From IMG/VR virus record IMGVR_UViG_3300042987_000978, positions 1 through 40,914 of that record: a stretch of 40,914 nt of DNA. One strand, 5' to 3'. Made by a program: the position numbers and the translations under genes. The notes beneath the pieces are model-generated. The model made no database searches, had not been told where the DNA came from, and saw only the letters and a list, made by a program, of their open reading frames with translations. Positions 1 through 40,914 of this stretch are shown one piece after another. The stretch comes from a virus. Position 1 is the stretch's first letter; every line of letters begins with the position of its first letter.

Positions 1-216
1 GCCCGCCTGACCGCCGAGCAGGAACGCGCCGCCACTCGCGACCAGTTGGACGTGGCGTTGAACGCTGCGGACAACCTGACCCGCGAGCGCATAGAAACCG
101 CACGCTTGACCCAACAGGACGACAAGCTGCGCACCGAGCAGTTCGAGACTGCCATTCGGCTTCAAAACGAAGCCCAACGTAACCTAGGAGTCAATCGTGG
201 CCCAACCATCCAGTAA
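1..216 (+). CDS. C-terminal end of a helical phage protein, possibly the portal C-terminus (partial)
   Basis: Frame 1 is open from the window edge to a TAA and gives 71 residues with no start, so the gene begins to the left. The piece is Ala/Glu/Arg/Gln-rich, highly charged and free of Gly/Pro until its last few residues, so it should be one long helix or coiled coil. It sits directly upstream of a co-chaperonin, scaffold and capsid genes, where podovirus portals are usually found, and portals of the P22 type end in a helical barrel. That placement is the only reason for naming the portal; the family cannot be recognised from this fragment. It overlaps the next gene by 20 bases. Confidence 0.55.
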   Translation, partial: ARLTAEQERAATRDQLDVALNAADNLTRERIETARLTQQDDKLRTEQFETAIRLQNEAQRNLGVNRGPTIQ

Positions 217-379
217 CAACAGCATCAAAGACCTCGAAGCCGTCCCCTACCACAAGCGCATCGCCATGGGTGCGGCGCTCGACGGCACGAGCCTGCAGTC
301 CAAAGGCGGAAAAGCCCTCTCCGCCCCCAGCAGCAAAGGAGGTGCCCTGGCCGGGGCCGCCGTTAAGCCCAAAAAGTAA
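197..379 (+). CDS. Small basic KGG-motif phage protein
   Basis: A 60-residue ORF with a GTG start preceded by AGGAG at 186-190, which supports that start. The N-terminal half is ordinary (KDLEAVPYHKRIAMG). The C-terminal half is low complexity, with SKGGKAL and SSKGGALAG ending in KPKK. The KGG-type motif recurs in the 5181-6104 protein and at the end of the 1874-residue protein, which suggests a shared interaction or nucleic-acid-contact element in this virion. It overlaps the preceding gene by 20 bases and lies 6 bases from the next. Function unknown. Confidence 0.6.
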   Translation: MAQPSSNNSIKDLEAVPYHKRIAMGAALDGTSLQSKGGKALSAPSSKGGALAGAAVKPKK

Positions 380-385
380 ACCCCT

Positions 386-574
386 ATGACCCTAACCGTA
401 ACGCAGCTGATTGGCGCGTTCAAGGCACGTCAAGCTGAAATAAGCTATTCCTTAGCGGTCGGAAACGCCGCGACATGGGAGGCGTATCAGCGCATGGTCG
501 GCGAACACAACGGGCTGCAGAAAGCCCTTGAAATTATTGATAACTTTTTAGAGGATGAAAATGAACATGACTGA
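386..574 (+). CDS. Hypothetical small phage protein
   Basis: A 62-residue, mostly helical acidic protein with no membrane segment (motifs WEAYQRMVGEHNGLQKALEI and a terminal DNFLEDENEHD). I do not recognise a function. Short proteins with a helical hairpin of this kind are common between the portal and scaffold genes of environmental podoviruses. The ATG start has no good Shine-Dalgarno sequence but follows the upstream stop by only 6 bases, so translational coupling is likely. Its end overlaps the start of the co-chaperonin gene. Confidence 0.6.
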   Translation: MTLTVTQLIGAFKARQAEISYSLAVGNAATWEAYQRMVGEHNGLQKALEIIDNFLEDENEHD

Positions 575-998
575 ACCAGTAGCGTCGCAAGACGCTGAGA
601 TGGCTTGGGCCTTTCCGAGCGTAGATCCTGGTGCGCAGCCGTTAGGTGGTCGGGTGTTGGTGCAGTTGCGCCGCAGCCGCAAAAAGACCACCAAAGCAGG
701 AATCGTACTTGTTGAGGAAACCAAAGAGACCGAAAAGTGGAACACGCAGGTCGCCAAAGTCATCTTGATTGGGCCGCTCGCTTTCCGTCATCGCGACTCG
801 ATGAACCCCTGGCCTGAGGGGTCGTGGTGCGCGGTGGGTGATTTTATTCGTGTGCCCAAGTGGGGCGGCGACCGTTGGGAGGTCCGAGTGCCCGGCGAAA
901 ATCACATGGAAGACCCCACCCTTTTCATGATCGTCAATGACCACGAGGTCATTGCCCGAATCACCGCCAACCCGCTCGAGACTAAGGCATTCCTATGA
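561..998 (+). CDS. GroES-like co-chaperonin (Cpn10 fold)
   Basis: About 145 residues with the pattern of a GroES/T4 Gp31 co-chaperonin. A Cpn10 opening (PLGGRVLVQL) is followed by a Lys/Thr-rich segment leading to AGIVLVEETKETEKWNTQVA, a variable insert, a second strand block (VGDFIRVPKWGGDRWEVRV) and the closing LFMIVNDHEVIARI. This matches the GroES order of first strands, mobile loop, VGD block and final I/L-A-I/R strand. It is longer than bacterial GroES (about 97 residues), mainly through the insert around residues 75-90. Known phage co-chaperonins replace GroES so that the host GroEL chamber can fold the major capsid protein; placement just before the scaffold and capsid fits. ATGs occur at 555, 561 and 567; 561 has the best spacing from AGAGG at 550-554. 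The stop overlaps the scaffold start (ATGA). Confidence 0.78.
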   Translation: MNMTEPVASQDAEMAWAFPSVDPGAQPLGGRVLVQLRRSRKKTTKAGIVLVEETKETEKWNTQVAKVILIGPLAFRHRDSMNPWPEGSWCAVGDFIRVPKWGGDRWEVRVPGENHMEDPTLFMIVNDHEVIARITANPLETKAFL

Positions 999-1966
999 GT
1001 ACGGAAACTGAAGAGAAAATCCAAATCAAGGAGCAGGCCGACGGCTCAGCCACCGTGGACCTGCCTCAAGACCTGGCCCCGGTGGCCGACGATGATGACG
1101 GCGACGACGCACCCGAGTCAAAAGCCGACGCCAGCTCAGCTGACGATCCGGCGGACGCCGACTCCGACGACGACACCGAAGCCCTCCGCAACGCCAAACG
1201 CGAGCGCCGCCGCGCCAAGCGCGAACTAGCCCGCAAAACCAGCGCCGAGAAAGATCAGCGCCTGCAGCTGCTCCAGCGGCAGAATCAAGAGCTGATGGAA
1301 CGGTTGTCGGTGGTGGAGCGTAAGACGCACGCCGGCGAACTCGCTAAACTTGACCGCGCCGTTGAAGATCAAGAGCTGCGGCTCGAGTACGCCAAGCGCA
1401 AAATCGCCGAGGCCACCCGCGCCCAGGACGGCGACGCCCTGGCACAGGCGCAGGAGCTCTGGTACGAGTCGAGGCAGCAGCTCGAGGCGTTGAAAAATCT
1501 CAAAAAAGCGAGCACCAACCCCCGTCAGGCCGCCAACCTGCCCGATCCGAGGGTGCAGAAAATGGCCGCCGCGTGGATCAATCGCAATGATTGGTACGAC
1601 CCGCAGCACCGCGACACCGACTCCCGAATCATCAAACAAATCGACGAGGAGCTAACCGCCGAAGGGGGTTGGAACCCGGCTTCCGAGGAGTATTGGGAGG
1701 AACTCGACGACCGGGCAAAAAAGTACTTGCCTCATCGGTATGATTCAGGCTATAATGCGGGGAATCAACGTCAAAAGCCCCGTAACATGCAAACTGGTAC
1801 TGGTCGAGAGTCTTCAAACAGCGGCAACGCTCGTGGTTCATTCACACTGAGCCCCGAGCAGGTTCGCGCTATGAAAGACGCCGGCTTCTGGGACGACCCC
1901 GCCAAGCGCTCCAACATGATCAAGCGCTACGCGGCCGAAGCCCGCCGCAACTCAACCCGTAACTAA
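995..1966 (+). CDS. Capsid scaffolding-like protein
   Basis: A 323-residue protein with the composition of a phage scaffold. It has a very acidic Asp/Ala/Ser-rich N-terminus (residues about 25-65), then a long basic and charged helical coiled coil (about 66-175). A more folded C-terminal part follows, with an AAAWINRNDWYDP block typical of scaffolding-like proteins in environmental podoviruses. A basic, helical tail ends in RNSTRN, and scaffold C-termini usually bind the coat. It lies upstream of the decoration and major capsid genes. The start ATG overlaps the co-chaperonin stop. A promoter-like element lies inside its 3' end (see 1727-1756). Confidence 0.7.
   Translation: MSTETEEKIQIKEQADGSATVDLPQDLAPVADDDDGDDAPESKADASSADDPADADSDDDTEALRNAKRERRRAKRELARKTSAEKDQRLQLLQRQNQELMERLSVVERKTHAGELAKLDRAVEDQELRLEYAKRKIAEATRAQDGDALAQAQELWYESRQQLEALKNLKKASTNPRQAANLPDPRVQKMAAAWINRNDWYDPQHRDTDSRIIKQIDEELTAEGGWNPASEEYWEELDDRAKKYLPHRYDSGYNAGNQRQKPRNMQTGTGRESSNSGNARGSFTLSPEQVRAMKDAGFWDDPAKRSNMIKRYAAEARRNSTRN
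1727..1756 (+). promoter_or_regulatory. Candidate internal promoter before the capsid genes
   Basis: TTGCCT (1727-1732) and a perfect TATAAT (1751-1756) are 18 bases apart inside the 3' end of the scaffold gene, followed by GCGGGG. A similar element occurs at 14384-14412. It could raise expression of the decoration and capsid genes. Being inside coding sequence, it may be chance. Confidence 0.35.
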
Positions 1967-2527
1967 GTGAGCACCACTATGGACCAAAGACTAAAGAAAT
2001 CTCTCACCGCCGGTGGTCGCGAAAGTCGCGCAAGCGAGGACCTCGATCGACTGCCGCCGGAGGCTATGTTCGCCGCCTCACAGGACATCGACAAGATGTG
2101 GAGTGACGAGTGGACGCAAACCGCCCTGCCGAAAGTGCCCGACATTCCCGGTTGGCACCTCTGCTGGCTTTCCACCACTAATAGCTACGACACGATTGAC
2201 AAGCGAATCCGACTAGGGTACGTTCCGGTTACTGCCGATGAGTTACCTGGGTTTGAGAACTATCGCGTAAAAGCGGGCGAGCACGTGGGTCACATTTCGT
2301 GCAACGAGATGTTGCTGTTCAAGTTACCGGCTGAACTCTACCAGCGGGTCATGACGTATTTCCATTATCAAAAACCAATGGAAGCAACCAATGCGATCAT
2401 GGAACGTATGGCCGAACTCCAGCAGGGCGCTGACAGCTCAGGACACAAACTCCTGAAAACGGAAGGCGAAGGCTTCGGTAATGTGGCGAAACAATCCGTC
2501 AACCGACCCCCGGTATTCGAGGGTTAA
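1967..2527 (+). CDS. Hypothetical protein of the capsid gene block
   Basis: A 186-residue soluble protein between the scaffold and the capsid genes. It starts with GTG immediately after the scaffold TAA; an in-frame ATG at 1979 is an alternative start. The N-terminal 40 residues are charged and probably disordered. The middle contains GWHLCWLSTTN and RIRLGYVPVTADELPGFEN, followed by a block with GEHVGHISCNEMLLFKLPAE. These look like the conserved hypothetical protein found beside Mu-type capsid genes in many environmental phages. No catalytic motif is visible. A role in head assembly is inferred from position only. Confidence 0.65.
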   Translation: MSTTMDQRLKKSLTAGGRESRASEDLDRLPPEAMFAASQDIDKMWSDEWTQTALPKVPDIPGWHLCWLSTTNSYDTIDKRIRLGYVPVTADELPGFENYRVKAGEHVGHISCNEMLLFKLPAELYQRVMTYFHYQKPMEATNAIMERMAELQQGADSSGHKLLKTEGEGFGNVAKQSVNRPPVFEG

Positions 2528-2545
2528 ATTGGAGTTTACACAATC

Positions 2546-3160
2546 ATGTCTGCAACCTTAGCACCCTTTGGTTTGCGGCCTGCGTACCACCCTTCGGGGC
2601 TTGATCGTGCGCAGGGGCTAGCCAATGTAATTCAATCGGGGTATGCTCAGAACATTTTGAAGGGTCAGGCCGTCAAGCTCGACCCCGCAACTGGGTATAT
2701 CGTTCGCGCCGCGAGTGGGGACCCCATCTACGGCGTGTTTGATGGCGTCGAGTGGACCGACACCACGGGCCGTCGCCGCGTCTCAAATAGCTGGCCCGCC
2801 AGCACAGCCTATCAAACTGGTTCGTTGATTGCCTACATCTGGACCGACCCCCAAGTGGTTTACGAAATCCAATCCGAAGGCTCGATTGCGCAAACCGCCA
2901 TCGGCCAAGAGTACGACATCACCAACCCGTACAACCCAACCACGGGTGACCCGACGTTGGTGGGGCTGTCTCAGGCCACGATGGGTACTACGGCGGCCTC
3001 CGCCAACGCCACCAAGACGCTCCGCGTCATTGACTTGGCGCCTTACCCAGGCAACGCATGGGGCGACACGTACACGATCGTTCGTGTGCAGATCGCCGAG
3101 TTCCAGTACGCTGGTATCTACGAGGGTGCGGCGACTGCTTACCCCGTAACCATAGCTTAA
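2546..3160 (+). CDS. Putative capsid decoration (cement) protein
   Basis: A 204-residue, Gly/Thr/Ala-rich, mostly beta protein. The opening (TLAPFGLRPAYHPSG) and the segment KGQAVKLDPATGYIVRAA then PIYGVFDGVEW are characteristic of small virion proteins that lie immediately before the major capsid gene and are usually taken as head decoration proteins. No signal peptide or membrane segment is seen. ATG 2546 follows a weak GGAG (2531-2534). The following AGGAGG belongs to the capsid gene, consistent with coordinated high expression. The decoration role is inferred from family resemblance and position. Confidence 0.6.
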   Translation: MSATLAPFGLRPAYHPSGLDRAQGLANVIQSGYAQNILKGQAVKLDPATGYIVRAASGDPIYGVFDGVEWTDTTGRRRVSNSWPASTAYQTGSLIAYIWTDPQVVYEIQSEGSIAQTAIGQEYDITNPYNPTTGDPTLVGLSQATMGTTAASANATKTLRVIDLAPYPGNAWGDTYTIVRVQIAEFQYAGIYEGAATAYPVTIA

Positions 3161-3175
3161 AGGAGGGCTTGACAA

Positions 3176-4093
3176 ATGGCAGCCCCAATGCGCAGTACCG
3201 ACTTTCGGTCGATTGTTGAGCCTATTCTCAACGAGTGTTTCGACGGAGTCTATGATCAACGTGCTGATGAATGGTCGCGGGTTTTCCGCGAGCAAGAAGG
3301 CATTCCCCGTAACTACCACGAAGAGCCGGTCCTGTACGGTTTCGGTTTGGCTCCGCTCCTCCCGGACGGCAGCCCCGTAACGTATCAGCAGGGTGGCGTA
3401 CTCTTCCTCAAGCGCTATGTGTACTCGGTGTATGGTCTTGCCTTCGCCTTGACCAAAGTGCTTGTTGAAGACGGCGACCACATCCGCATCGGATCGGTTT
3501 ACGCTCGTCACCTTGCACAGTCCCTGGTCGAGACTAAAGAGACCCTCTGCGCCAACGTGCTGAACAACGCCTTCACGGGCGGTCAGTACGCAGGCGGTGA
3601 CGGCGTGGCGTTGAACAGCGCCTCGCACCCCATCGTGAACGGCACGTTCAGCAACTTGCTGACCAACGCTGCGGTTCTCAGCCAAACTTCGCTTGAGCAG
3701 ATGCTTATCCAGATCCGCCAAGCCGTTGACAACAACGGTAAGAAGATCCGCCTCGTGCCACGACAGCTCGTCGTCGCCCCAGGCAACATCTTCCAAGCCG
3801 AAGTGCTGCTGAAGTCTGTGCTCCGTGCCGGCCAGGCCAACAACGACATCAACCCCGTAAAATCCATCGGTCTGCTTGACGAAGGCGCTGCGGTGTTGTC
3901 GCGTTTGACCAGCTCGACCGCATGGTGGGTTCAAACCGACGCGCCCGAGGGCATGAAGCTGATGATGCGCCGTCGTCTCGAGAAGACGATGGAAGGTGAC
4001 TTTGAGACCGACACGATGCGGTACAAGGCTACCGAGCGTTATGACGTGGGCTTCACCGATCCACGCGCTATGTACGGTACGCCTGGCGTATAA
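3176..4093 (+). CDS. Major capsid protein (Mu gpT-like, HK97 fold)
   Basis: A 305-residue protein with the hallmarks of the Mu gpT-type major head subunit. An LCANVLNNAF helix is followed by a loop with GGDGVALNSASHPI; later come RLVPRQLVVAP and a terminal RYDVGFTDPRAMYGTPGV strand region. The length is right for an unprocessed HK97-fold coat protein without a fused scaffold. The start has the strongest ribosome site in the block (AGGAGG at 3161-3166). It follows the scaffold and decoration genes and precedes a beta-helix virion protein, the normal head-gene order. Confidence 0.85.
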   Translation: MAAPMRSTDFRSIVEPILNECFDGVYDQRADEWSRVFREQEGIPRNYHEEPVLYGFGLAPLLPDGSPVTYQQGGVLFLKRYVYSVYGLAFALTKVLVEDGDHIRIGSVYARHLAQSLVETKETLCANVLNNAFTGGQYAGGDGVALNSASHPIVNGTFSNLLTNAAVLSQTSLEQMLIQIRQAVDNNGKKIRLVPRQLVVAPGNIFQAEVLLKSVLRAGQANNDINPVKSIGLLDEGAAVLSRLTSSTAWWVQTDAPEGMKLMMRRRLEKTMEGDFETDTMRYKATERYDVGFTDPRAMYGTPGV

Positions 4094-4105
4094 GGGAGAA
4101 ATAAC

Positions 4106-5137
4106 ATGGCTCTGACGAACTTCCCTAATGGGATTACAAGTTTCGGAGTGCCTGTTCTCGGTACTATCGGCGGTTTACCATTTACTGGCAACTACTATTT
4201 TGTAGACCCGGTAAATGGCGCAGATGGTAACGAGGGTAGCGTGGAACTTCCCCTTAAAACTCTTTACGGTGCTTTGGCTAAATGTACCGCTGGCAACAAC
4301 GATGTCGTTATTCTTGTTGGCAACGGTGCAGCCAGTGGTTCAGCGCGTTTGTCAACGGCGCTTGCTCAGACTATTGATTCAACGGCAACCACAGGAACGC
4401 TGGCTTGGAACAAAGATGCAACACACCTCATCGGTGTTTGCGCTCCAACAGCAGTAGCCCAACGTGCTCGTATTGCACCACCCACAGGCACTTACACGCA
4501 AGCAACATTTAACAGCACAGCGTTTATTAACGTAACTGCTTCGGGCTGTTATTTTGCAAACTTGTCAGTGTTTTGCGGATTCTCAACAGGCGCAAACGGC
4601 ATGATTGCATGGACCGATTCCGGCTCACGCAATGCATACAGCAACGTCAATATCTTTGGCATGGCTGATGATGCTTCGGCTCAAGGCGCAAACTCACGTT
4701 CACTGAAACTTAACGGTGGCGGCGAGCGTTCGTTCTATCAGTGCGTTTTAGGTGGCGACACCGTGACACGCACGGTTGCGAATGCAACCCTTGAGTTGGC
4801 AGGCGGCACAGCACGCAATTCGTTTGTTGGATGCGTGTTCCCGTTCCAAACCTCAGCGGCTACGCCCTTGGGTATTTTGGTATCTGCGGCTTCGGGCATT
4901 GATCGTTGGCAGTTGTTCCAGGATTGCTCCTTCATCAATAACGTCCAGTCGGGTTCAACGACCCTCAGTGGACTGTCAACACTACCGGCTTCTGCTGGCG
5001 GTTTGATGCTGATGAAAAATGCAACCTTGGTAGGCATCACTGAGTTCGGCACAGACGCGACCACCCGTGGTCAGATCTATGTTGATGGTGGCGCACCGAC
5101 TGCTGCATCGACTGGCATCGCTGTCAACCCAACCTAA
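4106..5137 (+). CDS. Virion protein with a right-handed beta-helix (pectate lyase-like) pattern
   Basis: A 343-residue protein. After a glycine-rich N-terminus comes YYFVDPVNGADGNEGS and then PLKTLYGALA, the classic entry to a pectate-lyase-type beta-helix (FVDP..G.DGN.GS.. P.KTL..A). Irregular rungs rich in Asn, Thr, Ser and Gly follow. No catalytic triad can be assigned. Proteins of this type next to the major capsid gene are commonly head fibres or decoration proteins with a carbohydrate-facing helix. Its codons are more AT-rich than those of the capsid gene, suggesting later acquisition. A UUCG-capped hairpin follows immediately. Confidence 0.65.
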   Translation: MALTNFPNGITSFGVPVLGTIGGLPFTGNYYFVDPVNGADGNEGSVELPLKTLYGALAKCTAGNNDVVILVGNGAASGSARLSTALAQTIDSTATTGTLAWNKDATHLIGVCAPTAVAQRARIAPPTGTYTQATFNSTAFINVTASGCYFANLSVFCGFSTGANGMIAWTDSGSRNAYSNVNIFGMADDASAQGANSRSLKLNGGGERSFYQCVLGGDTVTRTVANATLELAGGTARNSFVGCVFPFQTSAATPLGILVSAASGIDRWQLFQDCSFINNVQSGSTTLSGLSTLPASAGGLMLMKNATLVGITEFGTDATTRGQIYVDGGAPTAASTGIAVNPT

Positions 5138-5144
5138 TGAGTAC

Positions 5145-5162
5145 CTGGCCCTTCGGGGCCAG
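5145..5162 (+). other. Intergenic hairpin with UUCG tetraloop
   Basis: A perfect 7-base-pair stem (CTGGCCC / GGGCCAG) closes a TTCG loop, the very stable C(UUCG)G type. There is no T-run after it, so a classical intrinsic terminator is unlikely. An RNA-processing or 3'-end-protecting stem between the head genes and the following gene is the likelier role. Confidence 0.55.
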
Positions 5163-5180
5163 CACTGAAAGGAATTAAAA

Positions 5181-6104
5181 ATGGGTCAGTTTAAGCCAAT
5201 GGTCAAAATGATGACCACCGAGCCTTCAATTGAATTGAAGCTCAAAAAAGGCGGTTCCGTCAAAACCCCTAAGATGATGGACGGTGGGGTGATGAGGGGT
5301 CTTGCGGCAGCTCCGGCTCCCGGAGCCCGTGGCGGTATGAACCCGGTGGCTTCGCCGGCGCGGCCCTCTATGGCTATGCGTCGGAAAGCCATGATGACTC
5401 GCCCGATGATGAACCGCCCGATGATGAAGGAGGGTGGCAAGCTCGAGAAAGAAATCCGTAACGAGTCCGAGGAAATCGGACGCGTGAAGGCCAGACTTCA
5501 AAAGCATGAGATGAAGGCTGCTTCTAAGGCCCACAAAGGTCTAAAGACCGGCGGTGTAGTAATGGGTCAGGGTGGGTTTAAAGAAGGCGGCGTAATCGGC
5601 GTAGCGGCCTCCGAGAAAGGAGCCAAAGAGTATGTCAAAACCAAAGTTGACACTACTTCGGGCGAGCATCACACTCCGAAGAAGACTGGCGACGTGGCAA
5701 TGGGCAAACCCGGCGGCTACAAGAAGGGCGGAAGCGCCAAGTACGCCAAAGGCGGAGGCGTCATGGGCAATGTCTCGACGTCAAAACCTGGCCCCACTGA
5801 CACCACCACTGGCGAAGTGAAGAAGGGCAACGCCGGCGGCTACAAGAAAGGCGGTGAAGCTAAGAAAAACAGCGATGTTGATCTTGGTTACTTCAACACC
5901 GTTGGACGCGATGGCGCCCCAGGTGGCGGTAAGAAAGGCGGTGCAATAAAAAAGCACTATGCTACGGGGGGTCTAGTCGATAGCGGACGCGCCGTGGCCA
6001 TGCCCAAGCATTTCGTGTCGAACCCGGTCAAAAACAACTTGCAGTCCGGAACCTTCAAAAAAGGTGGCGGGGTTGAGAAAAAGGCCTACGGCGGCGCGTG
6101 CTAA
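5181..6104 (+). CDS. Lys/Gly-rich KKGG-repeat virion protein
   Basis: A 307-residue, strongly basic, low-complexity protein. It carries many copies of a [FY]KKGG or KEGG/AKGG motif spaced irregularly (GGYKKGGSAKYAKGGG, GGYKKGGEAKK, GGKKGGAIKKHYATGG, FKKGGGVEKK). A Met/Pro/Arg-rich segment lies around residues 65-85, and a short helical stretch (EKEIRNESEEIGRVKARLQK) around 88-107. Such proteins are frequent in environmental phages and have no known enzyme activity. High charge suggests DNA contact inside the head or a disordered linker, but that is inference. SD AAAGGAA precedes the ATG. The same motif ends the 1874-residue protein. Confidence 0.6.
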   Translation: MGQFKPMVKMMTTEPSIELKLKKGGSVKTPKMMDGGVMRGLAAAPAPGARGGMNPVASPARPSMAMRRKAMMTRPMMNRPMMKEGGKLEKEIRNESEEIGRVKARLQKHEMKAASKAHKGLKTGGVVMGQGGFKEGGVIGVAASEKGAKEYVKTKVDTTSGEHHTPKKTGDVAMGKPGGYKKGGSAKYAKGGGVMGNVSTSKPGPTDTTTGEVKKGNAGGYKKGGEAKKNSDVDLGYFNTVGRDGAPGGGKKGGAIKKHYATGGLVDSGRAVAMPKHFVSNPVKNNLQSGTFKKGGGVEKKAYGGAC

Positions 6105-6108
6105 ACCG

Positions 6109-6132
6109 AGCGGGGGCTTAACGGCCCCTGCT
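6109..6132 (+). other. Intergenic hairpin
   Basis: An 8-base-pair stem (AGCGGGGG with CCCCTGCT, one G-T pair) closes an 8-base loop, right after a stop codon. No T-run follows, so an RNA-stabilising or processing stem is more likely than a full terminator. Confidence 0.4.
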
Positions 6133-6150
6133 TCACATTGAAGGTTTGAT

Positions 6151-6939
6151 ATGACCACGACAATTTCCTCAATTACCCGCCAGGGTGCTTTCGAGCCGTT
6201 TGGCTTGCAAGTAGCGCGTGGCCAGATTCAGGGCCACAGCAATGTGCTTGTGTTTGGATACAACCCAGACGTTGACACGTCTGAAGAGTCAGTATGGCCT
6301 GATGGCGGTACGGTTCCCCATCCTACAGTCGCCTCGGTTTTGAAGATTAGTTCGACAAGCAGTAATGATGACGGCAATCCTGTTGGCACAGGAGCTTTGA
6401 CTGTATTCATAGGTGGCTTAGATGGTAGCTACAACGTCGTCAGCGAGACAGTTGTGCTCAATGGACAGACGGCGGTTAATACGCAAAATTCGTATTTGTA
6501 CGTCAATACATTCTATGTTGTTACGGTAGGCACAGGCGGTGCGAATGCTGGCGTTATTTATGCGGGCACTGGAACCGTTACGGGTGGCGTTCCTGATGTC
6601 ATTTACGACATCATCAATACCGGCTACAACAACCGCACAACGGGTCATTATTGTGTACCTGCAGGCTACACAGGCTATATGGTTGAGGGTCAATTCTCTT
6701 CAGGTCAGGCCTCTGGATCAACTGCGGTTACGGGCTTCTTGAAGCAGCATGGTCCTGATGGCATCTTGCGCGTCGGTGCGGTAACCACCGTCAACAATGG
6801 AACCGCTGATTACGTTTTTGATCCGCCTTATATCATTCCTGAAAAGAATTGCGTTGGAGCAACGGCTATTGGTGCGGCAGGAAACAATGCTGTCTCATCG
6901 TATTTCAACATTATCCTGATCAAGAACTCGGGAGAGTGA
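6151..6939 (+). CDS. Putative virion structural protein, beta-rich
   Basis: A 262-residue protein of alternating beta strands rich in Gly, Thr, Val and Asn. The blocks SVWPDGGTVPHPTVASVLKI, then TVFIGGLDGSYNVVSETVVL and NSYLYVNTFYVVTVG form a widespread pattern in marine and freshwater phages (a P-x-x-x-S-V-L-x-I-x-S-T-S-x-N-D-D block followed by a GLD..Y..VSETV.LNG block). I know this family only as a virion-associated protein; its location suggests head decoration or a connector accessory. No membrane segment or catalytic motif. Codon use is AT-leaning compared with both neighbours. Confidence 0.6.
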   Translation: MTTTISSITRQGAFEPFGLQVARGQIQGHSNVLVFGYNPDVDTSEESVWPDGGTVPHPTVASVLKISSTSSNDDGNPVGTGALTVFIGGLDGSYNVVSETVVLNGQTAVNTQNSYLYVNTFYVVTVGTGGANAGVIYAGTGTVTGGVPDVIYDIINTGYNNRTTGHYCVPAGYTGYMVEGQFSSGQASGSTAVTGFLKQHGPDGILRVGAVTTVNNGTADYVFDPPYIIPEKNCVGATAIGAAGNNAVSSYFNIILIKNSGE

Positions 6940-6940
6940 C

Positions 6941-7345
6941 ATGCCTGCTAAGTCGAAAGCGCAGTTTCGGCTCATGAAAGCAGCGGAGCATAACCCAAAG
7001 TTCGCCAAAAAGGTCGGCATCCGGCCTGACACTGCCGCCGAGTACACCGAGTCTAACGTGAAGGGTAAAGCGTATGCGAAACTTCCTGAGCGGCTTAAAG
7101 AGGGCGGCCCGAGTCTTGCGATCGGTCGCGGCGAAAAACTTCCGGCGTCTCAAGGCGCGGGTCTTACCGCCAAGGGTCGAGCGAAATACAACCGCGCCAC
7201 CGGATCAAACTTAAAAGCGCCTCAGCCCGAAGGTGGCCCTCGGCGCGACTCATTTTGCGCCCGCATGGGTCCCGTGGCGCGTAAATCAGACCGTGGGTCG
7301 AGAGCCCGCGCCTCTATGAAACGCTGGAATTGCCCAGGGTGGTAA
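6941..7345 (+). CDS. DUF3008-like / DUF6321-like basic phage protein
   Basis: A 134-residue basic protein that looks like two joined short domains. Residues 1-45 (KSKAQFRLMKAAEHNPKFAK then VGIRPDTAAEYT) match the DUF3008 pattern. Residues about 75-134 (QGAGLTAKGRAKYNRATGSN, RRDSFCARMGPV, RASMKRWNCPGW) match the DUF6321-type motif seen in many phage virion proteins. Both are of unknown function. The start is 1 base after the preceding stop, so the two genes should be co-translated. The GC-rich codon use differs from the flanking AT-leaning genes. Confidence 0.65.
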   Translation: MPAKSKAQFRLMKAAEHNPKFAKKVGIRPDTAAEYTESNVKGKAYAKLPERLKEGGPSLAIGRGEKLPASQGAGLTAKGRAKYNRATGSNLKAPQPEGGPRRDSFCARMGPVARKSDRGSRARASMKRWNCPGW

Positions 7346-7348
7346 TTG

Positions 7349-8419
7349 ATGGCATACTCAGACACATACGGCCAGGTTTACCCAGTACAAGTTCTGATTG
7401 ACCACGCAGCGCGTCGCTGCGGGAAGTTAGCGGAAGAACTTACCAGCGAACAGCTTGTGACCGCCCGCGAAGCCTTAGGCTTCGTCATGACCAACCTGAT
7501 CAACATCGGCATTCAGTATTGGGCGATTGAAAAGGAAGTCATCGGGTTAACCGCAGATAAGTACATCTACTCGCTGCCTGTGGGTGCTAATGATGTCCTG
7601 AATGCGCTGTATCGGACAATGAACCGCCCAACAGGTAGTTACAGCACTTCAGCGGGTGGCACGGTAGCAAATGTTGCGGACAACGATGTAGATACGTTTT
7701 GCCAGCAAACAAGCGCTAACGGCAACATTTCAGTCAACTTCGGCACTGACAACCCTGTTTATGCGGGTTCTATCGGGGTGCTGCCTTATGTATCAGGTGG
7801 CGGAAGTGCCACTTGGACCTTTACGCTTGAATATTCAACGGACGGAAGCACTTGGAACACGCTAGAAAACGTCGGAACCGTAGCAGTTACAGACAACCAA
7901 TGGCTTTGGTATGACATTGACCCTGGCCAAACCGTTCAGTATTACCGAATCAGAGCCTCTGGCGGCACGACGCTGGCTTTGAGAGAGTGGTTTGTAGGCA
8001 ATAACGCTCGCGAAATCACCATGTCACGCTTAAATCGTGATGATTACACCAACCTGCCGAATAAAAACTTCACCGCCAACCAGCCGTATCAGTTTTGGTT
8101 TAATAGAACTATTCCACAACCGGAAATTTACCTTTGGCCAACGCCATCAGATCCATTTGTGCAGATGACTGTTTGGTATTCCAAGCAAATTATGGACGTG
8201 GGTGAGCTTACAGACGAGTTACAAATCCCGCAGCGGTGGTATATGGCAACGCTAGCAATGCTAAGCCATCAGTTAGCCTTAGAACTGCCCAATGTGCCGC
8301 TAGATCGCGTGCAGTATTTGGAAAACCAGGCCGAAAAGTACTTAAATCAGGCCGAGCAAGAGGAAAGGGACCGTTCTCCGATTTACTTCGCGGTAAATTT
8401 GAGCGTGTACAACGCATAA
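7349..8419 (+). CDS. Head-tail adaptor (P22 gp4-like) with inserted discoidin-like domain
   Basis: 356 residues from ATG 7349; the TTG just before it is less likely. Residues 1-95 and 218-356 form the adaptor. The N-terminal helical part has LIDHAARRCGKL and ALGFVMTNLINIGIQYWAIE, and there is a strand block (KYIYSLPVGANDVLNALYRT). The C-terminal part has YLWPTPSDPFVQMTVWYSKQ and a helix with RWYMATLAMLSHQLALELP, typical of P22 gp4-type adaptors. Residues about 97-217 interrupt this with a discoidin / F5-8 type C pattern: NVADNDVDTFCQQ, ISVNFGTDNPVYAGSIGV, TLEYSTDGSTWNTL and QYYRIRASGGTTLALREW. Discoidin domains commonly bind glycans, so the insert may decorate the neck with a receptor-binding or stabilising domain. 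Confidence 0.75.
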   Translation: MAYSDTYGQVYPVQVLIDHAARRCGKLAEELTSEQLVTAREALGFVMTNLINIGIQYWAIEKEVIGLTADKYIYSLPVGANDVLNALYRTMNRPTGSYSTSAGGTVANVADNDVDTFCQQTSANGNISVNFGTDNPVYAGSIGVLPYVSGGGSATWTFTLEYSTDGSTWNTLENVGTVAVTDNQWLWYDIDPGQTVQYYRIRASGGTTLALREWFVGNNAREITMSRLNRDDYTNLPNKNFTANQPYQFWFNRTIPQPEIYLWPTPSDPFVQMTVWYSKQIMDVGELTDELQIPQRWYMATLAMLSHQLALELPNVPLDRVQYLENQAEKYLNQAEQEERDRSPIYFAVNLSVYNA

Positions 8420-8760
8420 TGCCTATTTTTCTTGACACGACTGGCTACTCATCGTTAGCGATTGCAATATGCGACCGCTGCCGGATGAAGCGTCCGTATT
8501 CGGTGCTGATGAATGACCCAAACTTCGCTGGCCTACGGGTGTGTAACGAGGGTTGCGCGGATCAAAAAGACCCTTATCGGCTTCCCGCCCGGCAAACCGA
8601 GCGCATTAATTTGCGTTTTCCGCGTCCGGACGTTTCGGTTGCGGCCATACAAAACAACATCGTTACCAACAATCAGCAGAGCGTTATACTTTCGACCGAA
8701 GGCAATACCCAGACGCCGGAGAATAATGGGAATCTTGACGGAATAGCGATTTCACCATAA
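8419..8760 (+). CDS. Zinc-ribbon phage protein
   Basis: 113 residues. The start is chosen at 8419 because ATG overlaps the previous stop (TAATG) and the family's conserved part begins just after. Two Cys pairs are visible: CDRC near residue 16 and CNEGC near residue 38, separated by about 20 residues, as in a zinc ribbon. They are followed by a LPARQ...LRFPRPD motif. The C-terminal 40 residues are Asn/Gln-rich and probably disordered. The family is a conserved hypothetical of environmental podoviruses found between adaptor and fibre genes; a structural zinc-bound role is inferred. Confidence 0.65.
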   Translation: MPIFLDTTGYSSLAIAICDRCRMKRPYSVLMNDPNFAGLRVCNEGCADQKDPYRLPARQTERINLRFPRPDVSVAAIQNNIVTNNQQSVILSTEGNTQTPENNGNLDGIAISP

Positions 8761-8784
8761 TAGCTAATCAGGTGGAGAGAAGCC

Positions 8785-10554
8785 TTGTCTACTAATCAGA
8801 CTATTTCGCAATTACCAGCCGCTGGCGCATTAACAGGCACAGAGCTTGTGCCGATTGTGCAAGACGGCGGCACAGTCAAGACAACCGTGGCAAATATAGC
8901 TGCGACACCAGCGCTCACGGGTTATAGCTTTTTGACCGCAACGAGCGAAGCGGGTTTAACAAGCTCACGCCAGTTAACGGTTACAGGCAGCGGTATAACG
9001 CTGACCGACAACGGCGCGGGTTCAACCTTGGCTATGGCCTTGTCAGGAGCGCCTGCAAGCCTCGTAGCATCAGGCACGGGTGTTCAGGTCAAGACCGGCG
9101 CAACAACGCTCACAGGCCGCTCTATTCAAGCCGGAACGGCAGGTCTGAGCATTGCTGACGGTGACGGTATTGCAGGCAATCCAACAGTGTCTTTAACGGG
9201 TATGCCGCTTTACCTTGCGCAGTCGTCAGGTGTCGGTTTGCTCACGAGAACCTCGGGTAATAGCGTTGGAATTGTGACCTTGCAGGGCACGGCAAATGAA
9301 ATCGATGTGGCCAACGGTACGGGAGATAGCGCGAATCCAACCGTTGGTTTGGCCGATAACGCCGTGTTGCCAGGCACACAAGGAGTGGTCGTTCCTACAG
9401 GAACTACAGGTCAAAGATCGGGATCGCCAACGAATGGCGTCATCAGATACAACACCACATCACAGACCTTTGAGGGCTACGCTAATAGCGCATGGCGAGA
9501 CTTCTCGCTAACGGGCGGCGTAACGTCATTTTCAGCCGGCACAACCGGATTAACGCCGGGAACCGCAACAACAGGCGCTATTACATTAGCCGGTATCTTG
9601 ATCGGCGCCAATGGTGGAACAGGCGTTGCGAACACAGGCAAAACCATCACACTAGGTGGGTCACTTACGCTTTCCGGTGCGCATGATTTAACGCTCACAC
9701 AAACCGGCGCAACGAATGTCACACTTCCTACCACGGGAACCTTAGCGACCCTAGCGGGAGCAGAAACGCTAACCAATAAAACCATTAACGGCTCAAACAA
9801 TACGTTACAGAGCATTGCTAATTCATCGCTTACAAATTCTAGCGTCACATATAACGGGGTAACGGTTGCGCTTGGTGCATCAGGAACCATTACAGCGGTT
9901 ACGACGGCTGCTGCGACCTTTAACAACAGCGGCTCGGGTGATGCGTCAGGCACGACGTTTGATGGCTCAACGGCACGAACAATCAGTTATAACACGCTGG
10001 GAGCATCGCCCTTAGCAGGGAGTACAAGTTTCACAACGGCTGGGACGATCACGCAGGGGACGTGGAACGCAACGGCTATTGCGAACAATTATCTTGCCAA
10101 TTCATCAATCACGATCAACGGATCTTCGGTCAGTCTTGGTGGCTCGGTTACGGTCACGGCTACGGCAAGCAATGCTTTAACCATTGGTACGGGATTGAGT
10201 GGTTCGAGTTACAACGGCTCGACTGCAGTCACGATTGCGATATCAAACACAGGCGTATCCGCAGCGACTTATGGCTCAGCCTCAAGTGTTCCTGCTATTG
10301 TGGTTAATGCTCAGGGGCAGATTACAAGCGCCACGGACACGGCGATTGCAATTGCGGCTTCCCAAGTCACATCGGGAACCTTAGCCGTAGCGCAGGGCGG
10401 TACCAATTTGGCATCCTATACAGCCGGTGACTTGTTGTACGCATCGGCTACAACGACGCTTTCAAAGTTAGCGTTAGGCACACAGGGTTATGTATTAAGA
10501 GCCGGAGCCACCGCGCCAGAATATGCAGCGGTTGACGGCGGGGTCTTCACTTGA
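8785..10554 (+). CDS. Tail fibre protein (Thr/Ser/Gly-rich)
   Basis: 589 residues from a TTG start supported by GGTGGAGAG (8771-8779). The N-terminus (NQTISQLPAAGALTGTELVP, then DGGTVKTTVANIA) is the standard opening of phage fibres with a collar-attachment segment. The rest is a long Thr/Ser/Gly/Ala repeat-like beta region, including the ETLTNKTING motif and AQGGTNLASYTAGDLLYAS near the C-terminus, both common in trimeric fibres. No chaperone or lectin tip is visible, so it is either a shaft subunit or needs a partner; the next gene supplies a fibre with a chaperone. It ends one base-pair cluster before the ribosome site of that gene. Confidence 0.75.
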   Translation: MSTNQTISQLPAAGALTGTELVPIVQDGGTVKTTVANIAATPALTGYSFLTATSEAGLTSSRQLTVTGSGITLTDNGAGSTLAMALSGAPASLVASGTGVQVKTGATTLTGRSIQAGTAGLSIADGDGIAGNPTVSLTGMPLYLAQSSGVGLLTRTSGNSVGIVTLQGTANEIDVANGTGDSANPTVGLADNAVLPGTQGVVVPTGTTGQRSGSPTNGVIRYNTTSQTFEGYANSAWRDFSLTGGVTSFSAGTTGLTPGTATTGAITLAGILIGANGGTGVANTGKTITLGGSLTLSGAHDLTLTQTGATNVTLPTTGTLATLAGAETLTNKTINGSNNTLQSIANSSLTNSSVTYNGVTVALGASGTITAVTTAAATFNNSGSGDASGTTFDGSTARTISYNTLGASPLAGSTSFTTAGTITQGTWNATAIANNYLANSSITINGSSVSLGGSVTVTATASNALTIGTGLSGSSYNGSTAVTIAISNTGVSAATYGSASSVPAIVVNAQGQITSATDTAIAIAASQVTSGTLAVAQGGTNLASYTAGDLLYASATTTLSKLALGTQGYVLRAGATAPEYAAVDGGVFT

Positions 10555-10564
10555 GGTAAACAAC

Positions 10565-12601
10565 ATGGCGCAAGCAAATTTCACCCCTATCCAGTTGTAT
10601 CGAAGCACAACCGCCTCAGCGGAACCGATAGCCGGAAATCTTGCCGATGGTGAATTGGCAATCAACACGGCTGATGGAAAACTGTTTTACAAGAACAGTG
10701 GCGGTGCCGTTCGTTTGCTGTCAATTGGTTATGGCTCAAGTACGGTTACGCCCACGAATGGCGGCGTGCAGTACGGCACTGGCTCGGCATTGGCTCTTAC
10801 CGCAGCGGGCTCCTCGGGACAGATCCTTAGGTCAAACGGTGCAGCCGCGCCAACGTGGGAAAATCTTTCTGCGCTAGGCGTTAGTACAATTTCATTTGGC
10901 ACGACCGGATTAACGCCAAACTCCGCAACCTCGGGCGCGGTAACCGTAGCTGGAACGCTTGCGACGACCAACGGCGGCACAGGTCTTACGAGTTTTACCG
11001 CGAATGGTGTGGTTTATGCTTCATCAAGCAGTGCCCTGACCACTGGGTCTGCGCTGACGTTTGATGGGACGAACTTAAAGCTCGGCACTACCAGTTCAAC
11101 GAACAAACTGCTAATTGATACCGCAGTTTCAAATGCTGGTAATTTGCAACTACCGAGAGGCGGCTATATTGGATTCTCAAACGCTGCTGACAATGCAAAC
11201 AGCGAATATGTTTTTGCCAATGCTGGAAGTCTTGATTTTGGTGTAGACGGGTCTACCAGATACAGCATATCATCTACTGGTGTTTCAATCTGGTCTGTTG
11301 GCGGCTCCGAACAAATGCGCCTGACCAGCACAGGGCTGGGGATTGGGACGAGTTCGCCTGCGGCTAAGTTGGATATTGGTAGCGGAAACATCTACGTCCG
11401 CACTGGCACTACGTACTCAAACACAATCAGTCCGTACTCTGGCGATCTGACGATTGATTACGGTTCAAGTCCAAACGTTCTGAAATTTACGACTGGAGCT
11501 ACCGAACGCATGCGCCTCGACACCTCCGGCAACCTCGGCTTGGGGGTGACGCCGAGTGCTTGGAGTGGTGCATATAAAGCGATTGAGTTTCCCGGTATTT
11601 CTGTTGCAAACCTGAATAGCGGAATAAATCAACAGGCTCAATATCTATTAAACGCATACGACAGCGGCGCAGGAGCGTGGAAATACAAAGTTTCCAGTGT
11701 TAGTGCAGCAATGTATCGGCAGTCATCTGACGGGTCGCATGAATGGCATCGCGCCCCCTCCGGCACAGCAGGCAACGCTATTACCTTCACTCAGGCGATG
11801 ACGCTGGATGCGAGTGGGAATTTGGGGGTGGGGAATACATCTCCAAGCACTGCTGGTGTGGGCAAGATATTGTCGCTGTTAGCTTCTGGTGCTACGGCTG
11901 CGCAAATTAAATTGCAAAATTCAAACACGGGGGCAACAAGCTCTGACGGTTTGCTAATTGGGCTTGATGCTTCGACATCTGATGGTTATTTTTTCAATTA
12001 CGAGAACACGGCGCTGATCTTCGGCACCAACAACGCCGAACGCGCCCGCATCACCAGCGGGGGTGATTTGCTGGTTGGGACGACGGACTCTTCTCTGACG
12101 ACCGGCAACGGGATTAAGTTATTGGCTGGAACAGCGGCTGGCGAAAATCTTGTCATCAATTCTTCAGCGTCTACTAACGCAAACGAAGGATTTATGATGT
12201 ATTCGACCGGAGCTAGTGCATATCGGTTCTATGTTCAGTGGGATGGAACCATCAATGCAACGAGTGCCACTATCAGCGCCATCTCCGATCAGCGGTTTAA
12301 GGAAAACATCCAAGACCTTGATGTTGGGCTTGACAAGATCATGGCGCTCAAGCCGCGCCGGTTTGATTGGAAAGCGGGCAAGGGCAAGGACATCAAGGGC
12401 GACCGTGGCTTCATTGCTCAAGAGTTTGAGCAGGTATTCCCTGACCTGATTGACGAGTGGAAAGACCCTGCGCCAGAAGGCGAAGAGCCGTACAAGTCTG
12501 TGCGGCAAGACTTAATCCCTGTGCTTGTAAAAGCCATGCAAGAACAACAAGCCCTCATTGAATCCCTTACTACCCGTGTCGCTCAACTTGAAGGAGCCTG
12601 A
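10565..12601 (+). CDS. Tail fibre/spike with C-terminal S74 intramolecular chaperone
   Basis: 678 residues from ATG 10565, placed by GAGGT at 10553-10557 that overlaps the stop of the previous fibre gene. The N-terminus (TPIQLYRSTTASAEPIAGNL, ADGELAINTADGKLFYKNSG) is the usual virion-attachment segment. The middle is beta-structured, with repeated T-x-R-M-R-L-D-x-x-G-N-L-G-x-G motifs (near residues 250, 318 and 419). Residues about 570-678 are a peptidase S74 chaperone: ISDQRFKENI carries the Ser574-Lys579 dyad used for self-cleavage after trimer assembly. GFIAQEFEQVFPD and a terminal coiled coil (VKAMQEQQALIESL) follow. Known S74 domains fold the trimer and are then released. This is probably the receptor-binding fibre. 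Confidence 0.88.
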   Translation: MAQANFTPIQLYRSTTASAEPIAGNLADGELAINTADGKLFYKNSGGAVRLLSIGYGSSTVTPTNGGVQYGTGSALALTAAGSSGQILRSNGAAAPTWENLSALGVSTISFGTTGLTPNSATSGAVTVAGTLATTNGGTGLTSFTANGVVYASSSSALTTGSALTFDGTNLKLGTTSSTNKLLIDTAVSNAGNLQLPRGGYIGFSNAADNANSEYVFANAGSLDFGVDGSTRYSISSTGVSIWSVGGSEQMRLTSTGLGIGTSSPAAKLDIGSGNIYVRTGTTYSNTISPYSGDLTIDYGSSPNVLKFTTGATERMRLDTSGNLGLGVTPSAWSGAYKAIEFPGISVANLNSGINQQAQYLLNAYDSGAGAWKYKVSSVSAAMYRQSSDGSHEWHRAPSGTAGNAITFTQAMTLDASGNLGVGNTSPSTAGVGKILSLLASGATAAQIKLQNSNTGATSSDGLLIGLDASTSDGYFFNYENTALIFGTNNAERARITSGGDLLVGTTDSSLTTGNGIKLLAGTAAGENLVINSSASTNANEGFMMYSTGASAYRFYVQWDGTINATSATISAISDQRFKENIQDLDVGLDKIMALKPRRFDWKAGKGKDIKGDRGFIAQEFEQVFPDLIDEWKDPAPEGEEPYKSVRQDLIPVLVKAMQEQQALIESLTTRVAQLEGA

Positions 12602-12602
12602 A

Positions 12603-12767
12603 ATGCTAAAGCTTGACGGCAAACCCATAGACTTAACCAAGCCTCAAACATGGGGCGACAGCATCAAGATTAAACCGAATGGTTACATTGAGCAAATTAA
12701 AGACGGTGTAACGATCCGTGTAGAACCAGCCCCTCAACAGAAGGAACCCAACCATGACTACGTTTAA
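12603..12767 (+). CDS. Small phage protein downstream of fibre
   Basis: 54 residues from ATG 12603, which directly follows the fibre stop and has AAGGAG at 12591-12596. The conserved block LDGKPIDLTKPQTWGDSIKI then KPNGYIEQIKDGVTIRVE suggests a small beta domain. Function unknown; genes like this often accompany fibre genes. It overlaps the next gene by 14 bases. Confidence 0.55.
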   Translation: MLKLDGKPIDLTKPQTWGDSIKIKPNGYIEQIKDGVTIRVEPAPQQKEPNHDYV

Positions 12768-13077
12768 CTGGGTTGTGACAGCCCTTAATTGTCTACCCAA
12801 CGCCCCTGAAGGTCAGGATTACGTCATCAATGTCCACTGGACCTGCAACGGCACTGATGGCACTTACAACGCCTCGGTCTACTCAACCTGCTCACTACCC
12901 GTGGTGCAGGGAACGACCTTCATCCCCTACCAAGACCTCACTTTAGACATCGTGCTTGGCTGGATCTGGGCTAACGGTGTCGATAAAGCAGCAACCGAGG
13001 CGGCAGTGCAAACCCAGATCGACAATCTTATTAACCCGCCGGTGGTAACACCTCCGCTTCCTTGGAACCAATCATGA
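12754..13077 (+). CDS. DUF7936-like hypothetical protein
   Basis: 107 residues. The opening TTFNWVVTALNC, then VINVHWTCNGTDGTYNASVY and IPYQDLTLDIVLGWIWANGV, is a pattern that recurs in environmental podoviruses and cyanophages near fibre or lysis genes. The fold is likely a small beta sandwich followed by one helix, ending with a Pro-rich tail. No catalytic residues can be named. Overlaps of 14 and 4 bases with its neighbours imply coupled translation. Confidence 0.6.
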   Translation: MTTFNWVVTALNCLPNAPEGQDYVINVHWTCNGTDGTYNASVYSTCSLPVVQGTTFIPYQDLTLDIVLGWIWANGVDKAATEAAVQTQIDNLINPPVVTPPLPWNQS

Positions 13078-13223
13078 TTAAATTAGAATTCAGCATCGAC
13101 GAAGTCAATCAGATTATGGCTGCATTGGGCAACATGCCGTATGTCCAAGTAGCTGCACTGGTTGATAAGATCAAATCTCAGGCGGTTCCGCAAATTCCAA
13201 AGCCGGAGGCTCCTAATGAGTGA
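13074..13223 (+). CDS. Small helical phage protein (49 residues)
   Basis: Found from the ATGA overlap with the previous stop. It encodes MIKLEFSIDEVNQIMAALG, then MPYVQVAALVDKIKSQA and a Pro/Ala tail. The conserved pattern (LEFS/T-x-DEVN-x-I-x-x-ALG, then a hydrophobic I/V-K-x-Q-A helix) is common in environmental phages, so the frame is convincing despite its length. Function unknown. It overlaps the next gene by 8 bases, which is read from ATG 13216. Confidence 0.65.
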   Translation: MIKLEFSIDEVNQIMAALGNMPYVQVAALVDKIKSQAVPQIPKPEAPNE

Positions 13224-13386
13224 GAAGTGGATTCAGAAAGCCGTTAAAAAGCCTGGAGCCTTGCATAAGCAGTTAGGTGTTCCTGCGGATAAGAAAATTC
13301 CCGCAAAGATGCTCAACAAAGCAGCAAAGGCACCAGGAAAGCTTGGCCAACGCGCTAGATTAGCAAAGACGCTCCGTGGATTTTAG
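13216..13386 (+). CDS. Small basic phage protein (56 residues)
   Basis: Start chosen at ATG 13216 because GGAGG lies at 13205-13209 with 6-base spacing. The protein is Lys/Ala-rich (KAVKKPGALHKQLGVP, KAPGKLGQRARLAKTLRGF) and mostly helical with a strongly basic charge. The final R-A-R/x-L-A-K-T-L-R/K-G-F/M block is widespread in small phage proteins of unknown role. Nucleic-acid or membrane surface contact is possible but not shown. Confidence 0.6.
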   Translation: MSEKWIQKAVKKPGALHKQLGVPADKKIPAKMLNKAAKAPGKLGQRARLAKTLRGF

Positions 13387-13388
13387 TC

Positions 13389-13622
13389 ATGCGCGAGTTG
13401 AAACAAATCCCAGAAGTTGAAGCTAGACTGGATACGCACGAGCAGATTTGTGCGGAACGGTACAAAGGCATCCAAGAGTCATTTCAACGAGTTGATGAGC
13501 GCTTCCAAGACGGTTCACAAAAGTTTAAACGTCTTGAGTACATACTCTATGCGGTTATGGCAGCGGTTCTTCTAGGTCCAGGAGCGGCGGCTGCATTCTT
13601 TAAGAAGCTCATAGGTCTGTAA
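13389..13622 (+). CDS. Small coiled-coil, single-membrane-segment protein (holin-like)
   Basis: 77 residues. An N-terminal charged helix or coiled coil (EVEARLDTHEQICAERYKGI, then RVDERFQDGSQKFKRLEYI) is followed by one hydrophobic segment near the C-terminus (LYAVMAAVLLGPGAAAAFF) and a basic tail. This layout resembles XhlA-type hemolysin/holin accessory proteins. It lies two genes upstream of the lysozyme, in a lysis position. The assignment rests on topology and context, not on a recognised motif. It overlaps the next gene by 1 base. Confidence 0.55.
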   Translation: MRELKQIPEVEARLDTHEQICAERYKGIQESFQRVDERFQDGSQKFKRLEYILYAVMAAVLLGPGAAAAFFKKLIGL

Positions 13623-14107
13623 TGTTTGATCTACTCTCAGGTGGTCTCCTTGGTTCCATATTCGGAGGGCTATTTAGGCTTGCACCGGAAGTGCTGAAGT
13701 TCTTAGATAAGAAGAATGAACGCGCTCACGAGTTAAATATGTTCCAGCTCCAGACTGATCTGGAGAAAATGCGTGGCGAATTCCGAGTGGAGGAAAAGTA
13801 TGTCGATTACTCCATCCAGCAGACCGAAGCGATCAAAGCGGCATTTCAGGAGCAGGCTGAAACGGCTAAAGCAGCAGGTTGGTTTGTGGCTGCAATCTCT
13901 GCTCTTGTACGTCCCGGAATCACTTGGGCGCTATTTTTTATGTACGCGGCAGTTAAAGCGGCAGCGCTTGTTATGGCGTTTCAGAATGGCGCGGTGTGGA
14001 CCGAGGTTGTAACTCAAGTTTGGGATGCTGACGACTTCGGGCTGTTTACAATGTGTATATCGTTCTGGTTTGTTGGTCGCAGCATAGAAAAATACCAGAA
14101 GTCATGA
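13622..14107 (+). CDS. Membrane protein of the lysis cassette (putative holin)
   Basis: 161 residues. The N-terminus has a Gly-rich amphipathic stretch (LLSGGLLGSIFGGLFRL). A charged helical domain follows (KFLDKKNERAHELNMFQLQ...LEKMRG), and then two hydrophobic segments: WFVAAISALVRPGITWALFF running into MYAAVKAAALVMAF, and LFTMCISFWFVGRS. The S-A-L/S-V-R-P-x-I/F-T block is shared by many putative phage holin-like proteins. The stop overlaps the lysozyme start (ATGA), as expected for a holin-endolysin pair. Pore formation itself is inference. Confidence 0.6.
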   Translation: MFDLLSGGLLGSIFGGLFRLAPEVLKFLDKKNERAHELNMFQLQTDLEKMRGEFRVEEKYVDYSIQQTEAIKAAFQEQAETAKAAGWFVAAISALVRPGITWALFFMYAAVKAAALVMAFQNGAVWTEVVTQVWDADDFGLFTMCISFWFVGRSIEKYQKS

Positions 14108-14574
14108 ATGAAGAGGCAAAGAAGCTAGCAAGAGACGTATTAATAAAGCCTTTTGAAGGGCTGGCTAAACGTCTGCCTGATGGAACCGTAACTTCTTACC
14201 CCGACCCCGGAACCAAGGGGCATCCTTGGACCATCGGCTGGGGAGCAACCGGCCCTGATATTCAACCCGGTACCGTATGGACCATGCAGCAGTGTGAGGA
14301 TGCCTTAAACCATCACATTGAGTATTTTTTACGCGTTTTGATAAAAATGTCACCGCAAATTACCTCAGAACCCTCAAGAAGGGTTGCCTCGGTGCTGAGT
14401 TGGGTCTATAATTGCGGGGCGGGTAATTATCGTATTTCCACGTTCAAAAAGCGTATTGACTCAAAAGATTGGAGCGGCGCGGCTGACGAATGTGTGAAGT
14501 GGAACAAGGCTGCCGGGCGCGTATTACCCGGTTTAACACGACGCAGAGCGGCTGAAGCTGCGATGATGAGGTGA
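14104..14574 (+). CDS. Endolysin, GH24 lysozyme
   Basis: 156 residues from ATG 14104. It cuts the beta-1,4 link between MurNAc and GlcNAc of peptidoglycan. The T4-lysozyme-type core is clear: KPFEGL supplies Glu18, YPDPGTKG supplies Asp34 and PWTIGWGAT supplies Thr43. The D-to-T spacing is a few residues longer than in T4. The later helix VLSWVYNCGAGNYRISTFKK and KWNKAAGRVLPGLTRRRAAE are standard GH24 blocks. No signal peptide or SAR anchor is visible, so release should depend on the upstream holin. A promoter-like element lies within its coding region at 14384-14412. Confidence 0.9.
   Translation: MNEEAKKLARDVLIKPFEGLAKRLPDGTVTSYPDPGTKGHPWTIGWGATGPDIQPGTVWTMQQCEDALNHHIEYFLRVLIKMSPQITSEPSRRVASVLSWVYNCGAGNYRISTFKKRIDSKDWSGAADECVKWNKAAGRVLPGLTRRRAAEAAMMR
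14384..14412 (+). promoter_or_regulatory. Candidate internal promoter before the adaptor-nozzle genes
   Basis: TTGCCT (14384-14389) and TATAAT (14407-14412) are 17 bases apart inside the lysozyme gene, followed by TGCGGGG. It shares the -35, the -10 and the GCGGGG downstream bases with the 1727-1756 element. Confidence 0.35.
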
Positions 14575-14581
14575 GCGAACT

Positions 14582-14746
14582 ATGAAAGAAGTTTGGGAAA
14601 AGAAACGTCCCGAGTCGCTCGGCAAGCCCAAGAGCCTCAGCCCCAATCAGAAACGGGCTGCGCGAGCGTTCGCCAAGCGTACCGGCACTAAATACCCTTC
14701 GCTTGTAGCCAATATGGCCGGCGCTAAAGCTAAGAAAGGTTGGTGA
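14582..14746 (+). CDS. Small basic phage protein (54 residues)
   Basis: An ATG 7 bases after the lysozyme stop opens MKEVWEKKRPESLGKPKSLS, then PNQKRAARAFAKRTGTKYPS and LVANMAGAKAKKGW. The S-P-x-Q-K-x-x-A-R-x-x-A-K-x-x-G-x-x-Y-P-x-L-V-x-N pattern is widespread in environmental phages and supports the frame. Very basic. Function unknown. TGATATG links it to the next gene. Confidence 0.62.
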   Translation: MKEVWEKKRPESLGKPKSLSPNQKRAARAFAKRTGTKYPSLVANMAGAKAKKGW

Positions 14747-14747
14747 T

Positions 14748-15383
14748 ATGACCGCTGCGTATGTCATGACCTACAACAATCTGGTGACCGATATTGCCTC
14801 TTACCTAGAGCGCACGGACGCCGCAACGATTGCAAAAATTCCGACGTTCATCGGATTAACCGAGCAACGAATTGCAACGCAGATCAAGTTGCTAGGCAAT
14901 CTTACTGTGCAGCAGTCCACCATGGTAACGGGCGCAAACATCATTGATAAGCCTGCGCGGTGGCACAAAACAGTCTCTATGAACATCACGGTAGCAGGCC
15001 GACGTAGACCTGTTCTTTTACGAGCCTATGAGTACCTGCGTGAATATTGGCCAGACCCTGCTGAGCAGGACGTGCCGAAGTTTTATTGTGATTATGACTA
15101 CACGCATTGGATGGTCGCACCAACACCGGATGCCGCTTATGTATTTGAGATTCTTTACTACGAGCGTATTCAGCCTTTGGATTCATCTAATCAAACCAAC
15201 TGGTTCACGACATACGCACCGCAGGCCATGCTTTATGGCTCGCTGTCAGAGGCTTCAATGTTTTTGAAAAACTACGACAAAGCGAAAGAATACGGGGCGC
15301 AGTTTGATTTCTCCATGCAGTCACTGACCGTAGAGAACAAACTGCGTATTGCTGATCGTCAAGCTGTTGTTATGGATAGCTAA
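14748..15383 (+). CDS. Head-tail adaptor, SU10-type
   Basis: 211 residues. TYNNLVTDIASYLERTD at the start, then IPTFIGLTEQRIATQIKL, VPKFYCDYDYTHWMVAPTPD, EILYYERIQPLDSSNQTNWF and TYAPQAMLYGSLSEASMFLK are the signature blocks of the adaptor family named after Escherichia podovirus SU10. In known members a dodecamer binds the portal and the tail nozzle. It is transcribed together with the neck/fibre protein and the nozzle, matching tail assembly. This is the second adaptor-like protein in the window (compare 7349-8419). Confidence 0.78.
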   Translation: MTAAYVMTYNNLVTDIASYLERTDAATIAKIPTFIGLTEQRIATQIKLLGNLTVQQSTMVTGANIIDKPARWHKTVSMNITVAGRRRPVLLRAYEYLREYWPDPAEQDVPKFYCDYDYTHWMVAPTPDAAYVFEILYYERIQPLDSSNQTNWFTTYAPQAMLYGSLSEASMFLKNYDKAKEYGAQFDFSMQSLTVENKLRIADRQAVVMDS

Positions 15384-15385
15384 TC

Positions 15386-16660
15386 ATGAGCTTTAATTCT
15401 CCGTTCACAGGCAACGTCGTACAGCCAACCGACGTTTCTTACAGGTCCATCACATTAGCCGCTAATACGCAATTAGAGTGGCCGATTAACGGCAATGCCA
15501 CTGATGATTTTGCCGCTCGGATTATGCAAGTCACAGCCTCCTCGGGAGGACTGTCGCTTTACATGCCGCCTGCTAATCAGGCCTCGGTAGGACAAGATGC
15601 CTTAATCAGAAACGTAGGCGCTAATACATTCACCGTAAAGGACTACGAAGGCACTAATACGATCGTATCAATTGCTGCGGGCGAGTCGAAATACATTTAT
15701 ATCACGGCTAACAGCACGGCCACAGGCACTTGGGGGATTATTGCGTTTGGCGTTGGAACGTCTTCACCGGATGCCTCGGTGCTCGCGGGTGCGGGTTTAT
15801 TGGCTTCCGGTGCCACGTTAAATCAAAGCCACCCTACAGCATCTATCACTGCAGGCTATACGTTTGTTACAGGTGACCGAGCGCAAACCTATATTTGGAC
15901 AGGCGGCGCTGGTTCAGCAACCCTGCCCACAGCCACAACCACGGGTAACAACTGGTTTGTGCTTGTCAAAAATAATGGCACAGGCACGTTGACTATTTCA
16001 CCATCAGGCGGGTCGTTGATTGATGGTGGTGCAAGCAAAGCATTCCAACCGCTTGAGTCGGCGATCATTGTTTCAACAGGAACGGCATACGTCACTGTCG
16101 GGTATGGTCAGAGCACGACATTTGAGTTCGGACTTTTAACAAAGCCTGTAACAACGGGTGCTTACACGCTCACCGCATCAGAGGCATCAAACGTCATTCA
16201 GATTTACACGGGTACGCTAACTGGCAACGTCACCATAACCTATCCGCCAGTAGTGAACTTTTATGCAGTTAGCAATCAAACCGTCGCAGGCGGATTCACA
16301 TTGACCCTTACAACGGGAATTGGTGGGTCCGCAACCGCGCAAGTGCCAGCAAATGGACAAGCGACATTGTTCTGTGACGGCACGAATTTTTACAATGCCA
16401 ACACTACGCAGGCAGGTGCAACGGCATTAAGTATTGTCTCTGGATCTGCTGGATCGCCTGCCATTAACTTTGCTGCAGAAACAAATACAGGATTGTATAG
16501 ACCAGGCGCAGGAAGATTTGGCATTTCAATTCTAGGCACGCAAGTGCTTGATGTAGATGCTAATGGTATTGAAGTTACGGGCGATGTCGAAGGAACGAAT
16601 GCTTCATTTACAGGAACGGGAAACTTTGATAGCGGCATTTCAGGCGGGACATTCCCATGA
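15386..16660 (+). CDS. Neck/tail fibre-like virion protein
   Basis: 424 residues, Thr/Ala/Gly-rich beta protein. The N-terminus (VVQPTDVSYRSITLAANTQL, EWPINGNATDDFAARIM) is a conserved attachment segment in environmental podoviruses. A repeat-like beta middle follows, and near the end a block SAGSPAINFAAETNTGLYRP ending GFISI-like as FGISILGTQVLDVDANGIEV, usual for short fibres or appendages. There is no S74 domain or obvious lectin. It lies between the SU10-type adaptor and the nozzle, so a neck appendage or short tail fibre is the likeliest role. Confidence 0.65.
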   Translation: MSFNSPFTGNVVQPTDVSYRSITLAANTQLEWPINGNATDDFAARIMQVTASSGGLSLYMPPANQASVGQDALIRNVGANTFTVKDYEGTNTIVSIAAGESKYIYITANSTATGTWGIIAFGVGTSSPDASVLAGAGLLASGATLNQSHPTASITAGYTFVTGDRAQTYIWTGGAGSATLPTATTTGNNWFVLVKNNGTGTLTISPSGGSLIDGGASKAFQPLESAIIVSTGTAYVTVGYGQSTTFEFGLLTKPVTTGAYTLTASEASNVIQIYTGTLTGNVTITYPPVVNFYAVSNQTVAGGFTLTLTTGIGGSATAQVPANGQATLFCDGTNFYNANTTQAGATALSIVSGSAGSPAINFAAETNTGLYRPGAGRFGISILGTQVLDVDANGIEVTGDVEGTNASFTGTGNFDSGISGGTFP

Positions 16661-18939
16661 CCAAAAAGGTCTTTGCTCTTGATACGAAGCCCGGCATTCA
16701 ACGTGATGGAACGCTGTTTGACAAAGAGTTCTACGTTGATGGTAGCTGGGTAAGGTTTCAGCGTAAGCGCCCGAGGAAAATCGGCGGGTATAGACGCATC
16801 ACGCCTGCGCTTGCAGGGCCGTCAAGGGGTGTATTTGTAGTCGTCAAGAACACATTCAACAACATTTACAGTGGATATTCTGATGGCTTACAGATTATCC
16901 CTGTTAGCAATACAGGAGTGGGCGCAGGAATTACAGACTATAAGTTTGCTGGACCCATAGCAACGCTTCAAATCATCAACGGCGGCTCGGCGTATTCAAA
17001 CGGCACTTATACAAATGTGCCACTGACTTATGTCTCTTCGGGTACAGGTTCATCGGCTCGGGCCACAGTCACTGTTGCAGGCAGCACGATTACAGCAGTA
17101 ACGCTTACAGGGCCAGGCATTCGATATCTTGTTAGTGACCTTTTGAGCGCAAGCGATGCAAATTTAGGCGGCGGTGGTGGCTCAGGACTTGTGCTGCGCG
17201 TAGGGACGATTGATTCGCCATTTGTGCCATCAGCCGCCAATTCATGGCAATTCGACACGTTTACGGATACAAACGGCTCGGGTGAAAACTTATTGCTTGC
17301 ACACCCTTCGCAAGATCTCAATGACATTGATAGTGAGACAAATACAAGATTGCTAGCTGGACCCATCACGGGAACAGTCATGTGGGCGGCAGGCCTGTTC
17401 ACGATTTCAGGCGTATCTATTACAAACGGCTCTACAACATTGACCCTGTCAGCTATTTCAACACGAGTCGGCATAGGGCAGATTGTTAAAGGGCCAGGCA
17501 TTCCCGCATCAACAACGGTCACGGCGGTTGTAGGAACGGCAGTAACGCTAAGTAATGCTGCAACGGCCACGCTAACGACTGATGTGACCTTTGACAATGA
17601 AGTGAGCATTTCAGGCGGTGTTGTGTCGCTACACCCTTATGTGTTTGTGTACGGCAATGATGGGCTCATACGCAATTGCTCTTCGGGTGATATTGATGAT
17701 TGGGTGTCACCGGATGCCAATTCGGTCAACGTAGCCACAGGTAAGATTCTTCAGGGATTAGCAGTTCGTGGCGGCTCTAATTCGCCATCAGGTATCTTTT
17801 GGTCGCTTGACTCTATGGTTAGGGTGTCATTTACGCCGCAGTCTTTAGGTGTAGCAGGAACGGCAAATTTTGCCGCCCCGACCTATTGGCGGTATGACAT
17901 CATGACTTCGCAATCATCATTCCTGTCATCATCAAGTGTTATTGAGTATGACGGATTGTATTTTTGGTGCGGCACGGACAGGTTCTTGCTTTACAACGGT
18001 GTGCCCAAAGAGATACCCAATGAAATGAACCAAAATTACTTCTTTGACAATCTCAACTATGAGCAGCGTCAAAAAGTCTTTGCAACCAAAGTGCCGAGGT
18101 TTGGCGAGATTTGGTGGTTTTACCCGAGGGGTGACGCAACAGAATGTACTGATGCAGTCATTTACAACGTCAGAGAAAACACTTGGTATGACTTAGGTCA
18201 AGCTTTGGGCGCAAGGCGCTCTGCAGGATACTTCTCTCAGGTCTTTAGGTATCCTGTCAACGCAGGATGGGAGGTCAATGCTTCAGGCGGTGTAGGCCGA
18301 GTAAGAATCACAAATCGTGGCTCAGGGTACACCAACGGCACATACTCATACGAATCACTTACAGGCGGCACAGGCTCAGGCGCAAATGCTGACATTGTAG
18401 TAGTCAATGGTCAAGTTGTTTCAGTAACAATTGATGATCCTGGAACAGGTTATGCGGCCAATGACGTGCTATCGGCAGCACTTGCTGGCGGTGGAACGGG
18501 ATTTGAACTTACCGTTGATTCAGTGATCGACTTTACGTCTTTATGGCAACATGAGATTGGAACAGATGCGATTGAAGGCACACAAGTCCTAGCTATTGAG
18601 AGCTATTTTGAGACAAGTGACCTAGGATGGGTTGCAGGGGGTCCATCACAGCCGTCGCCTATTGGTGAAAACTTTTGGTTAAGGGTTGAGCGTGTAGAGC
18701 CAGACTTCATTCTGTCAGGCGAGATGGATTTATACGTTACAGGCAGACCTTACGCGCAGGAAGATGACAGCACAACAGGGCCGTATACGTTTGATGCAAA
18801 TACGGGCAAGATTGATATGAAAGAACAGCGCCGAGAACTGCGACTGAAGTTTGTGTCAAATGTAGTCGGCGGTAATTATCAGCTTGGCAAGGTCATCATC
18901 AGTGCTGCGGACGGTGACGTGCGAGGGTATTCGACATGA
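16657..18939 (+). CDS. Tail nozzle protein (P22 gp10-like) with inserted beta repeats
   Basis: 760 residues. The N-terminus (FYVDGSWVRFQRKRPRKIGG) and the central part (YVFVYGNDGLIRNCSSGD, YFWCGTDRFLLYNGVPKEIP, RFGEIWWFYPRGDATECTDA, NVRENTWYDLG) are the beta-propeller-like blocks of P22 gp10/SU10-type nozzles that close the tail tube. Two insertions carry the same repeat, at residues about 103-182 and 547-624. Each begins I-x-N-x-G-x-x-Y-x-N-G-T-Y and ends with a G/L-rich strand; the second has GTGYAANDVLSAALAGGGTG. These are probably surface-exposed decoration domains. It overlaps its two neighbours by 4 bases. Confidence 0.78.
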   Translation: MTKKVFALDTKPGIQRDGTLFDKEFYVDGSWVRFQRKRPRKIGGYRRITPALAGPSRGVFVVVKNTFNNIYSGYSDGLQIIPVSNTGVGAGITDYKFAGPIATLQIINGGSAYSNGTYTNVPLTYVSSGTGSSARATVTVAGSTITAVTLTGPGIRYLVSDLLSASDANLGGGGGSGLVLRVGTIDSPFVPSAANSWQFDTFTDTNGSGENLLLAHPSQDLNDIDSETNTRLLAGPITGTVMWAAGLFTISGVSITNGSTTLTLSAISTRVGIGQIVKGPGIPASTTVTAVVGTAVTLSNAATATLTTDVTFDNEVSISGGVVSLHPYVFVYGNDGLIRNCSSGDIDDWVSPDANSVNVATGKILQGLAVRGGSNSPSGIFWSLDSMVRVSFTPQSLGVAGTANFAAPTYWRYDIMTSQSSFLSSSSVIEYDGLYFWCGTDRFLLYNGVPKEIPNEMNQNYFFDNLNYEQRQKVFATKVPRFGEIWWFYPRGDATECTDAVIYNVRENTWYDLGQALGARRSAGYFSQVFRYPVNAGWEVNASGGVGRVRITNRGSGYTNGTYSYESLTGGTGSGANADIVVVNGQVVSVTIDDPGTGYAANDVLSAALAGGGTGFELTVDSVIDFTSLWQHEIGTDAIEGTQVLAIESYFETSDLGWVAGGPSQPSPIGENFWLRVERVEPDFILSGEMDLYVTGRPYAQEDDSTTGPYTFDANTGKIDMKEQRRELRLKFVSNVVGGNYQLGKVIISAADGDVRGYST

Positions 18940-19184
18940 GCGTAGCCTTAGTTTATGACCCGAGGTTTCATACGTTTGACTCATGGGCATGTCTCATGTG
19001 TGAGCTGTATGCGCCGCAACAACTGCAAATTCCCGGCATTGACCTAGATTGGAAAGGTTGGGCGGTTGGTTTGAAAGCTATTGATGTGTTTGCCAACGAG
19101 GCAATTCCTGATCCGTATACCTTCAATGATTGGCAAGAATGGGCTATGGCATTAGTGGGTGCAATTAATCCGAGGACTAACTGA
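18936..19184 (+). CDS. Conserved hypothetical protein following the nozzle gene
   Basis: 82 residues, Trp/Leu-rich and probably helical. The blocks SWACLMCELYAPQQLQIPG, GWAVGLKAIDVFANEAIPDP and FNDWQEWAMALVGAINP occur immediately after the nozzle gene in many environmental podoviruses. No signal peptide. Function unknown; constant position after the nozzle suggests a tail-tip or assembly role. It overlaps the nozzle stop by 4 bases and ends 1 base before the next ATG. Confidence 0.62.
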   Translation: MSVALVYDPRFHTFDSWACLMCELYAPQQLQIPGIDLDWKGWAVGLKAIDVFANEAIPDPYTFNDWQEWAMALVGAINPRTN

Positions 19185-19185
19185 C

Positions 19186-22100
19186 ATGGCAATCACACCA
19201 GACGTTATTGCAGATTACATTGCCAATATATTGGGCGGTAGTGGTACTGATGCTGAAAAAGCTGCAACTATCAATGCCGCCGCTGAGGAATTCGGCGTAA
19301 GTCGCGAGGACATCAACGCGGCTACGGGCTATGGCATGGATGTAATCAATGCTTATTTAGGCCCGCTTTCTTATGCAGGTTCTGCAGATGACCGTCAGCA
19401 AGACGCTATTGATGCGGCAACCGTTCAGCCTGCGGAGTATTACAGCCCGCTGGCCGATGCAAGTAGGATTGAGCCAGCCGATGATCCGGTAACGTCGTAT
19501 CAAAGTTATACGCCAGTCGTCGACAATACGTATAACACAAGCGACAACGGGCCTGTTGATTATGGTGGTCAGGGCAGCTATGTTGCGCCAGCAGACACAT
19601 CAAGTGCGTACGATTATGCAACGTCCACGGGCGGTATCGGCGTCAATCAGATGGATCAAAATATTCGCGACTTTTTCGCGAACAATCCGAGCGAGTTTGA
19701 TACCGTTGCCGCAATGGTGAAATACGGTGTTTCAGAAGCTGATATCCAAAGAGCTACGGGCAAAACACTTTCAGAAATTTATGCGCCGCCTGTAGCGGGA
19801 GCGCTTTCATCAGTAACCGCTGACACGCTTTCCGGAGCAGTAGGTAATGACACAGTCACGGGCGCTTTGGCAAGTGTTGATGACCGTCAGCAAGCCGCCG
19901 TTGATGCTGCAACTGTAAAGCCTGCCGAAACAACGTATCGCGGCGTAGACATTCCGTCATTTTCAGATAGATATGTATTCACAGGCGGCGGGGAGGACCC
20001 TGGTATTTTCCAGTCTGCTTCAGAGCAATTAGAAAATTGGAAAGCAGAACAGGACCGACTAGCTACTTTAACTCCAGCGCAAAGAGCAATTCAAAACGCA
20101 GCACGCACTGAAAGCCAAGAAAATGCTTTAGTAACCACATACGACCCAATTACATTAGGCGGCAAGGAATGGACCGTCACGGCTGGTGGAAACTCTTTAA
20201 TGCGGTTGGCAGATGATCAGTCTGGTTTGGGGCCAAAGCAATACCGTTATGAAGAATTAGACGCCGCCACGGGGCAAATTAGACAAGGTGTTGACGTTGA
20301 AGGGCCGGGGCTTTTCCAGAAGTTTTTAACCAATCCAATTACAGGAATAGCGCTGGGCCTGCTGCTTCCCGGCGTTGGTCAGGCAATTGGAAGTGCTTTA
20401 GGTGCCACGGGTGCTGCAGCAGGGGCGCTTGGTTCAGGAGTGTTGAATTTTGGCTTGCAAGTAGCCGCTGGCGCAGATCCTGTCGATGCATTGAAGGGTG
20501 CTGTGTTGAGTGCTGGAGCTGGATTTGTAGGTACGCAAGTTGGTTCTATGCTACCAGCAGAGTTAGCAAGTGCTGGTAAAAACGCTGTAACCCAGCTTAT
20601 TACTACAGGCAAATTAGATCCAGCAGCATTAGCGACAAGTGTTGGGTCAAGTTTTGCAACCGATGCCTTAGCAGCAGAAACAGGCATGGATAAAGCCACC
20701 GCTAGCAAGCTTGTTACAGCGGGCATTCAAGCGATCAGCGGCAATGAGTTGGCAGCGCTAACCTCATTAGCACAGGCTGGTTTACAAAGTGGTTTGGCAG
20801 GAACAGGAACGACTGCTAGTTCATCGCAAAATCGTGCCGCATTTTTAGAAGCCAATGCTTCACCGCTTGGGCTTTCCGCGCTATCGCCTAATCCTAGCGA
20901 AGATGAACTCATTAGTCTTGAACAGCGAACCAACGCAGCCAATCAGCTCCTGCGCGATTACACATCTCTGAATAGTGATCTTTCTCGTGAAGGTGCGGTC
21001 AACCAGCTCACCGCACTAGGTATTAACGCAACTAAAGCAAACGAGCTTATTTCAAACGCTGATTCTCAAGTTGAGCAGCGCCGAGTCGCGACTGACGTCA
21101 TGTCTCGGTACTCAAGGATTGACCCAGAGTTTGGCACGCCACAGCTTGATCGCAACACTGCGGTTCAAGAAATGGTTGCGTCCGGAGTAAGCATCGATCG
21201 TGCTAACGAACTTTTAAATGGAATTGATGCTCAAAACGCCATTAAATTAGAAAATAAACTTAGCGTCCAGTCGGCTTATCAGAACTTTGTAAAAGGCACC
21301 GGCTCAGAGGAAGCCTTGCGCAGCGCCATGACCTCGGCGGGTTACACCGACGCCGATATTAACAATCAAGTCACGCGAGGTCGTGCAATTGTTGAGGGGT
21401 CGAAACTTACTGCTGGCGAAACAGCACAACAGCGGGCAGAGCTGCTGCGAGACATTCGTGCCGAAGCCGCAAACAAATCAACTTTTGGTGAAGCCTACGC
21501 GCTAGTGAGAGACAAATTAGGGCCTGGCGCTACTTTTACTTGGCAGGGCAAAGAATACGTTGCCTCATCTGCCGCAGAAAGGCCAGATTTAGTCTCAACA
21601 ACTACTGGCGCAACCGCTGGCGCAACGACAAGTACAGCAACAACTGGAGCCACAGCCGATTTGGGAACCCCATATGTTGCGCCTAATGGGATGCACAATC
21701 GCGCCGCATTTATCGCAGCAGGCGGTGGAACAAGTGACGCAGACTATGCCAAGTATGTCAATGCAGTCAACTCTGTCATAAGTCAAGGCCAAAGCGGCAC
21801 GTTGATTAAACCATCATCAGTAAATAGTACAGGCAAGGAACTGCCTGCTACTACTGGTGCGGTAACAACGGGGAAACCTAGTATTGAATTCTCAACACTA
21901 TTTTCAAACGTATCTGATGCGCTATCAAAGCAAATGCAGATAAGTAGCGCTGCGGCACAAGAATACCTAAAAAATAATCCTAATAGTCCTTTTACTCAAA
22001 GTGTTAGCACAGCCTATGATGCAGCAGGAGAGTTAATTAAAAATGTAGGCGGAGGAACCGCGCTTCTTGCTAACAATAAACCTTTGGCTGATGCTTTTAT

Positions 22101-24810
22101 AAAAGGCGGTGATGAACTTCAAAAAATGGGCCAGTCAATAGGCACTGGTCCTCAAGACACGGCAAATTTTAACACCACAATGCAGTTATTGGATTCAGCA
22201 AAAGGAATTCAAGAAAAACTTTCTGTATTAGCAGGACGAGTTCTTGATGGCACTAGCGGTCTTGCAAGACAGACTGTTATTGAACTCAGGCAAGAATTGC
22301 CAGCGCTGTTCTTAGGCGGGGCAGGGGCAAAAGCCGCGCTTATAGCTAGCGGACTGATTGACACCGGAGATACTGCCGGCGGAGCGGCGATTGATGCTTA
22401 TGATTCGGCGGTCAAAAGCGGTAAGACGCATCAGGACGCGCTCACCGATGCCCGCAAAGCCGGGGCCGCTGCCGGGGCGACTGAGGCGGCTATACAGTTG
22501 ACGATTGGAAAACTAGGCGAGTTAGCGGTCGGAAAGCTTGACGACGTAGCCGCAAAGGCCATTGGCCGAGTCGGCGGCGAAACCGTAACCGAAGGCGCTC
22601 AGGAAGGGTTGGCATCCGCTGCGGTAGATCTTGCGCTTACAGGAAATGTAGATGTAAATAAAGCATTAACGCAAGGAATTATCGGAGGAGCCATAGGCAA
22701 AACGACATCTCTTGCAACAACTCCAGTTAGTACAGCACAAGATATATCTGAAAGTATTAATGCGTCCGTAACCTCAGGATCAAATTTGGCAACCGCCACT
22801 AATAATGTGGTTGCAAGCTCACTGACTGGCGCTATCAATTCAGGACAAGACATCAATACCGCAGCATCAACCATAGTAGTTGGTGCGCTCAATGCAGGCA
22901 GCGATCCAGCAACAGTTGTTAACTCAGTCATGGATGCCGGAATTAAATCTGGTGTTGATACATCATCATTGGCTTCGGCAACGACAATATCTGCACTCAA
23001 TGGCGGGGCAGATACAGCAACCGTAGTGTCTTCTGTCATTTCAAGTGGAGCAACCAAGGGAGATGTTTCTGGGTTAGTTTCATCAACCGTAACGAGCGCA
23101 TTAAGTACGGGCGCTGATGCTTCTACAGTTGTTTCTTCAGCCGTAAAAAGTGGAGTAACAAGCGGTGGCAACACTTCAACAGTAATTACTAGTGCTGTTA
23201 ATAGCGGACTGAATAATGGTGTTGATGCGGCAACCGTGGTAACGGCTGCAGTCGATGGCGGACTTACTTCCAAGCTTGATGCTGGGTCAGTCGTTTCGGC
23301 AACGGTTACAAGCGCCTTAAACAATGGCGCTGATGCTTCTACAGTCATTTCTAGTGCTGTTACGGCTGCAGTTGGCGGGTCACAACTTAGCACTGAGACA
23401 GCAACGGTAAGTGCCGTATCGTCTGCGGTTACGGCAGGAGTAAAATCTGGAGTTGACACAGCCACGGTTGTGAATGCGGCTGTGAGCGCTGCTGTAACCA
23501 ATTCAGGCGGCAATCAAGAGGTTATTGCATCATCACTGCAAACGTCCGTCGCAGCGGCTACAACCGCCGGAGGAAATGTCAGTACAGTGGTGTCAAGTGC
23601 CGTTAATACTGCTGTTAACAATGGCGTTAATAGCACAACAGCAGCGGCCAGTGCGGTTGCTGGAGTAATAGCAACGGGTGGCAATGTTAACGCCGCAGTG
23701 GAGGCTGCAAGGACATCCTCAGGCGTGCAAATTGCAACTTCAGTGCAGGGAAGCCGTACGATAGTTACGGCCACTGATGGCAACACGGTAACCAAAACAG
23801 TAGTTGACACCACCAATAATGTGACAGTTACTTCTGTGACTGATTTGTCAACCAATCAGACAATATCAACGGTTACGGACACTCAAACACAACAAGATAT
23901 AACGGCGCTTCAACAAACAGCAACACAAATTAAGACTGATCTAACAACTCAAATTAATACATTAGCAAAAACTAATTCTGACGCAGACAAAATTATTAAA
24001 GATTCAATTCAGAAGGTTGCTGATGATTTAGGAATAAGTAAGACTGAATTGCTAGACAAGATAGGCGCAACGGAGACATCACTCAAAGCAGAGTTGTCAA
24101 ACGAACTTGCACAAGTTTCTCAAAATCTTAATAAACAAATTAAAGGTTTAAAAACAGGATTGGGAACTTCAGCAGCCTTAGCTGCTGCACAACCTATTCG
24201 TGGCATAAGCTTAGATAATGATTGGCTGAAGGGGCAGATGCTCAAAGCAGGAAAAGCTGAAGGCTATCGAGATCCGTTAGCGGAATTCCAAGCCTTGCAA
24301 GAAGAAGCACAGCGTGAAGAGATGATTAGAAAATTACAACCTGAACTAGCTGACGTATTAACGGAGCGCGGAGCCATGCCTTACTATGCTTACGGCCAGG
24401 AACTTTCAATTGATGAAGCGTTGGGCTTGCCCTCGGAAGACTCCTCAGGGTATAATAATGAGCCAGAATACGAGCCCGTATTCAAATCGGGCGGAAAGGT
24501 TTCTCCGCTCAACCTTCAAATGATGTACGCTAAAGGTGGGCACACGCGTGAAGATTTCCGACACGGTAAGCATGTGGCTGGACCCGGCGACGGGCAGTCG
24601 GACGATATTCCGGCATGGCTCGCGGACGGTGAGTTTGTTTTTCCGGCGGATGTGGTCAGCGCCCTGGGCAACGGTTCAACTAAAGCCGGTACTGAAAAGC
24701 TCTACGAAATGATGCATAGCATCCGCGACCGGGCACGATCAAAGGGACCTAAAGACTTGCCCCCGCCAGCGCACAAAAGTCCCTTAGACTATTTAAAATC
24801 CCGCAAATAA
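19186..24810 (+). CDS. Giant mosaic repeat virion protein (1874 residues)
   Basis: Start ATG 19186 with GAGGA at 19172-19176; the upstream in-frame GTG is less likely. Residues 1-250 hold two helical motifs (VSREDINAATGYGMDVINAY and VSEADIQRATGKTLSEIY) and a direct repeat of DDRQQ-A-DAATV-PAE at about 68 and 232. Gly/Ala-rich hydrophobic segments lie around 385-450. An EGAQEGLASAAVD segment with GC-richer codons is near 1059-1146, resembling large polyvalent or internal virion proteins. Residues about 1221-1511 are 18-residue tandem repeats of the type xDxATVVSSAVxSGLxxG, followed by a coiled coil (about 1560-1665). The last 110 residues (FKSGGKVSPL, GPGDGQSDDIPAWLADGEFV) are a conserved phage C-terminal domain. 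Likely a virion or ejection protein; enzyme activity is not evident. Confidence 0.7.
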   Translation: MAITPDVIADYIANILGGSGTDAEKAATINAAAEEFGVSREDINAATGYGMDVINAYLGPLSYAGSADDRQQDAIDAATVQPAEYYSPLADASRIEPADDPVTSYQSYTPVVDNTYNTSDNGPVDYGGQGSYVAPADTSSAYDYATSTGGIGVNQMDQNIRDFFANNPSEFDTVAAMVKYGVSEADIQRATGKTLSEIYAPPVAGALSSVTADTLSGAVGNDTVTGALASVDDRQQAAVDAATVKPAETTYRGVDIPSFSDRYVFTGGGEDPGIFQSASEQLENWKAEQDRLATLTPAQRAIQNAARTESQENALVTTYDPITLGGKEWTVTAGGNSLMRLADDQSGLGPKQYRYEELDAATGQIRQGVDVEGPGLFQKFLTNPITGIALGLLLPGVGQAIGSALGATGAAAGALGSGVLNFGLQVAAGADPVDALKGAVLSAGAGFVGTQVGSMLPAELASAGKNAVTQLITTGKLDPAALATSVGSSFATDALAAETGMDKATASKLVTAGIQAISGNELAALTSLAQAGLQSGLAGTGTTASSSQNRAAFLEANASPLGLSALSPNPSEDELISLEQRTNAANQLLRDYTSLNSDLSREGAVNQLTALGINATKANELISNADSQVEQRRVATDVMSRYSRIDPEFGTPQLDRNTAVQEMVASGVSIDRANELLNGIDAQNAIKLENKLSVQSAYQNFVKGTGSEEALRSAMTSAGYTDADINNQVTRGRAIVEGSKLTAGETAQQRAELLRDIRAEAANKSTFGEAYALVRDKLGPGATFTWQGKEYVASSAAERPDLVSTTTGATAGATTSTATTGATADLGTPYVAPNGMHNRAAFIAAGGGTSDADYAKYVNAVNSVISQGQSGTLIKPSSVNSTGKELPATTGAVTTGKPSIEFSTLFSNVSDALSKQMQISSAAAQEYLKNNPNSPFTQSVSTAYDAAGELIKNVGGGTALLANNKPLADAFIKGGDELQKMGQSIGTGPQDTANFNTTMQLLDSAKGIQEKLSVLAGRVLDGTSGLARQTVIELRQELPALFLGGAGAKAALIASGLIDTGDTAGGAAIDAYDSAVKSGKTHQDALTDARKAGAAAGATEAAIQLTIGKLGELAVGKLDDVAAKAIGRVGGETVTEGAQEGLASAAVDLALTGNVDVNKALTQGIIGGAIGKTTSLATTPVSTAQDISESINASVTSGSNLATATNNVVASSLTGAINSGQDINTAASTIVVGALNAGSDPATVVNSVMDAGIKSGVDTSSLASATTISALNGGADTATVVSSVISSGATKGDVSGLVSSTVTSALSTGADASTVVSSAVKSGVTSGGNTSTVITSAVNSGLNNGVDAATVVTAAVDGGLTSKLDAGSVVSATVTSALNNGADASTVISSAVTAAVGGSQLSTETATVSAVSSAVTAGVKSGVDTATVVNAAVSAAVTNSGGNQEVIASSLQTSVAAATTAGGNVSTVVSSAVNTAVNNGVNSTTAAASAVAGVIATGGNVNAAVEAARTSSGVQIATSVQGSRTIVTATDGNTVTKTVVDTTNNVTVTSVTDLSTNQTISTVTDTQTQQDITALQQTATQIKTDLTTQINTLAKTNSDADKIIKDSIQKVADDLGISKTELLDKIGATETSLKAELSNELAQVSQNLNKQIKGLKTGLGTSAALAAAQPIRGISLDNDWLKGQMLKAGKAEGYRDPLAEFQALQEEAQREEMIRKLQPELADVLTERGAMPYYAYGQELSIDEALGLPSEDSSGYNNEPEYEPVFKSGGKVSPLNLQMMYAKGGHTREDFRHGKHVAGPGDGQSDDIPAWLADGEFVFPADVVSALGNGSTKAGTEKLYEMMHSIRDRARSKGPKDLPPPAHKSPLDYLKSRK
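24427..24456 (+). promoter_or_regulatory. Candidate internal promoter before the internal-protein genes
   Basis: TTGCCC (24427-24432) and TATAAT (24451-24456) are 18 bases apart inside the 3' end of the 1874-residue gene, 365 bases before the next start. It lacks the GCGGGG that follows the other two sites. Confidence 0.28.
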
Positions 24811-24820
24811 GGAGCGGATG

Positions 24821-25843
24821 ATGTCTTTATTTGAAGGTTCAGCACCAGATCCCGTAACGCTTACTGCTTCGACCAAGCAGGAAGCGCCGACCTATTTAAC
24901 GAACTACCTGCAAAGCCTTGCCAGTGCGGGTATGGGTGCGCTCGGCACAGTAACGCCAGGTGCTGAGGGCGCGGCACCCACTGTAACGCCGTTCACTAGC
25001 AAAGAACTTATTGCAGACCTGCCAGATTTTTACAAAAATCTGATGACGCCAACAGATGCGAGTAAGTTACCGACGCTTGCAGACCTTACACGATATAAAG
25101 ACGCTACCGCAGAGGCACTAACGGCTGGCAAATCTGCCATGGATGTCGGCGCAGCGGATATCTCACGGTTTTACGATCCGTATCAGCAGCAGGTCATTGA
25201 TGAAATGCAGCGTCAGTCGGATATTAATGTTCAAAGGAACGTGATTCCGGCCTTAAGGGCATTAGGTATGTCAGGTGCTGGTGGTGCCGCAGGAACCAAA
25301 CGCGGTTATGACATTTCAGGACAGGCTTTAGCAGACATCGCATCAAGCTTGCAAAGTCAGCAGACTGGTGCGCGAGCAGCAGGGTTTAAGCAGGCTTTAG
25401 ATGCCGCATTGAGAGAACAAGGCCAACAAGCAAGCACAGCAAGTGCTCTTGGCCAACTTGGAAGCATTGAGCAACAAGCCGCAACCCAAGGTATCAAGGG
25501 GCTGTCAGATGTTGGTGCTGCTAAATTAGCCTATGACCAGAGCAAGATTGAGTCCCCTTTAACAAGGGCTATGAATGTCGCTCAGATCATGCGTCAGTAT
25601 CAGTACCCAACGACTACGAGCGAGACAAAACAAGCATTGCCAACAATTATGGGATCATCGCCTTTATCACAAATTGCCGGTCTCGGAAGCCTTCTAGCTT
25701 CAGGAACACAAACGCCATCAGGCTGGCTCAATCAATTGGGCGGCTTCATCGGTAAACAATTTGATGGCAGTGGATTGCCATCTTTGGGGTCTCTTACTGG
25801 TGGCGGTACCGAGACCGGCTTAATGGGCGATTATGGAACGTAA
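24821..25843 (+). CDS. Putative internal virion (ejection-type) protein
   Basis: 340 residues. ATG 24821 is preferred over 24818 because AAGGAG (24809-24814) is 6 bases away. A disordered N-terminus is followed by a helical, Gln/Ala-rich core: FYDPYQQQVIDEMQRQSDIN, then NVIPALRALGMSGAGGAAGT and QALADIASSLQSQQTGARAA. The F-Y-x-P-Y-x-x-Q-V-I/V-D...G-G...G..R...Q..AD/ALA pattern is common in environmental podoviruses as a proposed internal virion protein. The C-terminus is Gly/Ser-rich. The ejection role is inferred from family occurrence and position after the tail genes. Confidence 0.6.
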   Translation: MSLFEGSAPDPVTLTASTKQEAPTYLTNYLQSLASAGMGALGTVTPGAEGAAPTVTPFTSKELIADLPDFYKNLMTPTDASKLPTLADLTRYKDATAEALTAGKSAMDVGAADISRFYDPYQQQVIDEMQRQSDINVQRNVIPALRALGMSGAGGAAGTKRGYDISGQALADIASSLQSQQTGARAAGFKQALDAALREQGQQASTASALGQLGSIEQQAATQGIKGLSDVGAAKLAYDQSKIESPLTRAMNVAQIMRQYQYPTTTSETKQALPTIMGSSPLSQIAGLGSLLASGTQTPSGWLNQLGGFIGKQFDGSGLPSLGSLTGGGTETGLMGDYGT

Positions 25844-25846
25844 ATC

Positions 25847-27481
25847 ATGACTACATCTAGAGGTGGTGCGCTTACCCCATCGCTTTACGCCGAAACCCCG
25901 GCTGAGCAGAAAAGCCTTCAAGAGTACCTCAAAATTCAAGAGGAGCTTGAAGCCGCCCTAACGAACCGGCAGCGGCTTTTTGACCCGGTGCTACTCGCGA
26001 TGGCGCAGGGGTTTTTAGCCCCTACAAAGACCGGAAAGTTCGGCGAATCGATCGGCAACGTAGCGGCGGCGGTTGGCCCCGTTCAGGAGGCCGAGGAAAA
26101 GCGCCGTCTTGAAAATATCGCTATGCGCCGCGACCTGGCCGCCGCAAAGCTCGGCGCTCAACAGTCCGCCCGCGATGAAGAGATGATGCGCGGGTTGCTC
26201 AGACCCCCAGGAGCCGCCCCAGCTGCCGGCCAAGCGCCCACCGCCCCGCCGGCTGCTTCAGAGCTCGCTCAGACTCCTGCCGCTGCGGGAGCCGCACCAG
26301 CGCCCCAAGTAGGCACACCGTTAGCGCCTCGTCCTGCTGAAGCAGCCGTAGCGCCAGCTCAGACAACCCCCGCCGCGACAGAAGGCGCGACGATTGATCG
26401 TTTTACACCTGATCAGCTGAGCGCGATGGCTATCAGCAACAACCCGCGTGTTCAGGCGTTGGGTAAGGCTATCTTGAGCATACGTGAAGACCAGCGTAAA
26501 AATATCACAGTCGTAGGTGGAAACCTAGTTGACATGCGCAACAATCGCGTTTTGTTTAGAGCGCCCGAGAAAGAAGAGCAGTTTACATTTCCGGGTATTG
26601 AAGGTTCGTTTCCGATGACACCTCTGCAGGCTGAGAAAATTCGAACCGAAATCGGAGGTATGCCCGCTGGGCCGGCGCGAGACGCTCGGTTGCGTGAGCT
26701 TTTGAGAGGCCTACAGAGCAGGGAAGACATCGAAGCACGCGGAGAGCTGCTCAAAGGCCGCGCTAAAAGCGCTTCTGCCGAAGAAGAAACTATCATGAAG
26801 GCAGGTAGTCTGTCAAACCAACTGCGAGCTTCAGCTGAGACATTGCTTGACTTATCAACTAATCCCAGGACTAAAGGCGGGTTCGGCGTCATCGCTGATC
26901 AGGGTATTTTGAATGCTATTGCTGGCGCGGTTCAAACCGGGCTCACAACCCCTGGAGGCTCAATAGGGTTCGGCGGTATTGATGACGCCGTAGCGAAACT
27001 CAAAGGCACCCCGGAGCAGATCGCCGCTCGAAGGCTCGCCGCCCGTGAGCAGGCAATGCTTGAGTTGAATTACCGCAGGGCATATTTGGAAGGACAAGGC
27101 TCAGTTTCAAACATGGAGGGCGAAGTCACGCGCCTGCTCGGGCCTTCAATTAGCGACACCCCGGAGGCCGCCGCAGCAAAAGCCCGTCTCATCATCGCCC
27201 GAGCCGAGTTCGACAAGACCGTTCGGTCGGAGTGGATCAACGCTCGTAAACGTGGCGAGTCAGTGTACGAATTCAAAGAATCTGACACCTACAAGAACGC
27301 GCTCAAAGAGCTTGATGACAAGGCTAAAGTCATCCGTGATGACCTGATTGCGCAGGCGGCCCGCAAACCGGGCGGCAGCGCGGCGGGTCAAGCCCCGACG
27401 CAGAGACCTGCCGAAAGGAAAATGCCCGACGGCAGCACGTGGGTTCTTCAACCTGACGGTTCGTATAAAGCCAAGAAGTAA
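25847..27481 (+). CDS. Putative internal virion protein with Pro/Ala linker
   Basis: 544 residues. The N-terminal 105 residues are helical (KSLQEYLKIQEELEAALTNR, then QRLFDPVLLAMAQGFLAPTK and a coiled coil of EAEEKRRLENIAMRRDLAA). A disordered Ala/Pro/Gln linker follows (about 115-180) and then a mainly helical domain. That part contains a Gly-rich segment (GGFGVIADQGILNAIAG) and VSNMEGEVTRLLGPSISDTP, a block seen in other phage internal proteins. The end (PDGSTWVLQPDGSYKAKK) is short and basic. No enzyme motif. Codons are GC-rich like the preceding 3' end. Confidence 0.55.
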   Translation: MTTSRGGALTPSLYAETPAEQKSLQEYLKIQEELEAALTNRQRLFDPVLLAMAQGFLAPTKTGKFGESIGNVAAAVGPVQEAEEKRRLENIAMRRDLAAAKLGAQQSARDEEMMRGLLRPPGAAPAAGQAPTAPPAASELAQTPAAAGAAPAPQVGTPLAPRPAEAAVAPAQTTPAATEGATIDRFTPDQLSAMAISNNPRVQALGKAILSIREDQRKNITVVGGNLVDMRNNRVLFRAPEKEEQFTFPGIEGSFPMTPLQAEKIRTEIGGMPAGPARDARLRELLRGLQSREDIEARGELLKGRAKSASAEEETIMKAGSLSNQLRASAETLLDLSTNPRTKGGFGVIADQGILNAIAGAVQTGLTTPGGSIGFGGIDDAVAKLKGTPEQIAARRLAAREQAMLELNYRRAYLEGQGSVSNMEGEVTRLLGPSISDTPEAAAAKARLIIARAEFDKTVRSEWINARKRGESVYEFKESDTYKNALKELDDKAKVIRDDLIAQAARKPGGSAAGQAPTQRPAERKMPDGSTWVLQPDGSYKAKK

Positions 27482-27493
27482 GGAGCCACCCCC

Positions 27494-28840
27494 ATGAGCA
27501 CGTTGGCCGAGTACAACAACAATCCCGGGAACCTCAGACCGCCCAAAGGCGTAAAGTACGACGGGCAGATTGGGGTTGATGAAAAAGGGTTCGCTATTTT
27601 TGAAAACGCCGAGTACGGTCGGCGGGCGCTGCTCAATGATATCAATATCAAGCTGAAACGCGGACTAAACACGCCGGACAAGTTTCTTGAGGTTTACGCC
27701 CCCCGAGGTGAAGAGAACCCTGACGAGGCCCGTGATAACTACCGTATACTGCTAGCCCAGTCGCTGGGGTTAGAAAGCACAAGCACCCCGTTCCCTAAGG
27801 ACTCAACTGAGCGCATCGCCGACGCTATCACGAAGTTTGAAGGCGGCACGTGGGGTAAGCCCCCGGCTAAAAGCGCTGAGGAAACCGAGGAAATTAAAGA
27901 GCCTTCACTCAGAGAGAAAGCCGGAAAACTGTTTGAAGATGCAAAAGGCGTAGCCGCGCAGGCGGCTGAAGAATATCCGGAGGCTGTTCGTGCCGGCATT
28001 GACGTCGGCGGCGCATTAGCCGGGCGCAAGCTCAGCGTCCTGGGTGAGGGGTTGCGTCGTGAGTACGAGGCGCAATCCGCAAGAACCCCGCCCGCTCAAC
28101 CCAGGGCCGCCGCACCTTCCGCAGCCCCCGCTGGGCAACCACCGCCGCCGATCCCTACCGATCCCATGCATACTCGGCAGCTGCAAGGCACCACTGACCA
28201 GGGCGCAACTGGCCGGGCTCGCCAAACCACTTACAACGAGGCCACCGCTCGGCAGGCCGCCGCAGCTGATGAACAAGCTCGGATTATTGAAGAGTTAAAA
28301 AGGCGAGGCGTAGTCTCAGGTGATTCGCGTTCGCTTGTTTCACGACTGCCCGGTATGACGTCAACGCCGTCGGGGGTCATGCTACCCAGCGGGCAAGTTT
28401 ACGCCGATATACCGCCCACCCGAGGCACCACCGCACCCCCCCCCCCGCCTCCTGCACCCCCGCCGCCGAGAGCCCCGCTCTCAGCACGTGCTTCTAGGGC
28501 TATGAACGTTGGCGCACGAGTTATGCCTGGGGCTTTTGGGCTACTAGGTGGTTTGGGCGCTGCCGAGCTGGGCCAGGAAGCCTATGGCCGAGCTCAAGAA
28601 GGTGATATTCCTGGTGCGTTGATAGCTGGTGTAGGTGCGGCGGGGTCGTTGGCTTCCGCCCTGCCTTTTCCGCAGACCCGCGTCGGAGGTCCTGCGCTAG
28701 CTGCAGCTTCTCCGCTGACACTCTACCTGTATGATAAAGCTAAAGAACGCGCCGTCAGTCAGGCTCAAGGTTACGGCGCTCTAGCCGCCGGTAGGCAACT
28801 ACCCGCCCCGTCAATCTATCAAGGCTATTTTGGGCCTTGA
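27494..28840 (+). CDS. Putative virion protein with N-terminal NNPGNLR domain
   Basis: 448 residues. The first 115 residues (NNNPGNLRPPKGVKYDGQIG, KGFAIFENAEYGRRALLNDI, then a segment rich in Asp/Lys) resemble the N-P-G-N-I/L-R...F.x.F...x.G.RA domain of phage structural proteins related to PM2 P5 and lytic virion proteins. A peptidoglycan-degrading role is possible but no catalytic residue can be fixed. The remainder is Ala/Pro-rich with a polyproline run near residues 315-330 and a Gly/Ala hydrophobic stretch (PGAFGLLGGLGAAELG) that may insert in membranes. It is the last plus-strand gene before the terminator. Confidence 0.55.
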   Translation: MSTLAEYNNNPGNLRPPKGVKYDGQIGVDEKGFAIFENAEYGRRALLNDINIKLKRGLNTPDKFLEVYAPRGEENPDEARDNYRILLAQSLGLESTSTPFPKDSTERIADAITKFEGGTWGKPPAKSAEETEEIKEPSLREKAGKLFEDAKGVAAQAAEEYPEAVRAGIDVGGALAGRKLSVLGEGLRREYEAQSARTPPAQPRAAAPSAAPAGQPPPPIPTDPMHTRQLQGTTDQGATGRARQTTYNEATARQAAAADEQARIIEELKRRGVVSGDSRSLVSRLPGMTSTPSGVMLPSGQVYADIPPTRGTTAPPPPPPAPPPPRAPLSARASRAMNVGARVMPGAFGLLGGLGAAELGQEAYGRAQEGDIPGALIAGVGAAGSLASALPFPQTRVGGPALAAASPLTLYLYDKAKERAVSQAQGYGALAAGRQLPAPSIYQGYFGP

Positions 28841-28875
28841 GGTTACCGTTGTTCATGCCGTGTGTCTCCCCTGTT

Positions 28876-28900
28876 GCTACCTTTGACGACGAGAGGTAGC
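28876..28900. other. Intergenic hairpin upstream of the terminator
   Basis: GCTACCT (28876-28882) pairs with AGGTAGC (28894-28900) around an 11-base loop. No T-run on either side, so it may act with the next hairpin rather than alone. Confidence 0.4.
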
Positions 28901-28902
28901 TT

Positions 28903-28936
28903 AGACCCTCGGCCCAAAAGCTGAGGGTCTTTTTTC
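28903..28936 (+). terminator. Intrinsic terminator between converging gene blocks
   Basis: AGACCCTC (28903-28910) pairs with GAGGGTCT (28923-28930), extended by G-T and G-C pairs to 10 pairs around CCCAAAAG, and is followed by a run of T (28929-28936). It should stop plus-strand late transcription. Read on the minus strand, the same stem lacks a downstream U-run, so termination of the resolvase transcript there would be weaker. Confidence 0.85.
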
Positions 28937-29412
28937 TACTTGTACTTCTTTTCGTAAAGCCACCGCGCTATGAGAAGTGCTTCGGCCCGGTCGGCGTACT
29001 TTTTCAAATGTAGCGGCGCGTCCGGAAAAAGCCTAATCGCCAGCGCTCGGCACTGCTCCTTGTCAGAGCCCAGGCCGAAGTGCCTTTTCCAAGTCGCCGG
29101 GGTAACGTAAGTCAACTCAAACCGACTAGCCGCCACCACGGCCCTAGCCACCCCGAATGAGTCCCCGAGGCTGAAAACCGAGCTCACCCCCTGCCCAGGC
29201 ATCGCGTTGACACGCTCGAGCGCCACCGCCACAGGCGTATCAGGTTTGGAGTACCACCTGAGCATGCCGAGAAGCCCCGCAGCGTCCGCCTCGCTCTTGA
29301 CGCTACCCGAACCCTTGGCGACGGTGGGCATGTCCTCTACGGCCTGATAGAGGCCGTTGTTGAGCACCCCCACCGCACCGCTCAAGCCGGGGTCGATACC
29401 GATTGTGATCAT
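28936..29412 (-). CDS. RuvC-like Holliday junction resolvase
   Basis: 158 residues from ATG 29412, which overlaps the preceding stop as ATGA. RNase H-fold resolvase: ITIGIDPGLSGAV gives Asp7, VAVALERV gives Glu66, and KYADRAEALLIA gives Asp141 and Glu144, the four acidic residues that bind the metal. These enzymes cut four-way or branched DNA before packaging. It is the last gene of the replication unit and converges on the late terminator. The length suits the short phage branch of the family. Alternative names such as crossover junction endodeoxyribonuclease refer to the same activity. Confidence 0.88.
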   Translation of the reverse strand: MITIGIDPGLSGAVGVLNNGLYQAVEDMPTVAKGSGSVKSEADAAGLLGMLRWYSKPDTPVAVALERVNAMPGQGVSSVFSLGDSFGVARAVVAASRFELTYVTPATWKRHFGLGSDKEQCRALAIRLFPDAPLHLKKYADRAEALLIARWLYEKKYK

Positions 29413-30245
29413 AGCGCCTCGTAGTGTTCGCACCCTTTGCGCTGCTCGTCAAGCGTCAAAGTGTGATTGTTCAGTTCGCAAACCCACTTTCCTTCTGGCC
29501 CTGGCGCACACATACGGCACGTGCGACAGTGTTGAAGGGGTGGGGTCTCTTTGACGCACACCGCTTTCATGCTACAGAACTTACAGCCGAAACTACTCCC
29601 GTCATCGCTGATGCCCGCCGGACGTAGCCGGGCCTCGGTGAGTTTGATGATCTTCTGTTGAAGTTTGGCTTGCTCGGCGGAGTCTTCGCGGATGCGCTCA
29701 ACGTACAACGTCTCATCGTCTTTGCACACCGCGACGTACAACCCTCGAGTGAAACCGCCCAGCGCCATGCTGATTTGCATCTGAGCGTAGTGCGAAGGCT
29801 TAGCGCCCTGAACACCCTTTTTCAACAGCGAACTGAAGCTGTTCTTGTTGTGCGTTTTGATTTCGAGCAGGTGCGGCTTGTCGCTCTCGGGCACGTCTTT
29901 TATCACCCCGTCAACTTTTGTGATAAAGTGGCCGGTGGGGTCCGTAAACTCATACTGACGACCGTCCGGTTGTTTATCCCAGACGGCGAACCCCGCACGA
30001 CGCAGGTCAGCGACTACACGCGCCTCCTGCTGGTGTCCGGTCTCAAACAGGCGCAGCATGCGTCCATCAAAAACCTCGCGGGCGAAACCTCGCCAGCTCA
30101 GCCATACCTGACGCACGCACTCCTCGCCTATCGAAGACGAGCCAAGTCGCCCGAGATACAGATCGGGGTCTGCTTTCTCTTTTTGAATCGCTGCGTATAC
30201 CCGATCAATAATTTGCTGCTCGGGTTTTGGCGGAATAGCGACCAT
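29409..30245 (-). CDS. PD-(D/E)XK nuclease, Cas4/RecB-like with Cys cluster
   Basis: 278 residues from ATG 30245; GGAGG lies 5 bases upstream, and the TTG further upstream is unlikely. The nuclease core is KVDGVI (Asp112), then LLEIKTHNK (Glu128, Lys130), and YAQMQISMAL, the Q-motif helix. Cys43 in GEECVRQ together with Cys221, Cys224 and Cys230 in CKFCSMKAVC is the four-Cys arrangement of iron-sulphur Cas4/AddB-type nucleases. A second Cys-rich block, CRTCRMC through Cys256 and Cys272, looks like a zinc finger. Probable role: 5' or 3' end resection next to the recombination genes. It overlaps the resolvase by 4 bases. Confidence 0.82.
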   Translation of the reverse strand: MVAIPPKPEQQIIDRVYAAIQKEKADPDLYLGRLGSSSIGEECVRQVWLSWRGFAREVFDGRMLRLFETGHQQEARVVADLRRAGFAVWDKQPDGRQYEFTDPTGHFITKVDGVIKDVPESDKPHLLEIKTHNKNSFSSLLKKGVQGAKPSHYAQMQISMALGGFTRGLYVAVCKDDETLYVERIREDSAEQAKLQQKIIKLTEARLRPAGISDDGSSFGCKFCSMKAVCVKETPPLQHCRTCRMCAPGPEGKWVCELNNHTLTLDEQRKGCEHYEAL

Positions 30246-30257
30246 AGGGTCCTCCAA

Positions 30258-30369
30258 TTTAAAACATGAGGCGGGGCGCTGATTTGGTCTTCAATAAAGC
30301 GGAAGGGAAAGCCAGAAAACCTTCCGCGTCAACATCCTCAGTCGCTGGCTTAACCGCCCCTAAGTTGGC
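30258..30369 (-). other. 112-base gap with an in-frame open stretch
   Basis: Read from the minus strand, the frame of the DUF669 gene stays open for about 34 codons past its TGA and ends in TAA near the next gene's ribosome site. There is no ATG, GTG or TTG near its beginning, so it is not called as a gene. An open run of this length is expected by chance fairly often. I see no promoter or other element here. Confidence 0.35.
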
Positions 30370-30873
30370 TCAATCCCAGGGGTTTGAAGAACCGCTAGCA
30401 GCGGCGGGCTTTTGAACAGCACGGGCCGGCGGAGCGGACTTTGCCGCTGGGGCTGCGGGGGCCGCCGAGCCGCCCTGCTCGAACAAGAACGCTTTGATCT
30501 TGTTGCTCGCCTTGTAGCCGTTGCTCGCTGGCTCAATCGCGACCGCTGCGCGGAAAGGTTTCTCGAGCAGCTTGTCGGTGTCGTCGGCTTCGGGCCTGCC
30601 GCATGCGGTGGCCCAAGCCACGAGCTGCTGACGGCCGATACGCTGTGCCTTTTCACTAGGGTTATTGATGTTGAAGTTTTGCCAAAGCAACCGACCAGCG
30701 TGCTCGCCCTTGACGACTTCAAATTTCGCCTTGATGTAAGAACCGTCACCTCGGCTGGTTTCTTTCTCCTCGGCCTCGAGAGCCTTCAAAACATACTCGC
30801 CCTCGGGGATGGGGTCATACTCGGCGGGGGCCGTAACGTCAACTTCAGCAGCGTTGAATCCAAATTTAGCCAT
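30370..30873 (-). CDS. DUF669 single-stranded DNA-binding protein
   Basis: 167 residues. The pattern AEYDPIPEGEYVLKALEAEE, then SRGDGSYIKAKFEVVKGEHA and GRLLWQNFNINNPSEKAQRI is the DUF669 family, treated as a phage single-stranded DNA-binding protein of the OB-fold type. A Pro/Ala-rich linker leads to the acidic-aromatic tip SSNPWD, the short C-terminal hook that SSB-type proteins use to recruit partners. Neighbouring ATPase, nuclease and resolvase genes fit a recombination unit. The start has GGAGAAAT upstream. Confidence 0.85.
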   Translation of the reverse strand: MAKFGFNAAEVDVTAPAEYDPIPEGEYVLKALEAEEKETSRGDGSYIKAKFEVVKGEHAGRLLWQNFNINNPSEKAQRIGRQQLVAWATACGRPEADDTDKLLEKPFRAAVAIEPASNGYKASNKIKAFLFEQGGSAAPAAPAAKSAPPARAVQKPAAASGSSNPWD

Positions 30874-30893
30874 GATTATTTCTCCTTTGAAAG

Positions 30894-31649
30894 TTATTTG
30901 GCTATTGGGATGAGTTTTTCTACGTTCGCTATGGTCATCTCGATTTCGTCGGGACAGTTATAACGATTCTTTGCGGCGTAGGCGGGGTTCTCAATAAAGT
31001 GCAGCAGTCGCTCGCCTGTGGTTACGCCTCGGGTCTTTTGATTGTTAAACCCGGTGTCTGATTTGCGGATGATGACTTTGAACGCCGCGAACGCGATCAC
31101 GTCCGCCCACTCCTGAAGCAGCGCGTTGCATCGGTTGGGCAGCTTGGGCTGATAGCGATCATACGGCTCGGTGCGGGGGTCTTCAAACTTCACCACCGCC
31201 GCGTGCGCAATCAGCACTACGTTCATACCGCGTTTGAGGCGTAGCACGTCCAACCCCTGCAGGATTTCGCGAAACTCCTCCGCCACTAGCATTTGACCCT
31301 TGCCGTAGGCGAGGTCTTTGGCGTCGTGCGAGGCCTCAACATTGCTCACAATGAGCGGCTCAATCAGCCAGTCAACCGAGTCAACTACGACGGTCTTGAA
31401 CTGATGATCCTCTTTGATCAGCGTCTTGATGCTTTCAACCACGTCGTTGATATGTGCCGCACGAGGGAAACTCGTCACGTCGAGCGAATCAAGACCGTCC
31501 TCGGTGCTAATGAAGATCGGGCTCGGGAACTGGCTAGCGAGTGTGGACTTGCCGATGCCGTGGCCGCCGTACAACACAAGACGCGGCGGAACGGCCTGCT
31601 TGCCCCGGCGCAGCGAGTCCTGCCAGGAACTGCTTTTCTCTTTTGACAT
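30894..31649 (-). CDS. RecA-fold ATPase (AAA_24, Sak4-like)
   Basis: 251 residues. Walker A is GGHGIGKST at residues 28-36 and Walker B is TVVVDSVDWL at about 86-95. A helical middle with YGKGQMLVAEEFREILQGLD and a strand with GMNVVLIAHAAVVKFEDPRT follow. This is the pattern of phage nucleotide-binding proteins of the AAA_24 group, related to Sak4 single-strand annealing ATPases. It sits with the ssDNA-binding protein (DUF669), nuclease and resolvase, a combination known from several phage recombination modules. Whether it anneals strands or loads DNA-binding proteins cannot be decided from sequence. Confidence 0.82.
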   Translation of the reverse strand: MSKEKSSSWQDSLRRGKQAVPPRLVLYGGHGIGKSTLASQFPSPIFISTEDGLDSLDVTSFPRAAHINDVVESIKTLIKEDHQFKTVVVDSVDWLIEPLIVSNVEASHDAKDLAYGKGQMLVAEEFREILQGLDVLRLKRGMNVVLIAHAAVVKFEDPRTEPYDRYQPKLPNRCNALLQEWADVIAFAAFKVIIRKSDTGFNNQKTRGVTTGERLLHFIENPAYAAKNRYNCPDEIEMTIANVEKLIPIAK

Positions 31650-31677
31650 TTTGTTTCTCCTTTCTGAGTAGAGGCGG

Positions 31678-32040
31678 TTAGTCGTCCGCCGTTGTGAAAT
31701 CGTCGTCCTCGGCTGCGCCCTCGTAGCCCAAATCCCACTGCGTGGTGATGTATTGGAACAGTTCGCGGTCCCAGCTCAAAAGGTTAATCTTTTCTTCGTT
31801 CTCGGTGATAATCGCTGAACACACTGCGCACAACGCCGGGTCCCCCACCATCAGCAGGTAGTCGCCCGGCTGCCAGTCGGCCAACACACGACGAGCTTTG
31901 CTGATCATGGCGTGGGTGTTATACGGTTTGCGCGGGCGGCTAAACACAGCCCGCAGCGCCCCAAAGCGCCGAGCATCTGAAAGATCTTTTGAGTGATCAA
32001 CTTGAACCACAAAGACGGTGCGCGTATTACCGGGTTGCAT
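31678..32040 (-). CDS. Conserved hypothetical phage replication-region protein
   Basis: 120 residues, mixed alpha/beta. The blocks VFVVQVDHSKDLSDARRFGA, then ALRAVFSRPRKPYNTHAMIS and WQPGDYLLMVGDPALCAVCS belong to a hypothetical family often found beside phage polymerase genes. A short acidic tail (EGAAEDDDFTTADD) ends the protein. No active-site motif. It overlaps the polymerase stop by 14 bases, so translation is coupled. Confidence 0.65.
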   Translation of the reverse strand: MQPGNTRTVFVVQVDHSKDLSDARRFGALRAVFSRPRKPYNTHAMISKARRVLADWQPGDYLLMVGDPALCAVCSAIITENEEKINLLSWDRELFQYITTQWDLGYEGAAEDDDFTTADD

Positions 32041-33868
32041 TTTTACGTTTCCTAGGTTGTTTAAGGGGCGGAGCGATGAGCGCTAACTCCTCGGTTGAAA
32101 GATACCCGACGCAACCCACGGCCATCGCGATCTTGAGCGCTTCCTTCAAGTACCACGTGTGGTCGAGGTCCGCCGGGTGGGTTGTGAAATCTTGAACGGT
32201 CATGCAGGCCCGAGCGCCGTCGGTTTTGGGCACCTTGTTTCTGTTCTTGACGTAGCGGATAGGCTCAAGCGCGGGGTCATTTGATTGATACCAGCGCACC
32301 ACCCGCCCCAAGTATGAGCCGGCCTGCTGACCGCCGCCAGTGACGTTACGCGCCGAGATGAAGTCTTTGAACGGCGCAGCCATGATCGTATCGAGCAGCG
32401 GGGTGCCGTTCGCGAGCCACTCACCCACCGCGTCGGCGCACACCTGCGCAGTGGGGTTCTTCTTGAGCGACAACGGCGCGTAAATACCTTTAACTTTCAG
32501 GCTTCGGTCGGGTTTGACCGCGATGTAGTTGTTGACGTCTTTCATCGCCAGTACGCGATACGGAGTGAACTCAAAAGAGAACTTTGAAATCTCACCGAAC
32601 CGCCGCACCACCTTATGAACGGTCTCTTCAAGGTCATTCGAATACTGAATGGCTATACCGTCGGTGTTGGCCGAGAGCGTTGTCGCGCCCGCCAGCTCAA
32701 GCCATTCGATTAACATCAGCAGCGTGAACTGCCCGGTGAGCGTTACGGCTAGCATCAGGTCCGGCGCGTACAGGACCGAGTACCGACTGGCTAACTTTCC
32801 GAACGTGCCATTTAAAGAAATTTTGAGCGTTGCGTCCGTGGTCTTATCACCAGAACGCTTTGCATCCAACCGGCGCTCGTAGATCTTTCGATATTCAGCG
32901 ACGAAGTCCTCACCCAGTCCGGCAGGTACAAAACCGCACTCGAGAATGATACTGGGGTAGAAGCTAGCGGCGTCAATATCACAGATGACGCTGTCCCCTG
33001 CAACGTGACAGATCTGTTTATCGTGAACACTGTGAATGCCTCCTACGCCGAGCTGATACTCCCCGGTGCCGAACTTGACGGTCTGTAGCCCTAGGAAGTC
33101 TGGCAGCTGCACGTGCCCGGTGTTCGGGTTCATATTGAAGGTATGCGTAGCCACGCGGTCAAGCAGACCCTGCAGCTCAGCGTTGCGAAACCTCAAGAAC
33201 GCGGGCGGAGTGTACCGCACGGTTTTCGGTATAGGGTTCTCTTTACGTTGCAGCGACATACTGGTGATGTAGGCCTGCTCAGCCATTTGAGAATCAGACT
33301 TGCTGCGCATATCGACGCCGTAACGGCGGCTCATTTCAACACGCAACAATATCTCTTTTTCTAAATGTTTCAGCAGCTCCGCTGTGGTTTCAACGTCGTT
33401 GTGGCAGTACTCAAGCAGCACCGTCTCCTGCTCGGGACGTATCAGCTCATCATGGTGAATGGGCAGATCCTGCAGCCGGGGCATATGCATTCGCGCTCCA
33501 TAGGCTTTCAAACCTACAAACGACGGCGCAACCTCAATCAGGTCAATCCAGTCAAAGCGCACCTCAGGCAGCATGTATGAACGCATAGCTACCCAGGGGG
33601 CAAGCCGATTCTTGATGATATCATCCGCTATACGCTTGATATCAGATTCGCTGCGACCGTCAACAAACGCCGCAACGATCACGTTGTCAAACTCGCGATT
33701 GTTGAACCCGACGAGAGTGCGGTCTTCTTGGCGCATGAACTGCCTGAGCCGAGCGGGCGCGTTCGGCTCATGACGCCAAAGGTCAAACCATTCGCCGGTG
33801 TCTACGTCAAGTGCGCAGAACAACGTGCGGTTGCGGTACGTTTCAGTATCAAACACCCAGGTGCTCAT
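32027..33868 (-). CDS. Family B DNA polymerase with 3'-5' exonuclease
   Basis: 613 residues, compact. Exonuclease motifs: FDTETY (Asp7, Glu9), GFNNREFDN (Asp61) and YCHNDVETT (Tyr154, Asp158). Polymerase motifs: A, DAASFYPSII with catalytic Asp299; B, KISLNGTFG with Lys349 and Asn353; C, SANTDGIAI with Asp403. In motif C the first Asp of the usual Y-x-DTD is replaced by Asn401; the metal-binding second Asp is kept, so activity is expected. There is no room for a large TPR1/TPR2-type insertion with a terminal protein function. It is the replicative enzyme of the unit. It overlaps both neighbours. Confidence 0.92.
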   Translation of the reverse strand: MSTWVFDTETYRNRTLFCALDVDTGEWFDLWRHEPNAPARLRQFMRQEDRTLVGFNNREFDNVIVAAFVDGRSESDIKRIADDIIKNRLAPWVAMRSYMLPEVRFDWIDLIEVAPSFVGLKAYGARMHMPRLQDLPIHHDELIRPEQETVLLEYCHNDVETTAELLKHLEKEILLRVEMSRRYGVDMRSKSDSQMAEQAYITSMSLQRKENPIPKTVRYTPPAFLRFRNAELQGLLDRVATHTFNMNPNTGHVQLPDFLGLQTVKFGTGEYQLGVGGIHSVHDKQICHVAGDSVICDIDAASFYPSIILECGFVPAGLGEDFVAEYRKIYERRLDAKRSGDKTTDATLKISLNGTFGKLASRYSVLYAPDLMLAVTLTGQFTLLMLIEWLELAGATTLSANTDGIAIQYSNDLEETVHKVVRRFGEISKFSFEFTPYRVLAMKDVNNYIAVKPDRSLKVKGIYAPLSLKKNPTAQVCADAVGEWLANGTPLLDTIMAAPFKDFISARNVTGGGQQAGSYLGRVVRWYQSNDPALEPIRYVKNRNKVPKTDGARACMTVQDFTTHPADLDHTWYLKEALKIAMAVGCVGYLSTEELALIAPPLKQPRKRKNATR

Positions 33869-34125
33869 CGGTCTTGATTGACGTAACCGGAAGTGGGCTC
33901 AGCGTCATCATCAGCTGAGGCGTTCTCAAGCTCAATGAGCTTCTCAAGAAAGTGAACCGCCTTTTGAAGATCCTGAACGCCGTTCTTTTCGTGATAACGC
34001 TCAACATACTTCGTCACGCAGCCCACAAAGTAACCGCGACCGTAAAGCCGCCACTGACGATCCCAGTGCTCTTCGCCGCCCTTCTTGTAGTGATCACCGC
34101 CGATTTGTTTCAGATTAGCTTTCAT
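33865..34125 (-). CDS. DUF3310 protein
   Basis: 86 residues. IGGDHYKKGGEEHWDRQWRL, then YGRGYFVGCVTKYVERYHEK and DLQKAVHFLEKLIELE are the full DUF3310 pattern (H-Y then G-x-x-x-K-Y-x-x-R-x-x-x-K-x-G...DL-x-K-A). The family is widespread in phages next to polymerases and nucleotide enzymes, and its biochemical role is not established; some databases label it as a nucleotide kinase-like protein. The 4-base overlap with the polymerase start and 11-base overlap with the HD gene show operon membership. Confidence 0.85.
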   Translation of the reverse strand: MKANLKQIGGDHYKKGGEEHWDRQWRLYGRGYFVGCVTKYVERYHEKNGVQDLQKAVHFLEKLIELENASADDDAEPTSGYVNQDR

Positions 34126-34609
34126 AACGCATACCCCGAATGGTGTTGAACAACTTGAGTTCAGATCCGCTCAGGATGAACTCGCTCGCATAAGCCACAT
34201 AACGGTCATACACCTCGAGCATGCGGCGGTTGCCGAGCCGCACCTCCCGGAGGCAAAACAACGCCCCGTGAGCGATATCGGCCAGCTTGAGCGTGCGCGC
34301 CTCGCGAGCGTTGAGGTTGGGGTAACTCAGGCCCGCGTCATTCATGAGCCTGCGCTCAAGTCGATCGACCTGATCACCGATACCGTATTCGCGTTTGGCG
34401 GGCGAGGGAATATCGCCGGTGTGTTGCTCGGCGAGGTCATGAAACAACGCGGCTGTTAGAACCTCACGGCTAGCGTCCGGGTCAAGCAGCAACACCAAGC
34501 AGGCCACTCCGTGTGAGTGGTGACCTACGGTTTCAAGTTGATGCGTCATGAGGGTGTGAAAGCGTTTGACTTCGCTTCCGTTGAGTATGAATTCAAGGGT
34601 TTTTCTCAT
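34115..34609 (-). CDS. HD-domain 5'-deoxynucleotidase (YfbR-like)
   Basis: 164 residues from ATG 34609; the preceding GTG is a less likely start. The HD signature is complete: GHHSHGVA (His31/His33), ALFHDLAEQHTGDIPSPAK (His57, Asp58) and KLADIAHG (Asp111). The T-G-D-x-P-x-P-x-K block is the hallmark of YfbR-type enzymes, which remove phosphate from deoxyribonucleoside 5'-monophosphates. A phage enzyme next to a thymidylate synthase-like gene could adjust dNMP pools, for example discarding one pyrimidine monophosphate. It is the first gene after the 34651-34680 promoter, with a weak Shine-Dalgarno sequence. Confidence 0.82.
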   Translation of the reverse strand: MRKTLEFILNGSEVKRFHTLMTHQLETVGHHSHGVACLVLLLDPDASREVLTAALFHDLAEQHTGDIPSPAKREYGIGDQVDRLERRLMNDAGLSYPNLNAREARTLKLADIAHGALFCLREVRLGNRRMLEVYDRYVAYASEFILSGSELKLFNTIRGMRYES

Positions 34610-34650
34610 CACTTAGTTCTCAAGTTAAAAGTTATGAAGCTAGAAACAAA

Positions 34651-34680
34651 AGTATAACTCGGTTTTTACAAGAACGCCAA
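34651..34680 (-). promoter_or_regulatory. Sigma70-like promoter for the replication operon
   Basis: On the minus strand, TTGGCG (34680-34675) and TATACT (34656-34651) are separated by 18 bases. It lies in the only real gap (72 bases) between the thymidylate synthase-like gene and the HD gene, and would start a transcript about 35 bases before the HD gene. It makes the downstream replication genes independent of the modification operon. Confidence 0.5.
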
Positions 34681-34684
34681 ATGC

Positions 34685-35677
34685 TCACGTTGAGCGCTTC
34701 TTTTCTTCACGGCGCTCAACCCACTCAATCGCTGCACGACGCCAGTCAGCCGCACCTACGGCACGGGCTTCTTGAAGACCGCTGCGGCCCGCTCGGCGCT
34801 CAGCGCTAACGAGCGCTAACTGCCGCGCCGTGTGAGAAAGAAAAGCGTTTTTGTACGGGTTGTTTGCGAACGGGTTAATGCAGAACCATTCACATTCGTA
34901 CAGGAACAGCTCCGGGTCCGGGTAGCTCATCAACGCTCGGGGAGTGACCTGCCCCAACCAGTAGTAATCAAAATCACGAGCCGAGGGCGGTTGCTCAACG
35001 TAACGCTGCGCGTCGTAAAGCTCGGTGTAAAGATGCATGTTGCTACTGACCTGCCGATACAGACCCACGGTCAGTCCGGCCGAAGTTGCAACGAACTCCT
35101 GCAGCACGCTGAAGTGCACCGCGTTGGCGCCACACGCGCCCCACCAGATATCGTTGCTGCGGTTGAACACGGTCATGTTCAGCCGACCGTGCCGCACTTC
35201 AAAGACTATCTGCGTGTTGCAGGCTTTGTCTTTTGTAGTTTTGATGAGATCCGCTGCATCCCACATCTGAATAACGGCCTGCCGCGTGTTGGGATCTTTC
35301 TTCAGCAGCTCGATGACCGCCTTCAGCTGATCAAAACCGAAGTGCCGCCGCCAGCGGTAACCGTAAGCCGCGTTAAACGTAACACCATCATCGCTGTATT
35401 GGCCGATGCGGCTGTTAAACTGCTCAAGGAACGCCACGTCGTTGCGCCCCGCGAGCATCCACACCGACTCCAGCAGGTGAAAGATCGGGTTAGCGTCTCG
35501 GCCCGGATGAAACAATACGCGCTCATTAGGCCTCAAGTAATTGATGATGAACGTGCCTTCAAAGGTCAGGGCCGGGCCGTTGCGCGTCTGCCGAGTGTCG
35601 ACCTTGCGAGTGCGTAGTTTCCAGAACATCTCTGAGAAAGCCTCATTAACGTTCGAGCAGGTGATGTTAAAAGTCAT
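34685..35677 (-). CDS. Thymidylate synthase-like enzyme (dTMP synthase or dUMP hydroxymethylase)
   Basis: 330 residues. Catalytic Cys153 is in KACNTQIVF; the folate/dUMP helix is NPIFHLLESVWMLAG with Glu70; the phosphate and base pocket is FNRSNDIWWG; His215-x-Tyr217 is in SSNMHLYTEL. All are features of the ThyA/hydroxymethylase superfamily. The Asn that selects dUMP (FN in ThyA) is shifted by one residue as GAN185, so a dUMP-type rather than dCMP-type substrate is likely. ThyA makes dTMP; phages with hypermodified thymine use a paralogue to make 5-hydroxymethyl-dUMP. The surrounding kinase, transferase and PLP genes favour the second role. TAAATG joins it to the upstream gene. Confidence 0.85.
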   Translation of the reverse strand: MTFNITCSNVNEAFSEMFWKLRTRKVDTRQTRNGPALTFEGTFIINYLRPNERVLFHPGRDANPIFHLLESVWMLAGRNDVAFLEQFNSRIGQYSDDGVTFNAAYGYRWRRHFGFDQLKAVIELLKKDPNTRQAVIQMWDAADLIKTTKDKACNTQIVFEVRHGRLNMTVFNRSNDIWWGACGANAVHFSVLQEFVATSAGLTVGLYRQVSSNMHLYTELYDAQRYVEQPPSARDFDYYWLGQVTPRALMSYPDPELFLYECEWFCINPFANNPYKNAFLSHTARQLALVSAERRAGRSGLQEARAVGAADWRRAAIEWVERREEKKRST

Positions 35678-36598
35678 TTAGAACTCCGTTTCAGGTTTGT
35701 AACGAGTCTTGGGCACGCCTTCGCCCAACACGGTACGAGCGTATTTGCTGTATTCGCACATAATGTTCTGAACATCATGCAGCGTTAAATCGTCAATATC
35801 GAGGTAGCTGGCTATAGCCTCTTGAATCTTGATGAGTTGTTGATTGAAGTCCTCAGGTTTCCAACCTGCGCCGGCGGTGCGATTGAGCAGGTAATTTAAC
35901 CCTCGCGAGCTACCCGGCCCGATCGGTGCATAGGTGTAGAGGTCTTCCGCCGGACCTAAGTGCGCGGGCGAGTAAGTCAGATCAGCAGTCACCTGCCCAG
36001 CCATGAAGGTGCTGATACCGAACGACGTGGTCATCAGGTTGACTACGTTTTCAATTTTAGGCCGCTCGTAGTCGATTTCTTCGATGATAGCCTGATTGAG
36101 CTGAGCTGCCGGAGCAATGATATGCCGCGCTACGGCGAGGCTCTTCTGACCGTCGGGGTCTTTCTTGGTCGGGTAGACCATGTACGCGCCGCTGTAGACC
36201 TTGCCAGCTTTGGCTCTGAAATTTTCAATCGCTGCGCTAAAACGCTCAGGTATGAACTCGGCCGGAGCCACGGGTAAGACCCGTTCGTAAATCAAATGCC
36301 GCAGGGTCGGGGGCCAGTTAATCAGCCGCGCTATAAGCAGTTGAAACCATAGGTCTCGGCGCTCTTCATCTGGCTCAATCATATTGGTCAAGATCCAGCG
36401 CGTCACGCGGTCATCACGGCGACGAATATTGGTGAACTTGTAATCACGCAGCACCGAGTCATTAGTGTAGGGCGCTTCGCCTCCCCGCTCTTTGACAATT
36501 CGAATGACTTCGCGCTCCCACGTGAAGTAAAGCACCCCGTCAAGGCTAGCTATTTCTTCACGAGTCCGAGGTCTCGCAAACGGGCATTCCTGTATCAT
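35678..36598 (-). CDS. Helical HMUDK/aGPT-Pplase-type DNA modification protein
   Basis: 306 residues. The signature of the helical domain described beside 5-hydroxymethyl-dU DNA kinases is complete. It runs FTWEREVIRIVKERGG, then APYTNDSVLRDYKFTNIRRR with DDRVTRWI, LWFQLLIARLINWPPTL, GKVYSGAYMVYP, TFMAGQVTADLTY, GPGSSRGLNYLL, and the closing LHDVQNIMCEYSKYAR. The family was predicted by comparative genomics to act in thymidine hypermodification, possibly on flipped-out bases like the glycosylase fold it resembles. Databases often call it a nucleotide kinase domain protein, but it has no Walker motif. It is stand-alone here, with its kinase partner encoded next door (ATGA overlap). Confidence 0.8.
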   Translation of the reverse strand: MIQECPFARPRTREEIASLDGVLYFTWEREVIRIVKERGGEAPYTNDSVLRDYKFTNIRRRDDRVTRWILTNMIEPDEERRDLWFQLLIARLINWPPTLRHLIYERVLPVAPAEFIPERFSAAIENFRAKAGKVYSGAYMVYPTKKDPDGQKSLAVARHIIAPAAQLNQAIIEEIDYERPKIENVVNLMTTSFGISTFMAGQVTADLTYSPAHLGPAEDLYTYAPIGPGSSRGLNYLLNRTAGAGWKPEDFNQQLIKIQEAIASYLDIDDLTLHDVQNIMCEYSKYARTVLGEGVPKTRYKPETEF

Positions 36599-37161
36599 CG
36601 TTCAAACTCCTCAATTATGTTCAACAGCTCAGGGTGCGGGTCAGTGTGATCAATCAGACGTACGTCATACCCCGCACTACGTAGATTCTTATAACAGTTC
36701 ACCACTGACTCAAATTTGTCGATGAGGTTCTTAGGGTTAAACGGTTTGTCGTTACCGGCGTCGAGCCGGCGCTGTTTGACGCGGTCAATGCAAAGATCCA
36801 GCGGCGTGTTCAAGAATGCATACACATCACAGCCGGTGGGGTGAACGGCCTGAGTCACAGCCCCGCCCAGCCCACTGGCTGAAACCAACGCCCCCTCGTA
36901 GAGCACATGCCCATGTGGATGAGCACGCAGTATCTTATCGGCTATTTCGGCCTGCGTCTTGATGGCGTCCGTGCCGCCGCAGACGTTATCATATTTACCG
37001 ATGATGAACAACGGCTGTTGAACGGTGGGCGGCTCAACACGATAGCCGGCGATGCGCGGGCCGCTCATCAACGTCTGATTAGGGTAGGTGAAAAAGTGCC
37101 TAATGGCGGTGGTCTTGCCTGAACCAAAGGTGCCCGCGACTCGCAGGATGACGTTACGCAT
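36595..37161 (-). CDS. P-loop 5-hydroxymethyl-dU DNA kinase
   Basis: 188 residues. Walker A is GTFGSGKTT at residues 10-18. Later blocks are PLFIIGKYDNVCGGTDAIKT, GHVLYEGALVSASGLGG, VYAFLNTPLDLCIDRVKQRR and the C-terminal helix of the P-loop nucleotide kinase fold. The G-K-Y-x-x-x-C-G-G-x-D substrate loop and the Y/F-E-G-x-L-V-S segment match the kinases (5-HMUDK) that phosphorylate 5-hydroxymethyl-dU in the DNA polymer in phages such as Salmonella ViI and Pseudomonas M6. This is activation for later amino-acid addition. It overlaps neighbours by 4 and 8 bases. Confidence 0.8.
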   Translation of the reverse strand: MRNVILRVAGTFGSGKTTAIRHFFTYPNQTLMSGPRIAGYRVEPPTVQQPLFIIGKYDNVCGGTDAIKTQAEIADKILRAHPHGHVLYEGALVSASGLGGAVTQAVHPTGCDVYAFLNTPLDLCIDRVKQRRLDAGNDKPFNPKNLIDKFESVVNCYKNLRSAGYDVRLIDHTDPHPELLNIIEEFER

Positions 37162-38173
37162 GTTCTAAGTTCTCCGTTATGAAATATTCCGCTCGGTAGG
37201 GTTGCCCCGTGCGGGGAAATATACCTGCTTTTTCGCGCAAAGACAAGCGCTCCGTTTCACACTCAGCTCTCAGCCAGTCAGGCAGCCCTTCAGCGCGGAT
37301 ATCTTTGAACACCTCCGTAAAGGTCTGCTGCCCCCTCGCGTCGGCCCACTCAATGCGTTCCTGCGCCATGTCGGCGTAAACGCCGGGGTAACGTCGACCG
37401 AAGAAATGGTTTTTGAATGTGCACAGGTTCGACTCTAACGTAAAGTAAGATATATATGGGGTGTCGTGATTCTGTTCTGAAAACTCAAAAAGAATGTTTT
37501 CAGCCTGCCCATTCAGCCAAGAGCACATTTTACCGAAGTTATCATAATTGCCGTCAAACTCGTTATTCGCCCGTTTGTCCCATACTAGCTCATCGCGCCC
37601 GAGCAGGAACAACATACCGTTACGGTGAGAACGGCTGCCCGATTTGTCACTGAACAGCAGGTCGTCACAATCCGCACCGTAGCCGTTCAAAAAGACATAC
37701 TCAAGGTAGCTAAATGATGATAGTCTCCCAAAAGAAAAGTAACAGTTGCGCACAAGGTCCCATAATTGGTCATACGGGCCGGTGAGCATGTTAACTTGTG
37801 ACCCGTGTTCGGCAACCAACTCGGCATACATCTTTATGGCCTGAACGGTTTCCTTCTTTTGATACCGCCGGTCGGTGTCAAACTGCAGCGTGTCCCACTC
37901 GTCGTTGAACCATTTTTCAAACCCGGTTAACGCCGCCCTAGCGGGGGGCACCGAAGGCAGTCGCGTAAACAGCCGCAGCGAAGTGATAGGGTTCTGCGTC
38001 ATGCCGTTCAAAAACGCAAACCACAACCGCTGCTCGGCGTCCCAACCGTAACGCTGGGCCAACTCGGGCATGTACAGGTAGACAAGACCGGGCATGATGC
38101 CGTGGGTTAAATTAAGGCCGTAAAGCTTATCAAAGTACCCTCGGCGATTTTCAAGCAGGCGGTAATCAATCAT
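37154..38173 (-). CDS. Candidate amino acid:DNA transferase (aGPT-Pplase-type)
   Basis: 339 residues, largely helical and aromatic-rich. Blocks: ENRRGYFDKLYGLNLTHGIM, MPGLVYLYMPELAQRYGWDA, QRLWFAFLNGMTQNPITSLR, VRNCYFSFGRLSSFSYLEYV and a GADCDDLLFSDKSGSRSHRNG loop. The L-W-F-A-F-L-N-G-x-T-Q-N-P-x-T block is what I associate with the aGPT-Pplase clade that transfers an amino acid to phosphorylated 5-hmdU in DNA. I am less sure of this family than of the kinase. The position between the kinase and the PLP enzyme supports it. Residues to test are the Asp-Asp and Ser-Arg-Ser-His-Arg loop near 175-190. It starts inside the previous stop (ATGA). Confidence 0.62.
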   Translation of the reverse strand: MIDYRLLENRRGYFDKLYGLNLTHGIMPGLVYLYMPELAQRYGWDAEQRLWFAFLNGMTQNPITSLRLFTRLPSVPPARAALTGFEKWFNDEWDTLQFDTDRRYQKKETVQAIKMYAELVAEHGSQVNMLTGPYDQLWDLVRNCYFSFGRLSSFSYLEYVFLNGYGADCDDLLFSDKSGSRSHRNGMLFLLGRDELVWDKRANNEFDGNYDNFGKMCSWLNGQAENILFEFSEQNHDTPYISYFTLESNLCTFKNHFFGRRYPGVYADMAQERIEWADARGQQTFTEVFKDIRAEGLPDWLRAECETERLSLREKAGIFPRTGQPYRAEYFITENLEHA

Positions 38174-38340
38174 CGCTGAGACTCCTCAATAAAAACGTCA
38201 GCTGCTACAAATGCGTTCATGGCGTCTTCCTGCCAAGACGTTTCGTCATTCGCGGCAAACTGCAGCATGAAAAACATCGCCACCACCTCGCGCAGTGTCA
38301 TTTCGCGAGCGGGTTTTCCGCCAACATCATTATCATCCAT
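38170..38340 (-). CDS. Small protein of the modification operon (56 residues)
   Basis: ATG 38340 with AGGAG upstream opens MDDNDVGGKPAREMTLREVV, then AMFFMLQFAANDETSWQEDA and a helical end. It overlaps the PLP gene by 8 bases and the transferase start by ATGA, so it is translated as part of the same operon. It is acidic with one amphipathic, hydrophobic helix. I do not recognise the family. Possible roles are a small partner of the PLP enzyme or transferase. Confidence 0.62.
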   Translation of the reverse strand: MDDNDVGGKPAREMTLREVVAMFFMLQFAANDETSWQEDAMNAFVAADVFIEESQR

Positions 38341-39298
38341 TTTCAGTTCTCCTAGTGTAAAAGGGTTCTATGACTTTGGGGTTGGGAGCTGAACCTACAA
38401 TCCAAAAACCCCAGGAGTCATCCTGCGGTATGAGGCGCTGCTCGCGCTGCCAACGCCAGATCTTAGCTTCGTAAGTCGGGTGGAAGTCAATACCGTCAAA
38501 CCGCTCGCCTTTGAACTTATCACTATAACGACTGTAGCCCGTGGTGTGCAGGCTATGATGTTTCCACGCGAACGGTAGGTGCGTAATGTCTACACCGATG
38601 TGCTCCATACGCTCGCGTACCCAGGCGTGCTTTTCCGGACCTATACCCACCGTGATGAGCTTTTCAAGATTGTGAGGTTCACGGCTCAACCCCAGCAGCA
38701 CGCTGCAGAGACTATTGCACGAGCCGGCGGGCATGACTAAGGTCTTCACCTCCGGGGGCAGGTTTCGGGTCTGGTTGGCGCCGACCTCATGAAACTTACG
38801 CACTTCTTCAGCCGAGTAGCGAGCGTGGGGCAGCGTGATGCCGTACTCGACGACCAGCGAAGTTTCCTGCGCCAGGTCGGCCACCCGGCGCTGTATGATC
38901 GGATTATACGGACCATTGGCAAATTCAAACTCTGCTCCGAAGCCGTAGGCTATGCGCGGGTTTTCGTGCGTCAACACGGTCTGAGGCCGACTGTAAACAA
39001 TTTGACGACTCTTCAAACCGTAATGCGCCCCCACGATTGCGCTCATACTCAGCTGAGGAGATTGAATGCTCGCTCCGGTGACGATATGCGTGCGGCCAGG
39101 GCGGTAACGATTCACATACCATATCAGCTGGCGCATCTTTGAACCGTTGGGACCGCCGTAGCCGAGCGGCGCAAAGTGATCATCGCGTTTGAACCAGATG
39201 CCCGAGCGGTTCTGCCACGGGGTGAGCAGGCCCAAGTGTTCATCCCACTTGATGCGGCTGCGGTCCATTGACAAAACCGGAAACACCGTATCGCTCAT
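38333..39298 (-). CDS. PLP-dependent enzyme, ACC deaminase/tryptophan-synthase-beta fold
   Basis: 321 residues of fold-type II. FKRDDHFAPLGYGGPNGSKM carries the likely Schiff-base Lys54, equal to the K of G-G-N-K in ACC deaminase and D-cysteine desulfhydrase. HIVTGASIQSPQLSMSAIVG is the cofactor and substrate loop, and LVMPAGSCNSLCSVLLGL the phosphate-binding Gly/Ser loop. Its place in a 5-hmdU kinase/transferase operon suggests it acts on an amino acid already attached to thymidine in DNA, for example removing carboxylate, as PLP enzymes do in characterised hypermodification pathways. A free-amino-acid lyase function is the alternative. Translation of the next gene starts within its end. Confidence 0.78.
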   Translation of the reverse strand: MSDTVFPVLSMDRSRIKWDEHLGLLTPWQNRSGIWFKRDDHFAPLGYGGPNGSKMRQLIWYVNRYRPGRTHIVTGASIQSPQLSMSAIVGAHYGLKSRQIVYSRPQTVLTHENPRIAYGFGAEFEFANGPYNPIIQRRVADLAQETSLVVEYGITLPHARYSAEEVRKFHEVGANQTRNLPPEVKTLVMPAGSCNSLCSVLLGLSREPHNLEKLITVGIGPEKHAWVRERMEHIGVDITHLPFAWKHHSLHTTGYSRYSDKFKGERFDGIDFHPTYEAKIWRWQREQRLIPQDDSWGFWIVGSAPNPKVIEPFYTRRTENG

Positions 39299-39456
39299 AC
39301 CAGCTCCTTCAAATATAGCACTTCGCTCAGAACCCTCAACCAGTGCTCGCGACCCAACCGACCCTGAGTAAACCGCTCAAGATGATAACGACACATGAGC
39401 GGCGCGTGCTCACCGTGCATACGTATCATCTTGAGCGCGACTTGGCGAACTGTCAT
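39295..39456 (-). CDS. Small hypothetical protein (53 residues)
   Basis: ATG 39456 with AAGGA 6 bases upstream opens MTVRQVALKMIRMHGEHAPL, then MCRYHLERFTQGRLGREHWL and RVLSEVLYLKELV. Helical, with three His and a Cys that could bind a metal, but no known motif. The stop overlaps the PLP gene start by 4 bases, so it is co-translated with the modification operon. Confidence 0.55.
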   Translation of the reverse strand: MTVRQVALKMIRMHGEHAPLMCRYHLERFTQGRLGREHWLRVLSEVLYLKELV

Positions 39457-39467
39457 TCTAGTTCCTT

Positions 39468-39602
39468 TTAAATTAAATTCCAACCGAACCGAAACAAGTA
39501 GCTCAGCACTCGCATTGCTAAACCCAACGCCACTGCGCTAAACGCCAACAACCCCACCCAGCTCAAAATCCAAACCACAAAGAAGACATTTTCGCGGGAC
39601 AT
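39468..39602 (-). CDS. Small single-membrane-segment protein (44 residues)
   Basis: ATG 39602 with a GAGGGGG site 6 bases upstream. One hydrophobic helix runs through VFFVVWILSWVGLLAFSAVA, then LGLAMRVLSYLFRFGW, preceded by three charged residues, so an inner-membrane span with a basic inner end is likely. Early phage genes often encode such short membrane proteins of unknown role. It lies 1 base after its upstream neighbour's stop. Confidence 0.55.
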   Translation of the reverse strand: MSRENVFFVVWILSWVGLLAFSAVALGLAMRVLSYLFRFGWNLI

Positions 39603-39603
39603 G

Positions 39604-40041
39604 TTAAACCCCCTCATTGACAAGTTGAAACTGCCGACTGTTGACTTCAACCACTTTGAGTTCGCCGACCTTGGCTGCCCGATACAGCTCGCGGGTGAGG
39701 CGATCTTGCTGCGCGGAACTCATCCAATCAGGTCGCGCCACCCACATGCGGTAAGCATTGGGCCAGGTTTCCCCCGTGTTCAGGCAGCGAATCGTGCGCG
39801 GCAACCGCAACGACTCGCTCATGCTGGGGCGCTTGAGCACCTTAGGTTGAGCGGGTTTTTCAACCGGAGTCGGGTGCTGATTGATGACCTTAGCCGGTGA
39901 GGACGACTGAAGCCGCTGCCAGAGCTCCGTGCAGCGCTTGATAGCGGTGGCTCGGTCACTAAACCGACGCACCGGGCGCTCGGCGTGTTCATTGTAAAAT
40001 TTAACTAGGGAGTTGTTAGGTACGCTACTAAAGTTCATCAT
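39604..40041 (-). CDS. Hypothetical early protein with basic N-terminal helix domain
   Basis: 145 residues. NSLVKFYNEHAERPVRRFSD, then RATAIKRCTELWQRLQ form a compact N-terminal helical motif that recurs in bacterial and phage proteins of unknown function. A Pro/Lys-rich linker and a small C-terminal domain follow (LRLPRTIRCLNTGETWPNAY, LTRELYRAAKVGELKVVEVN). Start ambiguous between ATG 40041 and 40038. No enzyme motif; nucleic-acid binding is possible. Confidence 0.55.
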   Translation of the reverse strand: MMNFSSVPNNSLVKFYNEHAERPVRRFSDRATAIKRCTELWQRLQSSSPAKVINQHPTPVEKPAQPKVLKRPSMSESLRLPRTIRCLNTGETWPNAYRMWVARPDWMSSAQQDRLTRELYRAAKVGELKVVEVNSRQFQLVNEGV

Positions 40042-40050
40042 GTTTTCCTC

Positions 40051-40269
40051 TCAAAACGGAGCTGGTTCAAAGTCGTCAGGGTTGGTTTCATTCTTGGGAT
40101 TACGGGCGAACTTTATTTTCGACACGTGAACGTAAACCCATTGCGGGAACGGCCAGTTGGTTTCTTGATTGATGAGCCGCACCGCGCAGGTGTTGTCTTC
40201 TTGAACAGACTCAAGCACCCCTAGGCCCGAGGGTGTCATGACGCGGTCACCTTTTTGATGATATCTCAT
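40051..40269 (-). CDS. Small beta-barrel (KOW/Tudor-like) hypothetical protein
   Basis: 72 residues. KGDRVMTPSGLGVLESVQED then CAVRLINQETNWPFPQWVYV has the G-D-x-V-x-T-x-x-G-x-G-x-V pattern of small SH3/KOW-type barrels, which bind RNA, DNA or protein. Whether this one binds anything is unknown. The start overlaps the upstream stop as ATGA. Confidence 0.55.
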   Translation of the reverse strand: MRYHQKGDRVMTPSGLGVLESVQEDNTCAVRLINQETNWPFPQWVYVHVSKIKFARNPKNETNPDDFEPAPF

Positions 40270-40484
40270 ACGTCCTCCACGACTACGTAAGGTATATCAA
40301 GCGGAGCCTCAATCGCGTCAAGGTAGCTGTCGATAGCCTCCTGCCGGGTGCTGCCGTAGCCGACGCAGTAGCCCGGCTCGTAGTTAACGCTGAACGCCGC
40401 CCAGTCATAGCGGTTGGTCGGCACAGGAGGCGCGTCGTTAATGACGCGGATCTCGATGATGTCGTTATCTGTTTCGCGTCTCAT
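40266..40484 (-). CDS. Hypothetical early protein (72 residues)
   Basis: ATG 40484 is chosen because AGAGG lies 6-7 bases upstream within the preceding gene; an in-frame ATG further up would overlap that gene more. Blocks EIRVINDAPPVPTNRYDWAA and FSVNYEPGYCVGYGSTRQEA form a small alpha/beta protein with an acidic end. The S-T-R-Q-E-A-I-x-x-Y/x-L-D pattern is seen in short phage proteins resembling a phosphodiesterase-like hypothetical family; no function is assigned. Confidence 0.52.
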   Translation of the reverse strand: MRRETDNDIIEIRVINDAPPVPTNRYDWAAFSVNYEPGYCVGYGSTRQEAIDSYLDAIEAPLDIPYVVVEDV

Positions 40485-40740
40485 ATGCGGCCTCTTTGAC
40501 GTAGGTTTCAACTTCAAAATTGATGCGATCTTCATCGGCACGGGTCAGTTTCTTAGCCAGCCACGGGGCTGACCGCCCCCGGCGATCGAGCACCTCCCAC
40601 TCGGACTCAAACCAGCCCAAGTAATCAAGATCGCTAGAGGCATTGCGGTCAAACGAGCCTAGCTTGCCATCAACCCAGCTCACCCCGATGAGGCAAGGGA
40701 TGCCGGCTACTTTAGACTCAAAACGATACAGATGCTCCAT
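40465..40740 (-). CDS. Hypothetical early protein (91 residues)
   Basis: Blocks HLYRFESKVAGIPCLIGVSW, then LDYLGWFESEWEVLDRRGRS and APWLAKKLTRADEDRINFEV give a small alpha/beta protein. This is a common unannotated phage protein near nucleotide or early genes; I do not know its role. It overlaps the downstream gene by 20 bases. It begins 3 bases after the upstream stop. Confidence 0.55.
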   Translation of the reverse strand: MEHLYRFESKVAGIPCLIGVSWVDGKLGSFDRNASSDLDYLGWFESEWEVLDRRGRSAPWLAKKLTRADEDRINFEVETYVKEAAYETRNR

Positions 40741-40743
40741 GAC

Positions 40744-40914
40744 TTACTCCTCGGTTGAGATTTCTAAATTGATGTCGGCGAGAGCCATTTTCAGCTCAAG
40801 CGACAGTATGAATGCTTCGGCCTGCCGTGTGCCGATGAACCGAGGGTCGCGCCATTCTTCAACGCTTGATGACTCAAGCAGTTTGAGAAAGGCGATGATT
40901 TCTGAAATGTTTTT
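40744..40914 (-). CDS. Hypothetical protein, C-terminal end (partial)
   Basis: The minus-strand frame ending at TAA 40746-40744 is open to the window edge, giving 56 residues: KNISEIIAFLKLLESSSVEE, then WRDPRFIGTRQAEAFILSLE and KMALADINLEISTEE. It is helical and acidic. The start lies beyond the window. Function unknown. Confidence 0.5.
   Translation of the reverse strand, partial: KNISEIIAFLKLLESSSVEEWRDPRFIGTRQAEAFILSLELKMALADINLEISTEE

Follow-up and report, generated by a model that had tools for sequence, protein, structure and literature searches.

A predicted thymidine hypermodification operon with an M6-type front end and a ViI-type back end beside a viral family B DNA polymerase

Gene order and conservation at the locus

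The window analysed here is the whole 40,914-base virus record IMGVR_UViG_3300042987_000978, which is known from metagenomic sequence alone and is evidently a fragment, as related contigs reach 53–61 kb. Six coupled minus-strand open reading frames (ORFs) span positions 39298–34685, all six with an ATG start, and are joined in transcription order by overlaps of 8, 4, 8 and 4 bases and then by one stop–start junction; re-reading the ORFs returned the same coordinates, order and junctions as a preliminary description of this DNA. The functional block continues downstream of the six through an HD-type gene and a DUF3310 gene up to the polymerase:

38333..39298, minus strand: PLP-dependent fold-type II enzyme, 321 aa (phrog_3650; homologue of ViI Vi01_182)
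38170..38340, minus strand: 56-aa ORF without a family match
37154..38173, minus strand: ADDT, amino acid:DNA transferase (aGPT-Pplase2), 339 aa (PF18724)
36595..37161, minus strand: P-loop 5-hmdU DNA kinase, 188 aa (Walker A and profile matches)
35678..36598, minus strand: HMUDK_hel (aGPT-Pplase1), helical kinase partner, 306 aa (PF18723)
34685..35677, minus strand: TS-fold enzyme, read as a dUMP hydroxymethylase, 330 aa (PF00303; identity to M6 and PaMx11)
34115..34612, minus strand: predicted HD/YfbR-type nucleotidase (PF12917)
33865..34125, minus strand: DUF3310 protein, candidate 5-hmdUMP kinase (PF11753, phrog_236)
32027..33868, minus strand: family B DNA polymerase (phrog_1252)

Two scans of IMG/VR yielded 128 loci, 82 of which carry the full series PLP-ADDT-KIN-HEL-TS-HD-DUF3310-POL, with median spacings of −4 bases for ADDT-KIN (117 loci), −8 for KIN-HEL (112 loci) and 0 for HEL-TS (110 loci). 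Given this number of loci and their near-constant spacing, the operon is far beyond chance. Sampled homologues were 57–81% identical to the window ADDT and 62–80% identical to the window PLP protein (one contig, L002/L082, was near-identical to the window at 98–100%), and the main motifs were invariant in the sampled alignments (36–40 homologues), which, together with the near-constant overlaps, argues that the unit is maintained. A DNA-level search of phage records returned short TS matches only, and a host search in genome contigs found only two actinobacterial metagenome-assembled contigs with a distant ADDT (37–40%) and no host for the window.

The 56-aa ORF, counted in the preliminary description as one of six operon genes, is present as placed and had no match in Pfam, PHROG or NCBIfam. 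Its position in many relatives is empty or occupied by other small ORFs, and it was rejected as a pathway component for this lack of conservation; it is probably incidental and outside the pathway.

Enzyme families of the front and back ends

The TS-fold enzyme matched PF00303 (3.4e-24), as expected of the thymidylate synthase-like protein described earlier, and is 44% identical to the PaMx11 and M6 enzymes. Its best match in the PDB was a CMP 5-hydroxymethylase (91.7 bits, versus 60.8 for the top thymidylate synthase); it does not have the Trp-containing WDEWAD segment of thymidylate synthase at the corresponding place, and it keeps an Asn (GANAVHF) where CMP 5-hydroxymethylase carries Asp. 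Within the thymidylate synthase superfamily, an Asn here is the mark of uracil substrates, and an Asp that of cytosine. Because CMP hydroxymethylase outscores thymidylate synthase, the WDEWAD segment is missing and the Asn is of the uracil type, a dUMP hydroxymethylase is the reading that fits this enzyme best.

The neighbouring HD nucleotidase (PF12917, 3.2e-10; HD motif kept) likewise adjoins the hydroxymethylase gene in M6, PaMx11, Pam3 and Bhz59, and may lower dTMP or dTTP. The DUF3310 protein (PF11753, 3.4e-7; phrog_236, 2e-14) matched PHROGs named nucleotide kinase, is 60% identical to its Bhz59 homologue and is a candidate 5-hmdUMP kinase. When tested on six phages (M6, PaMx11, Pam3, Bhz59, ViI and Heath), the HD and DUF3310 profiles matched those of the M6 group only. 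The polymerase matched phrog_1252 (7.7e-162), in agreement with its earlier assignment to family B, and shares 38% identity with its counterparts in Vibrio phage LP.1 and in CAjan-type phages.

The preliminary description was to be refuted if the three central proteins (ADDT, DNA kinase and helical protein) failed to match their named families; all three match by profile. The kinase carries the Walker A motif GTFGSGKT and scored slightly below the 27-bit cut-off of PF18748 (1.4e-5, 25.1 bits), and its identity as a P-loop 5-hmdU DNA kinase is backed by direct profile matches to the kinases of PaMx11 (gp49, 3e-29; the closest known, at 37% identity), M6 (gp054, 7e-19) and ViI (gp061, 1e-9). The helical protein fell above the cut-off of PF18723 (2e-40, 139 bits), as an HMUDK-type protein should, and its family profile matched M6 gp055 (2e-49) and ViI gp130 (1e-20). 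For the kinase, helical and TS-fold proteins alike, profiles ranked the M6, PaMx11, Pam3 and Bhz59 proteins higher than those of ViI. The purified M6 5hmdU DNA kinase works on 5hmdU DNA at TG (PMC6449724). No homologue of the second ViI P-loop kinase (gp196) was found in the window or related loci, which, like the fragmentary state of the window, counts against the explanation that we favour below.

The ADDT matched PF18724 above its cut-off (1.6e-14, 55 bits), so that the family of the protein first called 'aGPT-Pplase-type' is borne out and only its label changes, to the current Pfam name. ADDT and HMUDK_hel apparently correspond to the older names aGPT-Pplase2 and aGPT-Pplase1, respectively, judging by how the ADDT homologue is named in the Guerrero annotation and by cassette order: aGPT-Pplase1 sits between the kinase and the hydroxymethylase in the SN1 cassette (PMC9476957), and likewise in that of Pam3. 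The ADDT family profile matched gp3 of Mycobacterium phage Heath (7e-69) and ViI gp199 (4e-35) and found no ADDT of M6, PaMx11, Pam3 or Bhz59, which are genuine PF18724 members despite the missing profile match. In the ADDT tree, these four formed one fully supported clade apart from the window group, and the ViI protein lay on a very long branch of uncertain position. The window ADDT is 37% identical to that of Heath (the nearest known) and 25% identical to that of ViI; this low identity and the long ViI branch count against our favoured explanation. A sequence search of solved structures found no relative of the ADDT. Serine as its donor is read from the ViI product, and less securely so because the nearest known ADDT, that of Heath, occurs in phages where no PLP gene was found; we know of no thymidine product from Heath-type phages.

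The PLP enzyme assignment was confirmed by a match to phrog_3650 (5.6e-76; D-cysteine desulfhydrase-type models also matched), by homology to ViI gp182 (32.6% identity, 8.6e-60) and by an AF2 model (pLDDT 89) of fold type II, whose best PDB folds were D-cysteine desulfhydrase and ACC deaminase. The family profile matched ViI gp182 at 9e-79 and M6 gp052 at only 0.011. Across 40 PLP homologues, the presumed Schiff-base Lys54 (NGSKMRQ) and the 190-PAGSCNS loop are kept. Homology to the ViI enzyme, whose phage DNA carries 5-(2-aminoethoxy)methyl-dU (5-NeOmdU), suggests that this protein is a decarboxylase of a DNA-bound amino acid. We know of no classical decarboxylases among the PLP enzymes of fold type II that are kin to D-cysteine desulfhydrase, which weighs against this role and the explanation built on it.

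Predicted product and natural variants

The preliminary description had preferred an O-linked, decarboxylation-type product, noting that the window holds no radical SAM gene and that a fuller inspection for a radical SAM or acetyltransferase gene was needed. We searched the window and 26 relatives (39.8–101.8 kb, most 50–61 kb). PF04055 is a weak test for radical SAM enzymes (M6's own enzyme scores 22.2 bits against a cut-off of 29.5), and M6 gp053 was also used as a query, which as a control found Pam3 and Bhz59 at 73–83% identity; the gp053 query found no radical SAM gene in the window or the 26 relatives, and the family search gave none either. The same set held no Nmad5 (controls M6, Pam3 and Bhz59 positive), no homologue of the PaMx11 FAD oxidoreductase (FAD-lyase; PaMx11 control positive) and no GNAT acetyltransferase (PaMx11 control positive). 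As far as homology tells, the known C-linked and FAD/acetyl routes are removed for this lineage. The earlier preference is thereby strengthened, and the O-linked product gains positive support from a PLP enzyme and an ADDT that are both ViI-type, alongside these absences.

From the observed gene order, protein families, relatedness and absences, we infer catalytic steps, an amino acid and a product, and consider it likely that the operon makes a hypermodified thymidine, 5-NeOmdU, for part of T via a ViI-like route. The TS-fold enzyme would turn dUMP into 5-hydroxymethyl-dUMP, the HD nucleotidase and DUF3310 protein would shift the pool toward 5-hmdUTP, and the family B polymerase would incorporate it. 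After replication, the P-loop kinase and its helical partner would phosphorylate a subset of the DNA 5-hmdU. These first two steps would be carried out by M6/PaMx11-type proteins and the following two by ViI-type proteins: ADDT would put an amino acid in place of the phosphate, serine joined via its side-chain oxygen being the likeliest, and the PLP enzyme would decarboxylate the attached amino acid to give 5-NeOmdU, as in ViI. The amine-bearing base may block restriction enzymes and other nucleases; in Ackermannviridae, DNA carries 5-NeOmdU at ~40% of T, which defeats many endonucleases (PMC11721090).

The main competing explanation, which we judge unlikely, is that the same pathway runs as far as amino-acid transfer with another amino acid or amine, or with a non-decarboxylating PLP enzyme, yielding a base other than 5-NeOmdU. 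The low identity of the ADDT to that of ViI, a closest known ADDT relative for which we know of no product, the D-cysteine desulfhydrase-like PLP fold and the retention of ADDT without any PLP gene in some relatives would all fit this, whereas most of the lineage has PLP and ADDT together, and each of the two matches its counterpart in ViI, which makes 5-NeOmdU (PMC11721090). That the pathway ends at 5-hmdU or phosphorylated 5-hmdU, or that the operon is decaying, is quite improbable: PLP genes have been lost in some relatives and pathway activity is a prediction from sequence, but the ORFs are all intact and their motifs are kept over 36–40 homologues at 57–98% identity. Least probable of all is a carbon-linked, M6-type product (5-aminoethyl-dU), for although the kinase, helical, hydroxymethylase, HD and DUF3310 genes are all M6-type, the window and 26 relatives have no radical SAM or Nmad5 gene and their PLP and ADDT genes are of non-M6 type.

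The favoured route to 5-NeOmdU may itself vary within the lineage. Within the clade nearest the window, L005–L011, L031 and L081 (ADDT 76–79% identical) have no PLP gene next to ADDT, and none was found over the contigs of L008 (60.8 kb), L031 (57.5 kb) and L081 (45.7 kb). This absence is best read as loss, because the PLP-less members placed in the tree nest within PLP-bearing relatives, and predicts that this sister clade would make an undecarboxylated thymidine. A 24-residue PLP relic upstream of the ADDT gene in L019 apparently marks a second loss; a PLP piece in L024 was rejected as a relic, being cut by the contig edge. Separately, an unannotated protein of ~250 aa (in L056, for example, at 1885–2631) was followed by a scan of its own: of 26 informative contigs, 24 have its gene immediately upstream of the ADDT gene and coupled to it. 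Some of these carry PLP, and others, from quite different phages, do not. This protein is absent from the window and had no relative in Pfam, PHROG or known phages; its structural model matches SAM methyltransferases, and glycines resembling motif I are retained in it, as is a D-x-P motif.

We therefore propose, tentatively, that the lineage holds natural pathway variants round one core, which might make 5-NeOmdU or a close analogue with PLP, a carboxylated seryl-type thymidine without it, and a methylated derivative where the ADDT-coupled methyltransferase-fold protein is present. To our knowledge, the carboxylated seryl-type and methylated variants are both undescribed so far. If this is so, the methyltransferase-fold protein would be a new class of thymidine tailoring enzyme, and relatives differing by PLP loss or by this gene would allow each tailoring step to be compared between close operons.

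Comparison with known modification systems

ViI shares with the window a PLP enzyme and an ADDT of the same subfamilies, has a kinase, HMUDK_hel and TS-fold enzyme too, and likewise has no Nmad5, PaMx11-type FAD enzyme or GNAT. It differs in that its pathway genes are scattered over 157 kb, in its own second P-loop kinase (gp196) and in kinase, helical and TS-fold proteins that are further from the window's than those of M6 are. Notes in the ViI record identify orf00226 as PLP, orf00247 as ADDT, orf00067 as kinase and orf00160 as HEL, in line with the numbers reportedly given by Lee et al.

M6 and its relatives SN1, Bhz59 and Pam3 share the kinase, HMUDK_hel and hydroxymethylase, with HD (also in Pam3) and DUF3310 (M6 and Bhz59), packed closely together ahead of the polymerase gene. 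In contrast to the window, M6 (which makes 5-NedU) has a radical SAM enzyme, Nmad5, a PLP enzyme of another family and an ADDT of another clade, and the M6-group polymerase is unrelated to the window's (pol I type, by the annotation of Pam3 and Bhz59). PaMx11 has the closest kinase (37%) and hydroxymethylase (44%), together with HD and DUF3310, but differs in its FAD oxidoreductase and acetyltransferase tailoring genes, and the stretch of it that was read holds no PLP gene. Coopervirus-type Mycobacterium phages provide the closest known ADDT (Heath gp3, 37%) and differ in that no ViI-type PLP homologue was seen.

By homology, the operon is thus a mosaic of a putative M6-type 5-hmdU front end and a predicted ViI-type transfer/decarboxylation back end, next to a polymerase of family B; we call it ViI-like in its back end, short of a full ViI-type system, because it has no gp196 homologue. 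If this reading is correct, the 5-hmdU/DNA-kinase module and the tailoring module swap independently between phage groups, beside different polymerases, and the operon would be a compact source of ViI-type DNA modification, small enough for laboratory study. The abstract of Lee et al. (2022) reportedly already announced combinations of such genes in viral metagenomes, so the operon adds a variant to a system that is itself known in kind.

A methyltransferase-fold protein beside the transferase

An unannotated protein of ~250 amino acids, with a predicted SAM-methyltransferase fold, was encoded immediately 5′ of the amino acid:DNA transferase (ADDT) gene and coupled to it in most (24 of the 26) informative contigs, and the contigs sharing this arrangement were spread over several phage lineages. 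This protein is a candidate for a new enzyme tailoring the modified thymidine. One locus (L154) carried two copies as a tandem pair.

Loci with methyltransferase-fold genes
L056:1885-2631, example
L051-L055, L061, L062, L064, L069, L070, L072, L143-L146, L148-L154, L156-L165, other loci

Probable loss and mobility of the PLP gene

Close relatives listed below retained the rest of the operon with no PLP enzyme gene adjoining, and their phages are predicted to bear thymidine carrying an undecarboxylated amino acid. A PLP relic of 24 residues upstream of ADDT in L019 apparently records a separate, independent loss.

PLP-less relatives (ADDT) and the PLP relic
L008:6999-8015, ADDT
L011:9983-10999, ADDT
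L031:10001-10999, ADDT
L081:10001-11005, ADDT
L019:8205-8276, PLP relic

In one lineage (L015, L016, L085 and L086), PLP lies on the other strand, ~7 kb from ADDT, and can therefore move independently of the core operon. Two differing operon versions, one with PLP and one without, occur on the 101.8-kb contig IMGVR_UViG_3300047121_000347 (L011, L083 and L139), which is probably two related genomes fused during assembly. At L167:7980-10065, within a contig assigned by binning to an actinobacterial genome, ADDT is followed by a PLP gene; this may be a prophage or a contig from a phage of another lineage. Look-alikes of the 56-residue protein (window 38170-38340) were found in a few relatives (L005, L006, L007, L012, L031 and L038), with no constant position in the operon.

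Annotation and probable precursor supply

Hypermodification cassettes are masked by automatic annotation: the 5-hmdU DNA kinase is labelled terminase small subunit (M6 gp054, ViI gp061 and PaMx11 gp49; phrog_800), and the radical SAM enzyme is labelled DNA repair photolyase in existing records.

Window 33865-34612, HD nucleotidase and DUF3310 pair

This pair, likely a module supplying 5-hmdUTP, accompanies the hydroxymethylase in phages M6, PaMx11 and Bhz59 as in the window lineage, despite their differing polymerase types.
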